DNA from: Spirochaetota bacterium
Lineage (GTDB): Bacteria; Spirochaetota; Spirochaetia; Treponematales; UBA12059
DNA length: 64,000 nt
Assembly (NCBI GenBank): GCA_022703505.1
Contig: JAKLDN010000002.1
Coordinates: 62,001 to 126,000 of the forward strand
Direction: 5' to 3'
In this document: piece after piece, positions 1-64,000 of the stretch
How positions within the stretch are numbered: the stretch's first letter is position 1
Layout: each line of letters opens with the position of its first letter
Made by a program: the position numbers and the translations under genes
The notes under the pieces: model-generated
What the model saw: the letters and a program-made list of their open reading frames with translations, nothing else
Databases searched by the model: none
Told to the model about the DNA's origin: nothing

Positions 1-851
1 TCGGTGGAATGGCAGAGGGTCTGGATCTCGTTCGGCATGCCTGTGTACGTCCCGCCGGGAACTCTGGCCAGCCCGCTGGCCCGGGCGACGGTCCCGTACG
101 TCTTGGCGCAGTGGTCGATGATCTCGTTGGAGAGGGCCATCAGAGTGGAGGGCCGGCCCATGGCCATTTCGGTCATGATGGCCCCCGGGAGCCCCAGGGT
201 GGCGAAGGCGTAATCCACGTGGCGGTCCTTGTAGAGGCTGGGCATGTCGCCGTAGATGGCCTGGATGACGGTTCCGCCGTTCTGCTTGATTGTGTCGTAG
301 GAAATCCCGTAGTAGGCCAGGACGAAGGATGTCATGACGTAATCGGAGGTTCCCGTCATGGGAGCCGCGATCTTGATCTTCTCGCCCTTCTTGATCTTGT
401 CCACGAACTGGTCCAGGGTGGTGACCCCGGTGTCCTTGGCCGCCAGGAAGTGGTAGTAGTCCACGGCCATGGTTCCGGAGATGGAGGCCAGGTTCTTGTA
501 GGCCTTGTCGTAGATGGGGGCGGTCCCGTTGAAGGCGGCCTTGTCCACGTACCCCACGCCCCAGGCGATGTCCACGTCCCCGTTGTTCAGGGCGATCGGG
601 TTGGCCACGCCGCCGCCGGGGATCACCTTGATCGTGATCTTGGGCTCCTTCTCGTTCACCAGCCGGGCGAATCCTCCGGCGACGGTATACCAGCCGCCGC
701 CCATGCTCCCTGCCACCCAGGTGTAGGTCCCGGGCTGGAGTTCCGTCGAACCCGCCGGGGCCGCGGCGTCCTTGGTTCCGTTGGCGAAGGCCATGCCGAC
801 GGTAAGGGATGATAATACCAGAATCGCGATAGCCTTTCCGAATTTGCCCAT
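1..851 (-). CDS. TAXI-family TRAP transporter solute-binding protein (3' end outside window)
   Basis: Periplasmic receptor of a TAXI-type TRAP transporter, which delivers an organic acid or similar solute to a DctQM-type permease. The start (ATG at 851) follows AGGAGG by five bases. Residues 1-21 form a signal peptide (hydrophobic core ending VGMAFA). The mature part shows the TAXI signature region (WVAGSMGGGWYTVAGGFA), then VIPGGGVANP and later GTSDYV. The reading frame stays open to the window edge, so about 283 residues are visible and the C-terminus and any permease gene lie outside. A divergent PadR-type regulator follows at once. The substrate cannot be told from sequence. Confidence 0.9.
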   Translation of the reverse strand, partial: MGKFGKAIAILVLSSLTVGMAFANGTKDAAAPAGSTELQPGTYTWVAGSMGGGWYTVAGGFARLVNEKEPKITIKVIPGGGVANPIALNNGDVDIAWGVGYVDKAAFNGTAPIYDKAYKNLASISGTMAVDYYHFLAAKDTGVTTLDQFVDKIKKGEKIKIAAPMTGTSDYVMTSFVLAYYGISYDTIKQNGGTVIQAIYGDMPSLYKDRHVDYAFATLGLPGAIMTEMAMGRPSTLMALSNEIIDHCAKTYGTVARASGLARVPGGTYTGMPNEIQTLCHST

Positions 852-898
852 TGGTGCCTCCTGCTTGGATTCATCCACTACTCTTCAGCGGATGAGTA

Positions 899-927
899 AT
901 GGTAGGACGGTACTCCGGAGTTGTCAA
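899..927 (-). promoter_or_regulatory. sigma70-type promoter of the TAXI receptor gene
   Basis: On the minus strand TTGACA (927-922) and TACCAT (904-899) are separated by 17 bases, close to consensus. The spacer contains the perfect palindrome ACTCCGGAGT (912-921), a possible operator. The 5' leader holds a TCATCC/GGATGA inverted repeat (871-895) before the AGGAGG site. Confidence 0.65.
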
Positions 928-938
928 CCCGAAATCTC

Positions 939-963
939 CGCATGTTTATGCGATACTACATGC
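939..963. promoter_or_regulatory. inverted repeat in the TAXI/PadR divergent region, candidate PadR-type operator
   Basis: GCATGT (940-945) and ACATGC (958-963) form an inverted repeat with 12 bases between them, and CGCAT/ATGCG (939-943, 948-952) forms a tighter one inside. PadR proteins often bind ATGT...ACAT palindromes, usually with 8-base spacing, so the match is partial. Position between the regulator and the transporter gene is the main support. Confidence 0.3.
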
Positions 964-1044
964 AGAAACAAAGTTCTTCAAGGAGCAGACCAGGAACGGG
1001 ATACCCGCTTGACGGCGGGGCATCCCCGCCGGACACTGGTATCC

Positions 1045-1611
1045 ATGGACGAACCGGTATCCATCGAGTTCGCGATCCTGGGCCTCCTGTACGAGGGGCC
1101 CCTCCACGGCTACGAGCTCTATCGGCGCTACGCCGGCCGGTCGGGCCTGTCCGTCGTCTGGAAGGTCAAGCGGAGCCGGTTCTACGCCCTCCTGGCCCGG
1201 CTCGGACGGCTCGGCCTGGTGGCGATGGATGTCCGGGAGCAGGCGGGCCGGCCGCCCCGGAAGGTGTTCCGCCTGACCCCGGAAGGGCAGGCCGCCCTCC
1301 GGGCCTGGATGACGGAGCCCGTGGCGGACAGCCGGGCCTTTCGGGTGGAATTCCCCGCCAAGCTCTACTTCTGCGCCCGGGTGGATCCCCCGGCGGCCCG
1401 GCGCCTGGTGTCGGAACAGAAGGCGGTGTGCGATGCCTGGCTTCGCCTTCGCCGCCTCGAGTCCGGGGACCGAGGCTTCGAGGCCCTGATCCGCCGCTTC
1501 CGGACCGGCCAACTGGCGGCCATGACGGCCTGGCTTTCCGACTGCGAGGCCTACCTGGACGGCCGGACGGATCCCGGGGCGGCCGGGGAGATTCCGGGAC
1601 GTCCGCTTTGA
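1045..1611 (+). CDS. PadR family transcriptional regulator
   Basis: Protein of 188 residues with an N-terminal winged helix typical of PadR (EFAILGLLYEGPLHGYEL, then a wing region ending KVFRLTPEG) and a C-terminal helical part resembling the Vir C-terminal dimerisation domain. PadR proteins are repressors released by a small ligand. It sits head-to-head with the TAXI receptor gene and may control it. No Shine-Dalgarno precedes ATG 1045; a small hairpin (CGGCGGGG/CCCCGCCG, 1013-1031) lies just upstream, which may matter for translation. Upstream in-frame codons are open, but homology starts near this ATG. Confidence 0.83.
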   Translation: MDEPVSIEFAILGLLYEGPLHGYELYRRYAGRSGLSVVWKVKRSRFYALLARLGRLGLVAMDVREQAGRPPRKVFRLTPEGQAALRAWMTEPVADSRAFRVEFPAKLYFCARVDPPAARRLVSEQKAVCDAWLRLRRLESGDRGFEALIRRFRTGQLAAMTAWLSDCEAYLDGRTDPGAAGEIPGRPL

Positions 1612-1747
1612 ATTCACGCCGATTCACGATACGTTCAAGTAGGGAGCCGTTCCTGCCGATAAGATAAGGCCGGATTTCGTCCTGAACGGGCTCCGGCGCC
1701 CCGAGGCCTCCGCGGGACTCGGGGAAGCCGAAAACCTTAGGAAACCG

Positions 1748-4027
1748 ATGAGCATGTCGGATCTGGATCCCTCCGCGGTCGGCGGAGACGAGACGATACC
1801 CCTCCTCGACCTGCCCCCTGAGGATTCCCTGTTCTCCGAGGCCCTCATGAGCCTGCTCCGGACCTGCCGGAAGCCGGGAGGGGAGCTGGACGCGGACTTC
1901 CAGATCCTGTTCGACGGTTCCCCGGACATGCTGGTCCTGATCGGGCCGGACGGGGTCTTCCGGGACGCCAACCCCTCCTTCCTGGGCACCAGCGGGTACG
2001 ACATCCGGCAGCTCCGGGGGCGGAGCATCCTGGAGATCCTGGAGGCGGGGTACCGGGACGGGTTCCGGGAGAAGCTGGAGGCGATAGGCCGTGCCCGGGC
2101 GGCGCCGGGGGAGGCGCCTCCCCGGGAGATCTTCGCCTTCCGGGGGCTGAAACCCGACGGCTCGACGGCCTCCATGGAATGCCTCCTGGTCCCGATCCTG
2201 CTCCAGGGCAAGGCCGTCGTCCTGGCCGCCATCCGGAACCTGACCCTGGAGCGCCGCCTCCTGGAGGAGCTGCGGGAGAGCGAGGAGCAGTACGCGGCCC
2301 TCTCGGAGACGATCTCCGAGGCGATCTTCCGGATCGGCGAGGACCTGGTCATCCTGTTCGCCAACTCCGGGGCTATGAGTACCTTCGGGTACGCCCGGGA
2401 CGAGCTGGTGGGGCAGAACTTCCAGATCCTCTTTCCCGAGGAAGTCTTCCGCACCTACGAGGACGTCTTCCGCAAGTACTTCTACGTGGACGACAAGGAC
2501 CGGCCGGCCATGGGCCTGCGGCGCACCCTGGAGGTCCTGGGGTCCACCAAGAACCGGGGCGTGGCCCCCATGGAGATGTCCTTCGGGAATTCCAAGGTGT
2601 TCAAGGAACGGACCCTGACCTGCATCGTCCGGGACATCTCCCACCGGAAGAACCTGGAACGCAAGCTCCGTCACCTGGCCTACCACGACCGGCTCACGGG
2701 CCTGGCCAACCGGGAACTCTTCCACGAGGATCTGCAGGCGGCCTTGGCGGGTCTGGAAAAGGACAAGACCCGGAAGCACGCGGTGCTCTTCATGGACCTG
2801 GACGGGTTCAAGCAGATCAACGACACCCTGGGACACGACCGGGGCGACCTCCTCCTGGTGGAGGCCGCCCGGCGGATCCGGGACAGCCTCCGGGACGCGG
2901 ACACGGCCTACCGCCTTGGGGGCGACGAGTTCACCGCCCTGCTCTCCGGGATCCGGAAGGTCCAGGACGCCCTGATCGTGGCGGAAAGGATCCAGTCCTC
3001 CATACGCCAGCCCTTCTTCCTGGAGGGTACCGAGGACGCACCGATCAGCGTGGGGGTGAGCATCGGGATCTCCGTGGTTCCCGACGACGGGACCACGGTC
3101 CAGGAAGTCACCAAGTGCGCGGACATCGCCATGTACCGGTCCAAGGACAGCGGCAAGGGAACCTGCACGGTCTACGACCCGGCCATGGACGCCCGGGTGG
3201 CGGAGCGGTGGCGGATGGCCCAGGAGATCCGGACCGCCCTGGTCCGCGGGGAGTTCCGCCTCTACTACCAGCCCATCGTGGACCAGAACGGGATGATCCG
3301 GGGCATGGAAGCCCTGCTCCGGTGGCCCCGGGAGGACGGGACGAGCATACCGCCCTCGGTCTTCGTGCCCGTGGCCGAGGAATCCGGGACCATCTTCCTC
3401 CTGGGGAAGTGGGTCCTGCACCGCGCCTTGGCGGACCTGCGGGTGCTCCAGGACCGGAACCTTCGGGACGTCTACGTGGCGGTGAACCTCTCGGGCCGCC
3501 AGTTCGAGCAGACGGGTTTCGCGGATTCCCTGGTGGACGTGGTGCGATCCTCCGGGGTGGACCCCGGGCGCCTCCGCCTGGAGCTCACGGAGACCACCCT
3601 GATGCGGAATCCCGCGGCGGCGGCCAAGCGCATCCAGGGCATCAAGAACGCCCTTCCGGGCCTGCGGTTCATGATCGACGACTTCGGCACCGGCTACTCC
3701 TCCCTGGCCTACCTATCGAACCTGCCCGTGGACAGCCTCAAGATCGACCTTTCCTTCGTCGCCAACCTTTCCCGGACCCAGAACGAGAAGGTGGTCAAGG
3801 CCATCATCAACCTGGGCCACAGCCTGGAGATGGGGATCGTGGCGGAGGGGATCGAGACCAAGGACCAGAGGTCCTACTTCGTGGAGCGGTCCTGCCAGGG
3901 CATGCAGGGCTTCTACTTCATGAAGGCCGCCCCCCTGCCCAACGTCCTCAAGCGGCTGGAGCGCCAGCTCCAAGGCATCCCGCCCTTCCAGGAAGAGGCC
4001 GGCCGGGCCGAGGCGGCCGGGGAGTAG
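1748..4027 (+). CDS. PAS-PAS-GGDEF-EAL cyclic-di-GMP enzyme
   Basis: Cytoplasmic 759-residue protein for c-di-GMP turnover. Two PAS domains (about residues 55-175 and 185-305) precede a GGDEF domain (about 315-475) and an EAL domain (about 485-745). The GGDEF motif is intact and is preceded at five residues by RDAD, a match to the RxxD inhibitory site, so product inhibition is likely. The EAL domain keeps MEALLRW, the LELTE segment, DDFGTGYSS and VAEGIET, so phosphodiesterase activity is plausible as well. No membrane segment is visible; the signal is presumably sensed by the PAS domains. It stands alone, with a weak ribosome site (AGGAAA) before ATG 1748. Confidence 0.95.
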   Translation: MSMSDLDPSAVGGDETIPLLDLPPEDSLFSEALMSLLRTCRKPGGELDADFQILFDGSPDMLVLIGPDGVFRDANPSFLGTSGYDIRQLRGRSILEILEAGYRDGFREKLEAIGRARAAPGEAPPREIFAFRGLKPDGSTASMECLLVPILLQGKAVVLAAIRNLTLERRLLEELRESEEQYAALSETISEAIFRIGEDLVILFANSGAMSTFGYARDELVGQNFQILFPEEVFRTYEDVFRKYFYVDDKDRPAMGLRRTLEVLGSTKNRGVAPMEMSFGNSKVFKERTLTCIVRDISHRKNLERKLRHLAYHDRLTGLANRELFHEDLQAALAGLEKDKTRKHAVLFMDLDGFKQINDTLGHDRGDLLLVEAARRIRDSLRDADTAYRLGGDEFTALLSGIRKVQDALIVAERIQSSIRQPFFLEGTEDAPISVGVSIGISVVPDDGTTVQEVTKCADIAMYRSKDSGKGTCTVYDPAMDARVAERWRMAQEIRTALVRGEFRLYYQPIVDQNGMIRGMEALLRWPREDGTSIPPSVFVPVAEESGTIFLLGKWVLHRALADLRVLQDRNLRDVYVAVNLSGRQFEQTGFADSLVDVVRSSGVDPGRLRLELTETTLMRNPAAAAKRIQGIKNALPGLRFMIDDFGTGYSSLAYLSNLPVDSLKIDLSFVANLSRTQNEKVVKAIINLGHSLEMGIVAEGIETKDQRSYFVERSCQGMQGFYFMKAAPLPNVLKRLERQLQGIPPFQEEAGRAEAAGE

Positions 4028-4078
4028 GGGCCGGAAGGCTCCCGGGACGACCCCGGGATCGGCTCCACGGGAATCGCG

Positions 4079-4669
4079 ATGGATCGCCGCGGACGTTTCT
4101 TGATGCCCATCCTCCTCTCCGCCATCCTCGCTCTCTCCTTCTCCTCCTGCATGCCCCGCCGCGTCCGGCTGGACCGGGACATACCGGTCTACCTCCAACC
4201 GGGCATGCCGTCCGGCTTCGAGGGGGCGATCCGGGATTGCCTGGCGATATGGAACCGGGAATTCGGGACGGGGCTTCGGATCGCGGGGTACCACGAGGGA
4301 GGGCAGGCCCGGGACGGCCGGAACACGATCAGCCTGGGGGTGGCCGCGCCTCCGTCCCCGGCTCGCCGGAGACGGGATGCGCGGCTGGAGGCGGACCGCC
4401 TCGGTTTCACCGTAAACTGGCGGAGAGGCCTGAGGATCGATGAGACGGATATCCTCATCAACATTTCCTGGCGCGTGGCGCCCCGGGCTGTCCTGGAGCC
4501 CGAAGACTACTGCCTGGAGACCCTGGTCCTCCACGAGCTGGGGCACATGTTCGGGCTGCCCCACCAGGACCGGGAGGGTTCCCTGATGTATCCCCTCCTG
4601 GAGCCCGGCCGGTCGGTCCTGGCGGTGGACGACCGGATGCGTGCGGAGTTCTCCCGAAGGTACTACTGA
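4079..4669 (+). CDS. metzincin-type zinc metalloprotease, predicted lipoprotein
   Basis: Small 196-residue exported protein. Residues 1-24 are a lipoprotein signal with the lipobox SFSSC (Cys24). Near residue 155 it carries HELGHMFGLPH, the HExxHxxGxxH zinc site of metzincins, followed by SLMYP, the expected Met-turn. The catalytic Glu and all three His ligands are present, so it should be an active peptidase of the matrixin/archaemetzincin kind, anchored in a membrane by lipid. It converges with the next gene on the minus strand, overlapping it by seven bases at the 3' ends. Substrate unknown. Confidence 0.8.
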   Translation: MDRRGRFLMPILLSAILALSFSSCMPRRVRLDRDIPVYLQPGMPSGFEGAIRDCLAIWNREFGTGLRIAGYHEGGQARDGRNTISLGVAAPPSPARRRRDARLEADRLGFTVNWRRGLRIDETDILINISWRVAPRAVLEPEDYCLETLVLHELGHMFGLPHQDREGSLMYPLLEPGRSVLAVDDRMRAEFSRRYY

Positions 4670-6012
4670 GAGGAAGCGTCGGCCAGCGCCTCGAACCCCC
4701 GGCGCAGGTCCGAAAGGACGCGCAGGGCCGCGGCCCGGCTTCCCTCGCCCTCCCGGCGGGACGCGTCCACGGGGGCCCCGACCCTCAGGACCACGTCCTT
4801 GCGGAAGTCCCGGCTGCGAGAGGCGATGTCCCCGCCCTCCAGGCGGTTGGCCAGGTCCCAGAGGTTCTGGGCGATCTCGATCAGGCGGTCCGGGGGCGTC
4901 TCCGAACCCTCGGACCCCGCGTAGGCGGGATCCAGGTACTCCCCCAGGTCCACGAGCTGCTGGTGCCGGTCCAGGAAGAAGGCCTCCGCGGCGGTCCTCC
5001 GGGCCATGCCCCGCTCCACGGGGCTCATGCCCTCCCAGCGGGCCGGGGTATGGAAGACCCGATCCATGGCCGCGGCCCGGGCGGCCAGGGTCCGGGCCTT
5101 GAGTCCCGCCGTTCCTCCCGTGTCCGGGCCCGGGGAGGAACGGCCGTAGAAGGCCTCCAGCCGCGCCAGGGAGCTTTCCAGGATCCGCTCCAGGCGCTCC
5201 CGGATCCCGGAGCCCGCCGGGGCGGGGGCCTGGCCGTAGGTCCGGGCGTAGTGGTCTTCCACGAGGATCACCAGGCGCTCCCAGATCCGGTCCAGGCGCT
5301 CCCGGGGCGCCAGGCCGGAACCGTCTTCCAGGCCGCACCTCCGCTCCAGTCGGGACAGGAAGGCCGGGAGGCGGGACCGGGCCCGGGGGGTGAAGCGGTA
5401 CTCCACGGCCAGGGGGACGATCCGGACGGGCAGGGGGCGGCCCGCGGCGGCGAGGCGCTCGGAAGCCCAGAGGGCCAGGCGGGCGACTCCCTCGTCCAGA
5501 GACTGCACCGTGCCGGCGTGGTAGGTGACCTGGCCCTCCGGGGCCAGGGCCACGGGCCGCGGATCCTCCGCGATCGAGGTAACAAGGGTGTCCAGGGTCG
5601 GCCGGTCCAGACTGCCGTGGCGGACCGGCACGGTACCCGCGCTCCGAAGGGCCCAGCGGACCAGGGGGCCGCCCCAGAGGGGGATCTCCGCGCCGGCCAC
5701 GAAGCGCCCGCCGAAGTCCCGCCGAGGCCGGCCGAGTTCCCGGGGAAGCCGGAGGTGGAGGAACCAGTAGGCCAGGTGGGGGTCCGCGTCCCCGGGATGG
5801 CGGAAGGCCACCAGGAACCGGGATCGGCCGCGTCGGGCCGCGTCGTACTCGGCGCCCAGGATCTCCGCCCCCTCGACCCGCACGGAGCGGATCCGCAGGG
5901 AGAGCTTCATGTACGCGGGCGCCAGGAGGGCGGCCAGGGCCGGGAACCAGGGCTTGGGGCCTTTCGTCCGGGAGTCCGACAGGATGCCGGGTTTCCAGGG
6001 GCGTATCTTCAT
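4663..6012 (-). CDS. 1-acyl-sn-glycerol-3-phosphate acyltransferase-like protein (PlsC family)
   Basis: Protein of 449 residues with an N-terminal PlsC-type acyltransferase domain: FRHPGDAD supplies the HX4D catalytic motif (about residue 92) and APEGQ matches the EGT-like substrate motif (about 177). The C-terminal half (about 260-449) is Arg/Ala-rich, longer than in a typical PlsC, with no domain I recognise. The family transfers acyl groups to lysophosphatidate in phospholipid synthesis. GAAAGGA lies ten bases before ATG 6012. Its start is only about 40 bases from the divergent GPH transporter. Confidence 0.82.
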   Translation of the reverse strand: MKIRPWKPGILSDSRTKGPKPWFPALAALLAPAYMKLSLRIRSVRVEGAEILGAEYDAARRGRSRFLVAFRHPGDADPHLAYWFLHLRLPRELGRPRRDFGGRFVAGAEIPLWGGPLVRWALRSAGTVPVRHGSLDRPTLDTLVTSIAEDPRPVALAPEGQVTYHAGTVQSLDEGVARLALWASERLAAAGRPLPVRIVPLAVEYRFTPRARSRLPAFLSRLERRCGLEDGSGLAPRERLDRIWERLVILVEDHYARTYGQAPAPAGSGIRERLERILESSLARLEAFYGRSSPGPDTGGTAGLKARTLAARAAAMDRVFHTPARWEGMSPVERGMARRTAAEAFFLDRHQQLVDLGEYLDPAYAGSEGSETPPDRLIEIAQNLWDLANRLEGGDIASRSRDFRKDVVLRVGAPVDASRREGEGSRAAALRVLSDLRRGFEALADASSQ

Positions 6013-6053
6013 GGTTCTGGCGTCCTTTCGGAAGTCAGTGTATCATGCGGTCC

Positions 6054-7451
6054 ATGAACGGAAAACTCGGCATCCGCGCCAAGCTCTCCTACGGCCTGGG
6101 GGACTTCGGGTACAGCATCATGGGCCAGACGGTGACCATGTTCCTGATCTTCTTCTTCACCGACGCCTTCGGCATTCCCCCCGCCGCGGCGGGGACGGTG
6201 ATGCTGATCTCCAAAATATGGGACGCCGTTTCGGATCCCATGATGGGATCCATCGTCGACCGTACACGGACCCGCTGGGGTTCCAAGCGGCCCTGGATCC
6301 TCTTCGGGGCCGTACCCTTCGGGCTGACCTTCTTCCTTCTGTTCCTGGGGCCCGAGCTTTCCGCACCTGCCCGGGTGGCCTACGCGGGGATCACCTTCAT
6401 CCTCTACTGCACGGCCCAGACGGTGGTCAACATCCCCTACAGCGCCCTGACCGTGTCGATGACCGAGGACGCGGACGAGCGCTCCTCCGTGACGGCCTGG
6501 AGGATGTCCCTGGCCCTGGTGGGCACCCTGATCGCCGGAGCGGCCGCCCCCGTGGTGGTCCAGGCCATGGGGGGAGGGATTCCCGGATACCGGAGGTACG
6601 CCCTGATCGCGGGGGCCGTGGGCGCGGCCATGTACGTCATCACCTTCCTGGGTGTGGAGGAAAAGAACTTCGGGAGCGAGGAGAAGGTCGAGTTCCTGGC
6701 CAACCTGCGGAGCGTCTTCGTGAACAGGCCCTTCCTGGTCCTGGCGGGCTCCACCCTGGCCACCATGACGGCCCTCAACATCCTGGCCGCCACGGTACCC
6801 TATTACTTCAGCTACAACCTGAGATCCCCGGGCCTCGTGGCCGCGGGTCTGGGCGTCCTCCTGGGCAGCGCCATCCTTTTCATGCCCCTCCTGGGGGCCC
6901 TGTCCAAGCGCTTGGGCAAGGCCCGGGCCTACATGCTGGCCCTGGCGGAGACGACGGCGGTCATCGTCCTGCTCCGGTACCTGGGGGAACGGAGCCCCTT
7001 CCTGGCCCTGGGGCTCTTCGCCCTGGCGGGCTACGGGGTGGGGTCCATGTACCTGTACCCGTGGTCCCTCGTCGCGGACACCATCGAGTATTCCCAGTGG
7101 AAGACCGGGATCCGCCCCGAGGGGGCCCTGTACGGGTACTTCACCTTCGTCTTCAAGGTGGGCACGGCCCTGTCGAGCTTCATCATCGGCGTGGTTCTTT
7201 CGGCCTTCCGGTACGTCCCCAACGTGGAGCAGTCCGCCTCGGGCCTCGAAGGCATCCGCCTGCTTCTCTCCTTCATCCCCGCGGCCCTCTTCCTGGCCGG
7301 GATAGCCCTCCTTGCCCGGTATCCCATCGACGGCCCCACCCACGCCCGGTACGTGGACGAGATAACCCGGGGGGTCCATCCCGGGGCGTCCGCCGCGTCC
7401 GCCGCGTCCGCCCGGGCCCCGGGCCGGACCGGGACGGGCACCGGGAACTAG
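6054..7451 (+). CDS. GPH family sugar:cation symporter (MFS)
   Basis: Integral membrane protein of about 465 residues. The start region KLSYGLGDFGYS and the following DxxxDPMMGSIVDRTRTRWGSKRPW segment are hallmarks of the glycoside-pentoside-hexuronide group (MelB/XynP-like), which imports sugars with Na+ or H+. About twelve hydrophobic segments are visible. ATG 6054 is preferred because TATCAT lies seven bases upstream, like other leaderless-type genes in this window; ATG 6045 is an alternative adding three residues. A PHP phosphoesterase follows after 12 bases, probably co-transcribed. The sugar cannot be named. Confidence 0.88.
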   Translation: MNGKLGIRAKLSYGLGDFGYSIMGQTVTMFLIFFFTDAFGIPPAAAGTVMLISKIWDAVSDPMMGSIVDRTRTRWGSKRPWILFGAVPFGLTFFLLFLGPELSAPARVAYAGITFILYCTAQTVVNIPYSALTVSMTEDADERSSVTAWRMSLALVGTLIAGAAAPVVVQAMGGGIPGYRRYALIAGAVGAAMYVITFLGVEEKNFGSEEKVEFLANLRSVFVNRPFLVLAGSTLATMTALNILAATVPYYFSYNLRSPGLVAAGLGVLLGSAILFMPLLGALSKRLGKARAYMLALAETTAVIVLLRYLGERSPFLALGLFALAGYGVGSMYLYPWSLVADTIEYSQWKTGIRPEGALYGYFTFVFKVGTALSSFIIGVVLSAFRYVPNVEQSASGLEGIRLLLSFIPAALFLAGIALLARYPIDGPTHARYVDEITRGVHPGASAASAASARAPGRTGTGTGN

Positions 7452-7463
7452 GGAGCCGCCTCG

Positions 7464-8357
7464 ATGCGGGCCAACCTCCACCTGCATTCCCGGCGCTCCG
7501 ACGGGACCCTGTCCCCCGCGGCCGTGGTGGAGGCGGCGGCCGCCGTGGGCCTTGAGGCCGCGGCCTTGACGGATCACGACACCCTGGGGGGCGTCCCGGA
7601 ATTCCTGGCCCGGGCCGAGGCCCTCGGCCTCGCGGCCTGGCCCGCGGTCGAGATCGACGTCTCGGACCGGGAGACGGGGTATCGCAGCGAGATCCTGGCC
7701 TACTTCCCCGGAGGCCGTTTCGAGGGCACCCGGGAGCTTCTGGCGGAGGTGCTGGAGCGCCGGAGGGAACGGGCCCGGCTCTGGATGTCCCGGGTACCCC
7801 GGGTCTTCTCCCGGGAGGACCTGAGCTACGAGGGCTTCCTCCGGTTCAAGGCCGGGGATCCCGACGGGGACGCCCCGGAGGGGGAGTACTCCCTGAGCAA
7901 GACGGACCTCTTCGAGTACCTCAAGGCGCAGGGGGTCCTGACCCGGGCCGCGGAGTACCGGGAGTTCCGGAAGGCCTACTTCGACACCGACCTCCTGCCC
8001 TCGGGCTCGTACCGGAAGACCGAGTTGGCCGAGGTCGTCCGGACCGTCCGCTCCGACGGGGGGATCTGCGTCCTGCCCCATCCGGGCCACGAGTTCGGGG
8101 ACAGCCTGTCCGAGTTGTCCCGGGACCGGAAGGGCTTCCGATCCCTCCTGCGCCGGTTTCGGGACCTGGGGGTCCGGGGCGTGGAGATCTACCATTACGG
8201 GAATCCCGACTCCGAGGGCATCAACCGGATCGCCGCGGAGGAGGCCCGGGACCTCGGCCTCTTCCTGACATTCGGGTCCGACTGCCACGGGCCCGGCAGC
8301 GTCAAGTATACGATCCGGGACTTCCGGGGGGACTTCCCCGGCTGGCCGGGGGATTGA
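7464..8357 (+). CDS. PHP domain metal-dependent phosphoesterase
   Basis: Protein of 297 residues with the four PHP motifs: NLHLHSRRSDGT at the N-terminus, LTDHDT (about residue 36), PHPGHEF (about 203) and FGSDCHG near the C-terminus. This arrangement matches the YciV/RNase AM-like branch, which includes 3',5'-nucleoside bisphosphate phosphatases and 5'-3' exonucleases of short RNA. The middle (about 90-180) holds the helical insert expected of that branch. AGGGAG precedes ATG 7464. It lies 12 bases after the symporter gene, suggesting one transcript. Confidence 0.85.
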   Translation: MRANLHLHSRRSDGTLSPAAVVEAAAAVGLEAAALTDHDTLGGVPEFLARAEALGLAAWPAVEIDVSDRETGYRSEILAYFPGGRFEGTRELLAEVLERRRERARLWMSRVPRVFSREDLSYEGFLRFKAGDPDGDAPEGEYSLSKTDLFEYLKAQGVLTRAAEYREFRKAYFDTDLLPSGSYRKTELAEVVRTVRSDGGICVLPHPGHEFGDSLSELSRDRKGFRSLLRRFRDLGVRGVEIYHYGNPDSEGINRIAAEEARDLGLFLTFGSDCHGPGSVKYTIRDFRGDFPGWPGD

Positions 8358-8383
8358 GACCCGGACCTCGGACAGGGTACTGT
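8354..8383 (+). promoter_or_regulatory. thyX promoter, leaderless layout
   Basis: TTGAGA (8354-8359) and TACTGT (8378-8383) are 18 bases apart, and the -10 box ends six bases before ATG 8390. Transcription would begin at or next to the start codon. The -35 box overlaps the stop codon of the PHP gene. Confidence 0.5.
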
Positions 8384-8389
8384 CTTGCC

Positions 8390-9226
8390 ATGCCCCACTG
8401 CATCGTACCCGCCGCGGAAGAGATCCTGGACAAGGAGATCCCGGTCCTGGACAAGGGTTTCGTGCGCCTGGTGGACTACCTGGGAGGGGACGAGAGGATC
8501 GTCCAGGCCGCCCGGGTGTCCTACGGCGCCGGGACCCGGACGGTCCGGGAGGACTCGGCCCTCATCGACTACCTCCTGCGCAACGACCATACCTCGCCCT
8601 TCGAACAGGTGGTCCTGACCTTCCACGTGAAGCTCCCCATTTTCGTGGCCCGCCAGTGGATCCGGCATCGGACCGCCCGGCTCAACGAGATCTCCGGACG
8701 GTACTCGGTGATGAAGGACGAGTTCTACCTGCCCGGGGAGGGGGATCTGGCCCTGCAGAGCCGGGACAACAAACAGGGCCGCTCCGAGGAGACCCTGCCG
8801 CCCGGGGAGGCCGCCGCGGTGCGCGCCGAAATGGAGCGGGACCAGAAGGCGGTGTACGCCTCCTACCGCGGCCTGGTGGACCGGGGCCTGGCCCGGGAGA
8901 TCGCCCGGGTGAACCTGCCTTTGTCCCTCTACACCGAGTGGTACTGGCAGATCGACCTGCACAACCTCTTCCGCTTCCTGTCCCTCCGTCTGGATCCCCA
9001 CGCCCAGAAGGAGATCCGGGACTACGCGGCGGTCCTCCTGGACGCGGCCCGGGCCGTGGCCCCGGCGGCCACGGAGTCCTTCGAGCGGAACGTCCTTGCG
9101 GGCACGCGGTTCTCGGGCCCCGAGATGGAGGCCTTGCGCCGCCTGGCCCGGGGCGAGCCCTCGGGCCTCTCGGGCCGCGAGGCGGAGCGCTTCGAGGAGA
9201 AGCTGAGGACGGGAAAACAAACGTAG
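8390..9226 (+). CDS. thyX: FAD-dependent thymidylate synthase ThyX
   Basis: Makes dTMP from dUMP using methylene-tetrahydrofolate, FAD and NADPH. The diagnostic ThyX motif RHRx7S is present as RHRTARLNEIS (about residue 88), followed by GRYS. At 278 residues it has normal length for the longer bacterial forms. A TTG at 8354 is in frame but overlaps the previous stop; ATG 8390 gives the usual N-terminus. No clear ribosome site exists, but a promoter -10 box lies six bases upstream, pointing to leaderless translation. No thyA is visible in the window. Confidence 0.96.
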   Translation: MPHCIVPAAEEILDKEIPVLDKGFVRLVDYLGGDERIVQAARVSYGAGTRTVREDSALIDYLLRNDHTSPFEQVVLTFHVKLPIFVARQWIRHRTARLNEISGRYSVMKDEFYLPGEGDLALQSRDNKQGRSEETLPPGEAAAVRAEMERDQKAVYASYRGLVDRGLAREIARVNLPLSLYTEWYWQIDLHNLFRFLSLRLDPHAQKEIRDYAAVLLDAARAVAPAATESFERNVLAGTRFSGPEMEALRRLARGEPSGLSGREAERFEEKLRTGKQT

Positions 9227-9228
9227 AA

Positions 9229-9367
9229 GTGAATGGGTGAATGGGTGAAGTAGTGAATGGGTGGGAGGCCTGTAAATCCGGTAATTAATGGCTCTCAGCG
9301 AATTCCACAGACCGAGTTTGTAACCCGCCGCCTTCCTGATTCACCGATTCACTATTCACCCATTCAC
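9229..9367. repeat. intergenic inverted repeat built of GTGAATGG units
   Basis: After thyX a run of GTGAATGGGTGAATGGGTGA-type units (9229-9263) appears, and its reverse complement occurs at 9338-9367, reaching into the stop codon of the convergent DUF2804 gene. The outermost 14 bases (9229-9242 with 9354-9367) pair perfectly. It would form a long hairpin or act as a two-way terminator. Between the arms no gene is evident. Confidence 0.7.
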
Positions 9368-10413
9368 GCCCTCAGATACTTCTTCTCCCCGATCCCGTAC
9401 ACCCAGGACGCGTCGATCTTCTCCCCCTCCCCGGAACGCACAAAGCCCTTGAAGGAGCCGAAGGGTCCCGAGTAGTCGGCCTGGGCGGCCAGGAGGTTGA
9501 GGCGGATGTCGAACCGGGTCTCGGGGTGGAAGGTGAGGTCCACCCGGCCCTCGGTGTCCTGGATCACCCAGTCCTCGTAGACCCCCCGGGGGCGGGTGAC
9601 CTTCACGGGCGGCAGGGGGAAGGTCCGGCCCCCGACCCACATGCAGTTCTCGCTGTTGCGCTCGGGATCCTTCACCGGGTTGTCCGTCAGGTTGAAGCCC
9701 ACGCGGCGTCCCTTGGGGTCCTGTCCGAATCCGATCACCCAGTCGTACCGGAGGCGGTAGGGGTAGTATCCCTTGTGGTCGTCCAGGATGCCCATGGAGT
9801 CGGGACCCGAGAAGTCCGCGGTCTCCCCGCCGATCAACAGGGCTCCGCCCATGGGGCAGAGGGCCTTGGTCGAGTACATGGCCCGGTTGAGGCCCAGGGG
9901 CAGGCAGACGGTCTGCATGGCCGTCTGGCGGTCGTTCCAGGGCAGGGTGAACTCCCCCTCCAGGGCCGGGCAGGTCCGGGTCCTGCGGTGGTCCACCCGG
10001 ACCCGAAGGCTCCCCCCGGACAGGTCCAGGTCGTAGGCCAGGAGGTCCCGGCGGCTTTTGTACGCCACCTTGCACCCGTCCAGGGAGGGGCCGAAGCGGA
10101 AGAAGCCCCCCGGCAGGATCCGGCGGAACCCGAAGCTTTTCCGGGTTTCCCGGTCGTAGCCCTGGAACAGGGCCAGGGCGGCGCTCTTGGCGTCGTACAG
10201 GGCCGTCATCAGGATGTACCGGCTGCTGCCCAGGTAGAAGGCCACCCATTCCTTCAGGCGGAACCGCTTTATGAAGCGGGGGACCGCGTGATGGTAGGGC
10301 CGCTCTACGTCCAGCATGTTGGTCCGCCCGAAGGGCTTCGCGAAGGTCCCGTAGGCGAAGCGGCCCTCGGACACGATCGCGGGAAGGGGATCCAGGACGG
10401 GGCGTTCGTACAT
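9364..10413 (-). CDS. DUF2804 family protein
   Basis: Protein of 349 residues matching the DUF2804 family: early R-x-N-M-L-D...KEW segment, then a long beta-rich body with a WVIGFGQD region and a C-terminal FHPETRFDIRLNL stretch. No signal peptide. The family is widespread in bacteria and lipid-rich eukaryotes and has no established reaction; a lipocalin-like lipid-binding fold has been suggested. It starts ten bases after the stop of the beta-hydroxyacid dehydrogenase gene, so the two form an operon. Confidence 0.83.
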   Translation of the reverse strand: MYERPVLDPLPAIVSEGRFAYGTFAKPFGRTNMLDVERPYHHAVPRFIKRFRLKEWVAFYLGSSRYILMTALYDAKSAALALFQGYDRETRKSFGFRRILPGGFFRFGPSLDGCKVAYKSRRDLLAYDLDLSGGSLRVRVDHRRTRTCPALEGEFTLPWNDRQTAMQTVCLPLGLNRAMYSTKALCPMGGALLIGGETADFSGPDSMGILDDHKGYYPYRLRYDWVIGFGQDPKGRRVGFNLTDNPVKDPERNSENCMWVGGRTFPLPPVKVTRPRGVYEDWVIQDTEGRVDLTFHPETRFDIRLNLLAAQADYSGPFGSFKGFVRSGEGEKIDASWVYGIGEKKYLRA

Positions 10414-10423
10414 CGCGGGCGTT

Positions 10424-11311
10424 CTACCGCGGGATCCCGTTCTTGTACAGGAGGTAGAGGGCCTGGGTGCCCTTTTCCGCGTACCCCCGGTCGACCATCT
10501 TCGCGAAGAGGCTTTCCGCCAGGGTCAGCATGGGGAGGTCCGCTCCCATGGCCCGGGCGGACTCCAGGGCTATGCGCAGGTCCTTGAGGTAATGCTTGGT
10601 GAAGAAGCCCGGCTCGAAGTTGCCGTCCAGCATCCGGGGCACCATGTTGGAGAGCTGCCAGGATGCCGCCGCCCCGGTGGAGATGGAGTCCAGGACGGTC
10701 CGGGGATCCAGGCCGGCCTTTTCCGCGTAGACGAGGGCCTCAACGGTTCCCGCGAGGGCGCCGGCTATGACGATCTGGTTGACCATCTTGGTGTACTGGC
10801 CCGAGCCCGCGGGTCCCTGGCGGACCACGGTCTTGCCCATGGTCAGGAGGAGGGGCTTGGCCTCCTCGAAGTCCGGTTCCGAGCCGCCGACCATGATGCT
10901 CAGGGTCGCGTTCCGGGCCCCGAGGTCGCCTCCGGACACCGGGGCGTCCAGGGCGTGCAAGTCCCGCTTGCGGGCTTCCTCCCAGACCTTCCGGGCCAGG
11001 TCGGGTCGGGAGGTCGTGGTGTCCACGACCAGGGTTCCGGGCCGGGCGGTCTCCAGGATGCCCGCCTTGCCGAAGTACACCTCCTCAACGTCCTGGGGGT
11101 AGCCCACCATGGTGAACACGGCCCGGGACGCCGCGGCTACGGCCCCGGGGGAGTCGTGCCATTCGGCACCATCTTCCAGGAAGGCGAGGACCTTTTCCTT
11201 GGTCCGGGTATATACGTGAAGCCGGGCGCCCGCCTTGCGGAGGTGCCCCGCCATGCTCATTCCCATGACTCCCAGTCCGATGAAGCCGATGTCGGCACCC
11301 CGGGGTTCCAT
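10424..11311 (-). CDS. beta-hydroxyacid dehydrogenase (3-hydroxyisobutyrate dehydrogenase / tartronate semialdehyde reductase family)
   Basis: Oxidoreductase of 295 residues. The N-terminal Rossmann fold starts with GFIGLGVMGMSMAGHL, the family's dinucleotide site. Substrate-binding DAPVSGGDLGA (about 123-133) and the catalytic-lysine motif GQYTKMVNQ (about 172) are intact. These enzymes oxidise or reduce 3-hydroxyisobutyrate, glycerate/tartronate semialdehyde or 4-carbon relatives with NAD(P)H; specificity cannot be read from the motifs. AAGGAGG precedes ATG 11311. First gene of a two-gene operon with the DUF2804 protein. Confidence 0.9.
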   Translation of the reverse strand: MEPRGADIGFIGLGVMGMSMAGHLRKAGARLHVYTRTKEKVLAFLEDGAEWHDSPGAVAAASRAVFTMVGYPQDVEEVYFGKAGILETARPGTLVVDTTTSRPDLARKVWEEARKRDLHALDAPVSGGDLGARNATLSIMVGGSEPDFEEAKPLLLTMGKTVVRQGPAGSGQYTKMVNQIVIAGALAGTVEALVYAEKAGLDPRTVLDSISTGAAASWQLSNMVPRMLDGNFEPGFFTKHYLKDLRIALESARAMGADLPMLTLAESLFAKMVDRGYAEKGTQALYLLYKNGIPR

Positions 11312-11419
11312 GCGTCCTCCTTGCCCCCGTCGACGGACATCCGGCGTCGGGACCGGCGACTACTTTAGCTCCGAACGCTCCCGGAGGCAATACGGGGTCC
11401 TGTCGCCTGTCGCCTTTCC

Positions 11420-11448
11420 TTGACCGACGTCCGGACCGCGGCTATTCT
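11420..11448 (+). promoter_or_regulatory. promoter of the UPF0158-GNAT gene
   Basis: TTGACC (11420-11425) and TATTCT (11443-11448) are 17 bases apart, 21 bases before the GTG start at 11470, which has its own GGGGAGG ribosome site. Confidence 0.6.
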
Positions 11449-11469
11449 GGAAGCCCCGGGGAGGCGGAC

Positions 11470-12384
11470 GTGTTCGAGCTGGACGACAAGGTCGTGGAAT
11501 CCGTGATCTTCGCGATGGAGAACCAGGGAGCCGTGTCCTACATCGACATGGAGACCGGAATCCTCTCCTCCCGGATCGACGAAGGAGCTGAGGCCGGGGA
11601 GCCGGGCGAGGACGCCCCGGACCTCGAACCGATCCCGACCTGGACCAGCCAGGACGGGTTCCGCCTCATGGAGCAGTTCGCCCAGACCATCGGGCATCCG
11701 GTGGTGCGGGCGGACCTCCTGGCCGCCCTTTCCCGCGGACGGGGGGTTTTCCGCGCCTTCAAGGACGCCCTGGACGCCCATCCCGAGGCGGAGCGGAAGT
11801 GGTACGAGTACAAGGCCCGGGCCATGAAGGCGCGGATCGTCCAGTGGTACGAGGATCTCCGGGACGTCCGGGGGCTTCAGCGCCTGGGGCTCGAGCCCGA
11901 GGACACGGACGACCTCCTGCTTTCGGACTTCCGGATACTCCGGTACGGGGCGGAGGTCTGGGGGGATTTCGAGCCCCTGGTCCGGGCCGGCCGGGAGGAC
12001 GCCCTGGCCCGGTTCCCCGGGACCCTGGTCGACCACGTGTTCTCCACCCTGGACCGGGAGATCCGGGGGCCGTATGGGGCGGATTACTCCATCTACTCCG
12101 CGGAGTGCGAGCCCGGTGCCCGGGCGGGCATGGCCCTGACGCGTATCCTCCGGTCCGGGGAGGGGGCCTTCGCGGTCCTGGGCTTCCTGTACGTGGATCC
12201 CGAGCGCCGCCGGATCGGCCTGGGTCGGACCCTGATCGAGCGGGCCCGGGAGGATGCGTTCCGGGAGGGGATCCGGCACTTCGTTGTGGACATGCCCTTC
12301 CTGTGGCCGGAGTTCGGCGCCTCCCTGGAGGGCTTGGGGTACGCCTCCTTCGGGACCCGTTGGCTTTCCTCTTCCGGCTCCTGA
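11470..12384 (+). CDS. UPF0158 - GNAT acetyltransferase fusion protein
   Basis: Protein of 304 residues in two parts. Residues 1-145 resemble UPF0158: a short beta-region followed by FRLMEQFAQTI...LLAALSRGRGVFRAFKD and a WYEYKAR segment. Residues 155-304 are a GNAT acyltransferase, with the acetyl-CoA loop in FLYVDPERRRIGLGRTL (Q/RxxGxG/A form as RRIGLG). GTG 11470 has GGGGAGG five bases before it. UPF0158 has no firm function; fusion with an N-acetyltransferase suggests a regulatory or modification role. The downstream gene converges and ends seven bases away. Confidence 0.8.
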   Translation: MFELDDKVVESVIFAMENQGAVSYIDMETGILSSRIDEGAEAGEPGEDAPDLEPIPTWTSQDGFRLMEQFAQTIGHPVVRADLLAALSRGRGVFRAFKDALDAHPEAERKWYEYKARAMKARIVQWYEDLRDVRGLQRLGLEPEDTDDLLLSDFRILRYGAEVWGDFEPLVRAGREDALARFPGTLVDHVFSTLDREIRGPYGADYSIYSAECEPGARAGMALTRILRSGEGAFAVLGFLYVDPERRRIGLGRTLIERAREDAFREGIRHFVVDMPFLWPEFGASLEGLGYASFGTRWLSSSGS

Positions 12385-12391
12385 CGGCCCC

Positions 12392-12691
12392 TTACCAGCC
12401 GAAACGCCTCATATCCACCCGACCCTCGGGGCTGACCTCCACCCCCTCGGCCTCCAGGAGGGTCTTCTGGAGCTCGAAGCCCCCTCCCGGGGGTAGGGCG
12501 ATGCGGCCGTCGCTCCGGATCACCCGGTGCCAGGGAAGCCCGTCCTTCCGGGAGCAGGCGTGGAGGATCCGGGCCGTGGTCCGGCCCCCGTTGGCCACCC
12601 CCGCCCGGGCCGCCGCCCCCGCGTAGGACACGACCCTGCCGGCCGGGATCTCCCGCAGGACGGCTCGGATCCGGTCGCCGATATCACTCAT
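12392..12691 (-). CDS. alkyltransferase-like (ATL) DNA base-flipping protein
   Basis: Protein of 99 residues with the MGMT DNA-binding fold (IPAGRVVSYAGAAARAGV, then GRTTARIL). The active-site PCHR of O6-alkylguanine methyltransferases reads PWHRV here, so the acceptor cysteine is replaced by tryptophan, the mark of ATL proteins. These bind O6-alkylguanine, flip it and recruit nucleotide excision repair without repairing it themselves. GGGAG precedes ATG 12691. Monocistronic, converging with the UPF0158-GNAT gene. Confidence 0.9.
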   Translation of the reverse strand: MSDIGDRIRAVLREIPAGRVVSYAGAAARAGVANGGRTTARILHACSRKDGLPWHRVIRSDGRIALPPGGGFELQKTLLEAEGVEVSPEGRVDMRRFGW

Positions 12692-12739
12692 GGTTTTCTC
12701 CCTTCCGGCGCCGACGTGCAGGGCATTCGCATCATCGAT

Positions 12740-12863
12740 CCGACAGGATGAACTGGATTATGACGGATGGACAGGATGAGATATAGGGAGGGAAGTCGTC
12801 CACCCGCCTTTCGCATTCTGATTCATCCTGTTCATCCTTTCCTCATCTTGTCCATCCTGTCGG
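12740..12863. repeat. intergenic inverted repeat of GGATGAACAGGATG-type units
   Basis: Short ACAGGATG / GGATGAAC units fill 12740-12780 and their complements fill 12819-12863. The outer arms CCGACAGGATG and CATCCTGTCGG are perfect 11-base complements. The same family recurs at 31115-31249. No open reading frame of note lies within. Confidence 0.7.
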
Positions 12864-12891
12864 AAAATTCTGGAATTCGTCAGAGGGCAAA

Positions 12892-12950
12892 ATGACACCC
12901 ATAGTCATAGTGTCATATCCTTGACACCCCTTTTCGGGGCGTGCTAGCGT
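12892..12950 (+). promoter_or_regulatory. candidate promoter and operator of the fab operon
   Basis: TTGACA (12921-12926) and TAGCGT (12945-12950) are 18 bases apart, the -10 being weak. Just upstream ATGACAC (12892-12898) and GTGTCAT (12910-12916) form a perfect inverted repeat with 11 bases between the arms; half-sites of the same TGTCA/TGACA type recur inside the -35 region. This could be the site of a fatty-acid regulator, but no known fab operator is matched. Confidence 0.45.
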
Positions 12951-12967
12951 TCCCCTAGTCCGATCCT

Positions 12968-13095
12968 GGCAGGTTGTTGAAATACTCGAAGCATTTCAAC
13001 AACCTGCCATGCAATTGCTCGAGAACCTGCGGTTCTCTGCGCAATTGCGAGATTGAGGTAGTGTTGAAAAAGGCTCCTTGGCCTTTTTCAACACT
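12968..13095 (-). repeat. triple-hairpin repeat, copy 1 (inverted orientation)
   Basis: Three consecutive stem-loops: 12968-13008 (16-bp perfect arms GGCAGGTTGTTGAAAT / ATTTCAACAACCTGCC), 13011-13048 (GCAATTGC...GCAATTGC with inner GAGAACC/GGTTCTC) and 13060-13095 (15-bp arms AGTGTTGAAAAAGGC / GCCTTTTTCAACACT). Copies 2 and 3 at 16319-16447 and 35165-35294 read in the other direction. It lies between the fab promoter and the ribosome site of fabD, so it would form the 5' leader of the fab mRNA. Confidence 0.92.
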
Positions 13096-13112
13096 TTGCC
13101 AAGGAGGATCCC

Positions 13113-14033
13113 GTGAAGGCATGTTTCCTGTTTCCCGGCCAGGGGGCGCAGTATATCGGCATGGGCAAGGATTTCTACGAGACCAGCACGGCGGCCAAGG
13201 AGATCTTCGACATGGCGTCGGAGATTTCCAAGCTGGACTTGAAGAAGCTCATATTCGAGGGGACCGAGGACGACCTCAAGCAGACTCGGGTGACCCAGAT
13301 AGCCCTGGCGGTGGTGGAAGCCGCTGCCTCTTCCTGCATCCGCGACTACGGCACGAAGGCCTCGGGAGCCGCGGGCTTCTCCCTGGGGGAGTGGCCCGCC
13401 CTGGTGGAGGCCGGCTTCCTGGACCTGCCCGTCATGTTCCGCCTGGTGGCGGAGCGGGGCCGGCTCATGGCCGAGGCGGGGGAGCGGTCCGGCGGGAGCG
13501 GCATGGCCGCGGTGCTCGGACTGGCCCCGGAGGCCATCGAGGCCGCCCTCAAGGGCGCGGGGATCGACGACGTCTGGCCCGCCAACCTCAACTCTTCCAG
13601 CCAGACCGTCGTGTCCGGCACCGAATCGGGGCTCGGGAAGATCGAGGTCCCCTTGAAGGCGGCGGGGGCCAAGAGGGTCATCCGGCTCAAGGTGTCCGGG
13701 GCCTTCCATTCCCCGATCATGAAGTACGCCTACGACGGCTTCAAGGAACTCCTCTCGGACGTGGAGTTCAAGGACGCCAAGATCCCCTTCTACTCCAACG
13801 TGACCGGCGGGATCATCACCTCCGGGGCGGAAGCCAAGCGCTGCGCCGCCGAGCAGATCATCAGCGCCGTGCGATGGGTCGAGGAAGAGAAGGCCATCCT
13901 GGCGGCGGGCTTCGACGCATGCCTGGAAGCGGGCCCGGGCACGGTCCTGGGCGGCCTGTGGAAAAGCGTGACCGAGACGGTTCCCTGCCACCCCTGCGGG
14001 ACGGTGGACCAGGTGGCCGCGATTTCCCTGTAG
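13113..14033 (+). CDS. fabD: malonyl-CoA:ACP transacylase FabD
   Basis: Loads malonyl groups onto acyl carrier protein for fatty acid synthesis. The N-terminal FPGQGAQYIGMG and the catalytic His in SGAFHSP (about residue 199) are typical. The nucleophile elbow reads GFSLGEW rather than the usual GHSLGE, so the residue before the catalytic Ser is Phe. 306 residues, normal length. GTG 13113 follows AAGGAGG by six bases. It opens a fabD-fabG-fabF cluster; the leader carries a triple-hairpin repeat. Confidence 0.93.
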   Translation: MKACFLFPGQGAQYIGMGKDFYETSTAAKEIFDMASEISKLDLKKLIFEGTEDDLKQTRVTQIALAVVEAAASSCIRDYGTKASGAAGFSLGEWPALVEAGFLDLPVMFRLVAERGRLMAEAGERSGGSGMAAVLGLAPEAIEAALKGAGIDDVWPANLNSSSQTVVSGTESGLGKIEVPLKAAGAKRVIRLKVSGAFHSPIMKYAYDGFKELLSDVEFKDAKIPFYSNVTGGIITSGAEAKRCAAEQIISAVRWVEEEKAILAAGFDACLEAGPGTVLGGLWKSVTETVPCHPCGTVDQVAAISL

Positions 14034-14042
14034 GAGGGCGTC

Positions 14043-14795
14043 ATGGCGGATGGGCTTCTCAAAGATTCCGTGGCGATCGTCACCGGCGGGTCCAAGGGGA
14101 TCGGTCACGCGGTCGTGGCCGCCTTCCTCCGGGAGGGCGCCCGGGTCCACTATTTCTCCCGGACCAAGGCGGAGGACCACGCGGAGCTGGAGGCCCTGGC
14201 GGCTTCCGGCGGCGGGACTGTGGCGTGGACGGCCTGCGACGTGGCGGACGAGAAGGGGGTCGAGGCGGCCGTGGACGCCGTGGCGGCCTCCGAAGGCCGC
14301 ATCGACGTGGTGGTCAACAACGCGGGCATCACCCGGGACAACCTGGTCTTCCGGATGAGTCTGGACGAGTGGGACACCGTGGTCCGCACCAACCTGACCA
14401 GCGCCTTCCTGGTTTCCCGCACCGCGGCCCGGCACATGATCAAGAAGCGGTCGGGCAGCATCATCAACGTCTCCAGCGTGGTCGGCATCATGGGGAACGG
14501 CGGCCAGACGAACTACTCCGCCTCCAAGGCCGGTCTCATCGGCTTCACCAAGAGCCTGGCCCGGGAGGTCTCCGCCCGGAAGGTCCGGGTCAACGCCGTG
14601 GCGCCGGGCTACATCGACACCGCCATGACCGAGGCGATCCCCGAGGAGGCCAAGGCCAAGCTGGCCGCGGCCATCCCCCTGGGCCGGACGGGCTCCCCCG
14701 AGGAAGTGGCCAAGGCCGTCCTCTTCCTGGCCTCCGACCTGGCCTCCTACGTGACCGGGGAGGTTCTGAAGGTGGACGGCGGCCTTGCGATGTAG
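14043..14795 (+). CDS. fabG: 3-oxoacyl-ACP reductase FabG
   Basis: NADPH-dependent reductase of the elongation cycle, 250 residues. It has the short-chain dehydrogenase motifs TGGSKGIG, NNAG (about 95), the catalytic Ser in NVSSVVG and YSASK (Tyr/Lys). It starts nine bases after fabD with GGAGG before ATG 14043. The last four codons and stop lie inside the 5' arm of a perfect 17-bp palindrome (14783-14820), which ties the end of the gene to a hairpin. acpP, which commonly follows fabG, is absent. Confidence 0.95.
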   Translation: MADGLLKDSVAIVTGGSKGIGHAVVAAFLREGARVHYFSRTKAEDHAELEALAASGGGTVAWTACDVADEKGVEAAVDAVAASEGRIDVVVNNAGITRDNLVFRMSLDEWDTVVRTNLTSAFLVSRTAARHMIKKRSGSIINVSSVVGIMGNGGQTNYSASKAGLIGFTKSLAREVSARKVRVNAVAPGYIDTAMTEAIPEEAKAKLAAAIPLGRTGSPEEVAKAVLFLASDLASYVTGEVLKVDGGLAM

Positions 14796-14820
14796 CGCGA
14801 TAACGCGCTACATCGCAAGG
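14783..14820. terminator. perfect 17-bp hairpin spanning the fabG stop codon
   Basis: CCTTGCGATGTAGCGCG (14783-14799) and its exact complement (14804-14820) flank the loop ATAA. The fabG stop TAG (14793-14795) is inside the 5' arm. There is no T-tract, so it may act as a transcript-stabilising or Rho-linked element rather than a classic terminator. Confidence 0.6.
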
Positions 14821-15009
14821 GCACGGAAGCCCTTCGGGCTTCCGCGACTCCCAGGAATGGCCAAGCCGGCGACGAAGCCCTTGCGGGCTTCGTCGAATTC
14901 CCGAAACAAGGGCACGGAAGCCCTTCGGGCTTCCGCGACGCCCAGGAATGGCCAGGCCGGCAACGAAGCCGCGCAGCGGCTTCGTCGATCTTCAGGAGCA
15001 AGGGCACGG
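14816..15009. repeat. tandem 91-92 bp repeat, each unit with two hairpins, between fabG and fabF
   Basis: Units begin with CAAGGGCACGG at 14816, 14907 and 14999 (third only a fragment). Each full unit holds GGAAGCCC-TTC-GGGCTTCC (14825-14843 and 14916-14934) and a second hairpin, GACGAAGCCC-TTGC-GGGCTTCGTC in unit 1 (14871-14894) and CGAAGCCGC-GCA-GCGGCTTCG in unit 2 (14964-14984). The second hairpin differs between units by paired changes that preserve the stem. No gene is present in 14796-15075. Confidence 0.85.
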
Positions 15010-15075
15010 CCTCTGGAAGCGGGGGGCCGAGTAGCGTAGAATCTGTCCATCTTCTACGGTTTCAGGGGGTGGACC

Positions 15076-16314
15076 ATGGATAGACGCAGGGTTGTCGTGA
15101 CGGGCTTGGGGGTCGTGAGTCCGGTCGGGAACAGCGTCCCCGAGTTCTGGGAATCCATCAAGTCGGGCAGGAACGGGATCGGTCCCATCACCCAGATCAA
15201 CGTCGAGGACATGTCCGTCAAGATCGCCGGGGAGGTCAAGAACTTCGACCCGGGCCTTCGGATGGACGCCAAGGAAGCCAAGAAGATGGACCGCTTCAGC
15301 CAATACGCGGTCTATGCCGCCCGGGAGGCCTGGGAGGACGCGGGTCTGGGGCAGGGTGTCCAGGATCCCGAGCGGTTGGGAGTCTGCCTGGGCACGGGAC
15401 AGGGAGGGACCTCCTCCATCGAGGAGAGCGCGGCGCGTCTGTACGAGCGGGGCCCGGGACGGGTCCCGCCCCTGACGGTGGTCAAGGTCCTTCCCAACAT
15501 CGGCGCCGCCAACGTGGCCATCTCCGTGGGCGCCACGGGTCCCTGCCAGTGCATCGTGACCGCCTGCGCCGCGGGCACGGACGCCATCGGCACGGGACTC
15601 CGATGGATCCAGGAGGGCCACGCGGACGTGGTCTTCGCCGGGGGCTCCGAGGCCTGCGTCACCCGGCTGGCGGTGGCCTCCTTCGCCATGATCCAGGCCC
15701 TCTCCACCCGCAACGACGACCCCGCCCACGCCTCCCGGCCCTTCGACAAGGACCGGGACGGCTTCGTCATGGCCGAGGGCTGCGGGGTCCTGGTCCTGGA
15801 GGACTTCGAGAGGGCCAAGGCCCGAGGTGCCCGCATCTACTGCGAGCTGGCGGGCTTCGGGACCACCTGCGACGCCCACCACCTGACCGCCCCCGACCCC
15901 GAGGGCCGCGGCGCGGCCCGGGCCATGACCCTGGCCCTCAAGGACGCGGGGATGCGACCCGAGGACATCGATTACCTGAACGCCCACGGGACCTCGACCC
16001 CCCTCAACGATCCCATCGAGACCAAGGCCATCAAGCTCGCCTTCGGGGACCACGCCCGGAAGCTCATGATCTCCTCCACCAAGTCCATGACGGGGCACTG
16101 CGTAGGGGCCGCCGGGGGTGTGGAGGGGGTAGCCACGGTCCTGGCCGTCCGGGACCAGTTCGCCCCGCCGACCATCAACCTGGAGAACCCGGATCCCGAG
16201 TGCGACCTGGACTACGTGCCGAACCGGGGCCGTTCCGCGCCCATCCGCGCGGCGATGAAGGATTCCCTGGGGTTCGGGGGACAGAACGCGGTGGTGATCT
16301 TCAAACGGATCTAG
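15076..16314 (+). CDS. fabF: 3-oxoacyl-ACP synthase II FabF
   Basis: Condensing enzyme that elongates acyl-ACP with malonyl-ACP, 412 residues. The thiolase-fold triad is present: Cys in VTACAAGT (about 166), His in NAHGTST (about 305) and His in SMTGHCVGAAG (about 341). VVVTGLGVVSPVGN marks the usual N-terminus. GGGGGTGG precedes ATG 15076. Its stop is five bases before copy 2 of the triple-hairpin repeat, which separates it from the convergent acylphosphatase gene. Confidence 0.96.
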   Translation: MDRRRVVVTGLGVVSPVGNSVPEFWESIKSGRNGIGPITQINVEDMSVKIAGEVKNFDPGLRMDAKEAKKMDRFSQYAVYAAREAWEDAGLGQGVQDPERLGVCLGTGQGGTSSIEESAARLYERGPGRVPPLTVVKVLPNIGAANVAISVGATGPCQCIVTACAAGTDAIGTGLRWIQEGHADVVFAGGSEACVTRLAVASFAMIQALSTRNDDPAHASRPFDKDRDGFVMAEGCGVLVLEDFERAKARGARIYCELAGFGTTCDAHHLTAPDPEGRGAARAMTLALKDAGMRPEDIDYLNAHGTSTPLNDPIETKAIKLAFGDHARKLMISSTKSMTGHCVGAAGGVEGVATVLAVRDQFAPPTINLENPDPECDLDYVPNRGRSAPIRAAMKDSLGFGGQNAVVIFKRI

Positions 16315-16318
16315 CAGG

Positions 16319-16447
16319 GTGTTGAAAAAGGCTATAGAGCCTTTTTCAACACTACCTCAATGTCGCAATTGCGCAGAGAACCGTAAGGTTCTCGAGCAAT
16401 TGCATAGCAGGTTGTTGAAATGCCTCGAGTATTTCAACAACCTGCTA
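16319..16447 (+). repeat. triple-hairpin repeat, copy 2
   Basis: Stem-loops at 16319-16352 (GTGTTGAAAAAGGC arms around TATAGA), 16365-16403 (GCAATTGC outer stem with GAGAACC/GGTTCTC) and 16405-16447 (17-bp arms TAGCAGGTTGTTGAAAT). The last three bases are the stop codon of the acylphosphatase gene. It sits between convergent genes, where it could end transcription from both sides. Confidence 0.92.
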
Positions 16448-16696
16448 GTCTTCGATATCGAAGGAGACGTATCCCCTGCATTCGACGGGACGGGAACGGA
16501 CGGATTCCACGCGGGCGTAGGGGGGGCCCTTCTCCAGCCAGGCCAGGTATTCCTCCACGGCCCCGGGGCTGCCCTCCGCGTGGGTCTCCACGTCCCCGTC
16601 CGGAAGGTTCCGGACCCAGCCGGACACGTGGAACCGCAGGGCCTGGATGCGGGCGGACCAGCGGAATCCCACGCCCTGGACCCGGCCGGAGACCAC
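16445..16696 (-). CDS. acylphosphatase
   Basis: Small 83-residue enzyme hydrolysing acyl phosphates. VSGRVQGVGFRW contains the phosphate-binding loop with the catalytic Arg, and GWVRNLPDG the catalytic Asn. Family members usually have about five more N-terminal residues (K-A-V-R-A before VSGRVQG), and codons for RAVRA do precede GTG 16696, but no standard start lies between it and the upstream stop at 16713-16715. Either GTG 16696 is used or translation is coupled to the upstream receiver gene. The stop codon lies in the triple-hairpin repeat. Confidence 0.85.
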   Translation of the reverse strand: MVSGRVQGVGFRWSARIQALRFHVSGWVRNLPDGDVETHAEGSPGAVEEYLAWLEKGPPYARVESVRSRPVECRGYVSFDIED

Positions 16697-16712
16697 GGCC
16701 CGGACGGCGCGG

Positions 16713-17096
16713 CTAGGGCCTGCGGGCGTCCCGGGCCTCCGAGGCGAGGCGGCCGACCAGGGCTTCCAGTTCGGAGTAGTCGAAGGGCTTGTAGACCACC
16801 TCGAAGGGCACCTTGAAGTCCGGCCTCAGGAAACCGGAGGTGAGGATGATCTTCTTCTCGGGACAGTACCGGGCCAGGAACCGGACCCAGTAGTCGCCCC
16901 CGAGGGTTTCCATCCGGTAGTCGCTGATGATGACGTCCACGTCGTTGTCCAGGAGCTGCTTGATGGCCCCGACCCCGTCGGAAGCCACCAGCACCTCGTA
17001 GCCCCGGCCGCGCAGGAAATCCCGGAGGGAGAGGCGGATCGAGTCCTCGTCCTCCACGACCAGGACGAGGGCGGGACGGGTCTTATCCGGCTGCAA
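16713..17096 (-). CDS. single-domain response regulator (receiver only)
   Basis: Protein of 127 residues consisting of one CheY-like receiver: VVEDED acidic pocket (about 14-19), phosphoacceptor Asp in IISDYRM (about 59), LTSGF and the conserved Lys in YKPF (about 106). No output domain. Its start overlaps the end of the HTH-receiver gene by 14 bases, so translation is probably coupled, and both probably belong to one phosphorelay. No kinase gene is adjacent. Confidence 0.9.
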   Translation of the reverse strand: MQPDKTRPALVLVVEDEDSIRLSLRDFLRGRGYEVLVASDGVGAIKQLLDNDVDVIISDYRMETLGGDYWVRFLARYCPEKKIILTSGFLRPDFKVPFEVVYKPFDYSELEALVGRLASEARDARRP

Positions 17097-17709
17097 CGGG
17101 GGCCCTCACTTTCCCGGCGAACTCCAGGAGGGAGGCGGTGACTTCCTCGAAATCCAGGGGCTTGGGGAAGAAGGCGTCCGCGCCGTCCTCCAGCATGGAG
17201 CTTCGCTCCTCCGGCCGGTCCAGGCCCGTGATGGCCACCACGTAGGGTTTGCCGAAGCTCGGATCGGTCTTGATGCGCTTGCACAGGGAGTGGCCGGTGA
17301 CTCCCGGCAGGTCCACGTCCAGGATGACGAAGCCCGGCCGCTTTTCCGTCAGGATCCGTCCGGCCTCGAACCCGTCGAAGGCCTGGGCGATCGCCAGGGA
17401 GGGAAGCTTCTTCTCGAAGTACCGCCGGAGGAGGTCGTTGAGTTCCCGGTCGTCGTCGATGATCACCAGGGAGTTCCAGTCCACGTCGAACCGGGACTTG
17501 CCGGAGAGCTCGTCGGGGATCCGCATGCCCCGGCCTTCGAGGAAGGCGCGGAGATCCTCGGCGTAGACCCGGTACTGCCCTCCCGGGGTGGTGAAGGCCT
17601 TGAGGTGACCGTTGCGTATCCAGTTGATCGCCGTCTGGTTGACGACGCCGCAGAGATTCGCGACTTCCAGGGCGGAGAAGATCCTGACTTTCTCGGTTGC
17701 TTTCGGCAT
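17083..17709 (-). CDS. excisionase-type HTH - receiver domain regulator
   Basis: Protein of 208 residues. Residues 1-65 form a MerR/excisionase-like helix-turn-helix (FSALEVANLCGVVNQTAINW, then GGQYRVYAEDLRAFL), and residues 80-203 a receiver domain (IIDDDRE acidic pocket, Asp in ILDVDLPG, AITGLD and FPKPLD). DNA-binding domains usually follow the receiver; here the order is reversed. ATG 17709 has AGGAG five bases upstream; an in-frame GTG at 17724 would overlap that site. A strong consensus promoter lies upstream. Confidence 0.88.
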   Translation of the reverse strand: MPKATEKVRIFSALEVANLCGVVNQTAINWIRNGHLKAFTTPGGQYRVYAEDLRAFLEGRGMRIPDELSGKSRFDVDWNSLVIIDDDRELNDLLRRYFEKKLPSLAIAQAFDGFEAGRILTEKRPGFVILDVDLPGVTGHSLCKRIKTDPSFGKPYVVAITGLDRPEERSSMLEDGADAFFPKPLDFEEVTASLLEFAGKVRAPVAAG

Positions 17710-17766
17710 AACAACTCCTGGCACGGCCGTCGGCGCCTAATTACTTATTCTATAAATATCAATTTT

Positions 17767-17794
17767 ATTATAGTCACTATATCCATAATGTCAA
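17767..17794 (-). promoter_or_regulatory. strong sigma70 promoter of the HTH-receiver operon
   Basis: On the minus strand TTGACA (17794-17789) and TATAAT (17772-17767), both exact consensus, are 16 bases apart. The surrounding 17735-17800 stretch is strikingly AT-rich for this genome. Expected leader about 50 bases. Confidence 0.75.
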
Positions 17795-17862
17795 GAATCA
17801 GCCGCAAGAATAGAGGATGCCTCGATTTTCACGATCCCGTGCCCCAGTGTACTCCAACCTTG

Positions 17863-17891
17863 TTGATTTTTCCATGCCAAACCCGTATCGT
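17863..17891 (+). promoter_or_regulatory. tex promoter
   Basis: TTGATT (17863-17868) and TATCGT (17886-17891) with 17 bases between, 34 bases before ATG 17926. Confidence 0.5.
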
Positions 17892-17925
17892 ACCCGCCGC
17901 GACGCGAGCATCCCAAGGAGAGCAC

Positions 17926-20430
17926 ATGGAGCTGAACCAGGAGTACGTGGACGGGCTTTCCGTGAACGAAGTGGCGGTGATGAACCGGATCGCCGGAGAG
18001 CTGGGGATACGGACCGGCCAGGTGTCGGCCGTGGTGTCCCTGACGGCGGAGGGCTGCACGGTGCCCTTCATCAGCCGCTACCGGAAGGAGCGGACGGGCA
18101 GCCTGGACGAGGTCCAGGTACGGGACACGGTCCACAAGTACGAGTCCTACGTCAACCTGGAAACCCGCCGCCTGGAGATCGTCCGGGCGATCTTCGGCCA
18201 GGGCAAGCTGACCGCGGACCTCCACGACAACCTCCTCAAGTGTTCCAGCCTCGCGGAGCTCGAGGACATCTACGCCCCCTTCAAGAAAAAGAAGAAGACC
18301 CGGGGCATGCTGGCCCAGGAGCGGGGGCTGGAGCCCCTGGCGGAGCTCATGGTTTCCGGGGACGACGCGGCGGTGGAGGCCCGGGCCCCGGAGTTCGTCC
18401 GGGAGGACCCCGAGAATCCGGAGCTTTCGGTGCCCACGGCCCGGGACGCCCTCCAGGGGGCCATGGACATCCTGGCGGAGCGTGCCTCCCAGGATCCGGA
18501 AAACCGGGCCCTGGTGAAGTCCTGGTACCTGAAGACCGGGCGCCTGACGGTGAAGGGAGTCGGGGACGAGTCGGCCAAGGCCAAGAGCGTCTACCAGATG
18601 TACTGGGAGTACTCCGAGGAGCTGTCCCGGGTGAAGCCCCACCGCGTCCTGGCGGTCAACCGCGGGGAGCGGGAGGGGGTCCTGGCGGTCACCCTGGACG
18701 TGGACGAGGACGGGGCCGCCGAGCGGCTCAAGGCCAGGTACGCCCCCCGGACGACCTACCACCGGGACGCCCTGGACGACGGCCTGCGCAGGCTGATTTC
18801 CCCGGCGGTCCTCCGGGAGATCCGTTCCGACGCCTCGGACGCCGCGGAGGGCCACGGGATCGACGTGTTCAGCGAGAACCTCAAGAACCTCCTGCTCCAG
18901 CCCCCCATCAAGGGCACCCGGGTCCTGGGAGTGGATCCCGGGATCCGGACGGGCACCAAGTGCGCCGCCCTGGACGAGACGGGGAAGTTCCTGGACTACT
19001 TCGTGATCAACCAGGAGACCAAGCCCGAGGAGGGCAAGAAGGCCGTCGCGGAGGCGGTCCGCCGGCACTCCCTGGCCCTGATCGCCGTGGGCAACGGCAC
19101 GGCCAGCCACGAGGTCCAGAAGCTGGTGGCGGACGCCATCTCGGAGAACGGGCTTTCCGTGGCGTACACGGTGGTGGACGAGGACGGCGCCTCGGTCTAC
19201 TCCGCCAGCGACGTGGCCCGGGAGGAGTTCCCGGAGCTCGACCTGACCATCCGGGGGGCCATCTCCATCGGCCGGCGCCTCCAGGATCCCCTGGCGGAGC
19301 TGGTCAAGATCGATCCCAAGAGCATCGGCGTGGGCCTCTACCAGCACGACGTGAACCAGAAGCGCCTCTCGGACACCCTGGACGAGGTGGTCGGCTCCGT
19401 GGTGAACAACGTGGGGGTGAACCTGAACACCGCCAGTCACAGCCTCCTCAAGTACGTCTCGGGGATCAACGCGGGCCTGGCCAAGAAGATCGTCAAGTTC
19501 CGGGAGGCCAACGGCCGGATCTCGGGCCGGGACCAGCTCAAGGGCATCCCCGGCCTGGGGGACAAGACCTTCGAGCAGTGCGCGGGCTTCCTCAAGATCC
19601 CGGAGAGCCCCAACCCCCTGGACAACACCTGGGTCCACCCGGAGAACTATCCCCTGGCCGAGGAGATCCTGCCGGTGGTCCGGGAGGGCCGGGACCTGAC
19701 CAAGGACCTCCGGGCGGGCCTCAAGGAGAAGTACAAGGTCGGGGATACGACCCTGGACGACATCCTGGGGGAGCTGAAGAAGCCCAACCGGGATCCCCGG
19801 GAGGACCTGCCCAAGCCCATCCTCCAGAAGGGGGTCCTCCAGTTCGAGGACCTGTCCGAGGGCATGACCGTCACGGGCAAGGTCAAGAACGTGGTGGATT
19901 TCGGGGCCTTCGTGGACATCGGGATCAAGGAGAGCGCCCTGATCCACGTCTCCGAGGTGGCGGACCGCTTCGTCCGTGACCCCATGGAGGTCCTCAAGGT
20001 GGGGGATGTGAAGGAGTTCCGCATCATTTCCCTGGATCCCGAGCGGAGGCGCATCGGCCTGTCCCTGCGGAAGGAAGGCGCCGCGAGGGGAGGCCGGGGC
20101 GCCGGTCCCTCCCCGGAGCGCGGGGCCGCGGGAGAACATCCGGCCGGGGCGGGACGGGTTCCGGAGGGCGCGGGCACGGACAGGGCCGCCGCGGCCGCCC
20201 CGGCGGGGGCGCGCCGCGGCGCGGTGGTGCGCAAGCCGGGCGCCCAGGACCGGGACGGCCCGGCCCGGCCGGAGCGGCGGGACGGTTTCGGCGGCGGCCC
20301 GGGGTCCGGACGGGACCGCAACCCCTACTCCCAGTCCGCCCGGACCCCCGCCCGGGGGCCCAAGCCGGAGGACGACGACGGCACGACCTACAACCCCTTC
20401 GCGGAACTGCTCAAGGGCCGCAAGGGCTGA
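17926..20430 (+). CDS. tex: Tex family RNA-binding transcription accessory protein
   Basis: Nucleic-acid-binding protein of 834 residues tied to transcription and RNA turnover. It has the N-terminal Tex helical region, a YqgF-type RNase H-like domain (VLGVDPGIRTGTKCAAL, about 335), tandem helix-hairpin-helix motifs (NAGLAKKIVKFREANGRI; GLGDKTFEQCAGFL), and an S1 domain (GKVKNVVDFGAFVDIGI...LIHVSEVADRF, about 650-720). After the S1 domain a tail of about 110 residues is rich in Gly, Arg, Pro and Ala with RGG-like stretches and looks disordered; many Tex proteins lack so long a tail. AAGGAG precedes ATG 17926 by five bases. Confidence 0.95.
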   Translation: MELNQEYVDGLSVNEVAVMNRIAGELGIRTGQVSAVVSLTAEGCTVPFISRYRKERTGSLDEVQVRDTVHKYESYVNLETRRLEIVRAIFGQGKLTADLHDNLLKCSSLAELEDIYAPFKKKKKTRGMLAQERGLEPLAELMVSGDDAAVEARAPEFVREDPENPELSVPTARDALQGAMDILAERASQDPENRALVKSWYLKTGRLTVKGVGDESAKAKSVYQMYWEYSEELSRVKPHRVLAVNRGEREGVLAVTLDVDEDGAAERLKARYAPRTTYHRDALDDGLRRLISPAVLREIRSDASDAAEGHGIDVFSENLKNLLLQPPIKGTRVLGVDPGIRTGTKCAALDETGKFLDYFVINQETKPEEGKKAVAEAVRRHSLALIAVGNGTASHEVQKLVADAISENGLSVAYTVVDEDGASVYSASDVAREEFPELDLTIRGAISIGRRLQDPLAELVKIDPKSIGVGLYQHDVNQKRLSDTLDEVVGSVVNNVGVNLNTASHSLLKYVSGINAGLAKKIVKFREANGRISGRDQLKGIPGLGDKTFEQCAGFLKIPESPNPLDNTWVHPENYPLAEEILPVVREGRDLTKDLRAGLKEKYKVGDTTLDDILGELKKPNRDPREDLPKPILQKGVLQFEDLSEGMTVTGKVKNVVDFGAFVDIGIKESALIHVSEVADRFVRDPMEVLKVGDVKEFRIISLDPERRRIGLSLRKEGAARGGRGAGPSPERGAAGEHPAGAGRVPEGAGTDRAAAAAPAGARRGAVVRKPGAQDRDGPARPERRDGFGGGPGSGRDRNPYSQSARTPARGPKPEDDDGTTYNPFAELLKGRKG

Positions 20431-20550
20431 CGTACTCGGCCCCGTTTTTCCCTCGTATTCCGGCCGCGCTTGTCATATATTCGTAGCAACGGGGCCATGC
20501 ATGCATGGGGCCGATCCCGGCCGGACCCCGCCGTTCGCGAGGAGTCAGCC

Positions 20551-22278
20551 ATGAAACGTTCGATGCGGGCCGGTTTCGTGTTCTTCGCCCTCCTGGTCCT
20601 GGGAACTTCCCTGGCCTTCGCGGCCCCCCCCGGCACGACCGGGGCGGCCCTGGGGGAGGCGAAGGTCTTCGCCGCGGCCTCCGCCAACGCCAAGGTGACG
20701 GCCACCCTGTCCGCGGGGGATTCCTTCCGGGTCCTGGAGACCGGCGCCCGGGAGGAGGCCGTAGCGGGCCGCCGGGGCCGCTGGCTCCGGATCTCCACCC
20801 CCGACGGGGTCCAGGGCTGGCTCCACGGCGGCTGGGCCGTGGTCAGCACCTCCTTCCTAAAGCTCGCGGATTTCCCGGATTCCTCCGCGTACGGCCGCTA
20901 CATCGCCTGGGCCTTCCCGAAGGGCGAGCGTGTCCGGGCGGTCCAGGACTACGAGAAGGTCGCCAAGGGCGACCTGGGCTGGTTCTTCGCCCTGGACGAG
21001 GAGGATCCGCCCATCCTGGTGGTCTGGGACAAGGACCTGGACGCCACGCCCTGGGTGGAGGCCCTCCCGGAGGGCTTCCCCCGCATCCTGTCCGGGCGAG
21101 TCTACTTCGTGTACCCCGACGCCGTGGAGCCGGTCGGGGAGAAAGCCCTGGCGGATTTCCCCAAGCTGGCGGAGCAGTGGAGGACGAGCGCCTCCTACGA
21201 GACCCTCTTCCCGATCGGTTCCCGGGTGGTCCTGGGAGAGCATGCCGCCCTGTCCAAGACCGATCCGGACTCCAAGAACTGGGGTGATGAGATGTCCGAC
21301 TACGTCGGCCTGGAAGCGGTCGTGACCGGCCACCAGGGGCAGGATCCCTGGGGCCGGCCGGTCGTGTCCGTGGACGTCGACGAGGGCCAGTTCTACTGGC
21401 GGACCGAGAACATGGAGCTCCTGGAGCGGGGAACCGGCGAGGTGGTCGACTCCGGCGACGAGGACTACGGGGACGGGGACTATTCCTACGAGGATTACGA
21501 CGACGAGGACTACGCCCTGGAGGACGCCTTCCCCGTGGGTTCCCTCGTGGTCCTGGGACGGCATCTCCAGCTGGATCCCGAGGACGAGGAGTCCGCGTAC
21601 TGGGCCCCCGAGATGGACGAGTACGTGGGCATGGAGGCCTACATCACCGAGCACGCGGGACTCTGTCCCTGGGGGGAGCCCACGGCCCTGGTGGACGTGG
21701 ACGGCGGGACCTTCTACTGGCGCCTTTCGGACATGGAGCTCCTCGAGGAGGGCCCCGGGTACTGGGAGGGCGGCGAGGTCTACGACGACGAGGGCGAAGG
21801 CGAATACGAGGACCTGGGCGAGGACCTCTCGGGCATGGTCGGGGTGGGCACCAAGGTGATCCTGGGCCGCCACGACGACCGGAACGGCGGCGACAACTGG
21901 GCCCCGGAGATGGACGCCTTCGTGGGCAAGCAGGCCACGGTCACCGAGATCATCGGGGCGGATTCCCAGGGTTTCCTGGTCGTCGGGGTTAAGGAGAACA
22001 CCTGGTCCTGGCGGATCCGGAACATGGCCGTCGTCGGCCGGGGAGTCGCCGGGAGCTACGGATTCCAGGTGGGCGACCGTGTCGTCCTGGGCCGCCACCG
22101 CTTCGTGGACGGGAACGAGAACTGGAACCCCTCCATGGACGCCTTCGTGGGCATGACCGCCCGGATCACGGAGCTGGTCGGCACGAAAGGGGACGGTTCG
22201 GACTGCTTCCTGGTCCGTGTGGACGCGGACAAGGGCAAGTGGGTCTGGCGGGCCGAGTCCCTGACGCCGGTGAAGTGA
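20551..22278 (+). CDS. secreted protein with SH3-like domain and four ~70-residue W-repeat domains
   Basis: Exported protein of 575 residues that I cannot assign to a named family. Residues 1-24 are a signal peptide ending AFA. Residues 30-105 look like a bacterial SH3 domain (VTATLSAGDSFRVLE...WLRISTPDGVQGWLHGG). Four related units start near 222, 328, 432 and 507, each with VVLGRH, then W.PEMDAFVG, a T-x-I/E turn, and a closing WR..NMELL. An acidic Asp/Glu/Tyr stretch (about 296-325) joins units 1 and 2. GAGGAG precedes ATG 20551. A 14-base palindrome CCATGCATGCATGG (20495-20508) lies upstream. Likely a periplasmic or surface binding protein. Confidence 0.8.
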   Translation: MKRSMRAGFVFFALLVLGTSLAFAAPPGTTGAALGEAKVFAAASANAKVTATLSAGDSFRVLETGAREEAVAGRRGRWLRISTPDGVQGWLHGGWAVVSTSFLKLADFPDSSAYGRYIAWAFPKGERVRAVQDYEKVAKGDLGWFFALDEEDPPILVVWDKDLDATPWVEALPEGFPRILSGRVYFVYPDAVEPVGEKALADFPKLAEQWRTSASYETLFPIGSRVVLGEHAALSKTDPDSKNWGDEMSDYVGLEAVVTGHQGQDPWGRPVVSVDVDEGQFYWRTENMELLERGTGEVVDSGDEDYGDGDYSYEDYDDEDYALEDAFPVGSLVVLGRHLQLDPEDEESAYWAPEMDEYVGMEAYITEHAGLCPWGEPTALVDVDGGTFYWRLSDMELLEEGPGYWEGGEVYDDEGEGEYEDLGEDLSGMVGVGTKVILGRHDDRNGGDNWAPEMDAFVGKQATVTEIIGADSQGFLVVGVKENTWSWRIRNMAVVGRGVAGSYGFQVGDRVVLGRHRFVDGNENWNPSMDAFVGMTARITELVGTKGDGSDCFLVRVDADKGKWVWRAESLTPVK

Positions 22279-22288
22279 GGACGCCGCG

Positions 22289-23557
22289 ATGTGCGACACC
22301 TTCTGGACCCCCGGGGCGGGCCTCTCGTACTTCGGCAAGAACTCGGACCGCAAGCCCGCCGAGCCCCAGGCCGTCTGTATCCTGCCCCGGGCTCCGGAAG
22401 CTCCCCGGTCCGCCGTGTCCGGCGGCGAGCTTCCGTACCCGGACAAGGGCTACGCGGTCCTCCTATCCAAGCCCTCCTGGATCCGGGGTGCCGAGATCGG
22501 CCTCAACGAGAAGGGTGTCGCCATAGGCAACGAGGCGGTCTTCTCCAAGTGGCCCGCCCGGAAGGACGGTATCCTGGGGATGGACTTCCTCCGGATCGCC
22601 CTCCGGTCCGCCTCCACGGCCCAGGAGGCGGTGGAGATCCTGGTCGAGCTCACCGAGCGCTTCGACCAGGGCGGGAACGGGGCTTACCGGGGCCGGCTGT
22701 TCTACCATAATTCCTACCTGGCAGCGGGCTTCGACGGGGCCTTCGTCCTGGAGACCGCGGGGAAGCGCTGGGCCTGGAGGAAGGCGGAGGGACCTTCGGC
22801 GATCTCCAACTCCTACTCCATCGGCCTGGACTACAAACGCCTGGACGCCCAGACCCGGAAGGCCATCTCCCCGGTGAACGAGAAGATGGCCTGCTACGAC
22901 GAGGCCGACGCGGGCCGGATCGGCGAAAAGGAGTCCTGGAAACCTTACGTGGAAAGCCGCCTGCACGCCTTCCTGACCCAGGGGGACTCCCGGCGCCGGG
23001 CCGTGGAGGGGCGCCTGGCGGCCGCGGGACCCGGGCTCGACCTGGCCGTAGTCCTCGACACCCTGCGGTCGCGGTCCCTCCCGGACCCGGCCCGGCCGGG
23101 CAAGACCGCGGTGATCTGCGCCCACGACGGGGACAACCTGGGCTACCCGACCACCGCGTCCCTGGCGGTGGAGTACGATCCGCGGGCGGGCCGCTGTGTC
23201 GCCTGGTTCACCGGAACCTCCTACCCGGACATCTCGCTGTACAAGCCCGTCCTCCTTTCGAAGGGCGAATTCACGCCCCTGTGGACGGGCTACGATTACT
23301 CCGAGGACGCCCCGGCCTCCCTGGAATACTGGAAGCGGGGCCGGGACCTCTACCGGCGGGGCGGGAAAGCCCTCTCCCCGGATCCCGAGTTCCGCAAGGC
23401 CCGGGACTCCGCCCAAGAACGACTGCGGGAGGCCGCGGGCCGCGTGGAGGCGGACGGGATCGAGGCGGTCCGGAAGGACGTCGCCCGGATCGTCTCCGAC
23501 TGGGAGGCTTCCTTTGATCTGTCCGGACGAGGAGCCCCCCGGCAGCCCTCGGCATGA
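22289..23557 (+). CDS. C69 family peptidase (secernin/dipeptidase-like Ntn hydrolase)
   Basis: Protein of 422 residues starting MCDTF, so that Cys2 becomes the N-terminal nucleophile after Met removal, as in peptidase family C69 and secernins. FGKNSDR (about 15-21), GLNEKGVAIGNEAV (about 72-85) and ISNSYSIG fit the family. No export signal, suggesting a cytoplasmic dipeptidase or amidase. GAGG precedes ATG 22289. The stop overlaps the sbcD start by four bases (ATGA), placing it in one operon with sbcDC. Confidence 0.88.
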   Translation: MCDTFWTPGAGLSYFGKNSDRKPAEPQAVCILPRAPEAPRSAVSGGELPYPDKGYAVLLSKPSWIRGAEIGLNEKGVAIGNEAVFSKWPARKDGILGMDFLRIALRSASTAQEAVEILVELTERFDQGGNGAYRGRLFYHNSYLAAGFDGAFVLETAGKRWAWRKAEGPSAISNSYSIGLDYKRLDAQTRKAISPVNEKMACYDEADAGRIGEKESWKPYVESRLHAFLTQGDSRRRAVEGRLAAAGPGLDLAVVLDTLRSRSLPDPARPGKTAVICAHDGDNLGYPTTASLAVEYDPRAGRCVAWFTGTSYPDISLYKPVLLSKGEFTPLWTGYDYSEDAPASLEYWKRGRDLYRRGGKALSPDPEFRKARDSAQERLREAAGRVEADGIEAVRKDVARIVSDWEASFDLSGRGAPRQPSA

Positions 23558-24702
23558 AGATCCTCCACGCCTCGGACCTCCACCTGGGCAAGACCCTCCA
23601 CGAGCGGGACCTCGTCCCGGACCAGGCGGCCATGCTGGACCAGCTCCTGGCCGCGGCCGTGGAGCACGATCCGGCGGCCCTGGTGATCGCCGGGGACGTG
23701 TACGACAAGGCCGTCCCGCCGCCCGAGGCGGTGAGCCTCCTCGGGAACTTCCTGGGCCGGGTCAAGGAGGCCCGGCCGGACCTGGGCGTCCTCGTCATAC
23801 CTGGGAACCACGATTCCCCGGCCCGCCTGGGCTTCGGGGACAGCCTCTTCCGCCGGGCGGGGGTCCACGTCCGGACCCGGCCGGAGGACGCCGCGGAACC
23901 GGTGGTCCTGGAACGGGACGGGGAACGCCTGTATCTCTGGGCCCTGCCCTTCCTGGGGGCCGGAGCCTTTCCGGACGCGCCGAGATCCCAGTCCGGGCGC
24001 TTCCGGGCCGCCCTGGACCTCATCGTCCCGCGCCTTGCCGGGGACGGGGCCAACGTCCTGGTCTGCCACGCCTTCGCGGCGGGGGGGCTGGCCAGCGAAT
24101 CCGAGCGGGTCTTCCTGGGCTCCGCGGAACTGGTGGACGCCGACGCCTTCGAGCCCTTCGACTACGTCGCCCTGGGCCACCTGCACCGTCCCCAGAAGGC
24201 GGGCCCCAAGGGCCGCTATCCGGGTTCCCCCCTGGGCTACTCCTTTTCCGAGGCGGGGCAGGAGAAGGGCTTCCTCCTGGTCGAGGTCCGGCGGGGAGGG
24301 TTCGAGGCGGTCCCCGTGCCCGTGAAGCCCCTCCGCCCCCTGTCGCGGCTGGAGGGGAGCTACGCGGACCTCCTGGAATCCGGGGCGGGTCGGGCCGAGA
24401 AGGACCATTACCTGGAAATCCTCCTCACGGATCCCGAACCCGTCGTCTCCCCCGTGGAATCCCTCCGCCGGGTCTTCCCGAACCTCCTGTCCCTGCGCCA
24501 GGCGGCCTTCGAGAATCCCTCCTTAGGAGAGGCCGAGGCCGCCGAGGCCCCCGCGAGGGCGTCCGCCTCCCGGGACGGAGCCGGGGCGGCCCTGGAGGAC
24601 TTCCTCGCCTTCCATCGGGCGGTGCGGGGGGCGGACCCGGAGCCCCCGGTCCTGGAGCTCTTCCGGGAGCTCCTTTCGGAGGCGGCCGATGCGGCCCCGT
24701 AG
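23554..24702 (+). CDS. sbcD: exonuclease subunit SbcD (Mre11-type)
   Basis: Metallophosphoesterase nuclease subunit of the SbcCD complex that cuts DNA hairpins and protein-blocked ends. Motifs: HASDLHLGK, IAGDVYDKA, IPGNHDSPAR, CHAFAAGG and LGHLHRPQ (residues 5 to about 210), all metal ligands intact. The C-terminal 120 residues form the cap and SbcC-binding part, 382 residues in all. It overlaps the preceding gene by ATGA and sbcC by 14 bases. Hairpin cleavage is of interest in a region so rich in palindromes. Confidence 0.96.
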   Translation: MKILHASDLHLGKTLHERDLVPDQAAMLDQLLAAAVEHDPAALVIAGDVYDKAVPPPEAVSLLGNFLGRVKEARPDLGVLVIPGNHDSPARLGFGDSLFRRAGVHVRTRPEDAAEPVVLERDGERLYLWALPFLGAGAFPDAPRSQSGRFRAALDLIVPRLAGDGANVLVCHAFAAGGLASESERVFLGSAELVDADAFEPFDYVALGHLHRPQKAGPKGRYPGSPLGYSFSEAGQEKGFLLVEVRRGGFEAVPVPVKPLRPLSRLEGSYADLLESGAGRAEKDHYLEILLTDPEPVVSPVESLRRVFPNLLSLRQAAFENPSLGEAEAAEAPARASASRDGAGAALEDFLAFHRAVRGADPEPPVLELFRELLSEAADAAP

Positions 24703-27700
24703 GCTGGTCCTGGCCAACTTCGGCCCCTACCGGGGGACCGCGGAGGTGGACTTCGACCGCCTGGGGGACGTCTTCCTGGTCTGCGGGAAGACCGGCTCCG
24801 GCAAGTCCAGCATCTTCGACGCCCTGACCTACGCCCTCTACGGCCGGGCCCCGGAGTCCCGGGGGAGCCTGGAGCGGGAGCTCCGATCCCACCTGGCCCT
24901 GCCGGAGGAGGAGACCCGGGTGGAGCTGGAGTTCTGGCTCGGGCTGGACGCCTTCCGGGTGGTCCGTACCCCTCCCTTCCGCAGGCCCCCCAAGAAGGCG
25001 ACCAAGGCCGGTTCCGCCGTGGAGGAGCCCGCCGCGGCCGCCCTGTATGAGGGCCACGGGGAGGGGGCCCGCCTGGTCTCGGACCGGATCTCCGAGGTGG
25101 ACGAGATCCTCCGGCGCCGCATCGGCTTGACCCAGGAGGAGTTCACCAAGATCGTCCTCCTGCCCCAGGGGGCCTTCCAACGCTTCCTGGAGATGAACTC
25201 CACGGACCGCACCTCGGTCCTCCAGAAGCTCTTTCCCGTGGATCTCCACGACCGGACAGCCGCCCTGGCCAAGGACCGGGCCGCGGATGTCCGGAGGCGC
25301 CTGGAATACCTGGACGGAGAACTGGCCCGACTGGACGCCGAGCTGGGCGGTCCCGGGGAGGGAGGGAGCGCCGGAGCCCTCCTTTCGGACCTGGAGAAGG
25401 CCCTGGCGGACGCCCGGGACCGGGAGCGCGCCGCGCAGGCGGAGCTGGAGACCCGGAAGGCCGCGTTCCGGGAAGCCCGGGAGACGGAGGCCCTGCTCGA
25501 GCGGAGGGACCGGGAGGCCCGGGCCCTGGCCGCCCGGGAGGCGGGCCGGCCCGCCCGGGAGGCTTGGGGGAGGGACCTGGACCGGGACTCCGCGGCGCGC
25601 TCCGCGGCCCCCCGGGTGGACGCCCGGGAGAAGGCGGAGGCGGACCTCGAGACCGCACGGGAGGAGCTCCGGAAGACCCGGGCGGAGGTGGAGGCCCTGG
25701 AGGCCCGGGAGGGCGAGGCGGCGGAATCGGCCCGCAAGGCGGAGGACCTGGCCGCCCGGGCGGCCGCCCTGGACGCCGAGGCGGGAGCCCTGGCCGCGGC
25801 CCGGGCGGCCTGGGAACGGGCCCGGGCCGCGGCTGCCGCCGGGGAAGCGGCGAGGGCCGCGGAGGAATCCGCCCGGGCCGAGGCGGAGGACCGGGCCCGG
25901 GAGCTGGACGAGGCCGAGCGGGGGTACCGCGGCCTGGCCCTCTCCCCGGAGGAGGAGGAAGGGGCACGGGAACGCAGGGAAACCGCCCGGACGGCCCGGG
26001 AGGAGGCGCGCAAGCTCCGGGACCGGGCTTCCCGGGGGGCCGAGCTGGCCCGGAAGCGGGACGCCGCCCGGGAGGAGGCGGCCCGGAAGGACCGGGAGGC
26101 CGAGGAGGCCGTCCGGGACGCCGAGGTGGCGGAGGCCCGGCTCTCGGACCTCGCCCGGGAGAGGGATCTCTCCGCGGCCGGCGTACTCGCGGCGGGACTG
26201 GAACCCGGCGAGCCCTGCCCGGTCTGCGGGTCCCGGGACCATCCCGCGCCGGCCGCGCCGCGCCCCGAGGCCTTCGGCCTGGAGGACCGGCTCCGGGAGG
26301 CGGGAAGCTCCCGGGACGCGGCCCGGGCCCGGGAGGCCCTGGCCCGGGGCCGGGCCCGGGATCGTAGCCGGGAGGCGGAGGAGGCGGAGGCGGAGCTGGC
26401 CGCCCTGGGAAATGTCCCGGAGGAGGAGGCCGCGCGGGAGCTCCTGGCCGCGGCGGAGGCGGAGGAATCCGCGGCCGTGGAGGCTCTGCGCGCCCTGGCG
26501 GAGCGGGCCCGTGCGGCCGCGGCCGCCCGGTCGGTCGCGGAAGCCTTGGCCGAGGGCCTCCGATCCGCGCGGGAGCGGCTTTCCGCGGCGTCCCGGTCGG
26601 CTGCCGCGGCGGGGGCGGCGGAATCCGAAGCCCGGGCGTCCGCCGGGGACGAGGACCCTACGGAGCGCCTCGAGCTCGTCCGGAGGGAACGGGCCGAGGC
26701 GGACCGGGCCCGGAAGGCCGCGGAGGAGGAGGTCCGGAACCACCGGGACGGTCTCTCATCCGCCCGGGCCCGCCGGGCGGTGGCGGAGGAACGGATCCCC
26801 GCCCTGGAGGCCGCCCTGGAAACGGCCCGGGAGGCGGAGGGATCCGCCCTGGCCGCCGCGGGATTCCGGGACGGGGCGGAGTGCCGGACGGCCCTCCTTT
26901 CCGGGCCGGACCGCGCCCGCCTCGCCTCCGAGGCGGAGCGCTACGACCGCGAGCTGTCGGAGGCCCGGGCCCGGGCCCGGGCTGCCGGGGAGGCCGCGGA
27001 GGGCCGGGAGCCGGGGGATCCGGAGGCCCTGGCCCGGGAGGCGGAGGCCGCGGAGGCCCGCCTCGAGGAGGCCCGGGCCGAGGTCCTGGCCTCCTCGGGG
27101 AGGGCGGAGGCCGCCCGGCGGGGCGAGTCCCGGCGGCGGGTACTCTCCGAGGAGCGGAGGACCCTGGAGGAGCGCGGCCGGACCCTGGACGGGCTTTCCA
27201 GGCTGCTCAACGGAGAGCTGTCCGGCTCCCGTCTGCCCTTCAAGAACTACGCCCTGTCCCTGTACCTGCGCCAGGTGGCCCGGGCGGCCTCCCGGCGCCT
27301 CCTGGACATGTCGGACCGGCGCTATTCCCTGTCCGTGGACGAGGGACCCGCCCGGGGCACCGCCAAGGCGGGTCTGGACCTCTCGGTCCACGATTCCTTC
27401 ACCGGACGGTCCCGGCCCGCGGGCACCCTATCGGGGGGGGAGAAATTCCTGGCCTCCATCGCCCTGGCCCTGGGGCTGGCGGACGTGATCACCCGGCGGG
27501 CGGGGGGCATCGTCCTGGACGCGGTCTTCATCGACGAGGGCTTCGGATCCCTGGATGACGAGGCCCTGGACCGGGCGATCGAGGTCCTGGACCGCGTGCG
27601 GGAGGGGCGGATGGTGGGGCTTATCTCCCATGTCCCCGAACTCCGGGACCGGATCCCGGCCCGCATCGAGGTGGCCAAGGGCCGGGGAGGATCCCGGATC

Positions 27701-27721
27701 CGGATCGAGGCCGTGGATTGA
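24689..27721 (+). CDS. sbcC: exonuclease subunit SbcC (Rad50-type ATPase)
   Basis: SMC-like ATPase of 1010 residues. Walker A is GKTGSGKSS (33-41); two long Arg/Glu/Ala-rich coiled coils surround the zinc hook CPVCG (about residue 510); the signature LSGGEKF and Walker B VLDAVFIDEGFGSLD are near the C-terminus. Partner of SbcD directly upstream (14-base overlap). The coiled-coil codons are extremely GC-rich. The gene ends about 30 bases before the nested palindrome that separates it from trpR. Confidence 0.97.
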   Translation: MRPRRLVLANFGPYRGTAEVDFDRLGDVFLVCGKTGSGKSSIFDALTYALYGRAPESRGSLERELRSHLALPEEETRVELEFWLGLDAFRVVRTPPFRRPPKKATKAGSAVEEPAAAALYEGHGEGARLVSDRISEVDEILRRRIGLTQEEFTKIVLLPQGAFQRFLEMNSTDRTSVLQKLFPVDLHDRTAALAKDRAADVRRRLEYLDGELARLDAELGGPGEGGSAGALLSDLEKALADARDRERAAQAELETRKAAFREARETEALLERRDREARALAAREAGRPAREAWGRDLDRDSAARSAAPRVDAREKAEADLETAREELRKTRAEVEALEAREGEAAESARKAEDLAARAAALDAEAGALAAARAAWERARAAAAAGEAARAAEESARAEAEDRARELDEAERGYRGLALSPEEEEGARERRETARTAREEARKLRDRASRGAELARKRDAAREEAARKDREAEEAVRDAEVAEARLSDLARERDLSAAGVLAAGLEPGEPCPVCGSRDHPAPAAPRPEAFGLEDRLREAGSSRDAARAREALARGRARDRSREAEEAEAELAALGNVPEEEAARELLAAAEAEESAAVEALRALAERARAAAAARSVAEALAEGLRSARERLSAASRSAAAAGAAESEARASAGDEDPTERLELVRRERAEADRARKAAEEEVRNHRDGLSSARARRAVAEERIPALEAALETAREAEGSALAAAGFRDGAECRTALLSGPDRARLASEAERYDRELSEARARARAAGEAAEGREPGDPEALAREAEAAEARLEEARAEVLASSGRAEAARRGESRRRVLSEERRTLEERGRTLDGLSRLLNGELSGSRLPFKNYALSLYLRQVARAASRRLLDMSDRRYSLSVDEGPARGTAKAGLDLSVHDSFTGRSRPAGTLSGGEKFLASIALALGLADVITRRAGGIVLDAVFIDEGFGSLDDEALDRAIEVLDRVREGRMVGLISHVPELRDRIPARIEVAKGRGGSRIRIEAVD

Positions 27722-27753
27722 ACGGGGGGAGCCGCCGGGCCGAGTAGCCCGGT

Positions 27754-27900
27754 CTAGGAGTTTGTCGGGCTTGCCCACCTAAACAATAGAAAAATCGCAT
27801 ATACGCGATTTTTCTACCTTGCAAACTCCAAAGGAGCCGGATAATCGGGAGTTTTAGCGCCGATCGGCGCTAAAACTCCACATGTCCGACAGGCTCCTAG
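27754..27900. other. nested, cloverleaf-like palindromic element between sbcC and trpR
   Basis: An outer stem pairs CTAGGAG...GTCGG (27754-27768) with CCGAC...CTCCTAG (27886-27900); in RNA the bases between pair through G-U. Inside are a 12-bp hairpin (TAGAAAAATCGC, 27787-27816) and a perfect 32-bp palindrome without loop (27848-27879, arms GGAGTTTTAGCGCCGA). AAACTCC (27823-27829) and GGAGCC (27833-27838) can pair alternatively with the outer-stem strands, giving two exclusive folds. The last bases include the trpR stop codon. Possible two-way terminator or repeat element. Confidence 0.75.
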
Positions 27901-28241
27901 CCCGCCTTCGCGGTTCCCCGGGTCTTTTTACGGTCTTCGATCCGGATGCCCGCGATCTGGAGCATCCGCCGGAAGGCGGATTCGGGTTTCTTCAGCTCCC
28001 GGCTGCCCCGGGTGATCTTGCACAAGGAAAGCCCCAGGTTCTGGGCGATCTGCCGCTGAGGGATGCCCGAAGCCAGGTCCTTCACCAGGGCCCAGCGCTT
28101 GGCGATCTCGTCGGCCTCGGATTTCGTGAACAGGCTGTACAGGAATTCCTCGATCAACCGGGGATCGTGGGCGGCCGCGAGGGTCACGGACATTTCCTTG
28201 AGGTTCCGGGCGATCAGGTCTATGTCTTCGGCACGTTTCAT
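27897..28241 (-). CDS. trpR: Trp repressor TrpR
   Basis: Protein of 114 residues aligning along its length with TrpR: LFTKSEADEIAKRWALVKDL corresponds to the dimer core with the conserved Trp-binding Arg, and the helix-turn-helix IPQRQIAQNLGLSLCKITRG ends in ITRGSRELK, which keeps the Arg-Gly and Ser of the corepressor pocket. It has a basic C-terminal tail. No trp biosynthesis genes are nearby; instead a TrpXYZ-type importer is divergent, making it the likely target. A weak AAGGTG lies far from ATG 28241. Confidence 0.88.
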   Translation of the reverse strand: MKRAEDIDLIARNLKEMSVTLAAAHDPRLIEEFLYSLFTKSEADEIAKRWALVKDLASGIPQRQIAQNLGLSLCKITRGSRELKKPESAFRRMLQIAGIRIEDRKKTRGTAKAG

Positions 28242-28306
28242 ATGTTACTACGGATAATATCACCTTTCCCCGAACCGCGCTACCCGGGATCGGATCTCCG
28301 CGGGGC

Positions 28307-28369
28307 TTGACTCACTTTCCGTATTTCACTATCCTGGGTTAATGTTTCTTTTGATAGAAACATATAACC
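28307..28369 (+). promoter_or_regulatory. promoter and candidate TrpR operator of the ABC importer operon
   Basis: TTGACT (28307-28312) and TATCCT (28330-28335) are 17 bases apart. Right after the -10 lies the inverted repeat ATGTTTCT-TTTGAT-AGAAACAT (28342-28363), extended by GGTT/AACC (28337-28340, 28366-28369) with one bulged base. The repeat covers the expected transcription start, the place for a repressor site. It differs from the E. coli trp operator core (CTAGTTAACTAG). Confidence 0.6.
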
Positions 28370-28413
28370 GACCCGCCGCATCTGCCGGAGTCGAAACAGC
28401 CCAGGAGAACTCG

Positions 28414-29397
28414 ATGAAACGAATCGCCGTGTCCGCCCTCGCCCTGGCCGCCCTAGGGGTCTTGTTGTCCTCCTGCTCCCCCAAGATCGCCCCCGTCGTG
28501 GGGGTGGCCAAGTTCGTGTCCCACCCCGCCCTGGACGCCCTGGAGAAGGGCATCACGGACGAGATCTCCGCGGCCCGCAAGGATGTCCAGTTCGACCTCC
28601 AGAACGCCAACACCGACATGGGCACCGCGGCCCAGATCGCCCAGAGGTTCAAGAGCTCCAAGGTCAAGGTGGCGGTAGGCATCGCCACCCCCACCGCCCA
28701 GGCCATGGCCAACGCGATCAAGGACATCCCCGTGATCTACAGCGCCGTGACGGATCCCGTGTCCGCGGGCTTGGTCGCCTCCCTGGACAAGGGCGGGCCG
28801 AACGTCACCGGGACCTCGGACATGACCCCCGTGCGGGAACAGCTGGACCTCCTCCTTTCCCTGAAGCCGAAGGCCCGGGTGGGACACCTGTACAACGCCG
28901 GGGAGGCCAACTCCGTGAAGCTCGCGGAGCTGGTCCAGGCCTACTGCGCGGAGAAGGGGCTGTCCTACGTGCCCGCCACGGTCACGAACTCCTCCGAGGT
29001 CCGCCAGGCCCTCCTGTCCATCGCGGGCCGCGTGGACGGGATCTACCTGGGCAACGACAACACCGTCTTCTCCGCGATCAGCGCGGTCACGGAGATCTGC
29101 AACGAGCGGAAACTCCCCCTAGTGACCGCGGACCCGAGCTCCGCGGAGACCCTGCCGATCCTGGCGGCCATGGGCTTCGACTACTACGCCATGGGCCGGT
29201 CCACCGGGAAGATCGTCCTGCGCGTCCTGGCCGGGGAGAAGACCGCCGACATCCCCGCCTATTTCGCCAAGGATCCCTCCGAGATGGCCCTGGTCCTGAA
29301 CAAGGACGTGGCCGCCGCGATCGGGGTCTCCATCCCCGCCGACCTGGAGGCCCGGGCCTCCCTGGTGATCGAGGGCGGCGCCGCCCGCCGGAAGTGA
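28414..29397 (+). CDS. ABC transporter substrate-binding lipoprotein, TrpX-like
   Basis: Lipid-anchored receptor of 327 residues (lipobox LLSSC, Cys24). GVAKFVSHPALDALEKGI and the later GTSDMTPV...VGHLYNAGEANS fit the ABC_sub_bind family (PF04392), which includes TrpX of predicted tryptophan/tyrosine importers. CAGGAG precedes ATG 28414. With the permease and ATPase genes that follow within a few bases it forms a complete importer. The divergent trpR strongly suggests an aromatic amino acid substrate. Confidence 0.9.
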   Translation: MKRIAVSALALAALGVLLSSCSPKIAPVVGVAKFVSHPALDALEKGITDEISAARKDVQFDLQNANTDMGTAAQIAQRFKSSKVKVAVGIATPTAQAMANAIKDIPVIYSAVTDPVSAGLVASLDKGGPNVTGTSDMTPVREQLDLLLSLKPKARVGHLYNAGEANSVKLAELVQAYCAEKGLSYVPATVTNSSEVRQALLSIAGRVDGIYLGNDNTVFSAISAVTEICNERKLPLVTADPSSAETLPILAAMGFDYYAMGRSTGKIVLRVLAGEKTADIPAYFAKDPSEMALVLNKDVAAAIGVSIPADLEARASLVIEGGAARRK

Positions 29398-29400
29398 CGG

Positions 29401-30297
29401 ATGATCGAGGGAGTTCTGGTCGAGGGCCTGGTCTACGGGATCCTGGCCCTCGGCGTCTTCATCTCCTTCCGGGTGCTCGACTTCCCGGACCTCACGGTGG
29501 AGGGGAGCTTTCCCTTCGGGGCCGCCGTGGGGAGCGCCCTGATCGTGGCCCGGGTCCCCGCGCCCCTGGCCCTGGGAGCCGGCTTCCTGGCGGGAACCCT
29601 GGCGGGGGCCGTCACCTCCGGTGTCTACCACGGGCTCCGGGTTCCGCCCCTGCTGGCGGGGATCGTCACCATGACGGGGCTCTACTCCGTGGACCTGCGG
29701 GTCCTGGGCGGCCGGGCCAACCTCCCGCTCATCGCCTATAACCCGGTCATGCGGGCCGCGGAGTCCTGGCTGGGCGGGTCCTTCGACCCTTCGATCCAGG
29801 CCTTCCTGGCCTTCCTCCTGATCGCGGGCGCCCTGGTCCTGGTCCTGGACCTCTTCTTCCACACCGAGGCCGGGATCGCCCTGGGCGCCTTGGGGGACAA
29901 CGAGGCCTCCGTGGTGTCCGCGGGGGTGGATCCCGCCCGGCTCCGGACGGTCGGCATCTGCCTGGCCAACGGACTGGCCGGGCTCTCCGGTGCCTTCGCG
30001 GCCTCCTACCAGGGCTTCGCGGACGCCAACTTCGGGGCCGGGATCGTGGCCGCGGGCCTGGCCTCGGTCATGATCGGGGAGTTCCTATTCCGGACCAACC
30101 TCATAGGCGGCCAGCTGGCCCGGGTCCTCCTGGGATCCGTCCTTTTCCGGGGCATCATGTACGCGGGCCGGTCCTGGGGCTACCTGGCCGGGATCACCCC
30201 CAACGACCTGCGCCTCCTGACCGCTGTATTGATCGTGGCCTCCATCGCGGCCAGCCGGTACAAGGGCCGGACCCCGGCCGGAAGGAGGCGGGCATGA
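29401..30297 (+). CDS. ABC transporter permease, TrpY-like
   Basis: Integral membrane protein of 298 residues with eight or so hydrophobic segments. GVFISFRVLDFPDLTVEGSF near the N-terminus is characteristic of permeases paired with PF04392 receptors, related to the branched-chain amino acid type. LGDNEASVVSAGVDPARLRT (about 162-181) is the ATPase-coupling loop. Begins three bases after the receptor stop and overlaps the ATPase start (ATGA). Confidence 0.9.
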   Translation: MIEGVLVEGLVYGILALGVFISFRVLDFPDLTVEGSFPFGAAVGSALIVARVPAPLALGAGFLAGTLAGAVTSGVYHGLRVPPLLAGIVTMTGLYSVDLRVLGGRANLPLIAYNPVMRAAESWLGGSFDPSIQAFLAFLLIAGALVLVLDLFFHTEAGIALGALGDNEASVVSAGVDPARLRTVGICLANGLAGLSGAFAASYQGFADANFGAGIVAAGLASVMIGEFLFRTNLIGGQLARVLLGSVLFRGIMYAGRSWGYLAGITPNDLRLLTAVLIVASIAASRYKGRTPAGRRRA

Positions 30298-31085
30298 TCC
30301 GCCTCGAGTCCGTGGAGGTGGTCTTCGGCCGGGGCGGGCCGGACGAGCGCCGGGTCCTGGATTCGCTCACCCTGGCCGTGCCCAGGGGGCAGCACGTCTC
30401 GGTGATCGGCTCCAACGGGGCCGGAAAGACCACCCTGCTGAACGCGATCGCGGGCTCGGTGCCCCTGGAGTCCGGACGCATCCTGATCGACGGGGCGGAC
30501 CAGTCCCGGTTCCCTGAGTGGAAACGGGCCCGCTACGTGGGCCGGGTCCGGCAGGATCCCCTGGCGGGGACCGCGGGGGACATGACGGTCCTGGACAACC
30601 TGGCCCTCGCGTCCCGCAAGGGACCCCGGAGGCTCCGCATCGCCGTGCCGTCCCGCCTCCGGCGGGAGCTGCGGGACCGCCTGGCCGAGCTGGGCATGGG
30701 CCTGGAGGACCGGTTGCGGGAGAACGTGAACCGCCTGTCCGGGGGCCAGCGCCAGGCCCTGACCCTCCTCATGGCCTCCATCTCCCGGCCCGCGGTCCTG
30801 CTCCTGGACGAGCATACCGCCGCCCTGGATCCCCGGAACGCGGAACTGGTCTCCGGATTGACGCGTCGCTTCGTGGGGGAGTACGGCCTGACCGCCCTGG
30901 CGGTGACCCACGACATGCGGAGGGCCATCGACGAGGGCGACCGCCTCATCATGATGCACGAGGGCACCGTGGTGGCGGACGTGGCCGGGGACGTCAAGAA
31001 GGGGCTGACCGTGGAACGGCTGGTGGACCTGTTCCGCCGCACCCGGGGCGGGGACTACGCGGAGGACAGGGACCTGCTTTCGTGA
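30294..31085 (+). CDS. ABC transporter ATPase, TrpZ-like
   Basis: ATP-binding subunit of 263 residues: Walker A GSNGAGKTT (about 39-47), signature LSGGQRQ, Walker B VLLLDEHTAALD and the switch His in VTHDM. The Walker B is followed by His-Thr-Ala, as in this importer class. It closes the three-gene operon; after its stop comes an intergenic repeat and then convergent cyclase-like genes. Confidence 0.92.
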   Translation: MIRLESVEVVFGRGGPDERRVLDSLTLAVPRGQHVSVIGSNGAGKTTLLNAIAGSVPLESGRILIDGADQSRFPEWKRARYVGRVRQDPLAGTAGDMTVLDNLALASRKGPRRLRIAVPSRLRRELRDRLAELGMGLEDRLRENVNRLSGGQRQALTLLMASISRPAVLLLDEHTAALDPRNAELVSGLTRRFVGEYGLTALAVTHDMRRAIDEGDRLIMMHEGTVVADVAGDVKKGLTVERLVDLFRRTRGGDYAEDRDLLS

Positions 31086-31114
31086 CCGGGCGGCCGCTGC
31101 CTAGGAGGACGCCT

Positions 31115-31282
31115 GGAACCATAGGAAGGACAGGATTAACAAGATGAAGAGAGGATGAACAGGATGGAAGTAAGGGATATGGTCTCCCCCGTTTCTTTAT
31201 CCTGTATATCCTTTCCCCATCCTGTTCATCCTGTCTGATCTATGGTTCCAAAACTCGCTTTCTCCGTGGTCTCCGTGGTTGA
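31115..31282. repeat. intergenic inverted repeat, second GGATGAACAGGATG-type copy, plus CTCCGTGGT direct repeat
   Basis: GGAACCATAG (31115-31124) pairs exactly with CTATGGTTCC (31240-31249). Between them the left half is made of GGACAGGAT / GATGAACAGGATG units and the right half of their complements, as at 12740-12863. After it, CTCCGTGGT occurs twice in a row (31262-31279). Nothing coding is visible in 31086-31294. Confidence 0.7.
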
Positions 31283-31294
31283 TTCCTGAAAAAC

Positions 31295-32257
31295 CTAATC
31301 CCGGAATTTGCGGCTGGCCAGGATGCGACGGCCCTCGAAGTCCCCGGCGGGCACGAAGAGGTCCCGGATGGGGGCGGGGATGGAAGCCTCGGTCTCCGCG
31401 GACAGGGTGATCCGGCCGTCGGAGCAGTACTTTCCTCCCAGGTGGAAGATGAAGTTCACGTCCCCGGAGACGATGGTGCCCGTGGATCCCGGGCGGCGCC
31501 AGACCGTCCGGCCCGCGTGGAAGGAGAAGCGGAAGGTCAGGGGGACCTCCAGGCGGAAGACCTCGTAGCCCACCAGGGCCCGGTCCAGGATCAGCCGGAA
31601 GGCCGCAAGCACGGGGCTGGTCCCCTCGTCCCGCTCCGGGAACAGCAGGAGGGTCCCCTCGGGGTCCCGCATCCAGGCGATCCCCCCGCACTCCGCCGCC
31701 CAGGAGGCCATGAACCCCGCGAAATCCTCCCGCAGTTTCCGCAGGCGTTTTTCGCCGATGCGTTCCCGCAGGCCCTCGGGATCCCCCACGGAGACGTAGC
31801 AGAACCGCACGTCGATCTCCGAGCCCTCCGGGAGCCTGTCCCAGCCCGGGAAACGCTTCGCGGGTTCCGGGGCCGCCGGATTCGGGCATTCCAGGCCCGC
31901 AAAGGCCCGGATTTCCGAAAGCCGGGCCGGGGTAATTCCGGCCCGCAGCGCACCGGGACCCAGGTAATCCCGGGCGCCCCGGAAGAAAGCCCGGGCCGGG
32001 TCGGTCAGCTCTCCCGCGGTATCCAGGACCCCCCAGGGCAGTTTTTCCGCGGAGGCCAGGGCGGAGGCGTACCTGCCCAGCCCCGCCTCCCCGATGTCGG
32101 CGATGTCCAGGTAGACCAGGTCGGCGTTCAGGGGCTTCTGGACCGTCCGCTTGAGGCCCCGGAGGGGCAGGATTTCCAGGTCCGCGTCCTTCGGGAGCGC
32201 GGCCTTGAGGGCGCCCTCCACCCGATCCGGGGTTTCGGAGAAGACCAGGATTCTCAT
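31295..32257 (-). CDS. pseudo-receiver plus degenerate class III cyclase-like protein
   Basis: Protein of 320 residues. Residues 1-120 look like a receiver fold without a clear phosphoacceptor (LVFSETPD...ADLVYLDIADIG). Residues 150-315 resemble a class III nucleotide cyclase domain (FSFHAGRTVWRRPG, GTIVSGDVNFIFHLGG, then a closing VPAGDFEGRRIL), but the usual metal-binding Asp pair is not evident, so catalysis is doubtful. Its start overlaps the upstream cyclase-like gene by four bases (ATG 32257), suggesting the products act together, perhaps as a pseudo-cyclase partner. Confidence 0.65.
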   Translation of the reverse strand: MRILVFSETPDRVEGALKAALPKDADLEILPLRGLKRTVQKPLNADLVYLDIADIGEAGLGRYASALASAEKLPWGVLDTAGELTDPARAFFRGARDYLGPGALRAGITPARLSEIRAFAGLECPNPAAPEPAKRFPGWDRLPEGSEIDVRFCYVSVGDPEGLRERIGEKRLRKLREDFAGFMASWAAECGGIAWMRDPEGTLLLFPERDEGTSPVLAAFRLILDRALVGYEVFRLEVPLTFRFSFHAGRTVWRRPGSTGTIVSGDVNFIFHLGGKYCSDGRITLSAETEASIPAPIRDLFVPAGDFEGRRILASRKFRD

Positions 32258-33180
32258 GTCCCCTCCATGCGCACTTCGTAGGCCAGCAGGCGGCTTTCCG
32301 CGAAATGTTGGACGGGGCGGAAGCGTTCCAGGATCACCCGGTCCAGGGAGGGGGCCACCGCCGGGGTGATCACCAGGGATCCGACGGGGGTGAGTCGGGA
32401 TTCGATCTCCTCGGTTTCCTGGACGATCTCCTGCTTGACCAGCATTTCCGGGTCCGAGTGGTACCGGAAGGAGCCCGTATGGACGGCTGCCCGGATGCGG
32501 AGGGGTTCCCCCAGGCGGTTGTGCAGGCGGTCGTACAGGAAAAGCTCGTGGAGGACGGCCATGCCGGCAAGCACGGCGGACATGACCCGGGAGCCGAAAA
32601 GGAAGCCCGCCAGGGCCCCGTCGCCCTCCCACTGCCAGATCCGGCCCGCCCGGAACTCCACGCAGCGGGAGACGATCTGCCGGAGGTCCTCCAGGGCGCC
32701 CCGCATCGCGCTGTCCCCGTGGGTCTGGACCATCTTGGAGTTGTTGGCCACGTCCAGGCGGAGCAGGGCGAAGCGGAACTCGTCGTCGTCCAGGAGGCGG
32801 CCCCAGTTGGGGGTGCGGCGCACCCGGGGGTCCTCCATGAAGAGCTCGGCCTCCTCGTCCCAGACATAACCCTCCACCCGGATCTGCTTGACGATCTCCG
32901 CCAGGCCGGGGACCGGGTAGCGGCGGCCCATGTAGCCTTCCCGGTCCAGGAGGATCAGCCGTTCGGCCAGGTGCAGGAACCGGTTTTCCGCGATGGCGTC
33001 GTTGACGATGTGGTGGGCCGCGAGCTGGGAGGTGATGGGGACCGTGGAGGGGAAGCCGGTGCGCTCGTGGAGGTCGTACTCGGAAAAGACGTCCCGGGCC
33101 AGGCGGGACATCATGTCGAGATTGATCGCTTCGCACAGCGACTTCTTCGTGATCTGGGCCAGGTTGTTCCGGACCTTCAT
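32254..33180 (-). CDS. class III adenylate/guanylate cyclase-like protein
   Basis: Protein of 308 residues. Residues 1-130 are helical with no domain I recognise. Residues 135-300 resemble a class III cyclase: LRLDVANNSKM and WEGDGALAGF supply two candidate metal-binding Asp, and RIRAAVHTGSF is the conserved beta-strand region. No membrane segment. It is first in a two-gene operon with the pseudo-receiver/cyclase-like gene. Activity and nucleotide choice cannot be inferred with confidence. Confidence 0.68.
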   Translation of the reverse strand: MKVRNNLAQITKKSLCEAINLDMMSRLARDVFSEYDLHERTGFPSTVPITSQLAAHHIVNDAIAENRFLHLAERLILLDREGYMGRRYPVPGLAEIVKQIRVEGYVWDEEAELFMEDPRVRRTPNWGRLLDDDEFRFALLRLDVANNSKMVQTHGDSAMRGALEDLRQIVSRCVEFRAGRIWQWEGDGALAGFLFGSRVMSAVLAGMAVLHELFLYDRLHNRLGEPLRIRAAVHTGSFRYHSDPEMLVKQEIVQETEEIESRLTPVGSLVITPAVAPSLDRVILERFRPVQHFAESRLLAYEVRMEGT

Positions 33181-33275
33181 GTTTCTCCGTTTCCGGACTT
33201 TTTGATATAGTCACTCTAGCGCATTTTTCCCCGGAAGACCAGGGCGGCCGTTCCGGCCGGGGAACGGGAGGGATG

Positions 33276-33695
33276 ATGAACCTTGGACAGCTGAGAGCCT
33301 CCCTGGAACGGGCGGCGCGCCTCGATTTCGCCCGTTCCTCCGGTCCGGGAGGGCAGAACGTGAACAAGACCAGCACGAAGGCCATCGCCCGGGTGAGCGT
33401 AGCGGAGCTGGAGGGGCTTTCCGATGCGGAGCGGGAGAGGGTCCGGGAGCGCCTCGACGGCCGGCTGACCGCGGAGGGGGACCTGGTGGTGTACGCCCAG
33501 GACGAGAGGTCCCAGGTCCTGAACCGTGCCGCCGCCCTGGCCCGCCTGGAGAGCCTGATCGTGAAGGCCGCCCATCGGCCCAAGGAGCGCAGGCCCACCA
33601 AGCCGACCCGGGCCTCCCGGGAGCGGCGCCTGTCGGGAAAGAAGGCCCGGTCCGAGGTCAAGCGGGGCCGGGGCCGGCCCGAGGGCGAAACCTAG
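33276..33695 (+). CDS. arfB: alternative ribosome-rescue factor ArfB (peptidyl-tRNA hydrolase)
   Basis: Releases stalled ribosomes by hydrolysing peptidyl-tRNA. It carries the GGQ loop in SSGPGGQNVNKTSTKA (about residue 22-37), lacks the codon-recognition domains of release factors, and ends in the basic tail (KKARSEVKRGRGR) that enters the mRNA channel. About 139 residues, standard length. GGGAGGG lies directly before ATGATG; the second ATG (33276) has better spacing than 33273. It converges with the glutathione peroxidase gene, overlapping by four bases. Confidence 0.92.
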   Translation: MNLGQLRASLERAARLDFARSSGPGGQNVNKTSTKAIARVSVAELEGLSDAERERVRERLDGRLTAEGDLVVYAQDERSQVLNRAAALARLESLIVKAAHRPKERRPTKPTRASRERRLSGKKARSEVKRGRGRPEGET

Positions 33696-34195
33696 TGGTA
33701 CGAAGACTGTTGCGCCTCCAGGGCGGACAAGATATCCAGTTCCAGGGCTTCCGGAGCCGTGGCCGGGGAGTACCGGCGCACCGTCGTGCCGTCCCGGGAC
33801 ACCAGGAACTTCGTGAAGTTCCACCGGATCCGGTCCCCCAGGAGGCCCCGGGTCTTCCCCCGGAGCCAGACGAACAGGGGGTGGGCCCCGGGGCCGTTCA
33901 CCTCGAGCTTGGACAGGATAGGGAAGGTGACCCCGAAGTTGCGCCGGCAGAAGCCGACGACCTCCTCGTCCGTGCCGGGCTCCTGGTGGGCGAACTGGTC
34001 GCAGGGGGCGGCGATCACCGCGAGGCCCCGGTCCTTGAATTCCTGATGCAGGGCTTCCAGTCCCGCGTACTGGGGGGTGAATCCGCACTTGCTGGCGGTG
34101 TTTACGATGAGCACCGGACGGCCCCGGAGGGCTTCGAAGTCGAAGTCCTTCCCGTCCGCGGCCCGGGCCTTGAATTCGTACAGGGTCGTTTCCAT
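33692..34195 (-). CDS. glutathione peroxidase family protein
   Basis: Thiol peroxidase of 167 residues: catalytic Cys in NTASKCGFTPQ (about 36), Gln/Phe in PCDQF (about 71) and Trp in RWNFTKF, the GPx tetrad. Cys rather than selenocysteine, so probably thioredoxin-dependent. AGGAG precedes ATG 34195. The TipA-type MerR gene lies upstream on the same strand 92 bases away, so joint control is possible. Confidence 0.94.
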   Translation of the reverse strand: METTLYEFKARAADGKDFDFEALRGRPVLIVNTASKCGFTPQYAGLEALHQEFKDRGLAVIAAPCDQFAHQEPGTDEEVVGFCRRNFGVTFPILSKLEVNGPGAHPLFVWLRGKTRGLLGDRIRWNFTKFLVSRDGTTVRRYSPATAPEALELDILSALEAQQSSYH

Positions 34196-34287
34196 GGTTG
34201 ATCGCTCCTGGGGGAAAGGTACTGATGTTTCCCCCGGGAACGAAGCGGCGGGCTCCCGGCCGGGGGCCGAAAGCCCGCCGGGAGGGC

Positions 34288-35049
34288 TCAGTCCTTCCGC
34301 CGGGAGGCGGCGTAGAGGGCCAGGGACTCCTTGAGGTAGTCCGCCAGCCCCGGGGCCAGGGCCTCGTAGCGGTCCCGGAAGGGCCCGGGCTCCGCGTACA
34401 GTCGCCCCAGGCCCTCCAGGATGTCCGGGCCGGGCTCGTAGAAGTTCCCGATGTGGGCCTCCCAGCCTCGGCAGATCTCCCGGGTCCGCTCGGACCCGGG
34501 GGCCTCCCCGGCCCGGAAGGCCGCGGCGAACCGGGCCTCCAGGGCCTCTCCGGCCGCCTTGATCCGGGCGAACTCCTCCTTGCCCAGGGCCGCCACCCTT
34601 CGATGGCTTTCGTCCACCCGGTCCCTCCCCCAGCGCCGCCGGGCCTCCTCCTTCATGGCTTCGATCCTCTCCTCCGAGAATCCCTCGTACAGTTCCTTGT
34701 CCGTCAACATGGTCGTCTCTCCTCGCATCTGCGCGATCGTGTGGTCCAGCAGGTCCAGCAGACGGGCGATCCGCTCCCCCTTTTCCCGGAGGATCCCCCG
34801 GTGGGCCTCGAGGGCCTCCGCGGGGTCGTACCCGGGCCGATCCAGGATCCGCCGAATCTCCCCGAGGGGGAAGTCCAGCTCCCGGAAGAGGAGGATCTGC
34901 TGAAGCCGCCTCAATTCTTCGTCCCCGTAGAGCCGGTAGCCGGACCGGCTCCTCCTCCCCGGGACCAGGAGGCCCGTCCGGTCGTAGTGGTGGAGCGCGC
35001 GGACGCTCACCCCGGCCAGCTCGGCCAGCTCGCTCACCGTGTACGCCAT
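34288..35049 (-). CDS. MerR family regulator with TipAS drug-recognition domain
   Basis: Protein of 253 residues. N-terminal MerR winged helix (YTVSELAELAGVSVRALHHYDRTGLL, residues 3-28), a long dimerisation helix, then from about 135 a TipAS domain (ELYEGFSEERIEAMKEEARRRWG...). TipA-type proteins bind thiopeptide or other antibiotics and activate their own gene. GGAGGT precedes ATG 35049, and a textbook MerR-type promoter is present upstream. The downstream peroxidase gene may be part of the response. Confidence 0.92.
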   Translation of the reverse strand: MAYTVSELAELAGVSVRALHHYDRTGLLVPGRRSRSGYRLYGDEELRRLQQILLFRELDFPLGEIRRILDRPGYDPAEALEAHRGILREKGERIARLLDLLDHTIAQMRGETTMLTDKELYEGFSEERIEAMKEEARRRWGRDRVDESHRRVAALGKEEFARIKAAGEALEARFAAAFRAGEAPGSERTREICRGWEAHIGNFYEPGPDILEGLGRLYAEPGPFRDRYEALAPGLADYLKESLALYAASRRKD

Positions 35050-35088
35050 GGGGACCTCCCGTCGCCCCGGTCTCGGGGGCTGTTTCCG

Positions 35089-35119
35089 ACCATAAACCCT
35101 GACGTAGCGTCAGGGTCAA
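35089..35119 (-). promoter_or_regulatory. MerR-type promoter with 19-bp spacer and operator palindrome
   Basis: On the minus strand TTGACC (35119-35114) and TATGGT (35094-35089) are 19 bases apart, too long for normal sigma70 use and typical of MerR-activated promoters. The spacer is the palindrome ACCCTGACG-TAG-CGTCAGGGT (35096-35116). It drives the TipA-type merR gene itself. Confidence 0.85.
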
Positions 35120-35164
35120 GGGTTTCCCGTAGGAAACCTCGGATTTCTCGTGGAACCCTAGAAG

Positions 35165-35294
35165 AGTGTTGAAAAAGGCTATAGAGCCTTTTTCAACACT
35201 TCCTTAATGTCGCAATTGCGCAGAGAACCGTAAGGTTCTCGAGCAATTGCATAGCAGGTTGTTGAAATGCCTCGAGTATTTCAACAACCTGCTA
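35165..35294 (+). repeat. triple-hairpin repeat, copy 3
   Basis: Hairpins at 35165-35200 (AGTGTTGAAAAAGGC arms), 35212-35250 (GCAATTGC stem) and 35252-35294 (TAGCAGGTTGTTGAAAT arms). It is almost identical to copy 2, and lies between the divergent merR and phosphoribosyltransferase genes, so here it cannot be a simple shared terminator. Confidence 0.92.
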
Positions 35295-35346
35295 GAGGAT
35301 GCCGGGCTCGGAGCAAAGTCCGGCCGCAGGCCCGCACCGGCCGCCC

Positions 35347-35376
35347 TTGCGCTTCCGGGGCCGCCGTGTCTATCAT
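35347..35376 (+). promoter_or_regulatory. promoter of the phosphoribosyltransferase gene, leaderless layout
   Basis: TTGCGC (35347-35352) and TATCAT (35371-35376), 18 bases apart; the -10 box ends six bases before ATG 35383. Confidence 0.5.
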
Positions 35377-35382
35377 CCCTCC

Positions 35383-35901
35383 ATGGAGAAGTACTGGTTC
35401 ACCTACGAGGATATCCATTCGACCATCCGGGACCTGGCGGAGCGGATCCGGCAGAGCGGCTACGATGCGGACGCCATCGTGGCCATCGGGTCCGGGGGCT
35501 TCATCCCGGCCCGGATCCTGCGCACCTACATCAAGAAGCCGATCTTCGCCGTGGGGATCGCCTACTACGACGACGAGAACAAGCCCACGGACACACCCCA
35601 TAAGGTCCAGTGGGTGGACGAGGTGGAGCGCAAGCTCACGGGCAAGCGCATCCTCCTGGTGGACGAGGTGGACGATTCCCGGACGACCCTGGAGTACTGC
35701 ATCCGGGAGCTCCTTACCCACAAGCCCGCCTCCGTGGCCGTGGCGGTCCTGCACAACAAGGACAAGGAAAAGCGGGGCGTGATCCCGCCGGAGGTCAAGC
35801 TCTACCTGGCCGGCCGGGAGCTCGAGGACCGGTGGATCTGCTACCCCTGGGACGCCCTGGACATCGAGGAACAGAACCGCCAAGCCCATGCCGCCCGCTG
35901 A
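35383..35901 (+). CDS. phosphoribosyltransferase (hypoxanthine/xanthine type)
   Basis: Protein of 172 residues with the type I PRTase fold: IVAIGSGGFIPARIL (about 29-43) and the PRPP loop ILLVDEVDDSRTTLE (about 90-104). It resembles Gpt/HPRT-like purine salvage enzymes in archaea and bacteria, transferring ribose-5-phosphate from PRPP to a purine base. No Shine-Dalgarno, but a promoter -10 lies six bases upstream. It overlaps the next gene by 14 bases. Confidence 0.88.
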   Translation: MEKYWFTYEDIHSTIRDLAERIRQSGYDADAIVAIGSGGFIPARILRTYIKKPIFAVGIAYYDDENKPTDTPHKVQWVDEVERKLTGKRILLVDEVDDSRTTLEYCIRELLTHKPASVAVAVLHNKDKEKRGVIPPEVKLYLAGRELEDRWICYPWDALDIEEQNRQAHAAR

Positions 35902-36532
35902 GCCGAGCCCCCCGGGTTCCTTCCCCGGCAAGGCCGAGGCCCGAGCCTGGGCCCGGGCCCTCCTGCGGGGGGTGAGTCCCGGGGACCGGATCGTCCTCAG
36001 CCTCGCGGCGGCGGATCGGATCCTGTATATGGAGGCCTTCCGGGAATCCTCCCTGGTCCTCGCCTTCCTGAGCATGCCCTCGGAGATCGACACCTCCGCG
36101 GTGATCCGGGCGGCTCTCCGGGCGGGCAAGGCCGTCGCGGCCCCGCGCATCGAGGGCGGCGAGATCGCCTTTGCGTACCTGGACGAGTCCTGGGAATCCC
36201 TCCCCCGGGACTCCCTGGGGATCCCGACGCCTCCCGCGGGAGAACCGATCGCCTTGGAGGACCTGCGCCGCCGGAAGGTCTTCGCCCTGATCCCGGGGCT
36301 CCTCTTCGACCGGACCGGCGGCCGTCTGGGCCGGGGCAAGGGCTATTACGATCGATTCCTGGCTTCCGTCCTTGCGACCCTGGGAACGGGTACGGCCGGG
36401 GAATCCGGTTTCTTTGTCCCCTGCGGCTTCTGCTACGAAACCCAGGTGGTGCCCCTGGTGCCCGTCACCGAGAGGGACGTCCGGGTGCCCCTGGTGGCGA
36501 CGGAATCAGGATTGTTCCGCGCCGGCCGCTGA
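35888..36532 (+). CDS. 5-formyltetrahydrofolate cyclo-ligase family protein
   Basis: Converts 5-formyl-THF to 5,10-methenyl-THF with ATP. The family signature appears as GGRLGRGKGYYDRFL (about 139-153), preceded by FALIPGLLFD; the N-terminal basic helix with A-x-A-R-x-W-A-R is also typical. 214 residues. Overlaps the phosphoribosyltransferase gene by 14 bases, coupling purine salvage and folate one-carbon recycling. Confidence 0.9.
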   Translation: MPPAEPSPPGSFPGKAEARAWARALLRGVSPGDRIVLSLAAADRILYMEAFRESSLVLAFLSMPSEIDTSAVIRAALRAGKAVAAPRIEGGEIAFAYLDESWESLPRDSLGIPTPPAGEPIALEDLRRRKVFALIPGLLFDRTGGRLGRGKGYYDRFLASVLATLGTGTAGESGFFVPCGFCYETQVVPLVPVTERDVRVPLVATESGLFRAGR

Positions 36533-36640
36533 ACCGGAACTGCCGTTCTCCCCGCCCGAGCCTTCGTTCGGCGCCTCCAGGTTTCTCGGACGCCCCTGCC
36601 GGCGCAAGCGCCCGGGCCCGCTCCGAGCGGTATCCTCCGC

Positions 36641-38410
36641 GTGACGAACCATCCCGACTCCTCCCTGCGGGACTGCGCCCTGGTCTTCGCGTCCTGCCTC
36701 TTCCTCGCGCCTCCGGGGCGGGCGCCCGCCGGGTTCCTGCCGGCGGCCCTGGCCCTCTGGGGGGCGGCCCGGGCCCTGGAGCAAGGCCCGGGCCGGGGTG
36801 CCGGCCTCTCCGGTGTCGTGCTCGCGGCCTCCGCCCCGCCCCGGGGCCTCACCCGGGCCTCCGGTCCGCACCCCGTACCGGGTCCCGCCCTCGGCCCGCC
36901 CCGATCCCGCGGCCGAGGCGGGTTGCCGTACCGGCTCCGGGCCGCGGCGGCGGCGCTGGTCCTGGCCTTCCTGGCCCGGCGGAGCGCCCTGGAGGCGGGG
37001 GCCCCCGCTTCGTTCGGCCTGAACGCCGGGGTGGTGGAATGGGTGGAGGGTACGGCCGCCGAGGACTCGTCCCCCCTTAGGACGGGGGGCCGTCGGCTCG
37101 CCCTGGACCTCCGGGCCGCGGGATCGGGTTCCGATGTCCGGGCTTCCGCGGGAGGGAGGCTGACCGTGATCCTCGACCGGCCGTGCGCCGTCGTCCCCGC
37201 GGGCGCCCGGATCCGGGTCCGGGGCCGGCTCGTCCCGGACCGGGAGGGCTCCGGCTGGGTCCTCTTCGCCCGGGGAAAGGACGTCGAGGATCGGGGCTAC
37301 GCCTCCGGCTGGGTCGATTCAAGGGCCGTAATCCGGGCGGGACTGCTGGACGCCCTGTCCCGGGCGGGAGGGGAGGGCGGGGCACTCCTGGAGGCCCTGG
37401 TCCTGGGGGTCCGGGACGACCTGGACCTCGACCTGGCGGAGGCCTTCCGGAAGGCCGGCTGCGCCCACATCCTGGCCCTCTCGGGCCAGCACCTGGGGAT
37501 CCTAGCCGCCCTGGTCTCCTTCCTGGCGGCCCCCCTCCTGGGAAGGCGGGGCGCCCTGGCCGCGGCGATGCTCCTGGCCGGCGCCTTCACGGTCTTCGTA
37601 GGACCCAAGCCGTCCCTGGTGCGGGCCGCCCTCATGTTCGCCTACTCGGGGATCGCCCGGCTGGCGGGCAGGCCCCAGGGCGCGGCGAACGGGCTGGCCG
37701 CGGCCTTCCTGGTTCAGTGCCTGGCCTGGCCCGGGGTGGAGCGGGACCTGTCCTTCCAGCTCTCCTACCTGGCCCTGGCGGGCCTGGCCCTCCTGTCCCC
37801 GGCCTTCGAGTACCTGATCCTGCCCCGGGTTCCCCCCGTCCCGGCCAAGGCCCTGGCCGCCTCCCTGGCCGCCCAGGCGGCTGCGGGACCCCGGACCCTG
37901 GCCGTCTTCGGGACCCTCTACCCGGCGGGGATTCCGGCCGCCGCCCTGGCGGCTCCCCTGACGGCGGCCTTCATCTGGGCGGGGCTCCTGGGCGCGGGGG
38001 CTTGCGCGGCCCTGCCGATCCTGGAAGCCCCGGTGCGGGCCGTCCTCGGACTCCTGTACGGGGCGCTCCGGCTGACCATGGAGGCCTTCGCCTGGGTGCC
38101 CGGCCCGACGGTCCCGGAGGGAGCCGGCCGGGGGGCCTGGGCCTGCGTCGTTGCGGCGGCGGCCCTGGCCGTGTATGCTGTTCCCCATGTCGACCTCTAC
38201 CGGACCCGGCGCCGCCTCCCGGCCGAACTACGATTCCCCGAGGGACCTGGCGGCCTACCTGGAAGCCCGGGGCCTGGGGATGCGCAAGCGCTACGGCCAG
38301 AACTTCCTGGTGAACCCCGACGTGCGCCGCCGGATCGCCGACCTGGCCGAGGCCGAGCCGGAGTCCTTGGTCTGGGAGATCGGGCCGGGCCTGGGGGCCA
38401 TGACCGCTGA
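36641..38410 (+). CDS. comEC: ComEC/Rec2 competence-type membrane channel protein
   Basis: Polytopic membrane protein related to the DNA uptake channel ComEC. LEALVLGVRDDLD...AFRKAGCAHILALSGQHLGIL (about 248-290) is the competence-domain hallmark, followed by several hydrophobic segments up to about 515. An N-terminal OB-like part lies at about 120-220. The C-terminal metallo-beta-lactamase domain of full ComEC is missing. The last ~75 codons overlap rsmA in another frame and are low-complexity, so the functional end may be near 38190. GTG 36641 has no ribosome site; the start is uncertain. Confidence 0.8.
   Translation: MTNHPDSSLRDCALVFASCLFLAPPGRAPAGFLPAALALWGAARALEQGPGRGAGLSGVVLAASAPPRGLTRASGPHPVPGPALGPPRSRGRGGLPYRLRAAAAALVLAFLARRSALEAGAPASFGLNAGVVEWVEGTAAEDSSPLRTGGRRLALDLRAAGSGSDVRASAGGRLTVILDRPCAVVPAGARIRVRGRLVPDREGSGWVLFARGKDVEDRGYASGWVDSRAVIRAGLLDALSRAGGEGGALLEALVLGVRDDLDLDLAEAFRKAGCAHILALSGQHLGILAALVSFLAAPLLGRRGALAAAMLLAGAFTVFVGPKPSLVRAALMFAYSGIARLAGRPQGAANGLAAAFLVQCLAWPGVERDLSFQLSYLALAGLALLSPAFEYLILPRVPPVPAKALAASLAAQAAAGPRTLAVFGTLYPAGIPAAALAAPLTAAFIWAGLLGAGACAALPILEAPVRAVLGLLYGALRLTMEAFAWVPGPTVPEGAGRGAWACVVAAAALAVYAVPHVDLYRTRRRLPAELRFPEGPGGLPGSPGPGDAQALRPELPGEPRRAPPDRRPGRGRAGVLGLGDRAGPGGHDR
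38151..38179 (+). promoter_or_regulatory. rsmA promoter inside comEC, leaderless layout
   Basis: TTGCGG (38151-38156) and TATGCT (38174-38179) are 17 bases apart; seven bases separate the -10 from ATG 38187. It would let rsmA be expressed independently of comEC. Confidence 0.5.
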
Positions 38411-39074
38411 GCTCCTGGATCGGGACTTTCGGGTCGAGGCCTTCGAGATCGACCCCGGCTTCTCCGCCGCCCTCCGGGAGATCTACGGCGAACTGCCCGG
38501 CTTCCGCCTGCGGGAGGGGGACTTCCTCCGGACCCGGGCGGCCGCCCTGGCCGAGGCCCGGCCGGACCGGGTCCTGGGGAACCTGCCGTATAACGCGGCC
38601 GCGGCCATGCTGGCCGCCCTCCTGGAAGGCGGACGGCCTCCCGCCCGGATGGTCTTCACGGTGCAGAAGGAGGCGGCCCGGCGCATGGCCTCCGGTCCGG
38701 GGACCAAGGACTACGCCTCCTTCACGGTCCTGTGCCGCTCGGTCTGCGAGGTGCGGATCGCCTTCGACATCGGCTCCTCCTCCTTCTGGCCGGCCCCCCG
38801 GGTCACCAGTTCCGTGGTCCTCCTGAGCCCCCGGGCCGACGCGGCCCCGGAGGCGGGGACCCCGGGCTTCACGCGCTTCGTGCGGTCCCTCTTCTCCTCC
38901 CGACGCAAGACCGCGGTCAACAACCTCCGGGCCCTGGGACGCTCCGGCCCGGACGCGGCGGAAATCCTCCGGGGCATGGGCTTTCCCGCGGACGCCCGGG
39001 CGGAGGCCCTCACCCCCGACGAGCTCCTGGCCTTCTACCGGGCCCTCGGCGGCCCCGACGCGGGCCGGGACTAG
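38187..39074 (+). CDS. rsmA: 16S rRNA (adenine1518-N6/adenine1519-N6)-dimethyltransferase RsmA (KsgA)
   Basis: Dimethylates two adjacent adenines in helix 45 of 16S rRNA. RYGQNFLVNPDVRRRIADLA is the family N-terminus; VWEIGPGLGAMT is the SAM site (motif I) and NLPYNAA the catalytic motif IV. 295 residues, normal. It begins 224 bases before the comEC stop, an unusually long overlap, and has no ribosome site, only a promoter seven bases upstream of ATG 38187. Confidence 0.96.
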   Translation: MSTSTGPGAASRPNYDSPRDLAAYLEARGLGMRKRYGQNFLVNPDVRRRIADLAEAEPESLVWEIGPGLGAMTAELLDRDFRVEAFEIDPGFSAALREIYGELPGFRLREGDFLRTRAAALAEARPDRVLGNLPYNAAAAMLAALLEGGRPPARMVFTVQKEAARRMASGPGTKDYASFTVLCRSVCEVRIAFDIGSSSFWPAPRVTSSVVLLSPRADAAPEAGTPGFTRFVRSLFSSRRKTAVNNLRALGRSGPDAAEILRGMGFPADARAEALTPDELLAFYRALGGPDAGRD

Positions 39075-39081
39075 ACACGGC

Positions 39082-40077
39082 ATGCCGATCTCGGGAGAAT
39101 TCGACCCACCCATGGATGAACAACCGAGCATCCGCCGGCGGATCGCGCGATCCGCGAGCTCCGGCGTGAAAACCGGCCTTTCCACCGCGATTTTCCTGGT
39201 CAAGATCATGATCCCCGTGTCCCTGGCCGTGGCCCTCCTGGATTGGAGCGGGCTCCTGTACCATATGGCCCGTTTCCTGGCCCCGGCCATGCGGCTGATC
39301 GGCCTTCCCGGGGAGGCGGCCCTGGCCCTGGTCAGCGGATTCCTGCTCACGAACTACAGCGCCATAGCCGTGGTCACGGTCCTGGGACTCCCCGTCCGGG
39401 AGGCCTCCATCGTCGCCATCGTCTGCCTGACCGCCCACAACCTGATCGTGGAGACCGCGGTCATGCGGAAGGCCGGCTCCTCGGCCCTCAAGATGGTCCT
39501 GGTGCGCCTGGGCATGGGCCTGGCCGCGGGCTGGGCCTTCAACCTCCTCCTTCCCGGCTCCCCCGCCCCGGCCTCCTTCGCCCCTCCCCCCCAGGCCGTC
39601 GCGGTCTGGTCGACCTTGCCCCCGGCCCTGGCGGCCTGGGGCCTGGGGACCGCCCGGTTGGTCCTCAAGATCTTCGTCCTGGTCGTGGCGATCCTGGTGT
39701 CCCAGCGGCTCCTGGAGGAGTTCCACACCGCGGAGTACCTGGCCCGCCTGGCCGCCCCCTTCATGCGGGGCTTCGGCCTGCCCGCCTCGGCCAGCCTGCT
39801 CTGGCTGGTGATCAACCTGGTCGGGTACGCCTACGGGGCGGCGGTCATCATGGAGCAGATCGAGGGCGGTAAGATGAAACGGCAGGAGGCCGACCTCTTC
39901 AACCACCACGCCGCCGTGTCCCACAGCCTCCTGGAGGACACGATCCTCTACGCGGCCCTCGGGATCCCCGTCTTCTGGCTCACCGTCCCCCGCCTGGCCA
40001 TGGCGATCCTGGTCGTCTGGGCCGAGCGCTTCCGGAGGACCGCCTTCCGCCGGTCCTTCCGGGTGGGGACCGTCTAG
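39082..40077 (+). CDS. nucleoside-recognition (Gate) domain membrane protein
   Basis: Integral membrane protein of 331 residues with two Gate-type units: NYSAIAVV...CLTAHNLIVETAVMRKAG (about 93-135) and LLWLVINLVGYAYGAAVI...NHHAAVSHSLLEDT (about 237-290). Such proteins resemble SpmA/YjiH-type and nucleoside transporter gates; function is unsettled. ATG 39112 is an alternative start. Eight bases separate the rsmA and following MocR genes on either side, indicating an operon. Confidence 0.82.
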   Translation: MPISGEFDPPMDEQPSIRRRIARSASSGVKTGLSTAIFLVKIMIPVSLAVALLDWSGLLYHMARFLAPAMRLIGLPGEAALALVSGFLLTNYSAIAVVTVLGLPVREASIVAIVCLTAHNLIVETAVMRKAGSSALKMVLVRLGMGLAAGWAFNLLLPGSPAPASFAPPPQAVAVWSTLPPALAAWGLGTARLVLKIFVLVVAILVSQRLLEEFHTAEYLARLAAPFMRGFGLPASASLLWLVINLVGYAYGAAVIMEQIEGGKMKRQEADLFNHHAAVSHSLLEDTILYAALGIPVFWLTVPRLAMAILVVWAERFRRTAFRRSFRVGTV

Positions 40078-40084
40078 GCCCGCC

Positions 40085-41353
40085 GTGCACCTCTACGAGC
40101 GCATCTACCTGGATCTCCGCAGGCTCGTGGAGGAGGGAGAGGTGCGGCCCGGGGAACGCCTGCCCTCCATCCGGGAGGCGGCCCGGAAGTACGGGTGCAA
40201 CAAGCTCACCGCCCAGAAAGCCTACGACCTCCTGAGCGCCGCGGGCCTGGCGGAAAACCGGGTGGGTTCCGGGTCCTTCGCCCTGCCGCCCGGATCGGGC
40301 CAGGCCCGGGAGGGCGAGCTGGCGGTGTCCGTCCTGTCCGAGGAGTTCTTCCCCTACGGCCCGGCGGGGGACCTCCTGGCGGAGGCCCTCAAGTCCGAGA
40401 GGGGGCGGGTATTCTCGGCTCCTCCCGTCCGGGGCGTCCCCGGCCTGCGGGAGAGCCTTGCGGGGCTGTACCGCCTGCCCGAGGAGTCCCTCCTGGTCCT
40501 GTCCGGGGCCCAGCAGGGGCTCGAGCTCTGCCGCAGGCTCTTCGGGGACCGGGCCCGTCCCGTGGTCCTGGCGGAGGAGCCCACCTACCCCGCGGCCCTG
40601 GCCCTCTTCCGCCCCTCCGGGCACCTGCCCCTGGGCTCGGAGGGGCCGAATCCGGAGGAGTTCGACAGGTTCTGGATGTCCGCGGGTCCCGGGCCGCGGG
40701 TCTTCTACACCGTCCCGGACCTCCACAACCCCACGGGACTCCGGTATTCCCGGGAGCGCAAGCGGGCCCTGGCGGACCTCGCCCGGCGGCGGGACGTCTG
40801 GATCCTGGAGGACGACTACCTGTCCGAGACGGACCCGTCCTCGACCCCGCGCTTCGCGGACCTGGTCCCGGAGCGGACCATCTGGATCAAGTCCCTGTCC
40901 AAGACCACGGCCCCGGGCATCCGGGTGGGGCTCCTGTCGGCCCCGGACTCCGTCCTGACCCGGCTGGAGAACCTCAAGTCCGAGTCGGACCCGGGGCCGG
41001 CGACCTGGCTCCAGCTCTTCCTGGACCGCTTCTACCGCTCGGGACTCTACGCCCGACACCTGGCCGCCTGCGCCTCCGCGGCCTCTGCCCGTCGGGCTGA
41101 GCTGGACGCCCTGCTGTCGCGGTTTCCGGGGCTGTCCCGGGATCCCGCCTCCGCGGGCTGGAACCTCTGGGTGACCGCGGACCGGGAAGCCGCACCGGCG
41201 TCCCCTCCCTGGGCCGAGGGTCGGCATTTCGGCTCGAACCCGGCGACCCGCCGCAGCTTCCGGATCTCCTTCATGTCCCCGGGCCCCTCCGCCTGGGCTG
41301 GCGCCCTGGGCCGCCTGGAGTCCGCCCTGGCCTCCGCCTACCCCAAGGTCTGA
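40085..41353 (+). CDS. GntR/MocR family regulator with aminotransferase domain
   Basis: Protein of 422 residues. Residues 1-75 are a GntR winged helix (ERLPSIREAARKYGCNKLTAQKAYDLL), the rest a PLP fold-type I aminotransferase domain with LSGAQQGLEL, VPDLHNPTGLRYS and the PLP lysine in KSLSKTTAPGIRVG. MocR proteins control vitamin B6, GABA or similar genes using PLP. It starts with GTG seven bases after the Gate-domain gene. The fact that it is last in a run of unrelated genes leaves its target open. Confidence 0.92.
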   Translation: MHLYERIYLDLRRLVEEGEVRPGERLPSIREAARKYGCNKLTAQKAYDLLSAAGLAENRVGSGSFALPPGSGQAREGELAVSVLSEEFFPYGPAGDLLAEALKSERGRVFSAPPVRGVPGLRESLAGLYRLPEESLLVLSGAQQGLELCRRLFGDRARPVVLAEEPTYPAALALFRPSGHLPLGSEGPNPEEFDRFWMSAGPGPRVFYTVPDLHNPTGLRYSRERKRALADLARRRDVWILEDDYLSETDPSSTPRFADLVPERTIWIKSLSKTTAPGIRVGLLSAPDSVLTRLENLKSESDPGPATWLQLFLDRFYRSGLYARHLAACASAASARRAELDALLSRFPGLSRDPASAGWNLWVTADREAAPASPPWAEGRHFGSNPATRRSFRISFMSPGPSAWAGALGRLESALASAYPKV

Positions 41354-41417
41354 CAGCGACGGCCGAATCCTGACCGGGGAGTTCGCCTTTCGGTAGTCGA
41401 AGCGATATACTGAATCC

Positions 41418-42116
41418 ATGACCCGTTCCCGCCGGTCCCGGACCGGCGTCGAGGCTGCCCGGCTTCATCCGCCGGTCGCCCTGCTCGCGGTGTTCGTCTG
41501 CCTAGCGTCGGGCGCCGCGGCTCAGACGGCTTCCGCCCGGCCCGCGGGCGTCCTGTCCGACGACGGCGGAATCGCGGCCGGCCGCCCGGCCTGGAGCATC
41601 GACGTCCTGGCCGCGCCCATGCTGGTCCTGTCCGGGGACGGCCTGGCCCCGGTCCTGCCCCACGGAGGTTTCACCTTCGGCACGGGGACCGAGCTTCGGG
41701 CGGGGGCCTGGATTCCCCTTCGGATTCAACTGGAGTACTTCCATGTCTTCCCCTCCGCGATCAGTTCCGCCGGGGACCTGTACCGTTCCTTTGCCGGGTG
41801 GGACCTGGCCCTGGGTGCGGGGGCGCGCGTGCTCTCCCGGGAGGGCGGCGCCCCTCTCGGATTGGACCTGCTGGGCGGGGTCTCCTTCGGGGCCGCCCGC
41901 TATCCCGGAACCACCGTGGCCTTCGCGACCTTCTCCGCGGACCTGACGGTCCGGGCGGATTTCACCAAGTCCGGGAACGGGGGCTGGCGGGCCGTCCTGC
42001 CCCTCTCCTGGATCTTCCGCCCCGGGGCCCGGTCCTTTTCCGCGGGGCTGGGTGCAGGCTACGTCCTGCCGCCGGGCCGGCGGTCCGGGGCGGCCGTCCC
42101 GGGAGCCTCCGAATGA
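41418..42116 (+). CDS. predicted exported beta-barrel-like protein
   Basis: Protein of 232 residues of no family I recognise. Residues 15-36 form a signal peptide ending AAAQ. The remainder alternates short amphipathic strands and glycines (LRAGAWIPLRIQLEYFHVF, LALGAGARVL, LDLLGGVSFGAARY) and ends in GLGAGYVLPPG, in keeping with a small outer-membrane barrel. TATACT lies six bases before ATG 41418 with no ribosome site. Its stop overlaps the ATG of the caspase-like lipoprotein (ATGA), so the two are co-translated. Confidence 0.7.
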   Translation: MTRSRRSRTGVEAARLHPPVALLAVFVCLASGAAAQTASARPAGVLSDDGGIAAGRPAWSIDVLAAPMLVLSGDGLAPVLPHGGFTFGTGTELRAGAWIPLRIQLEYFHVFPSAISSAGDLYRSFAGWDLALGAGARVLSREGGAPLGLDLLGGVSFGAARYPGTTVAFATFSADLTVRADFTKSGNGGWRAVLPLSWIFRPGARSFSAGLGAGYVLPPGRRSGAAVPGASE

Positions 42117-43039
42117 CGCGCCCGAAGCGGTCCGGAAAGCGCCTGTTTCAGATCCTTCTGTTCACCCTTACCTGTCCACTGTTCACCCTCTCCTCCTGCT
42201 CCTTCGAGATCACGGCCACGAGGTATGCCCTGGTGTACGGGGCACAAAACTACGATAACGCGACAGATTTGAACTATACTGACGATGATGCCATTTTCAT
42301 GAAAGCTGCACTTGAGGCTGCCGGATGGTCGGTTATAGTCATCAGGGAGCCTAAAGTGACCCGTGACCAGTTTCTTCAAGATATAATGGATCTGGCTAAC
42401 AACCCGGATGTCCAATCCGACTCTTCGATTCTTGTGTATTTTTCCGGTCACGGAACCTTTGATTCCGATGGGAATACCTATATATGCCCAACAGATACGA
42501 CTTTCGATGGAGAAGGAGAAACAGAATACTCAAGTTGTATTTCTTCTGGTGAAATTCTTTCAGCGTTGCAAGCTTTTTCGTGCAGGAACAAAGTCGCGAT
42601 CTTAGATACTTGTTATTCTGGTGGATTAGTATCCGTTACCAATACAGGAACCACCGATGCAGCGGATCCGGATTATACCAACGGAAGTTCTACCTCGACG
42701 CTCCTGGCCACTTTAAAGAATTACTCCACGCTGTTCGGCGATGCTTTCAGGACGGGCAGCGTTTCGGATCCGATAGTCGTAACCGCCGCCGGATCGCAGG
42801 AAGAATCCCTAGAGCTATCCACATACGGACACGGAGTATTCACGTACTTCTTTCTGCAGGCTGCTGAAAAAGGAGACTTGAACGGTGATGGTCACGTGAC
42901 GATCCAGGAAGCTTTTTCGTACGCGAAGGGGAAAGTCGAAACCAATTTCAATACCTTGGGAGAAATATATCCAACTTACTCGGGTAGCGAGTTCCTCCCC
43001 AGGATCTCCGGGAACGCCCGGGACATCGTGATCTTTTGA
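42113..43039 (+). CDS. caspase-like (C14) peptidase, predicted lipoprotein with EF-hand motif
   Basis: Protein of 308 residues. Residues 1-29 are a lipoprotein signal (lipobox LSSC). The peptidase C14 domain follows: YGAQNYDNATDLNYTDDDA, catalytic His in VYFSGHGTF (about 115) and catalytic Cys in ILDTCYSGG (about 164). Near the C-terminus GDLNGDGHVTIQEAF matches a Ca2+-binding EF-hand loop. From about 42230 to 42980 base composition falls to roughly half G+C, unlike the first 110 bases and the neighbours, suggesting a transferred catalytic part joined to a local signal sequence. Confidence 0.88.
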   Translation: MTRPKRSGKRLFQILLFTLTCPLFTLSSCSFEITATRYALVYGAQNYDNATDLNYTDDDAIFMKAALEAAGWSVIVIREPKVTRDQFLQDIMDLANNPDVQSDSSILVYFSGHGTFDSDGNTYICPTDTTFDGEGETEYSSCISSGEILSALQAFSCRNKVAILDTCYSGGLVSVTNTGTTDAADPDYTNGSSTSTLLATLKNYSTLFGDAFRTGSVSDPIVVTAAGSQEESLELSTYGHGVFTYFFLQAAEKGDLNGDGHVTIQEAFSYAKGKVETNFNTLGEIYPTYSGSEFLPRISGNARDIVIF

Positions 43040-43113
43040 CGGGGTATCGGACCCGGGATCTCCCGGGGTAGGATGCTTCCCGGTCCCGGTAAGGGATACC
43101 GAGGAAGGCGGCC

Positions 43114-44301
43114 ATGGAAACCAGGGTCTACGGGTATCGATGGGTTGTGTTGGGTTCGTTCATGCTGGTGAACCTGACCGTCCAGCTCCTTTGGATCTCC
43201 TACGCCCCGGTGACAGGCGTTGCCGCGGCGTTCTACGGGGTATCGGACCTGAAGATCGGGCTTCTATCCATGGTCTTCATGATCGCCTTCATCCCCCTGT
43301 CCATACCCGTTTCCTGGTCCATCGACACCCTGGGCTTCCACCGGACCGTGGGCTTCGGCTCCCTGATGATGGGTGCCTTCGGGATCCTTCGGGGCCTGGC
43401 AGGAGCGAACTACGGCCTGGCCCTCGCGGGGTCCATCGGGATCGCGGCGGCCCAGCCCTTCCTCCTGAACGCCTGGACCAAGGTTCCGGCGCTCTGGTTC
43501 CCGCCCAAGGAGCGGGCCACGGCGGTGGGCTTGGTCACCCTGGCCAACCTTACAGGCACGGCCTTGGGCATGGTCCTGACCCCGGCCCTGGTGGAAGCGT
43601 CCGGCATTCCCCGGGTTCAGTCGTACTACGGGACCGTCTCCGCGGCCTGCGCCCTCGTCTTCGTCCTGGCCGCCCGGGAGCGGCCGCCCCTCCCGCCCTC
43701 GGAGGACGCGGGCGCGGAGCGTGCCCTCATGCTGGACGGACTAAGGCACGCCTTCACCGTGCCGTCCTTCCGTCGCTTCCTGGCCGTCGCCTTCATCGGC
43801 CTGGGAATCTTCAACGGGGTGACAACCTGGATCGAGGCCATCGTCCGACCCCGGGGGTTCGGGCCCGTGCAGGCGGGTACCCTGGGAGCCGTCCTGCTTG
43901 TCGCGGGCGTGGCGGGCGCGGTGGTCCTGCCGGCCCTCTCGGACCGGACCGGACGGCGCCGGCCGTTCATCCTCCTCGGAACGACCCTCGCCATCCCGGG
44001 ACTCGCGGGGTTGGCCTGGACGCGATCTTTCGCCGGGCTCTGCCTGGCCGCCGCGTCGCTCGGCTTCTTTTTGACCGGCGTCCTGCCCACGGGGATGCAG
44101 TACGCCTCGGAGGCCGCGTTGCCGACGCCGGAGGGAACCTCGAACGGCCTCGTACAGCTTTTCGGGCAGGCCTCGGTGGTGTTCGTGTTCCTGATGGAGG
44201 CGCTCCGGACCCGGGACGGTTCGTTCACGGTCTCCCTGGCCGCGGCGTGCGCCTTGCTCGCCCTGGCCGCGGTCCTGGCTGCGACGCTGAAGGAGTCCTG
44301 A
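43114..44301 (+). CDS. MFS transporter
   Basis: Twelve-helix major facilitator of 395 residues. The loop after helix 2 and motif-A-like segment (PVSWSIDTLGFHRTVGFGS) and the second-half LPALSDRTGRRRPF are visible. It resembles FLVCR-like and related small-solute carriers in the N-terminus (YRWVVLGSFMLVNLTVQLLWISYAPV), but the substrate is unknown. GAGGAAGG precedes ATG 43114. A strong hairpin follows at 44350-44383. Confidence 0.85.
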   Translation: METRVYGYRWVVLGSFMLVNLTVQLLWISYAPVTGVAAAFYGVSDLKIGLLSMVFMIAFIPLSIPVSWSIDTLGFHRTVGFGSLMMGAFGILRGLAGANYGLALAGSIGIAAAQPFLLNAWTKVPALWFPPKERATAVGLVTLANLTGTALGMVLTPALVEASGIPRVQSYYGTVSAACALVFVLAARERPPLPPSEDAGAERALMLDGLRHAFTVPSFRRFLAVAFIGLGIFNGVTTWIEAIVRPRGFGPVQAGTLGAVLLVAGVAGAVVLPALSDRTGRRRPFILLGTTLAIPGLAGLAWTRSFAGLCLAAASLGFFLTGVLPTGMQYASEAALPTPEGTSNGLVQLFGQASVVFVFLMEALRTRDGSFTVSLAAACALLALAAVLAATLKES

Positions 44302-44349
44302 GTATCTGGAGCGCAGAGTTCGGTTCCGTCTGTCCCCCGACAAAAAGAG

Positions 44350-44383
44350 GGCGCGGCGAAACACCCGGGGTGTCCGCCGCGCC
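44350..44383. terminator. GC-rich hairpin between convergent MFS and response-regulator genes
   Basis: GGCGCGGCG (44350-44358) pairs with CGCCGCGCC (44375-44383); inside, ACACC/GGTGT add five pairs around a three-base loop. A-rich on the left (CAAAAAGAGG) and TTCTGAAT on the right. Likely terminator for one or both genes. Nothing else is seen in 44302-44534. Confidence 0.5.
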
Positions 44384-44534
44384 GTTCTGAATCATGGCCG
44401 GGTGAAGGACTTTTTCCAATCGTTTTGTATCATCTTTCGGATGGTTTTTCTCTGGGCGTCGACCGCCGGGATCATGCTACACCCGGGTCGTGCCCGGAAG
44501 CCATAGGAGAAAGACTCATTTTAGGCGGGCGCCC

Positions 44535-45176
44535 TCAGATCACCCCTAGCTCGTCGGCGTACGACACGAGCTCGGCGATGGATGTTAGGCCCAGCTTCTG
44601 CATGATCCGGAAGCGGTGGTTTTCCGCGGTCTTCTTGCTGATGAAGAGTTTTCGGGAGATCAGCTCCGCCGAGAGGCCCTCGGCCAGGAGGCGGAAGATC
44701 TCCTGTTCCCGGGGGGTCAGGGCCGCGTAGCCGGAGGCGTCGTCGCGGCTGGGATCCAGGATCAGCTGGTAGAGGCTCTCGGAGAGCTCGGGGTCCAGGT
44801 AGCGGCCGCCTTCGGAGACGCGGCGGACGGCGGCCCGTAGGACCTCCGGAGGGGACTGCTTGACCACGTAGCCCTGGACCCCGGCGTTGACGGTCTTCTT
44901 CACCAGCACGGGCTTGTTGTGCATGGTCAGGGCGATCACCCGGAGCTCCGGGAGCCGGGCCCGGATCTCGGGCAGGCGGTCCAGGTTGAGTCCCTCCCCC
45001 ATGCTCAGGTCCAGGAGCAGGAGGTCCACGGCCTGGTTCATGGGCGAATCCAGGAAGGTGTCCACGGTTTCGGACTCCCCGGCGGACCGGACTTCGGGCC
45101 ACTTGGACAGGATCTCCAGGATTCCCCGTCGGAAGAGGGCATGGTCGTCGATCACGTGGACGCGGATGGGGTCCAT
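44535..45176 (-). CDS. LuxR/NarL-type response regulator
   Basis: Protein of 213 residues: receiver domain with VIDDHALFRRG, phosphoacceptor Asp in LLLLDLSMGEG (about 55) and Lys in YVVKQSPP; then a LuxR HTH (LTPREQEIFRLLAEGLSAE...KTAENHRFRIMQKL). AGGAG precedes ATG 45176. The start lies inside the 3' end of the sensor kinase gene, its obvious partner, which is interrupted by a stop at its phosphorylation box. Confidence 0.95.
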   Translation of the reverse strand: MDPIRVHVIDDHALFRRGILEILSKWPEVRSAGESETVDTFLDSPMNQAVDLLLLDLSMGEGLNLDRLPEIRARLPELRVIALTMHNKPVLVKKTVNAGVQGYVVKQSPPEVLRAAVRRVSEGGRYLDPELSESLYQLILDPSRDDASGYAALTPREQEIFRLLAEGLSAELISRKLFISKKTAENHRFRIMQKLGLTSIAELVSYADELGVI

Positions 45177-46300
45177 GGTCGCTCCTTTCCGGGTTCGCAC
45201 CGGATCTGAAGGCGGGTCCCGGCTCCCGGCCGGGACTCCAGGGAGTACTCGCCGCCCAGGCTTCGGACCTGGCGCTCCAGGAGGGCAAGGCCCAGGCCGC
45301 CGCCCCCCGGGGAGGTCGGGCCGCCCCGGGAACGGGGATCGAAGCCCCGGCCGTCGTCCCGGAGGCTCAGGATGAGGTAGGGGTGGGAGCCCACCAGCCG
45401 GAGCTCGACCTTGCCCGCCCCGGCGTACTTTCGGATGTTGGCCAGGCCTTCCTGGACGGCCCGGTAGAGGACCAGGCGGGTATCGGGATCCAGCCGGGAC
45501 TCGTCCCAGCCCAGCTCCTCGATGTCCACCGGGGGGCCGCCCCGGCGAAGGTGTTCCGCCGCGAGTTCCCGCACCGAGGCGGCCAAGCCCGCCTGGTCCA
45601 GGTGCAGGGGCGCCAGCCCGTAGGTCACCCGTCGCAGCCTGTCGATGCTCCCGGACAGGAGGGCCTGGCCTTCGGGATCGTCCCGGAGGGCGGGCCGGAG
45701 TCCCAGGCTCCCCAGGTCCTGGAGGATCGAGTCGTGGAGTTAGGAGGCGAGTCCCCGCCGCTCCTCCTCCCGGACCTTCTGGACCAGGTTGAACAGTTGG
45801 TCCTGGCGGACCAACTCCTCCCGGGCCACCCGAACCTGGTACAGGGACAGGAGGAAGGCGAAGGATTGGACCAGGATCCCGACGGCCAGGAAGTAGAAGA
45901 GGGAGTCGAAGGAGGCTTCCCGCTGGCGCAGAAGCTCGGTGTAGGACTTGCTAACCCGGTAGAGGAGTCGGCGGACGCGGATCTCCGCCTCGGCGTAGCC
46001 GGGATCCGAACGGGAATCCGGCAGGAGGGCGACCGCGGTACGGTACACCCCCAGGAGTCGGTCCAGCTCCCTGCCCGCGGGGCCGGGGTGGGATCCGGAC
46101 AGGGCATCCGGGACGCTCCGCCAGTCCGAGGGGGCGGGGGCCTCCATGGCCAAAAGCTCGTCCATGGCCAGGAGCTTGCCGGTGGTCTCCCTCCGGGACC
46201 GGGAGATCAGGGCCGTCATGCCCAGGAAGGAGAAAAGGATCAGGATGATCAGGATGCCGTTGGAGTAGGTGGAAAGGTAGGGCGAAAATTTCCGGATCAT
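45152..46300 (-). pseudogene. NarL-type sensor histidine kinase interrupted by an in-frame TAA
   Basis: A single open frame from ATG 46300 reads two membrane segments (NGILIILILFSFLGMTALI; LFYFLAVGILVQSFAFLLSLY), a periplasmic helix between them and a coiled linker to EERRGLAS, where TAA (45742-45740) occurs. The same frame continues with LHDSILQDLG, the HisKA_3 phosphorylation box, and a HATPase domain (DGRGFDPRS, GLGLALLERQVRSLGGEY). In relatives the stop position holds Glu or similar (xELHD), so one base change explains it. Either a recent null allele, a sequencing error, or readthrough. Confidence 0.85.
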
Positions 46301-46309
46301 TTTGGGAAT

Positions 46310-46319
46310 AGTATATACT
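46310..46319. promoter_or_regulatory. palindromic shared -10 element between divergent genes
   Basis: AGTATATACT is a 10-base palindrome giving TATACT on both strands. On the plus strand it ends six bases before ATG 46326; on the minus strand nine bases before ATG 46300. Neither gene has a ribosome site. No good -35 is seen on either side. Confidence 0.45.
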
Positions 46320-46325
46320 GGATTC

Positions 46326-46943
46326 ATGAGAAATAGGATTTTTCCCTTCGACCGCATCGAACGCCCGGGCTTCCCGGCAGCGGCGGCCGCGGTCCTTACC
46401 CTCTCCCTCCTCAACCTGGGCTTCTCCTGGACCAACAACGTGGTCCTCAAGTCGCCCCTCTTTCTGGACTCCATCTTCACCGCCGTCGGAGGGGCGGTCC
46501 TGGGCCCCTGGGCGGGCCTGGGAATCGGCCTGGCCACGAACCTGGGGATGGAGCCGATCTACGGAATGACGGGCTACTACTGGCCCTTCGCGGCCTGCAA
46601 CATGGCCACGGGCCTGATCGTGGGCCTCATGTCCCGGAGAGGGGCCTTCTCGCAGGGCTGGCACGCGACGACGGCGGTGGTCCTGGTCACCCTGGCCAAC
46701 GCCTTGCTGGGAGGCTTCATCGCCAACCTGGTCTTTTCCGGGGACACGGGGGTCCAGATCGACAACATCGTCTCGGCGTTCACCGAGACGGGGCTGTCCC
46801 TGTTCACCGCCAACTTCTGGGCACGGATCCCGACCAACCTGATCGACAAGATGCTGGCGGTCTACGCGGCGTTCTGGGTACGGGCATGGTTGCGGGGCCG
46901 GGTGTCCGGGCCGGGCGCAGAGGGCGGACCGGTGCAGGTGTAG
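46326..46943 (+). CDS. ECF-transporter S-component-like membrane protein
   Basis: Membrane protein of 205 residues with about six hydrophobic segments. LFLDSIFTAVGGAVLGPWAG and LGIGLATNLGMEPIYGMTG resemble substrate-binding (S) components of energy-coupling-factor vitamin transporters, though no ligand group is recognisable and no ECF ATPase is nearby. It is divergent from the sensor kinase across only 25 bases and may belong functionally to that system. Leaderless-type start. Confidence 0.6.
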   Translation: MRNRIFPFDRIERPGFPAAAAAVLTLSLLNLGFSWTNNVVLKSPLFLDSIFTAVGGAVLGPWAGLGIGLATNLGMEPIYGMTGYYWPFAACNMATGLIVGLMSRRGAFSQGWHATTAVVLVTLANALLGGFIANLVFSGDTGVQIDNIVSAFTETGLSLFTANFWARIPTNLIDKMLAVYAAFWVRAWLRGRVSGPGAEGGPVQV

Positions 46944-46963
46944 CGTAGCGCCGGATTTTCCGT

Positions 46964-46992
46964 TTGACGCACCCGGAATCCTGTGCCAGGAT
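46964..46992 (+). promoter_or_regulatory. promoter of the sugar acid kinase operon
   Basis: TTGACG (46964-46969), 17 bases, CAGGAT (46987-46992) with an extended TG at 46984-46985. Seven bases separate it from ATG 47000. Confidence 0.45.
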
Positions 46993-46999
46993 CCGACCC

Positions 47000-48367
47000 A
47001 TGGCGGAGGCATCCATGAAATACGCGGTGATCGCGGACGACCTTACGGGAGCCGGGGATACGGGGGCCCAGTTCGCCCGGGCGGGCCTGCGGACCCGTTC
47101 CCTTTTCGGGGATTGGGCCCCCGAGGATATCGAGGGATCCGACGCCCTGGTGGTCAACACGGATTCCCGGCCCCTGGACCCGGCGGCGGCTTACGCCGCT
47201 GTCCGCAAGGCCGCCGGCGTCCTGGCGGCGGCTGGTTACTTGCCGGTCTACAAGAAGATCGACTCCACCCTCCGGGGGCCCGCGGGCCGGGAGTTGGACG
47301 CGGTAATGGACGCATCCGGGGCGGACCTCGCGGTCCTCTGCCCCGCCTTCCCGGCCAACAAGCGGATCGTCCGGGACGGTATCCTCCGGGTGGACGGGGT
47401 GCCCGTGGCCGAGACGGCCCTGTCCCGGGATCCGGTGAACCCGGTCAAGGAGAGTCGGATAGCCGCCTACATCGTGGGTCAGAGCCGGCGACCGGTCCGG
47501 GAGCTCGGCCGTTCCGTCCTGGACGGGGGCGAGGCCGCCGTCCGTTCGGCCCTGGAGGATTTCCGCCGTGCGGGAGGGGGGATAGCGGTCTGCGACGCCG
47601 GGGGCGAGGCGGACCTGGCCCTGTTGGCGCGGGCCGCCCTGTCCCTGGGGTCCGGGGTGATCCTCGCGGGCTCCGCGGGCCTGGCCCTGCCGGCGGCGGA
47701 AATCCTCGCCGACCGGGCGGGCCGAGGCCGTCCCGGGGGCGCCGCGGCGGGATCGGCCGGCTCGGTTTCCGTCCGTCCGGACGCCCGCACGCGGCCGGTG
47801 GTCCTGGCGGTCGGGTCCGTGAACCCCGCGGCTCGGGTCCAGGCCCGGACCCTGATCGAGGCGGGGGCCCGGGAATTCCGGCTGGATCCCGCGGAGATCC
47901 TGGAGGCCCGCTCCCCCGCAGAGGCGGAGGCCGCGGCCGAGGCCCTGGGACTCCGGGCCCGGGAGGCCCTGCAAACGGGCGGGAAGGTCCTGATCGCCAC
48001 ACCCGGTGATCGGTCGGACGTGGAAGCCGCCCAGGCCCTGGGAGCCGGCCGGGGCCTTTCCGGGGCGGAGGTGGCCGCGGCCCTGGCACGGGCCCTGGCC
48101 GGGGCTGTCCGGGCCGCGATCCGGGATGTTCCGGACCCGGGGGTGGCCGCCACGGGGGGCGACGTGGCCCGCGCCCTGTTGTCCGCCCTGGGCTCCCGGG
48201 CCGTGGACCTCCTGGGGGAGGTGTCCCCCGGGATTCCCCTCTGCGCGGTCCGGGGCGGCGAGCGCCCGGGTCTCTTCCTGGTGACTAAGGCCGGGGGCTT
48301 CGGGGCGCCCGACGCCCTGGAAAAGGCCGCGGCCCTTCTTTCGACCTGCACGAGGGCGGAACCGTGA
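47000..48367 (+). CDS. four-carbon acid sugar kinase (D-threonate/D-erythronate kinase type)
   Basis: Phosphorylates a four-carbon sugar acid such as D-threonate or D-erythronate at O4. VIADDLTGAGDTGAQFA (about residue 10-26) is the family N-terminus, YKKIDSTLRGPAG the substrate-binding part, and VAATGGDVARALLSALG (about 384) the nucleotide-binding C-domain. About 455 residues. Two starts compete: ATG 47000, leaderless-type, and ATG 47015, five bases after GGAGG. It overlaps the PdxA-type dehydrogenase gene by four bases (GTGA), together giving the known two-step degradation to dihydroxyacetone phosphate. Confidence 0.92.
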   Translation: MAEASMKYAVIADDLTGAGDTGAQFARAGLRTRSLFGDWAPEDIEGSDALVVNTDSRPLDPAAAYAAVRKAAGVLAAAGYLPVYKKIDSTLRGPAGRELDAVMDASGADLAVLCPAFPANKRIVRDGILRVDGVPVAETALSRDPVNPVKESRIAAYIVGQSRRPVRELGRSVLDGGEAAVRSALEDFRRAGGGIAVCDAGGEADLALLARAALSLGSGVILAGSAGLALPAAEILADRAGRGRPGGAAAGSAGSVSVRPDARTRPVVLAVGSVNPAARVQARTLIEAGAREFRLDPAEILEARSPAEAEAAAEALGLRAREALQTGGKVLIATPGDRSDVEAAQALGAGRGLSGAEVAAALARALAGAVRAAIRDVPDPGVAATGGDVARALLSALGSRAVDLLGEVSPGIPLCAVRGGERPGLFLVTKAGGFGAPDALEKAAALLSTCTRAEP

Positions 48368-49413
48368 GCGGCCGGCCCTTCCTGGCCCTGACCATGGGGG
48401 ACGCCGCGGGGATCGGCCCGGAGATCTGCGCAAAGACCCTGGCCCGGCCGGGGCTCTGGGAGACCTGCCGGCCCCTGATGATCGGGGACCGGGCCTCCAT
48501 GGCGGCGGCCCTGGAATCGCTGCCGGCGGCCGGCCGGCCGAGTTTCGTCCCGGTTTCCCCCCGCGAGATGGAGGGCCTGGGGCCGGGGACCCCGGAGTTC
48601 GGAGGCATCCCCCTCTATCAGCCCGGCTCCCCCCTTTCGGGGGTGGTGCCCGGGAAGCTCTCCGCCGAGGCGGGCCGGGGGGCGGTGGAGTTCGTGAAGG
48701 CCGCGGTGGACCTGGCCAAGGCGGGTCGGGTGGCGGGGATCGTCACGGCCCCTCTCAACAAGGCGGCCATGCACGCCGCGGGATTCTCCTACCCCGGACA
48801 TACGGAGCTTCTGGCCGAGGGCTTCGGGGTCAAGAACTACTCCCTGGTCCTCTCCGCCCGGGGCACCTTCGTCTTCCACGCCACCACCCACGTATCCCTG
48901 CGCCGGGCCCTGGACCTGATCGACGAGAACCGGGTCTACGCGCAGATCCGCCTGGCCCACCTCCTGGCCCGGGCCCTGGGCCGGGGAGGGGAGACCGTCG
49001 CCGTGGCGGGCCTCAACCCCCACGCCGGGGAGGGCGGCCTCTTCGGCACCGAGGAGATCGATTCCATCCTCCCCGCGGTGGAGCGGGCCCGGGCGGAGGG
49101 CATCCCCGTGGAGGGCCCCCTGCCCGCGGACGTCCTTTTCCCCCGGGCGGCCCGGGGAATCTACCGTTTCCTGGTGGCGATGTACCACGACCAGGGGCAC
49201 GGGGTCTTCAAGACCCTGTACTTCGACGAAGGGATCAACGTCACCGTGGGCCTCCCGGTCATCCGCACCAGCGTGGACCACGGCACGGCCTTCGACATCG
49301 CGGGCAAGGGGATGGCCAAGGACGAGAGCCTCGCGGAGGCGGTGCGCCTGGCGGCCTCGCTGGGGCCGGTGTGGGCGGAGATCCGGGAAGCCGCCCGGGC
49401 GGCCCTGGAGTGA
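48364..49413 (+). CDS. PdxA family 4-phospho-sugar-acid dehydrogenase (PdxA2 type)
   Basis: NAD-dependent oxidative decarboxylase of 349 residues. LTMGDAAGIGPEI opens the family; PLNKAAMHAAGFSYPGHTE and MYHDQGHGVFK contain the metal-binding His residues, and NVTVGLPVIRTSVDHGTAFDIAG closes it. PdxA acts in vitamin B6 synthesis on 4-phosphohydroxy-threonine; the adjoining DUF1537-type kinase argues for the PdxA2 branch that oxidises threonate- or erythronate-4-phosphate. GTG start overlapping the kinase stop. Confidence 0.93.
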   Translation: MSGRPFLALTMGDAAGIGPEICAKTLARPGLWETCRPLMIGDRASMAAALESLPAAGRPSFVPVSPREMEGLGPGTPEFGGIPLYQPGSPLSGVVPGKLSAEAGRGAVEFVKAAVDLAKAGRVAGIVTAPLNKAAMHAAGFSYPGHTELLAEGFGVKNYSLVLSARGTFVFHATTHVSLRRALDLIDENRVYAQIRLAHLLARALGRGGETVAVAGLNPHAGEGGLFGTEEIDSILPAVERARAEGIPVEGPLPADVLFPRAARGIYRFLVAMYHDQGHGVFKTLYFDEGINVTVGLPVIRTSVDHGTAFDIAGKGMAKDESLAEAVRLAASLGPVWAEIREAARAALE

Positions 49414-49423
49414 GCAGGGCCCT

Positions 49424-49452
49424 TTGACCGTCCGCCCGGGAGGCTTTACACT
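49424..49452 (+). promoter_or_regulatory. promoter of the sensor kinase gene, leaderless layout
   Basis: TTGACC (49424-49429) and TACACT (49447-49452), 17 bases apart, with six bases to ATG 49459. Clearest of the leaderless-type promoters here. Confidence 0.6.
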
Positions 49453-49458
49453 GTCGTC

Positions 49459-51237
49459 ATGATCCGGCGCGCCGCGATTCCCGCACTGTTGGCCCTCCTC
49501 CTGCCGTATCACGCGGGGGCCCAGGGCTCGCCCAAGGAGGTCCTGGTCCTCCATTCCTACCAGAACGACTACGAGTGGACCCGCCTGATCAACCAGGGGA
49601 TCAACGAGGAACTCGAGGAGGCCCGGGACCTGTCCTGCCAGGTCAAGTCCGAGTTCCTGGACGCCAAGCGGGCCTGGGACGAGGGCCGGGCGGAGGCTTT
49701 CGCGGGCTACCTTTCGCGCCGGTACTCGGGATTTCCGCCGGATCTGGTGCTGGTCTCGGACAACGACGCCTTCGAGTTCATGCTGGAACACGGGGACGGG
49801 ATCTTCGGCCCCGTACCCTGGATCTTCATAGGGGTGAACGATTTCTCCGCGACGTCCATCGCCCGGGTGCGGAACCGGGTCACCGGGGTGGTGGAGCGGA
49901 TCGATTACGAGTCCACCCTCCGCCTGATCCTGGAGCTCTTCCCGGAGACCCGGGAAGTCAAAGTCCTCTCGGACCGGACCACCACGGGACCGAAGACCCT
50001 GCACGAGCTCCTCATGACCGCGGAGTCCATGCACTTTCCCCTGCCGATAACCTCCTTCCCGGACGTCCCGTTCCGGGAAGTTTTGCGGACGGCGGTCGGG
50101 CTGCCGGATACGACGGCGGTATTCCTCTTGGCGTACGCCCGGGACGGGGCCGGCGAGGTCCTGTCCGCGCGGGACGTGGCGTCCCGGGTCGGCGCCGCAG
50201 CCTCGGGTCCCGTATTCGCCATCTGGGACTTCTTCCTGGGCCACGGGATCGTGGGAGGCGCCCTGACCTCCGGTCTCGACCAGGGCCGGGAGGCGGGCCG
50301 CATGGCCCTGCGCATCCTGCGGGGCGAGAGCCCCGGAGCCATCCCGGTCAGCGACGTGCCCGCCACTCCCGTAGTCCTGGACTGGCGACAGCTCCGACGG
50401 TTCCGGATCCCCGCCGGCCGCTTCCCCCCGGACGTACGGTTCGAGTACCGCCCCCTTTCCCTGCGGGAACGGGACCCCGCGGCCTTCTGGATCACCGTCG
50501 GCCTGGGCACCGTCGCGGTGGTCCTGGCCGGCTCCCTGGCGGTCATCGCGTTGGCGTACGGCAAGGTGCGCCAGAGCGAGGACCGCCTGGCCGCCTCCCT
50601 CCGCGAGAAGGAGACCCTGCTCCGGGAGGTGCATCACCGGGTCAAGAACAACTTCCAGGTGACCGCGAGCCTCCTGAGCCTCCAGGCCGGTACCGTGGAG
50701 GATGAGCGGGCCCGGGCGGCCCTCCGGGACAGCGAGAACCGGATCCGGAGTATGGCCCTGGTGCACGCGGAGGTCTACGAGGAGCGCAACCTGGCGGACA
50801 TCGACCTCGCGGACTACGCCCGATCCCTGGCGGGCAGCCTCATCTCCTCGTACGCGGAATCCGCGGGGGCGTCCCGGTTTGCCGTCTCCGGGGAACCCCT
50901 CTCCCTGGGCATGGATCGGGCCATCCCCCTGGGTCTCGCGTTGAACGAGCTCATCACGAACTCCCTGAAATACGCCGCCCGGGGCCGGGGAGGCTGCGCC
51001 ATGGAACTGGAGATCCGCCCGGACGGGGAATCCGGGTGGAGCCTGAAGTATTCCGACGACGGCCCCGGCCTCCCGGCGGACCTGTCCCTGGAGAATCCGA
51101 AAACCCTGGGCCTCCAGCTGGTCACCCTCCTGGCCCAGCAGGCCGGGGGGCGAATCGACCGGAACCCGGAGAGGCCGGCGGGCTACGTGATCCGGCTGGG
51201 CGCCGTACCGGAACGTCCGGGTCCGTACGGGAATTGA
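49459..51237 (+). CDS. sensor histidine kinase with ABC-receptor-like sensor and HisKA_2 domain
   Basis: Protein of 592 residues. Signal peptide (1-21), then a periplasmic domain (about 25-320) resembling ABC_sub_bind receptors (VLVLHSYQNDYEWTRLINQGI...VVERIDYESTLRLIL), one membrane segment (about 345-367), and a cytosolic HisKA_2 kinase: phosphoacceptor in LREVHHRVKNNFQV (about 394), N-box ALNELITNSLKYA and G-box DDGPGLP. Kinases of this group often signal to receiver-only or general-stress regulators. No response regulator is adjacent. No ribosome site; promoter ends six bases upstream. Confidence 0.92.
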   Translation: MIRRAAIPALLALLLPYHAGAQGSPKEVLVLHSYQNDYEWTRLINQGINEELEEARDLSCQVKSEFLDAKRAWDEGRAEAFAGYLSRRYSGFPPDLVLVSDNDAFEFMLEHGDGIFGPVPWIFIGVNDFSATSIARVRNRVTGVVERIDYESTLRLILELFPETREVKVLSDRTTTGPKTLHELLMTAESMHFPLPITSFPDVPFREVLRTAVGLPDTTAVFLLAYARDGAGEVLSARDVASRVGAAASGPVFAIWDFFLGHGIVGGALTSGLDQGREAGRMALRILRGESPGAIPVSDVPATPVVLDWRQLRRFRIPAGRFPPDVRFEYRPLSLRERDPAAFWITVGLGTVAVVLAGSLAVIALAYGKVRQSEDRLAASLREKETLLREVHHRVKNNFQVTASLLSLQAGTVEDERARAALRDSENRIRSMALVHAEVYEERNLADIDLADYARSLAGSLISSYAESAGASRFAVSGEPLSLGMDRAIPLGLALNELITNSLKYAARGRGGCAMELEIRPDGESGWSLKYSDDGPGLPADLSLENPKTLGLQLVTLLAQQAGGRIDRNPERPAGYVIRLGAVPERPGPYGN

Positions 51238-51294
51238 ATATTATCAAAATAGTAATATATTTTAATGCATCGACTCGCGTTCCGAGGAGGGGTC

Positions 51295-51753
51295 ATGACG
51301 GTCGAGGAGTACCTGCATTCCCTGCCTTCCGATCAGAAGGAGCCGTATCAAAAACTCCGGCAGACCATCCTTGAAAAACTGCCGGAGGGCCTGGAGGAAC
51401 GAATCCAATACGGGATGATCGGCTACGTGGTTCCCCACTCCCTGTACCCCGCGGGCTACCACTGTAACCCCAAGGATCCCTTGCCCTTCCTGGCCCTGGC
51501 CGCCCAGAAGGGTTCCATCAACTTCTACCACATGGGTATGTACGCCCGGCCGGACCTGCTCGAGTGGTTCAAGATCGAGTACTCGAAGGTTTCAAGGCAC
51601 AAGGTCGACATGGGGAAGAGCTGCGTCCGGTTCAAGTACTACGACGAGATCCCCCACGACCTGATAGCCCGGCTCTTGGGGAAGATGAGCGTCCGGGACT
51701 GGATCGGCCTGTACGAGGCCGGGCGGGGGAAGGGCGGCCGGACGGATTCCTGA
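51295..51753 (+). CDS. DUF1801 family protein
   Basis: Protein of 152 residues. TVEEYLHSLPSDQKEPYQKLRQ, then IQYGMIGYVVPHSLYP and LAAQKGSINFYHMGMY are typical of DUF1801 (YdhG-like) proteins, cytosolic and of unknown reaction, linked to iron or stress in some bacteria. GAGGAGG precedes ATG 51295. The 57-base gap before it is very AT-rich and contains AATAGTAATATAT (51248-51260), found again before the VOC gene at 62186. Confidence 0.88.
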   Translation: MTVEEYLHSLPSDQKEPYQKLRQTILEKLPEGLEERIQYGMIGYVVPHSLYPAGYHCNPKDPLPFLALAAQKGSINFYHMGMYARPDLLEWFKIEYSKVSRHKVDMGKSCVRFKYYDEIPHDLIARLLGKMSVRDWIGLYEAGRGKGGRTDS

Positions 51754-51835
51754 TAGGCCCGGGGCGGACCACGCACGGCTTTACAATCGGACCTCAAATC
51801 GGGATCCTGTGCGGGTGGACAATCCTAACGGCATA

Positions 51836-52750
51836 ATGATCAAAGCCCGGGGGCTCACCAAGGATTTCGGCGAGGTCCGGGCGGTGGACTCCGTGGATTT
51901 CGAGGTCCGGAAGGGCGAAGCCTTCGGCCTCCTGGGTCCCAACGGCGCGGGCAAGTCTACGACCATGCGCATGATAGCCAGCGTGTCGAGGCGGACGGGC
52001 GGGGAGCTCTCCATCCTCGGGTTGGATCCCAACGAGCACGGACCGGATATACGCGGCCACCTGGGGGTCGTGCCCCAGCAGGACAATCTGGACGTCGAGA
52101 TCCGGGTCCGGGACAACCTCGTCGTCTACGGACGCTACTTCGGCCTGCCCATGAAATTCCTGGGGCCCAAGGCGGACGAACTGATCGAGTTCGTCCAGTT
52201 GACGGAAAAGGCCAAGGCCAAGGTGGACACCCTTTCCGGCGGCATGAAGCGGCGGCTCACCATCGCCCGGGCCTTGATAAACGAGCCCGATATCCTCCTG
52301 CTGGACGAACCGACGACGGGGCTCGATCCCCAGGCCCGGCACATACTCTGGGACCGGCTGTTCCGATTGAAGGAAGCCGGGGTCACCCTGGTGATAACCA
52401 CCCACTACATGGACGAGGCGGAGCAGCTCTGCGACCGGCTCATCGTCATGGACAAGGGGAAGATCATGGCGGAGGGAACCCCCGCCCGGCTCATCCGGGA
52501 GTATTCGAGCCGCGAAGTGGTGGAGCTCCGCTTCGGTTCGGACAGAAACGCCGTCCTGGCCGGACAGCTGGCGGGATTCGGCGATCGCATCGAGGTTCTG
52601 CCTGATCGAATTCTCATCTACACCGACACGGGCGAGGAGGACCTTGCCCGCATCGTGGAACGAGGCCTCCGTCCCCTGACCTCCCTGGTCCGCCGCTCCA
52701 GCCTCGAGGACGTGTTCCTCAGGCTGACCGGCCGGAGCCTGATCGAATGA
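51836..52750 (+). CDS. ABC-2 type exporter ATPase (NodI/DrrA-like)
   Basis: ATP-binding subunit of 304 residues: Walker A GPNGAGKST (about 34-42), signature TLSGGMKRRL, Walker B ILLLDEPTTGLD, switch His in ITTHYM. GVVPQQDNLDVEIRVRDNL is typical of NodI. Start ATG 51836 matches the family; GTG 51809 is an alternative. It overlaps the first permease gene by four bases. Confidence 0.93.
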   Translation: MIKARGLTKDFGEVRAVDSVDFEVRKGEAFGLLGPNGAGKSTTMRMIASVSRRTGGELSILGLDPNEHGPDIRGHLGVVPQQDNLDVEIRVRDNLVVYGRYFGLPMKFLGPKADELIEFVQLTEKAKAKVDTLSGGMKRRLTIARALINEPDILLLDEPTTGLDPQARHILWDRLFRLKEAGVTLVITTHYMDEAEQLCDRLIVMDKGKIMAEGTPARLIREYSSREVVELRFGSDRNAVLAGQLAGFGDRIEVLPDRILIYTDTGEEDLARIVERGLRPLTSLVRRSSLEDVFLRLTGRSLIE

Positions 52751-53598
52751 GCGACGCGATCAGTGTACACGCCGGCGCGTCGGCCTACTTCGGGCGGCGC
52801 CGAAGCGCCCGGAGCATGGCTTACGGAACCTGGTACGTGACGGAGCATCGCCTGCGGACGATGCGGGCATACCTGGGTTCCATCATCGCCGGCAGCGTGT
52901 TCAACCCCGTCCTCTACCTGTTCGCGTTGGGCGTGGGCATCGGCTCCTACATCGACTCGAACGCCGGAGCCCCGGGCATCGGGGGCGTGGGATACCTGGT
53001 CTTCGTCGGACCGGCCCTCCTGGTGAGCGCCGCCCTCACCGTGGCGTTCGAGGAATGCTCGTATCCGGTCATGGGGGGCTTCAAGTGGACGCGGGAGTTC
53101 TGGGCCATGAACGCGACTCCGATCGACGCCCGGCAAGTGGTGAACGGCGTCCTCCTTGCCGCGGGGTTCCGGATCGTTTTTACCGTGGCCGTGTTCTGGT
53201 GCTGTCTGGCGGCCTTCGGAGCTTCCCCCTCCGGCTATGGTTTCTTGGCCATGCCGGCCGCCGTCCTGTCCGGCTTGGCGTTCGGCTCCGTGATCATGGC
53301 GGTGGCGGCGAACCTGGAGGAGGACGACGGCTGGTTCCCGATCATCAACCGGCTCATCATCACACCGATGTTCCTGTTCTCGGGTACCTTCTTTCCCCTG
53401 GAAGGGCTGCCGATCTGGCTGCGGTGGCTGGGCTGGATATCCCCCCTGTGGCACGGGACGCAGTTGGGGCGCGCGGCCGCGTACGGCATGTCCGAACCGG
53501 TCTGGCTGACGCTTGTCCACGTCGCGTACATCGCGGGGATGCTGGGCGTCGGCCTCGGTCTTTCGTGGAGATCCTTCCGCCGGAGGTTGTCCAAATGA
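52747..53598 (+). CDS. ABC-2 type exporter permease 1
   Basis: Membrane protein of 283 residues with about six hydrophobic segments: FNPVLYLFALGVGIGSYID, YLVFVGPALLVSAAL and, near the end, MFLFSGTFFPLEGLPIWLRW, the NodJ-type ABC-2 signature. Start overlaps the ATPase stop (ATGA) and its own stop overlaps the ATG of the second permease. It probably forms a heterodimeric channel with the next gene product. Confidence 0.9.
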   Translation: MSDAISVHAGASAYFGRRRSARSMAYGTWYVTEHRLRTMRAYLGSIIAGSVFNPVLYLFALGVGIGSYIDSNAGAPGIGGVGYLVFVGPALLVSAALTVAFEECSYPVMGGFKWTREFWAMNATPIDARQVVNGVLLAAGFRIVFTVAVFWCCLAAFGASPSGYGFLAMPAAVLSGLAFGSVIMAVAANLEEDDGWFPIINRLIITPMFLFSGTFFPLEGLPIWLRWLGWISPLWHGTQLGRAAAYGMSEPVWLTLVHVAYIAGMLGVGLGLSWRSFRRRLSK

Positions 53599-54377
53599 TG
53601 CGGCGGATCTACGCCGGGCGTCCGCACACCGTCGTCCTCCGGGCCTTGTACGCCCTGAAGACGTCCGCGTGGTTCGTCGTGGTCTCCGGCTTTTTCGAGC
53701 CCGTGTTCTATCTCCTGGCCTTCGGGCTGGGCCTGGGGACCCTGGTGGGCGAGGTGACCGGGCCGCTGGGGCGGCCGGTGAGCTACGCGGCCTTCCTGGC
53801 CCCGGCCCTGCTGGCCACGTCGGCCATGAACGGGGCCATCTACGACTCGACCTGGAACGTGTTCTTCAAGATGCGCTTCGCCCGGCTCTACGAGGGCATG
53901 ATCGCGACGTCCCTCGGTACCCTCGACATAGCCCTGGGCGAGATCCTCTACGCACTCCTGCGCGGACTGGTCTACGCCCTGGCCTTCCTGGCGGTCATGG
54001 TCGCCCTGGGCCTGGTCCCGAGCGCCTGGGGCATCCTGGCCGTGCCCGCTTCCCTGCTGATCGCCTTCGGCTTTTCCGCCTGCGGCATGGCCCTCACCTC
54101 CTACATGACCACCTTCCAGCAGATGGATTGGATCAATTTCTTCATGCTGCCGATGTTCCTGTTCTCCGCCACCTTCTACCCCATCACCGTGTACCCCGAG
54201 TACATCCGATGGATCATCCAGGCCTTCCCCCTCTGGCACGGGATCGAGCTGATCCGCGGCCTTACCCTGGGGCAGTTCGACGGATCGATACTCCGGCACG
54301 TCCTCTATTTCGCCGCGATGATCGCGGTCGGGCTTGCGGCTACGACCCGAAGGTTGACGAACCTGTTCATGAAATGA
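53595..54377 (+). CDS. ABC-2 type exporter permease 2
   Basis: Second membrane subunit of 260 residues, related to permease 1 (FEPVFYLLAFGLGLGTLVG; MLPMFLFSATFYPITVYP). Two similar but distinct permeases with one ATPase match the NodIJ/two-permease exporter type for lipids, oligosaccharides or drugs. ATGATG start overlapping the stop of permease 1. Confidence 0.9.
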   Translation: MMRRIYAGRPHTVVLRALYALKTSAWFVVVSGFFEPVFYLLAFGLGLGTLVGEVTGPLGRPVSYAAFLAPALLATSAMNGAIYDSTWNVFFKMRFARLYEGMIATSLGTLDIALGEILYALLRGLVYALAFLAVMVALGLVPSAWGILAVPASLLIAFGFSACGMALTSYMTTFQQMDWINFFMLPMFLFSATFYPITVYPEYIRWIIQAFPLWHGIELIRGLTLGQFDGSILRHVLYFAAMIAVGLAATTRRLTNLFMK

Positions 54378-54437
54378 GGGATCCGGCCTGATGCGCCCGT
54401 GGTACGGGCGGGGAAGGCGGACGGGGACCCCCGCCCC

Positions 54438-55646
54438 CTAGGACCTCGCGGAGCCGGGGCCCCGGGCGGGGGACGATCCGCTCACTCGGGAAGTCCGCAG
54501 GACTCCGCGGAGTCCGGCCAGCAGTGCGTCGGCGTCCGCTTCGGTGTTGTATCCCTGGATCGAAACGCGGACGAACTTCCGATCCCCCCACAGGATCAGC
54601 GGAACCTCCACCCGGTACTCGTCGTAGAGCCGGGCCTTGGCCTCCGCAAGGTCGAGGGACTCCGGCAGGGGGGTCACCGCCATCTGGGCGAAGGCGTCCG
54701 AGTCCGGGGGGTAGGCGGGCTCCAGGCCGCTCAGGTCGGCGATCCGCTCCAGGGTCCGCCGCAGCAGGTCATGGCACTCCGAGCGCACCGAATCCCAGCC
54801 GTGCCGGGCCTGGAACCGGATCGCGTCGGGCACGGCCAGGTAGGCCGCGGGATCGTAGGTTCCGCTCCACTGCAGGAGGTCCAGGAACCTCGATCCGGAA
54901 CCGGTTCCCGGAGGCTTCCGGTAGCCCCAGCTCACGACGAGGGCCCGGACCCTGTCCTGGAGCTCCCGCCGGACGTGGAGGAACGCGGACCCCTTCGGCG
55001 CCATCATCCACTTGTGGCAGTTCCCGGTGTAGAAGTCCGCGCCCAGGCCCGTCAGGTCCAGGGGGATCTGGCCGGGGGCGTGGGCTCCGTCGATCACGGT
55101 CACGATGCCGGAAGCCCGGGCCCGTCGGCAGATCTCCTCCACCGGCAGGCGCAGGGCGGTGGGGGAGGAGATGTGGCTCAGGAAGATCGCCCGGGTGCGG
55201 GGCGTCACGCCGGCCCACAGGGCCTCCGCCAGTTCGGCGCGGCTTCGGGAGGGCGGACCGATCGGCCTGCGCAGGTAGACGGCTCCCCTGCGGCCGCAGA
55301 GGTCCTGCCAGGCGAAGTCGCAGGCCCCGTACTCGTGGTCCGTGGCCAGCACCTCGTCCCCGGGCCCCAGGTCCAGACCGGCCGCGGCGAGGTTGACCCC
55401 GTGGGTGGCGTTCGGGACGAAGGCAAGGTCGTCGGGATCGGCGTTCAGATAGGCGCCCAGGGCGGCCCGGGCGCGGCGCAGCAGGCCCTCGTGCTCCCGG
55501 TCCAGGAAGAGGACCGGCTGGCGCTCCAGGCGGAGCTGCCAGCGCCTGTAGGACGCGAACACCCGCCGCGGGCAGGCTCCGAAGGAGCCGTGGTTGAGGA
55601 AACGGATTCCGGGATCGAGCAGGAATTCGGCTTCAAGTCCCCGCAT
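54438..55646 (-). CDS. class V aminotransferase, isopenicillin N epimerase-like
   Basis: PLP enzyme of 402 residues. FLNHGSFGACPRRVF at the N-terminus, NATHGVNLA, VIDGAHAPGQIPLDL and the PLP lysine in GNCHKWMMAPKG (about 224) fit the isopenicillin-N-epimerase/cysteine desulfurase-like group. Substrate unknown. ATG 55646 is seven bases after TATAGT on the minus strand and lacks a ribosome site; GTG 55655 is an in-frame alternative. Separated from the methyltransferase gene by about 40 bases. Confidence 0.88.
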   Translation of the reverse strand: MRGLEAEFLLDPGIRFLNHGSFGACPRRVFASYRRWQLRLERQPVLFLDREHEGLLRRARAALGAYLNADPDDLAFVPNATHGVNLAAAGLDLGPGDEVLATDHEYGACDFAWQDLCGRRGAVYLRRPIGPPSRSRAELAEALWAGVTPRTRAIFLSHISSPTALRLPVEEICRRARASGIVTVIDGAHAPGQIPLDLTGLGADFYTGNCHKWMMAPKGSAFLHVRRELQDRVRALVVSWGYRKPPGTGSGSRFLDLLQWSGTYDPAAYLAVPDAIRFQARHGWDSVRSECHDLLRRTLERIADLSGLEPAYPPDSDAFAQMAVTPLPESLDLAEAKARLYDEYRVEVPLILWGDRKFVRVSIQGYNTEADADALLAGLRGVLRTSRVSGSSPARGPGSARS

Positions 55647-55688
55647 GCCGCCCACTATAGTACGGATCCGCGGGGAGCATATAGCCGG

Positions 55689-56309
55689 TCACCGCGCCGC
55701 TCCCGTTTTCCGGGCCGCCAGGACGAAGTACCGGAACAGACCGAAGGGCACGGGCTTCCGGAGCCGGAGAATCTCGAACCCCGAGGACCGGACGAGGTCG
55801 ACGAACTCGTCCAGCCGGAGCATGGATCCGTAGTCGTGCTCGGTCCGGTCCCGGAAGTACCTGCCCAGGCCGTATTCGAAGGATTCCACGGAGAGCTCCT
55901 CGATGAGGAAAAGGCCCCCGGGCCGGGTGACCCGGGAGATCTCCGCCACGCAGTCCCGCCACTCGGGGTAGTTGTGCAGTTCCCCCAGGACAAAGACCGC
56001 GTCAAAGCTCGCGTCCGCGAAGGCCAGGCGGGTCAGGGATCCGACGGACAGGTCGACGGGCAGGCCTGCGACCCGTTCCCGGGCCCGGTCCACCATCGCC
56101 GCGTCGGGATCCACCGCCGCCGTCCGTCCGGGGGAAAAGTACCTGTGCAGGAGGGCGGTCCCGGTCCCGTTGCGGCAGCAGTAATGCAGGGCCCGGCCGA
56201 TCCTGCCCGGGGGAGCCGCGTCCCGGAGGGGTTTCACTTCGTATCGCTCGCGGACCCACATGCGCAGGGGGTTCCGCTCCAGGTTTTCCTCGAAGGTGGC
56301 GTGATCCAT
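55689..56309 (-). CDS. class I SAM-dependent methyltransferase
   Basis: Protein of 206 residues. HYCCRNGTGTALLHRYF takes the place of motif I (a variant, Gly-poor loop), AAVDPDAAMVDRARER is motif II, and FDAVFVLGELHNYPEW the motif after it (methyltransf_11 type). AGGAG precedes ATG 56309. Substrate unknown; the variant SAM loop (CCRNGTG rather than GxGxG) makes the assignment less firm. Confidence 0.78.
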   Translation of the reverse strand: MDHATFEENLERNPLRMWVRERYEVKPLRDAAPPGRIGRALHYCCRNGTGTALLHRYFSPGRTAAVDPDAAMVDRARERVAGLPVDLSVGSLTRLAFADASFDAVFVLGELHNYPEWRDCVAEISRVTRPGGLFLIEELSVESFEYGLGRYFRDRTEHDYGSMLRLDEFVDLVRSSGFEILRLRKPVPFGLFRYFVLAARKTGAAR

Positions 56310-56403
56310 GACTTGCTCCTAAATTTTGGTTTTCCCGGTTAATTGCAGCCGGCTGGGGGGGACGGCGATCCGCGGCCGGATTCCGGGCTTTTCGCGGGCG
56401 AAC

Positions 56404-57207
56404 TCATGCTCGTAGAAGCATGTCGCCCAGCGACACCCCCGCATGGTGTCGGCCCGCAGCGGCTACGGCGGTGTTTTGGGTGATCGCTTGTTTCGGACAC
56501 CAGGTCGCGCAGGCGCCGCAGGCGTCGCAATCGTGGTTCCAGAGAGGCCGATTCCCCTCAAGCCGGATGTTTTCCCGCGGACAGGTCCTGACACAAATCC
56601 CGCAGCCATCGCACGCTTCCGATACTCGGTACCTGCTATCGAGCTTCCGCATCTGCCCGAGGGAAGCGCGATGCAGAAAGCCGCCCACCGCCGAGCCGAA
56701 CCAGGCTCCGCGCTCCGGGGGAGATTTCCTCCTCTCCTGAACCGCCCGGACAATTTCCGGCAGGCGTTCTTCCACGGGTCGCGCGACGGGGCCGGACCGA
56801 AGACGTACAAATTCTATGAGGCCGGCCTGGGGATCCTGGGGATCTACTTCGACATAGCCCGGGGCGCGCACGATAAACCCGGCGTCCAGACCGCGGCCCT
56901 TGGAGCGGAGCAGCCGGTCGACCATGGGGAGGGTGTTGCAGGCCGTACCCCCGCAGCATGCCACCGCGTAGATGTATCCGACGTCGCTAAGGTCTATCCG
57001 GGCGAAAAATTCTTCCACGCTCCGCGGCGGGCCCCAGGCATAAACCGGGAACACGAATCCTGCGTGGGAGGAGCGCTCCACCTTCAGAGTTTGGTTCCGA
57101 AACTTCGCCAGGGGAGACAACCGGGTTCCGCCGATCGCCTCCGCGAGCCGCCGGGAAAGTTCAAGGCAATTACCGGTGGCGCTATAGTAATATAGGACAC
57201 TGCTCAT
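56404..57207 (-). CDS. EFR1-type flavodoxin-ferredoxin protein
   Basis: Protein of 267 residues. N-terminal flavodoxin-like fold with the FMN phosphate loop YYSATGN (about 7-13), VFPVYAWGPP and a GG-rich third loop; C-terminal pair of 4Fe-4S clusters: CDGCGICVRTCP and CDACGACATWCP (about 200-240). Such proteins move electrons in anaerobic or microaerobic metabolism. ATG 57207 follows GGGAGGA and lies two bases before the end of the TetR gene, so it is in the same operon. Confidence 0.93.
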   Translation of the reverse strand: MSSVLYYYSATGNCLELSRRLAEAIGGTRLSPLAKFRNQTLKVERSSHAGFVFPVYAWGPPRSVEEFFARIDLSDVGYIYAVACCGGTACNTLPMVDRLLRSKGRGLDAGFIVRAPGYVEVDPQDPQAGLIEFVRLRSGPVARPVEERLPEIVRAVQERRKSPPERGAWFGSAVGGFLHRASLGQMRKLDSRYRVSEACDGCGICVRTCPRENIRLEGNRPLWNHDCDACGACATWCPKQAITQNTAVAAAGRHHAGVSLGDMLLRA

Positions 57208-57208
57208 T

Positions 57209-57910
57209 TCATTCCTCCCTTTGTGACAAGGCACGGCTTACATCCTGCCTCGTTTTTTGTTCTCCGGGGCTGTAGAGTCCCTCGAAAAACCGGATCACCG
57301 GGTCGAGGTCCCGCTTGCTTTTCTCCGGGTCGTACCCCTCGTCCCAATCCAGGATCGCGACCTGGTAGCACCATTGGTAGCGGAGCACGTTGACGAGGCG
57401 CGAGACTTCCCGGACGTCGCAGGGCAGGATCCTGCCCGCCTCGATCTCTTCCTCCAGGATCCGGCCGACCTCCAAGTCGGCAAGTTGTTCCATCGCCCGT
57501 TTCAGGTAGGCGCGGATGCGCTCGTTCCGGGGGCATTCCATGAAGAAGAATCGGCACACATGAAGGGCTACGGGGTTATTCCCGAAGGCGTCCGCGGGGA
57601 TCTCGAATAGGTGACGAAAGACGGAGGCTCCGCCGGCGGGCTGTCCCTCGGGGCCGGGGAGGGGTTGATGTACCATCCCCTCGACGGCGGCGATGATTTC
57701 CGCCAGGAGTTCATCCTTGCCCTTGAAATGGCGGTAGAAGGCGCTCTCGGTAAGGTTCACCGCCCGGGTGATCTCCTTGATCGAGGTGCCCTCGTACCCG
57801 TTCTCGGAGAAGAGCCGGATCGCGGCGCCCAGGATCCGGTCCCGGGTGGAGGGCTCCCCGGGCCTGCGGACCGGGCGGCCCATCCGCTTCGGGGCGGCGC
57901 GAGGGTTCAC
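57209..57910 (-). CDS. TetR family transcriptional regulator
   Basis: Protein of 233 residues. The HTH is IRLFSENGYEGTSIKEITRAVNLTESAFYRHF (about 27-58 of the long form), followed by a helical ligand domain. GTG 57910 has GGGAGG six bases upstream and overlaps the preceding stop (GTGA); ATG 57883 is the alternative. It lies inside the SDR/EFR1 operon whose promoter carries a TetR-type palindrome, so it likely represses its own operon. Confidence 0.92.
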   Translation of the reverse strand: MNPRAAPKRMGRPVRRPGEPSTRDRILGAAIRLFSENGYEGTSIKEITRAVNLTESAFYRHFKGKDELLAEIIAAVEGMVHQPLPGPEGQPAGGASVFRHLFEIPADAFGNNPVALHVCRFFFMECPRNERIRAYLKRAMEQLADLEVGRILEEEIEAGRILPCDVREVSRLVNVLRYQWCYQVAILDWDEGYDPEKSKRDLDPVIRFFEGLYSPGEQKTRQDVSRALSQREE

Positions 57911-58827
57911 GGCGAACCTCCCGTCTCCGGCACGAGTCCGGCGGCCCGGCGCCCGTCCTTCCCGAACCCGGCGCAGGCCTCGAAGGCTTCCCGGCCGAGC
58001 GCGCCGTACAGGGCGGGGTCGAGCCGCCGGTTGTCCCGGAGCCTCCGGACGAGGACCAGGGCTTTCCGGGGGCAGCGATGAATGCACCGGGTGCAGAGGT
58101 CGCAGAGTTCCCCGGAATGCTCGGGGCCCCCCTGGGTCTTCCGCCACGCGCCATGGGGGCAGTCCCGGACGCAGAGGCCGCAGGAATCGCACCGGTCCGT
58201 CAACACCGCGAAGCTATCCCGCATTCGGATGAACCCGTCCAGTGCCAGGACCTGGAGGACCCAGGCCAGGGGGGTGTACCACTTCGGGGCGGGGATCCGT
58301 CCGGCGGTGGGCGGGGCCGCGGAGAATTCCGCTATGCGCCGGGCGATCTTCGCGGCCTTTCGGGGGAAGGCCCGCTCGAAGCGGTAAAGCCAACCGCAGA
58401 GCCTGTCCGGGACTACGCAGGTCACGTCGGTCCCGGGGGCACGGAGGGCGTAGGAGCCCACGACGGGGATGCCCCGGTCCCGGAGAATCAGGGCGGCCCG
58501 GCGGTTCGAGTCGCCGGTGTAGAGTTCGTAGGTGGTCACGAGTACCGCCTGCCGGTCGCCCCGGCCCCGCGGGATGCCCCGCAGGAAGTCCAGCATGACC
58601 GGAGCGGGCTTCAGGAAGTAGGTCGGGTAGCAGAGGACCAGGAGTCCCGGCTCGGCGGCCCGCCGGGCAGCACGGGGATCCTCGACGGACAGGACCTCGC
58701 AGGGAGTATCTGGACCCGCCAGCCTGCCCAGGAGGCGGGCGGCCACCTCGGTGCCGCCGACGCCGGAAAAATACAGGATGGCGACGGGGGCCCGCCCGCC
58801 GACCCCCGGGACGGCGGGATCAAACAT
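57907..58827 (-). CDS. EFR1-type flavodoxin-ferredoxin protein, second copy
   Basis: Protein of 306 residues with a flavodoxin-like part (ILYFSGVGGTEVAARLLG; LLVLCYPTYFLKPAPVMLDFL) and two 4Fe-4S motifs, CDSCGLCVRDCP and CDLCTRCIHRCP (about 212-255). Related to but clearly diverged from the other EFR1 protein of the operon. It overlaps the SDR gene by eight bases and the TetR gene by GTGA. Confidence 0.92.
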   Translation of the reverse strand: MFDPAVPGVGGRAPVAILYFSGVGGTEVAARLLGRLAGPDTPCEVLSVEDPRAARRAAEPGLLVLCYPTYFLKPAPVMLDFLRGIPRGRGDRQAVLVTTYELYTGDSNRRAALILRDRGIPVVGSYALRAPGTDVTCVVPDRLCGWLYRFERAFPRKAAKIARRIAEFSAAPPTAGRIPAPKWYTPLAWVLQVLALDGFIRMRDSFAVLTDRCDSCGLCVRDCPHGAWRKTQGGPEHSGELCDLCTRCIHRCPRKALVLVRRLRDNRRLDPALYGALGREAFEACAGFGKDGRRAAGLVPETGGSP

Positions 58828-59656
58828 GGTCTGCTCCCCCGCCCGCGGGCGCGAGCTTGCCGCAGCCGCAGCGGAGGAAGGTGCCCCAGTAGTGCCGGAT
58901 CGTCCGGTTGATCAGGGCCCGGGGGACGACCTGGGAGATGAAGGCGATGACGCGGTTGACCGCCCCGGGGACGATGACCGCCCGGTTCCTGGCGACCCCG
59001 TCCAGGGTCGACCGTGCGATGCACTCGGGGGTGAAGCAGGCCCGGCGGGCGAGGGGACCCAGGTTGTCGATGTACCGGTTGACGTCCGGGGTGGTCCGGA
59101 TGGCGTTCGGGCAGAGGACGCTGACGCCGACGGTGCCGCCCAGCTCCTCCCGGAGGGCCAGGCTGAAGTGGAGGACAAAGCTCTTGGTGGCCGCGTAGAT
59201 GGGCATGGTCGGCATCGGGAAGAAGGCTCCCAGGCTGGCCACGTTCAGGATGGACGCATTCCGGCGCCTCAGGTCCGGCAGGAAGAGGCGGACCAGGCGG
59301 ACCAGGGCCAGGGCGTTCAGTTCGATGGTGGCCTCGTGGTACTCCAGGGAGTGGTCCAGGAAGTGCCCCGGGGTGCCGATTCCCGCGTTGTTGATCAGAA
59401 GGTCGATGTCCAGGCCTTCCTCCTCGACCCGGTCTCGGAGCCGTTCCAGGGTGGAGGCCTCGGTCAGGTCGCCCTCGAGCCAGGCGGTTTCGACCCCGAA
59501 CTCCCCCGCGAGTTCCCCGGCCAGGACGGGCAGTCCGCTGTCCGGCAGGGCCACGAGGAAGAGATCCATCCCTCGACGGGCACATTCCTCCGCCAGGGCC
59601 TTCCCGAGCCCCATGCTCGCCCCCGTGATCAGCGCCCGCTTACCTTGAAAATCCAT
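58820..59656 (-). CDS. short-chain dehydrogenase/reductase
   Basis: NAD(P)-dependent oxidoreductase of 278 residues: ITGASMGLGKAL (cofactor loop), LLINNAGIG, catalytic Ser in NVASLGAF and YAATKSF (Tyr/Lys). The C-terminus ends in a hydrophobic helix and a Cys-Gly-Cys pair, compatible with membrane association. GGAGGA precedes ATG 59656. First gene of the SDR-EFR1-TetR-EFR1 operon; the electron carriers suggest a coupled redox step. Confidence 0.92.
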   Translation of the reverse strand: MDFQGKRALITGASMGLGKALAEECARRGMDLFLVALPDSGLPVLAGELAGEFGVETAWLEGDLTEASTLERLRDRVEEEGLDIDLLINNAGIGTPGHFLDHSLEYHEATIELNALALVRLVRLFLPDLRRRNASILNVASLGAFFPMPTMPIYAATKSFVLHFSLALREELGGTVGVSVLCPNAIRTTPDVNRYIDNLGPLARRACFTPECIARSTLDGVARNRAVIVPGAVNRVIAFISQVVPRALINRTIRHYWGTFLRCGCGKLAPAGGGADHV

Positions 59657-59746
59657 ACGATCCTCCGGCCGTTCCCTACCGCCGCCGTCGCTTCCGCGCC
59701 GCAACGCGCGCGCGTTTTCCAGCCGATCGACGTACGTTTCCGTTAA

Positions 59747-59795
59747 GTAAGTGAACGGTTACTTACATAATATCGTTGCCCGTGATTATTGTCAA
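59747..59795 (-). promoter_or_regulatory. promoter and TetR-type operator of the SDR/EFR1/TetR operon
   Basis: On the minus strand TTGACA (59795-59790) and TATTAT (59772-59767) are 17 bases apart. Immediately downstream the palindrome GTAAGT...ACTTAC (59747-59766, eight bases between the arms) covers the start of transcription, a usual TetR repressor position. The leader to ATG 59656 is about 100 bases and holds nothing else evident. Confidence 0.8.
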
Positions 59796-59894
59796 CCGCA
59801 CGTGGATCGATAGAACGGCCGACTCTGCTTGAAACCAGTATATTTCAGGGAAGCGGACTCGATTTCCATCCCTACGGCCGCCAAGGGGGATCTT

Positions 59895-60440
59895 ATGAAT
59901 ATCGAAGACAAGGACGAATTGCTGACCGCCCTCTCGGAGCGGTTCCGGAAGAACCCGGGCCGCCACCGGGGTATCGAATGGGCGGAGGTGGAGGCCCGGT
60001 TGCACGGTAGATCCGAGGCCTTCAAGACCCTGGGGGAGATGGAGCGCACCGGGGGCGAGCCCGACGTCATCGGACGCGACGACAAATCGGGAGAGTACCT
60101 TTTCTGCGACTGCTCCCCCGAGACTCCCGCGGGGCGTCGGAGCCTCTGCTATGACCGGCAGGCCCTGGATGCCCGGAAGGAACACAAGCCGGCGGGAAGC
60201 GCCGTGGAAGCCGCGGAGGCGATGGGGGTCGATCTGCTCACGGAAGCCGGGTACCGGGCCCTGCAGGAGCTCGGGGAATTCGACACGAAGACCTCCAGCT
60301 GGATCCGGACCCCCGCCGACGTCCGGGCCCTCGGGGGCGCCCTGTTCTGCGACCGCCGCTACGGCCGGGTCTTCGTCTACCACAACGGTGCGGACTCCTA
60401 CTATTCCGTCCGGGGCTTCCGCGGGATGCTCAGGGTCTGA
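59895..60440 (+). CDS. DUF4256 family protein
   Basis: Protein of 181 residues closely following the DUF4256 pattern: GRHRGIEWAEVEARL, GEMERTGGEPDVIG, DCSPETPAGRRSLCYDR, FDTKTSSWIRTP and GRVFVYHNGADSYY. Cytosolic, function unknown. AAGGGGG precedes ATG 59895; an upstream in-frame ATG (59829) lacks a ribosome site. Confidence 0.9.
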   Translation: MNIEDKDELLTALSERFRKNPGRHRGIEWAEVEARLHGRSEAFKTLGEMERTGGEPDVIGRDDKSGEYLFCDCSPETPAGRRSLCYDRQALDARKEHKPAGSAVEAAEAMGVDLLTEAGYRALQELGEFDTKTSSWIRTPADVRALGGALFCDRRYGRVFVYHNGADSYYSVRGFRGMLRV

Positions 60441-60474
60441 GGTTCCCGGGAACCGGTTCCGGGATCCGCGGCCG

Positions 60475-60503
60475 TTGCGTCCTCCCGGGTGCGGGCCTAT
60501 ACT
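60475..60503 (+). promoter_or_regulatory. promoter of the isoprenylcysteine-methyltransferase-like gene
   Basis: TTGCGT (60475-60480), 17 bases, TATACT (60498-60503), 43 bases before ATG 60547. Confidence 0.5.
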
Positions 60504-60546
60504 TCTATAAAGGCCCCGGACGAGTCAGGTGGAGGCAGGACAGAAC

Positions 60547-61230
60547 ATGCCCGATAAAACCCATTCCCATCTTTTGGTTAGAGTGCTTGTGAAGGCCGCA
60601 TTCGTGATCGCTGTGATGGCCGCATTGTTCTTCGGAACTGCGGGGAGCTTCCGGTATATGAACGGGTGGATATATCTCGGAACGATTACGATCACGCTGG
60701 GCACTGGAATAACGTTGCTGTATAGAAACGATAAGGCGTTGCTTGAAAAAAGAATCAATACAAAAGAAAAGGAAACGAAGCAGAGATTCATTGTCATCAT
60801 CTCGGCCATTCTCATGACCGCGATATATGCGGTGCCCGGATTCGACTTTCGATTCGGATGGTCCGGAATGCCCGTTGTTCTCGTTGTGGCCGGGGAAATC
60901 GTACTTATCGTCGGATATTACCTGAATCTGAACGTGATGTTGATCAACAGCTATGCCTCGAGGGTCGTCGAGATCCAGGATAACCAGAAGCTCATAGATA
61001 CGGGATTGTATGCGATCGTACGGCACCCCATGTACATGGCGATCTCCTTGGTGTACATAGGGACTTGTCTCGTCCTGGGATCCTATTTCGCGCTGATACC
61101 GTGCATGTTAATGATACTTGTCCTGGGATATAGGGCGGTCAATGAGGAAAAGACGCTGATGAATGGGCTGGATGGATATTCGGAGTACATGAAAAAAACA
61201 AGGTATCGAATCATTCCCTATATTTGGTGA
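60547..61230 (+). CDS. isoprenylcysteine carboxyl methyltransferase-like membrane protein
   Basis: Membrane protein of 227 residues with five or so hydrophobic segments. The C-terminal part, DTGLYAIVRHPMYMAISLV and NEEKTLMNGLDGYSEYMKKTRYR, matches the ICMT/phospholipid methyltransferase group. Base composition is well below that of its neighbours (around 45% G+C with many AAA/ATA codons), suggesting recent transfer. ATG 60547 follows GGAGGCAGGA; GTG 60529 is an alternative. Confidence 0.85.
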   Translation: MPDKTHSHLLVRVLVKAAFVIAVMAALFFGTAGSFRYMNGWIYLGTITITLGTGITLLYRNDKALLEKRINTKEKETKQRFIVIISAILMTAIYAVPGFDFRFGWSGMPVVLVVAGEIVLIVGYYLNLNVMLINSYASRVVEIQDNQKLIDTGLYAIVRHPMYMAISLVYIGTCLVLGSYFALIPCMLMILVLGYRAVNEEKTLMNGLDGYSEYMKKTRYRIIPYIW

Positions 61231-61335
61231 TATCTTGCCGTATCGCCGTGGGGTATAGACCGCACCCGTGCGAGCTTCGGTATGTGCAGAGGTGAAGTCC
61301 CGCCCGTATCCGTTCACGACCGCAAGGAGATGAAT

Positions 61336-62082
61336 TTGGACATCCCCCGGATCTTCACCATCGCCGAAAGCGCCCACCGTATCCATAACCCGTTCACTCC
61401 CGAGAAGCTCGCCGTGCTCGGAGCGGCCCTGCGCCTGGAACCGGGGGCCCGGGTCCTCGACCTCGGCAGCGGGTCCGGGGAGATGCTGTGCACCTGGGCG
61501 CGCGATCACGGCGTCGTCGGCACCGGCGTCGACCTCTGCCGCTCGTTCAGCGAGCAGGCGAGATCGCGGGCGGGGGAACTCGGCGTGGCGGGCCGGGTCC
61601 GGTTCATCCACGGCGACGCCGCCGGTTACGTCTCCGACGAGAAGGTCGACGTGGCAGCCTGTGTCGGCGCCACCTGGATCGGCGGGGGAGTCGCCGGGAC
61701 CGTCGAGCTTCTGTCGCGGAGCCTGCGCCCCGGAGGGATCCTCCTCATCGGCGAGCCTTACTGGCGGAACCTGCCGCCGACGGAGGAAGTCGCCAAGGGG
61801 TGCCTCGCCGGCTCGATCTCCGACTTCCTCCCGCTTCCGGAGCTCCTCGCGTCCTTCGGCCGCCTCGGCTGTGACGTCGTCGAGATGGTCCTGGCCGACC
61901 AGGACGGCTGGGACAGGTACGAGGCGGCCAAGTGGTTCACCATGCGTAGATGGCTGGAAGCCAATCCCGGCGACGAGCTGGCGGAGGAAGTCCGGGCCCG
62001 GCTAAGCTCGGAACCGGAGCGCCACGCCCGGTATACGCGGGTATACCTGGGCTGGGGCGTGTTCGCGCTGATGCCGCGGTGA
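61336..62082 (+). CDS. SAM-dependent methyltransferase
   Basis: Protein of 248 residues: DIPRIFTIAESAHRIHNPF at the N-terminus, motif I VLDLGSGSGEMLC (about 39-51), GTGVDLC, and VAACVGATWIGGGVAG. Substrate unknown. TTG 61336 is taken as the start because AAGGAG lies six bases upstream; ATG 61330 directly abuts that site. Confidence 0.88.
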   Translation: MDIPRIFTIAESAHRIHNPFTPEKLAVLGAALRLEPGARVLDLGSGSGEMLCTWARDHGVVGTGVDLCRSFSEQARSRAGELGVAGRVRFIHGDAAGYVSDEKVDVAACVGATWIGGGVAGTVELLSRSLRPGGILLIGEPYWRNLPPTEEVAKGCLAGSISDFLPLPELLASFGRLGCDVVEMVLADQDGWDRYEAAKWFTMRRWLEANPGDELAEEVRARLSSEPERHARYTRVYLGWGVFALMPR

Positions 62083-62185
62083 TGCGCGAGGGTTTGACCG
62101 TCCGCCGATTAAAGATTATGATAATAGTAATATATGATTCTTGGGCCGCATGCCGAAAGCCCGGTCTTCGGGGGAGGGACCTGCG

Positions 62186-62599
62186 ATGAAGGGAATACCG
62201 TACGTCAATTTCAACGGGAACTGCGAGGAGGCCGTACGCTTCTACCACTCCATCCTGGGAGGGGAGCTGGAGCTTCTGCGATTCAAGGACATACCGGAGG
62301 GCGGCGGAATGCGTCCGGGCGGGACATGGAACGACAAGATCATGCACGGGTCCCTGAAATTCAAGGGCGGTAACTACCTGTACTTCAGCGATTCCTGGGA
62401 GGAGAATCCGGTCACCGTCGGATCGAACGTGACCGTCCACCTGGAGGTGGATTCCGAGAAGGACGTGTACACCTTCGTGGAAAAACTGGGCGCCGGAGGT
62501 ACTATCCAGATGCCCGCGGCAAAGGTTTTCTGGGGCTCCGTATACGGAAGCGTCGTGGACAGGTACGGGGTCTGTTGGGGAATCGAATACCAACTCTGA
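62186..62599 (+). CDS. VOC family protein (PhnB-like)
   Basis: Protein of 137 residues with the glyoxalase/VOC fold typical of PhnB-like proteins: PYVNFNGNCEEAVRFYHSILGG, then VHLEVDSEKDVYTFVEKL and the closing WGSVYGSVVDRYGVCWGI. Metal site and substrate are undefined in this group. GGGGGAGGG precedes ATG 62186. An AT-rich stretch upstream contains AATAGTAATATAT (62123-62135), also found before the DUF1801 gene. Confidence 0.9.
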   Translation: MKGIPYVNFNGNCEEAVRFYHSILGGELELLRFKDIPEGGGMRPGGTWNDKIMHGSLKFKGGNYLYFSDSWEENPVTVGSNVTVHLEVDSEKDVYTFVEKLGAGGTIQMPAAKVFWGSVYGSVVDRYGVCWGIEYQL

Positions 62600-62645
62600 T
62601 TTCCGAGGTACGTTCGTTCCTAATTCGCGGAACGAAGGAGCGTGT

Positions 62646-63137
62646 ATGGCCGGCAAACCGGTTCCCTGTCTCTGGTTCAACAATACCGCCAAGGAAGCCG
62701 TGGAGTACTACCTCTCCATCTTCAAGGGAGGGCGGATACTCTCGATCGATCATTACACGGAGGTGGGAGAAGAGATCACGGGCCACAAGAAGGGCGATAT
62801 CGTGACGATCGAGTTCGAGATACTGGAAACGAGGTTCATCGCCCTCAACGCGGGCCCCGAGTTCTCGTTCAATCCGTCCGTATCTTTCACGATAGAATGC
62901 TCCGATCAAGAGGAGATCGATTACTATTGGGAACGGCTGTCGAGCAAACCCGAGGCGGAGCAGTGCGGATGGCTCCAGGATAGATACGGCGTATCGTGGC
63001 AGATCGTCCCCAGGATGCTTTCGGAGGCGTTGCTGAACGGAACCCCGGAACAACGGCGGAGGCTGACGGAAGTCTACATGGATATGAAAAAATTCGACCT
63101 CGAAAAACTGGAGGCCGCCTTGAGGACGGAACCATGA
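62646..63137 (+). CDS. VOC family protein (PhnB/3-demethylubiquinone-like)
   Basis: Protein of 163 residues: PCLWFNNTAKEAVEYYLSIF, FIALNAGPEFSFNPSVSF and LQDRYGVSWQIVP are the signature of the 3-dmu-9 PhnB-like group. The name does not imply ubiquinone synthesis. AAGGAG precedes ATG 62646. Related to the VOC gene just upstream; its stop overlaps the DUF2200 start (ATGA). Confidence 0.92.
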   Translation: MAGKPVPCLWFNNTAKEAVEYYLSIFKGGRILSIDHYTEVGEEITGHKKGDIVTIEFEILETRFIALNAGPEFSFNPSVSFTIECSDQEEIDYYWERLSSKPEAEQCGWLQDRYGVSWQIVPRMLSEALLNGTPEQRRRLTEVYMDMKKFDLEKLEAALRTEP

Positions 63138-63508
63138 GCGGAACCCCCAAGGGCGGGACGCAGGCCGAAAAATTCCGGCGCATGGTGTTCGCGAAGGTCT
63201 ACCCGCTGTACCTCGAGAAGGCGGCGAAAAAGGGACGCTCGAAGGAAGAAGTGGACATGGTGATCAGCTGGTTGACGGGATACGACGAGCAAGGGCTGCG
63301 GAAGCGGATCGAGGAGGGGTGCGATTTCGAGACCTTCTTCGACGGGGCCCCCCGGTTCAATCCCGACGCCGTCAAGATCACGGGGCTGATCTGCGGCTGG
63401 CGGGTCGAGGAGATCGAGGATCCCCTGGTCCGCAAGGTCCGGTACCTGGACAAGCTCGTCGACGAACTGGCCCGGGGCAAGGCGATGGACAAGATCCTGA
63501 GGAAGTAG
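63134..63508 (+). CDS. DUF2200 family protein
   Basis: Protein of 124 residues. FAKVYPLYLEKAAKKGRSKEE, ISWLTGYDEQGL, DFETFFDGAP and VRYLDKLVDELARGKAMDKI define DUF2200, cytosolic and of unknown function. Translationally coupled to the VOC gene. Confidence 0.92.
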   Translation: MSGTPKGGTQAEKFRRMVFAKVYPLYLEKAAKKGRSKEEVDMVISWLTGYDEQGLRKRIEEGCDFETFFDGAPRFNPDAVKITGLICGWRVEEIEDPLVRKVRYLDKLVDELARGKAMDKILRK

Positions 63509-63571
63509 CTGACCGGGCCCGGGGTGTCGTAGAATAGGGATGTTCCCAGACCCTCGAGCAGGAGGCAATCC

Positions 63572-64000
63572 ATGTCCGCGTCCCTTCCGATCTGCCGTGT
63601 TCCCGAATCGAAGACCGCCGTGTCCCTCGACCTCTCCATGGCGGCCCGGCACGGCCTGGTGACCGGGGCCACGGGCACGGGCAAGACCGTCACCCTCCAG
63701 GCCCTGGCCCAGGGCTTTTCGGAAGCGGGGGTCTCGGTCTTCTGCTGCGATGTGAAGGGGGATTTGTCGGGCATCGCCGCGCCGGGGGGGAACAATGCCA
63801 AGATCGGGGCAGCCTTCGGCAAGCTCGGGCTTCCGGAGCCGGCCTGGAAGGGCTGCCCGGCGGCGTTCTGGGACGTCTTCGGAAAGAAGGGGCATCCCCT
63901 CCGGGCCACGGTCTCCGATCTGGGCCCTCTGCTCCTGGGGCGCCTCATGGGGCTGTCCGACGTGCAGGCGGATTCCCTGCGCCTGCTGTTCCGTATCGCC
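63572..64000 (+). CDS. HerA-like/DUF853 helicase ATPase (3' end outside window)
   Basis: N-terminal 143 residues of a YjgR-type ATPase (DUF853). LVTGATGTGKTVTLQALAQ contains Walker A GATGTGKT; CCDVKGDLSGIA and the following GLPEPAWKGCP...VFGKKGHPLRATVSDLGP are characteristic. These proteins resemble HerA DNA-translocating ATPases; cellular role unclear. AGGAGG precedes ATG 63572 by six bases. The rest of the gene lies beyond 64000. Confidence 0.92.
   Translation, partial: MSASLPICRVPESKTAVSLDLSMAARHGLVTGATGTGKTVTLQALAQGFSEAGVSVFCCDVKGDLSGIAAPGGNNAKIGAAFGKLGLPEPAWKGCPAAFWDVFGKKGHPLRATVSDLGPLLLGRLMGLSDVQADSLRLLFRIA

Follow-up and report, generated by a model that had tools for sequence, protein, structure and literature searches.

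A nested palindrome of 147 bp lies at positions 27754-27900 of the window, the 64,000-nucleotide stretch of Spirochaetota DNA that was analysed. It is flanked by two convergent genes, sbcC on the + strand (24689-27721; Pfam PF13476 and PF13558) and a Trp-repressor-family gene, trpR, on the - strand (27897-28241; Pfam PF01371). What is the biological nature of this palindrome? The sequence-only reading regarded its switchable pairing as typical of a regulatory RNA or of a mobile single-stranded DNA element. We propose, with a probability of about 0.93, that the palindrome is a MITE of the IS1182 type, that is, a non-autonomous DNA transposon that duplicates a CTAG target. Mobility was thus rightly suspected, and the kind of element appears to be a different one, namely a MITE with the ends of DDE-type IS1182 elements and not an HUH element.

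The MITE, oriented on the + strand, begins and ends with a CTAG target-site copy (27754-27757 and 27897-27900). The left terminal inverted repeat, GAGTTTGTCGGGCTTG (27758-27773, + strand), closely resembles the ends of IS1182-type elements, and the right terminal inverted repeat (27881-27896, - strand), which reads GAGCCTGTCGGACATG inward, is defined by pairing at the locus and by the alignment of copies. All of the structural pieces named beforehand are present at their positions. The outer stem, described as 15 bp with two G-U pairs, exists and is larger: positions 27754-27770 pair with 27884-27900 through 17 pairs, three of which are G.T/U (27761.27893, 27762.27892 and 27769.27885). In the 12-bp hairpin 1 (27787-27816, + strand), 27787-27798 pairs with 27805-27816 around a 6-nt loop. 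Hairpin 2 is a perfect 32-bp palindrome (27848-27879), which is loop-less in the window copy; the family consensus has an imperfect centre. Two inner segments on the + strand can pair alternatively with the strands of the outer stem, as had been recognized. CAAACTCC (27822-27829) repeats the left end in inverted orientation; by pairing with GGAGTTTG at 27757-27764, it closes a left side-by-side domain. GGAGCC (27833-27838) closes a right one by pairing with the right-end GGCTCC (27892-27897), and its GGAG directly repeats the GGAG at the left terminus. No ORF within the 147-bp element reaches 60 aa.

A genome-wide search, which the sequence-only reading had recommended, used 171 bases of the window locus as the query and identified, besides the window copy, ~20 full-length relatives and several partial ones. 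In all, the own genome holds ~34 copies, consisting of 22 full-length copies (the window copy included) and ~12 shortened derivatives. They are spread over many contigs in both orientations, and nearly all are bounded by CTAG. When the copies are aligned with 45-base flanks, similarity begins and ends abruptly at CTAGGAG...CTCCTAG, and these sharp ends are common to 21 aligned full-length copies. The end motif is found at 56 sites of the own genome (up to two mismatches) versus one site for a reversed control pattern. The family is therefore short, transposase-less, multi-copy and dispersed, with terminal inverted repeats at fixed borders, as is a MITE. The proximity to sbcCD, which had been considered meaningful, looks incidental, given that other copies stand beside many different genes. 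An immobile bidirectional terminator or a chance palindrome between convergent genes would suit the convergent context of the window and of 12 of 21 copies. However, the dispersed copies that share sequence and borders, together with the empty sites and the IS partner described below, argue against such a structure, and a terminator scan found nothing in the element, leaving this explanation with a negligible probability.

The shortened derivatives comprise right-half-only copies of 69-72 bp and 23-bp relics, which also carry CTAG at their borders. A GGAG-to-GGAG deletion reproduces the right-only form exactly, and a GGCT-to-GGCT deletion reproduces the 23-bp form exactly. From this exact junction match, we infer that the short direct repeats at the hairpin feet (GGAG and GGCT) would allow slipped-strand deletion to generate both forms. 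The right-only copies do not group clearly by themselves, as would be expected if such deletions occurred repeatedly and independently. Several copies have more complex structures. Right-half copies at L035 (~1001-1091) and L030 (~600-690) abut an inverted left-end remnant and share the CTAG between them. At L028 (601-761) and L029 (1001-1250), a hairpin is replaced or invaded by another palindrome, whose stem is GGGGTGTCCAAT...ATTGGACACCCC and which may be a mobile repeat in its own right, and a copy in G002 (L059, ~1040-1140) has a further palindrome inserted in hairpin 1 (CATTTTCAAAACTC...GAGTTTTGAAAATG). Similar hairpin repeats are arrayed beside an end motif at L042 (~960-1250; G000:C9 near 19116; GGCGCCGAAGCC...GGCTTCGGCGA and GCTTTCGCGCCCCTTGCC), and the ACAACCGTGTCCCCATCTGGTTGCCCGACTC motif is repeated in several near copies in the right flank of L017 (G000:C7 ~516340-516640).

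Does the element occupy a site that once existed without it? The comparison of the sbcC-trpR interval in relatives, also recommended beforehand, provides an answer at the locus itself: in the sister genome G001, the interval is devoid of the element and the trpR stop codon lies in a single CTAG. Orthologous sites of three other copies are likewise empty and have a single CTAG. In G001, this CTAG coincides with a stop codon at the sites of L023, where the gene is thioredoxin-like, and of L012, where the two flanks match stretches of that sister genome sharing 6 bases; for L027, the empty site is in G002. At a further locus, L032, both sister genomes hold a ~20-bp relic of the element. Because the intergenic flanks have diverged between the sister species, the empty sites can be aligned with confidence mainly on one flank. 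In these aligned sequences, CTAG borders the element at each end and is single at the empty site, as expected from a target-site duplication, which within an obligatory CTAG is indistinguishable from duplication of TA. The palindromic target appears to be CTAG alone; an extended palindromic target was rejected, as flank complementarity beyond CTAG is near expectation. Taken together, the copies, sharp ends and single-CTAG empty sites show, at the level of sequence, an element that has inserted into CTAG.

The IS1182 assignment derives from larger elements that share these ends. When 84,980 species genomes were scanned for the end motif, at least 119 stretches were identified in many phyla, mainly ~165-bp MITE-like palindromes in proteobacteria. 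Among the matches listed, three (L133, L123 and L129) have 1.5-1.6 kb between the ends, and such elements were found in Methylotetracoccus, Endozoicomonas and Verrucomicrobiia (MAGs or genomes). The protein between the matching ends of L133 is an IS1182-family transposase (NF033551, 291 bits versus a cut-off of 270). The L123 protein is a shorter relative that scores 236 bits, under the same cut-off, and the masked L129 has a readable start that is related. A fourth autonomous relative, a decayed 1457-bp IS1182-like element, is located in a genome of the same order (G033; L219, 740-2196) and has the ends CTAG-CAGTTTGTCGGACTT...AAGTCCGATAGGCTG-CTAG, which show the left/right asymmetry of the MITE. 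We infer from these IS elements that the mobilising enzyme is an IS1182-type transposase, which would bind the terminal repeats (GGAGYYTGTCGGRCTT) and move the 147-bp element into a CTAG target, duplicating CTAG on each side. None of the autonomous relatives resides in the own genome, and no IS1182 transposase was detected there or in G001 and G002; therefore, the own-genome copies are probably stranded now. Other candidate parents were rejected. The sole IS1182 transposase above the cut-off among the relatives searched (L217) lacks these ends, and for an IS630/Tc1 parent (TA in CTAG), the own genome contains no DDE_3 protein and the relatives gave only two short hits. G031 contains 24 IS1182-like copies, and the one locus sampled (L227) does not have these ends.

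The same ends also enclose other short elements. A second MITE type of ~210-240 bp with CTAGGAG...CTCCTAG ends and an unrelated interior occurs in several genera of the order (L067-L071 in G004, L065, L066, L248 and L250), and G004 contains 28 exact end sites. The ~165-bp foldback elements of beta-, gamma- and deltaproteobacteria (L086, L102, L124, L126, L127, L140, L148, L152, L154 and L157) apparently constitute a widespread MITE group of which we found no description. In viral contigs, the exact end motif occurs four times only (L074-L077), close to contig ends, and in L074 an IS1182-like transposase fragment adjoins it. Phage records gave no match to the element, and the one annotated plasmid record has no annotated CDS ending at the match.

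A different route of mobility would be that of a REP/BIME-type or IS200/IS605-type element that a Y1 (RAYT/TnpA) transposase moves in single-stranded form. In its favour are the hairpins with their GGAG heads, the side-by-side domains preferred as single-stranded DNA and five Y1_Tnp genes in the own genome. However, G002, G004 and G031 carry the ends and have no Y1_Tnp, and at L051, the one RAYT locus of the own genome that was examined, nothing matches the ends well. Furthermore, an element with terminal inverted repeats and a CTAG at either end is unlike IS200/IS605, and the same ends border a DDE transposase. Y1 mobilization is thus very improbable, and the five own-genome Y1/RAYT-type genes are apparently unrelated to the MITE.

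How can a DNA transposon display such elaborate pairing? The + strand folds as RNA at -75.4 kcal/mol versus -33.4 for shuffles (z = -11.7), and the single-stranded DNA fold has a z of -9.7. RNA parameters favour the long outer stem, whereas DNA parameters favour the two side-by-side domains. We aligned 32 two-domain copies from the own genome, from its genus, from other genera of the order and from a Treponema MAG (L138), whose sharing of the two-domain interior points to a spirochaete as the host. Pairing is kept despite sequence change in both hairpins, with double changes in 7 of 12 pairs of hairpin 1 and in 10 of 11 pairs of hairpin 2. No double change was found in the outer stem across the 32 copies. 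The left alternative helix contains one double change, from G-C to C-G, in both G031 copies, where the outer pair is broken or gapped; this change is probably a single event and speaks for the left domain of the side-by-side fold. Two foldback modules describe the element best: the left module closes with its own end repeated in inverted orientation, and the right module closes with a segment that can pair with the right end. The two mutually exclusive folds exist because this double-foldback build contains repeated end sequences.

These same properties are what a regulatory or 3'-end RNA would exhibit, in which sbcC or trpR transcripts run into the element and the two folds serve as a switch, a terminator or an mRNA stabiliser. 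The RNA fold is strong, both hairpins covary, both alternative helices are 98% paired across the 32 copies, and most copies follow a stop codon, many of them between convergent genes. However, correction at the DNA level can likewise produce covariation in a palindrome, and the symmetric compensatory changes in hairpin 2, present in the window copy too, are what such correction would be expected to leave. The conserved G-U positions are not an argument for RNA because the G-U pairs of the MITE correspond to the difference between the left and right IS ends, and they look like a legacy of those unequal ends. In addition, Rfam yielded no match, with chance-level hits only and outside the element, and no intrinsic-terminator-like site was found within it. 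Copies occur in both orientations relative to neighbour genes, and orthologous genes in the sister genomes do without the element. We therefore consider a primary RNA function unlikely, and the MITE may have a secondary role as a 3'-UTR hairpin.

The MITE is unusually concentrated at stop codons. The flanking CTAG is the TAG stop codon of a neighbour gene in 29 of 34 copies, on both sides in 6 of them, and in the window the TAG at 27897-27899 on the - strand is the trpR stop codon, into which the element was inserted. Among the other CTAG sites, outside elements, 40 of 150 (27%) are stop codons, 51 are coding and 59 are intergenic, and the excess at the copies is significant against all other CTAG sites (Fisher, 3e-10) and against non-coding CTAG sites only (7e-6). 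This background was taken from 452 kb of the own genome with genes predicted by a simple codon-usage caller trained on that 452 kb, in which CTAG is depleted (201 observed versus 475 expected from trinucleotides). In other phyla, among the matches listed, 41 of 138 element ends fall where an open frame of 100 codons or more ends, versus 77 of 738 background CTAG strands (3e-8). The stop codon predates the insertion, given that an in-frame TAG is impossible inside a gene, and the empty sites confirm this order at three loci. CTAG is a palindrome that contains TAG on both strands, and insertion at a CTAG stop would thus return a stop codon to each side. The neighbour gene is usually unharmed because the CTAG inserted into is its stop codon. 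The simplest reading of the stop-codon excess is accordingly tolerance of a palindromic target that restores the stop to both sides, and the excess over intergenic CTAG may reflect either selection alone or an enzyme preference for stop-codon sites. As a bolder and rather doubtful extension, the MITEs and their IS1182 parents might form a stop-codon-directed transposon group in which one insertion spares the stops of both converging genes and the element is then kept by selection, beyond mere tolerance, as a novel structured 3' end that can adopt either of two folds.

Intergenic MITEs with foldback structure that derive from IS elements include the Neisseria Correia elements and pneumococcal RUP, which belong to other IS families and have TA targets, unlike the window MITE. 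REP/BIME sequences with RAYT are also short, palindromic, dispersed and located at gene ends, but are Y1-mobilised and lack the combination of terminal repeats and target duplication; the Y1 association sought for the MITE was not found. The IS1182 family (NCBIfam NF033551, including IS1272) has transposases flanked by the same terminal repeats as the MITE, which differs in having no internal transposase. Some members of this family are reported to target palindromic sequences (PMC5678879, citing Siguier et al.), and the CTAG target of the MITE is palindromic. Insertion of IS1272 replaces a stem-loop and does not duplicate the target (PMC5678879), whereas the MITE has CTAG on both sides and a single CTAG at empty sites; therefore, members of the IS1182 family differ in mechanism. 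MITEPsy1 of Pseudomonas syringae, as described in passages of PMC3189936, is a 100-nt MITE that resembles the window element in its terminal repeats and in duplicating CTAG (or YTAA) and has another terminal repeat sequence; those passages do not mention a stop-codon association. In a search that left most subscription journals and ISfinder outside, no description of the element family, its end sequence or a CTAG-stop-codon insertion bias was found. The palindrome is accordingly a well-supported MITE of the IS1182 type, and its family is unusually concentrated at stop codons.

These observations suggest that a mobile element may spread nearly cost-free in a gene-dense genome by using a rare palindrome that is a stop codon on both strands. 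The copies, relics and empty sites also constitute a ready set for the study of palindrome decay. If selection is what retains the stop-codon copies, the family would be a source of new gene 3' ends across several phyla.

Follow-up and report, generated by a model that had tools for sequence, protein, structure and literature searches.

A lipid-anchored caspase homologue with a predicted outer-membrane barrel partner in Spirochaetota, and a catalytic segment that differs as exchanged DNA would

The Caspase Gene and Its Barrel Partner

The genes described here lie in a 64,000-nucleotide stretch of a Spirochaetota genome, called the window below. A gene at 41418..42116 (+) encodes a secreted protein of 232 aa predicted to be an 8-stranded outer-membrane-type β-barrel (AlphaFold, Foldseek), and it is followed at 42113..43039 (+) by a gene for a caspase-homologue (C14) lipoprotein of 308 aa. 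The preliminary description placed this second gene correctly, with its ATG at 42113 and its stop ending at 43039. The barrel stop and the caspase start overlap by 4 bp (ATGA, 42113..42116, +), in agreement with the translational coupling that had been proposed.

By every test made, the window protein is a C14 peptidase. Peptidase_C14 (PF00656) matches residues 36-289 with E = 1.1e-17 and clears the Pfam gathering cut-off (64.9 bits vs 21.4); the same family is matched by all 38 aligned members (38/38) of a 40-member set, G047 and G052 having been left out of the caspase alignment. From the N to the C terminus, the protein consists of a signal helix, an LSSC lipobox, the C14 domain, a poorly ordered linker, a p10-like half, and the tail FLPRISGNARDIVIF. 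The catalytic motifs are SGHG (His113) and DTCYSGG (Cys167), and both residues are kept in 40/40 family members, so that the intact His/Cys dyad noted earlier stands. Acidic S1 residues of the metacaspase/orthocaspase type are also present, namely Asp59 in the DA motif (39/40 rows) and Asp165, two positions before the cysteine (40/40). AlphaFold predicts a caspase fold (pLDDT 82.9), for which Foldseek returned MALT1, metacaspase-9, and caspases with E values of 1e-10 to 1e-7. The NCBIfam model NF047832 (caspase, EACC1-associated) is matched by all 38 aligned members, with a best E of 8e-23; the window protein falls below its cut-off (79 bits vs 140), and an EACC1-associated identity was rejected on that measure.

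The lipoprotein signal reported for this protein was likewise recovered, as a helix (residues 9-26) followed by the lipobox LSSC with Cys29, seen in both the sequence and the AlphaFold model. This position is a cysteine in 38/40 members, the remaining two rows being gapped there. In the model, the first strand follows the lipid anchor after only about 7 residues, and the caspase domain should therefore sit close to the membrane.

A canonical 12-residue EF-hand loop, DLNGDGHVTIQE (residues 255-266; 42875..42910, +), is conserved across the orthologues and may bind Ca2+. It lies between predicted helices 242-253 and 264-280, forming a helix-loop-helix in the AlphaFold model. Loop positions 1 (D255), 3 (D/N257), 5 (D/N259), and 12 (E266) are kept in 40/40 orthologues, and Gly6 in 31/40, while the EF-hand_1 match on the window protein stays below the Pfam cut-off (E = 0.019, 14.9 bits vs 25.4). 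The loop had been described as a C-terminal EF-hand; the canonical loop is there, but it falls inside the C14 match (36-289) and belongs to the p10 half, with no added C-terminal domain.

The upstream protein is, by prediction, an outer-membrane 8-strand barrel with a signal peptide: its model (pLDDT 84.8) contains a signal helix and eight strands within residues 58-216. The best fold matches are Ail, NspA, OmpX, and OmpA (Foldseek E about 1e-5, TM by target 0.5-0.7), which the barrel resembles in predicted fold but not in sequence, identity in the listed rows being ~10-15%. Searches of Pfam and NCBIfam found no sequence family for it, and the 50 best Foldseek matches listed include no gasdermin that would point to a gasdermin-like pore partner. 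Conservation is concentrated in the motif S113..Y122-R123 (S113 in 32/36, Y122 in 34/36, and R123 in 33/36), located in the loop that connects strands 3 and 4; the barrel alignment itself holds 35 rows, that is, 34 of the 36 locus barrels (without G008 and G076) plus a second copy from G001. In the usual topology this loop would face outward, and the location of the best-kept residues in a presumed outside loop hints that contact may take place on that side.

Conservation and Genomic Context of the Pair

Both other genomes of the window's genus (G001 and G002) carry the same gene pair, with the same full-length architecture and the same ATGA overlap. In the order as a whole, caspase matches at E ≤ 1e-3 occur in 105/241 genomes, many of them other C14 proteins; the ortholog set was taken as the 40 best caspase rows, all full-length or nearly so, and the partial copies of G093 and G006 at contig ends were not counted among the loci. 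In 38/40 of these loci the caspase is immediately preceded by the barrel, a count that is partly circular because 20 upstream ORFs overlapping by 4 bp had served to make the barrel profile. Of the 38, 36 were recognised by the profile (E < 1e-3), one (G016) has the barrel in frame with the caspase, and one (G001) retains the last 98 barrel residues at a contig start upstream of the caspase. The two misses are uninformative, since the contig ends 8 bases upstream of the caspase in G154 and about 277 bases upstream in G082. The 4-bp overlap itself recurs in 20/40 loci, an approximate figure given that start codons were picked by script.

Two non-circular searches gave the same picture. The window barrel alone, used as a single query, found five distant relatives in the order (G041, G055, G025, G038, and G023), all of them immediately upstream of a caspase match. 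Across the phylum, the barrel profile matched 18/392 genomes, of which six lie outside the order and had no part in building the profile; all six also have the caspase, adjacent in four and 2.8 kb away in two (G510 and G512). The pair thereby reaches other Spirochaetota, including Spirochaeta smaragdinae, where, as in its congener, inserted genes break the adjacency (2.8 kb); the S. smaragdinae orthologue of the caspase occupies 2472931-2473767 of its record. A barrel match in G176 (E = 6e-4) that lacks a caspase looks spurious, and none of the 17 good barrel matches (0/17) occurs without one.

The pair is flanked in the window's genus by a GntR-aminotransferase gene on one side and an MFS gene on the other. 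Gene order in G002 is kept on both sides (KsgA, Gate, GntR-aminotransferase, the pair, MFS, response regulator, histidine kinase), with permease-type and ArsR-like genes inserted before the pair; the names KsgA, permease, and ArsR were assigned by reading the sequence. Most of the order has other neighbours, namely FolC-like (Mur-ligase-type), DUF445, and SH3-type lipoprotein genes on one side of the pair and TM2 and asparaginyl-type tRNA synthetase (AsnRS) genes on the other; this assignment draws on one tested representative per gene, with the SH3 match coming from S. smaragdinae only. That order is strongly conserved over many genera (L096, L108, L111, and others), with the DUF445 and SH3 lipoprotein genes pointing away from the pair.

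The pair thus occupies at least two genomic locations, and it has therefore moved as a unit. The preliminary description had spoken of a two-gene surface module whose conservation should be checked; judged from these sequence comparisons, the pair is an old, vertically inherited module. One could instead regard the barrel as a mere coupled neighbour with an unrelated task, as the two species that keep both genes 2.8 kb apart might suggest. This is very unlikely in view of an association that spans many genera and at least two locations, the movement of the pair as one unit, and the lack of any good barrel match without a caspase.

Two variants of the arrangement were observed. In G016 (L093), barrel and caspase are joined in one 486-aa ORF, either a fusion or a frameshift of the barrel end, and at G518:C1:3322885-3324854 two tandem caspase genes follow the barrel.

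Base Composition and Segment Comparison

The sharp fall and recovery of G+C within the caspase gene, pointed out earlier, is evident in sliding windows, the value falling from ~73% to 46.6% over the stretch from ~42244 to ~42988. Among 8,896 windows of 745 bp (mean 0.680, SD 0.041), none reaches so low a G+C; they cover 459,526 bases of this genome, made up of the window and 20 further stretches (~13% of 3.66 Mb). Overall GC3 of the caspase gene is 0.54, against 0.75 and 0.75 in the two congeners, and the fall in GC3 from barrel to caspase is larger in the window (-0.40) than in any other of 36 loci, the next values being -0.25, -0.24, and -0.21. A second low-G+C island of the window, at 60529-61230 (+) with about 48%, encodes a 233-aa membrane protein that looks by eye like an isoprenylcysteine-methyltransferase-type enzyme and may be another acquired gene.

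Comparison with the congeners divides the caspase gene into four parts. Its 5' end (42113..42244, +; codons 1-44, covering the signal, lipobox Cys29, and the first β-strand) has native G+C, a GC3 of 0.82, and four-fold degenerate sites identical at 19/22 with G002 and 18/22 with G001. The first half of the apparently replaced segment (42245..42562, +; codons 45-150, the p20 part with His113) has a G+C of 43%, a GC3 of 0.40, and only 8/26 and 5/22 identical sites, respectively. In the second half (42563..42982, +; codons 151-290, with Asp165, Cys167, the linker, p10, and the EF-hand), GC3 is 0.53 and identity 10/44 and 10/46. The 3' end (42983..43039, +; codons 291-308 and the stop, holding FLPRISGNARDIVIF and the last strand) returns to native G+C, with a GC3 of 0.89 and 7/8 identical sites in both congeners.

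The nucleotide alignment with G002 follows the same outline, running at 82% to 42243, failing, and restarting at 42988 at 88%. Taken together, four-fold sites identical to G002 number 18/70 in the middle, 26/30 in the ends, and 72/116 in the barrel, with 172/244 in the GntR-aminotransferase gene and 153/244 in the MFS gene nearby; the deficit of the middle is significant against both the ends (Fisher 2e-8) and the barrel (2e-6). Flanked by ends that are conserved, the middle of the window gene thus departs from its congeners in the way expected of replaced DNA.

The two congeners also differ from each other, by a narrower segment. Between G001 and G002, four-fold sites agree at 19/24 in codons 1-44, 6/31 in codons 45-150, 68/74 in codons 151-290, and 10/10 in codons 291-308, although contig C489 of G001 may derive from another strain and that genome is 6% contaminated. 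The second half is hence 92% identical at these sites, and the difference is confined to the first half of the catalytic part; inside one gene, a step (Fisher 4e-13) separates the two halves. This first half is AT-rich in all three genomes (GC3 0.40 in the window, 0.56 and 0.54 in the congeners). G001 carries two different barrel-caspase starts, L019 at the end of C129 and L020 at the start of C489; the latter contig resembles G002 at 93% over one stretch and the window at 92% over a second, and it may represent mixed strains or a recombinant.

A comparable pattern appears in genus g20, represented by three genomes (G033, G052, and G061); G098, by comparison, is the sole genome of its genus. 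The g20 barrels are 70-73% identical, whereas in the catalytic part the caspase of G061 shares only 36-57% identity with those of G033 and G052, and the catalytic parts have a G+C of 0.37-0.41 vs 0.56-0.57 in the barrels. For G033 and G061, four-fold sites agree at 11/53 in the middle vs 41/92 in the barrel (p = 0.004). Genera g17 and g25 display no contrast between middle and barrel. The catalytic segment would accordingly be a swap zone between fixed ends that recurs within the group but not universally.

Origin of the Divergent Middle

The middle most likely owes its low G+C to homologous recombination in the conserved ends, by which the catalytic segment was exchanged with that of a divergent allele; this allele would belong to the same family and come from an unsampled source. 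Such exchange would be recurrent, having affected the first half only between G001 and G002 and having occurred in a second genus (g20) as well. In a tree of the catalytic part (37/40 rows, without G047, G052, and G058), the window protein groups with G001 and G002 with support of 100/99, yet on a branch of 1.19, compared with 0.047 in the barrel tree; the suggested phylogeny of the C14 domain therefore places the segment within the genus while setting it far from its neighbours. The congeners, at 51-52%, are also the closest relatives of this segment, the next ones reaching ≤43%, and no donor allele was found among 390 genomes of the order.

The preliminary description had read the composition as a foreign catalytic part, with a transferred domain fused to a resident signal. 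The composition is real and the DNA there appears replaced, which makes the claim partly right for the centre of the gene, but the new joining of a foreign domain is not supported, and for the gene as a whole the claim fails, since the same full-length architecture occurs in both congeners and in 37 further loci of the order. Relatives of the same architecture and composition had been named as what would argue against recent transfer; the architecture proved to be the same and the composition different (the GC3 values given above). A recent transfer, in which the caspase domain of a foreign AT-rich bacterium was joined to the resident lipoprotein signal, would account for the sharp intragenic step to the lowest G+C in the 459.5 kb sampled, as well as for the native composition and synonymous similarity of both gene ends. 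It is nevertheless improbable, given the shared architecture, the grouping of the middle with the congeners, the lack of a closer relative outside the genus in the 390 genomes, and the 18-residue tail, which is native too and which a simple 5' fusion leaves unexplained. What survives is the reading that the middle of an old gene was exchanged, rather than a new domain acquired.

Extremely fast evolution of the catalytic part in place, by diversifying selection or local hypermutation with drift towards AT, would need no exchange; it fits the monophyly of the middle with the congeners on a long branch and the lack of a donor. We consider it rather unlikely because of the synonymous steps. Saturation is confined to the middle of the window gene, and between G001 and G002 it abuts near-identity within a single gene, which protein selection alone would not produce; synonymous saturation restricted to one half fits replaced DNA.

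Several other sources were rejected. Transfer of the whole gene from a foreign donor conflicts with the same pair and architecture in the congeners and the order, and silent cassettes in the same genome conflict with the single C14 match there, no second C14 gene being present. Phage origin was dismissed after 15 viral loci gave ≤31% identity and none had the barrel. A diversity-generating retroelement was set aside in view of the length of the varied stretch (~740 bp) and of its differences, which affect every codon position and include indels.

Proposed Function

The partner gene would supply a small 8-strand outer-membrane barrel, and the coupled gene a caspase homologue that is lipid-anchored and carries an EF-hand in the p10 half. 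The two proteins may cooperate at the outer membrane, where the barrel would dock or orient the lipoprotein, and Ca2+ outside the cytoplasm would permit caspase activity. The enzyme would cut proteins after Arg or Lys because both metacaspase S1-pocket acids are kept; Asp59 and Asp165 align with residues that we take to shape the Arg/Lys pocket in metacaspases. A physical complex, Ca2+ dependence, this substrate preference, and a location on the outer face are what we infer from these features. The window caspase is thus most likely a Ca2+-dependent protease with Arg/Lys specificity that is tethered to the outer membrane and works together with its barrel. To the full account, an old two-gene envelope module that acts jointly at the outer membrane and whose middle was exchanged, we give an even chance.

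Alternatively, the caspase could be a periplasmic effector of envelope stress, proteolytic clearance, or regulated cell death, with the barrel as its sensor instead of a surface partner. Caspase homologues are widely tied to cell death or signalling in passages of a 2012 survey (PMC3501461), and barrel-paired sensor lipoproteins are known, as in the case of RcsF with OMPs (PMC4942254). The PADLOC "caspase" model also matches the window protein (E = 3e-10). The best-conserved barrel residues, however, lie in the presumed outside loop, and segment exchange is typical of exposed proteins; the effector role is possible, if on the unlikely side.

More speculative, and doubtful on present evidence, is a recombination-diversified recognition protease, in which an invariant barrel-anchored frame would carry a surface caspase whose substrate-binding half is swapped as a cassette. 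Were this so, related strains would share one platform with different specificities, serving recognition of kin or competitors or evasion of surface attack.

Comparison with Known Systems

Bacterial caspase homologues are usually treated as intracellular death or signalling proteins. The present branch, conserved, lipid-anchored, EF-hand-bearing, and with a fixed predicted outer-membrane partner, departs from that picture, and it occurs in at least one cultured organism, S. smaragdinae, making an extracytoplasmic caspase function directly testable. The segmental replacement, for its part, offers a clear case of a catalytic domain apparently exchanged between fixed gene ends. A search of open-licence literature (titles and abstract starts of the best-ranked matches) returned no description of such a lipoprotein-caspase/barrel pair; as far as these searches reach, the module is real, ancient, and undescribed, with a mechanism that we infer.

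PorU-PorV offers a parallel, as a caspase-fold cysteine peptidase at the outer membrane with a β-barrel partner. The window pair may work alike but is not PorU-PorV: PorU is a C25 (gingipain-like) peptidase and PorV a larger barrel, in contrast to a C14 enzyme with a lipid anchor and an 8-strand barrel. Identity with the type IX PorU sortase was rejected, since C25 is absent from the matches of the window protein and 1/38 members gave a weak one (E = 0.012).

The barrels that accompany RcsF are general porins, encoded apart from it. RcsF itself is a lipoprotein paired with β-barrel OMPs at the outer membrane (PMC4942254), a pairing like the one proposed for the window. It is a stress sensor, however, and the window lipoprotein a protease homologue.

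Prokaryotic metacaspases and orthocaspases (MEROPS C14) share with the window protein PF00656, the His-Cys dyad, the p20/p10 layout, and the S1-type acids. The main-text passages of the 2012 survey report a single N-terminal helix, possibly a signal peptide, in 46 surveyed prokaryotic caspase homologues, together with operons of surface functions, and mention neither an EF-hand nor a lipoprotein-barrel pair (PMC3501461). Within the same bacterial family, most C14 paralogues are long proteins unlike the window caspase. The EF loop is missing from most of these long paralogues and present in some, and the loop alone is therefore not unique to the lipoprotein branch. G008, G098, and others hold ~9-11 C14 matches per genome, mostly long proteins without the lipoprotein layout.
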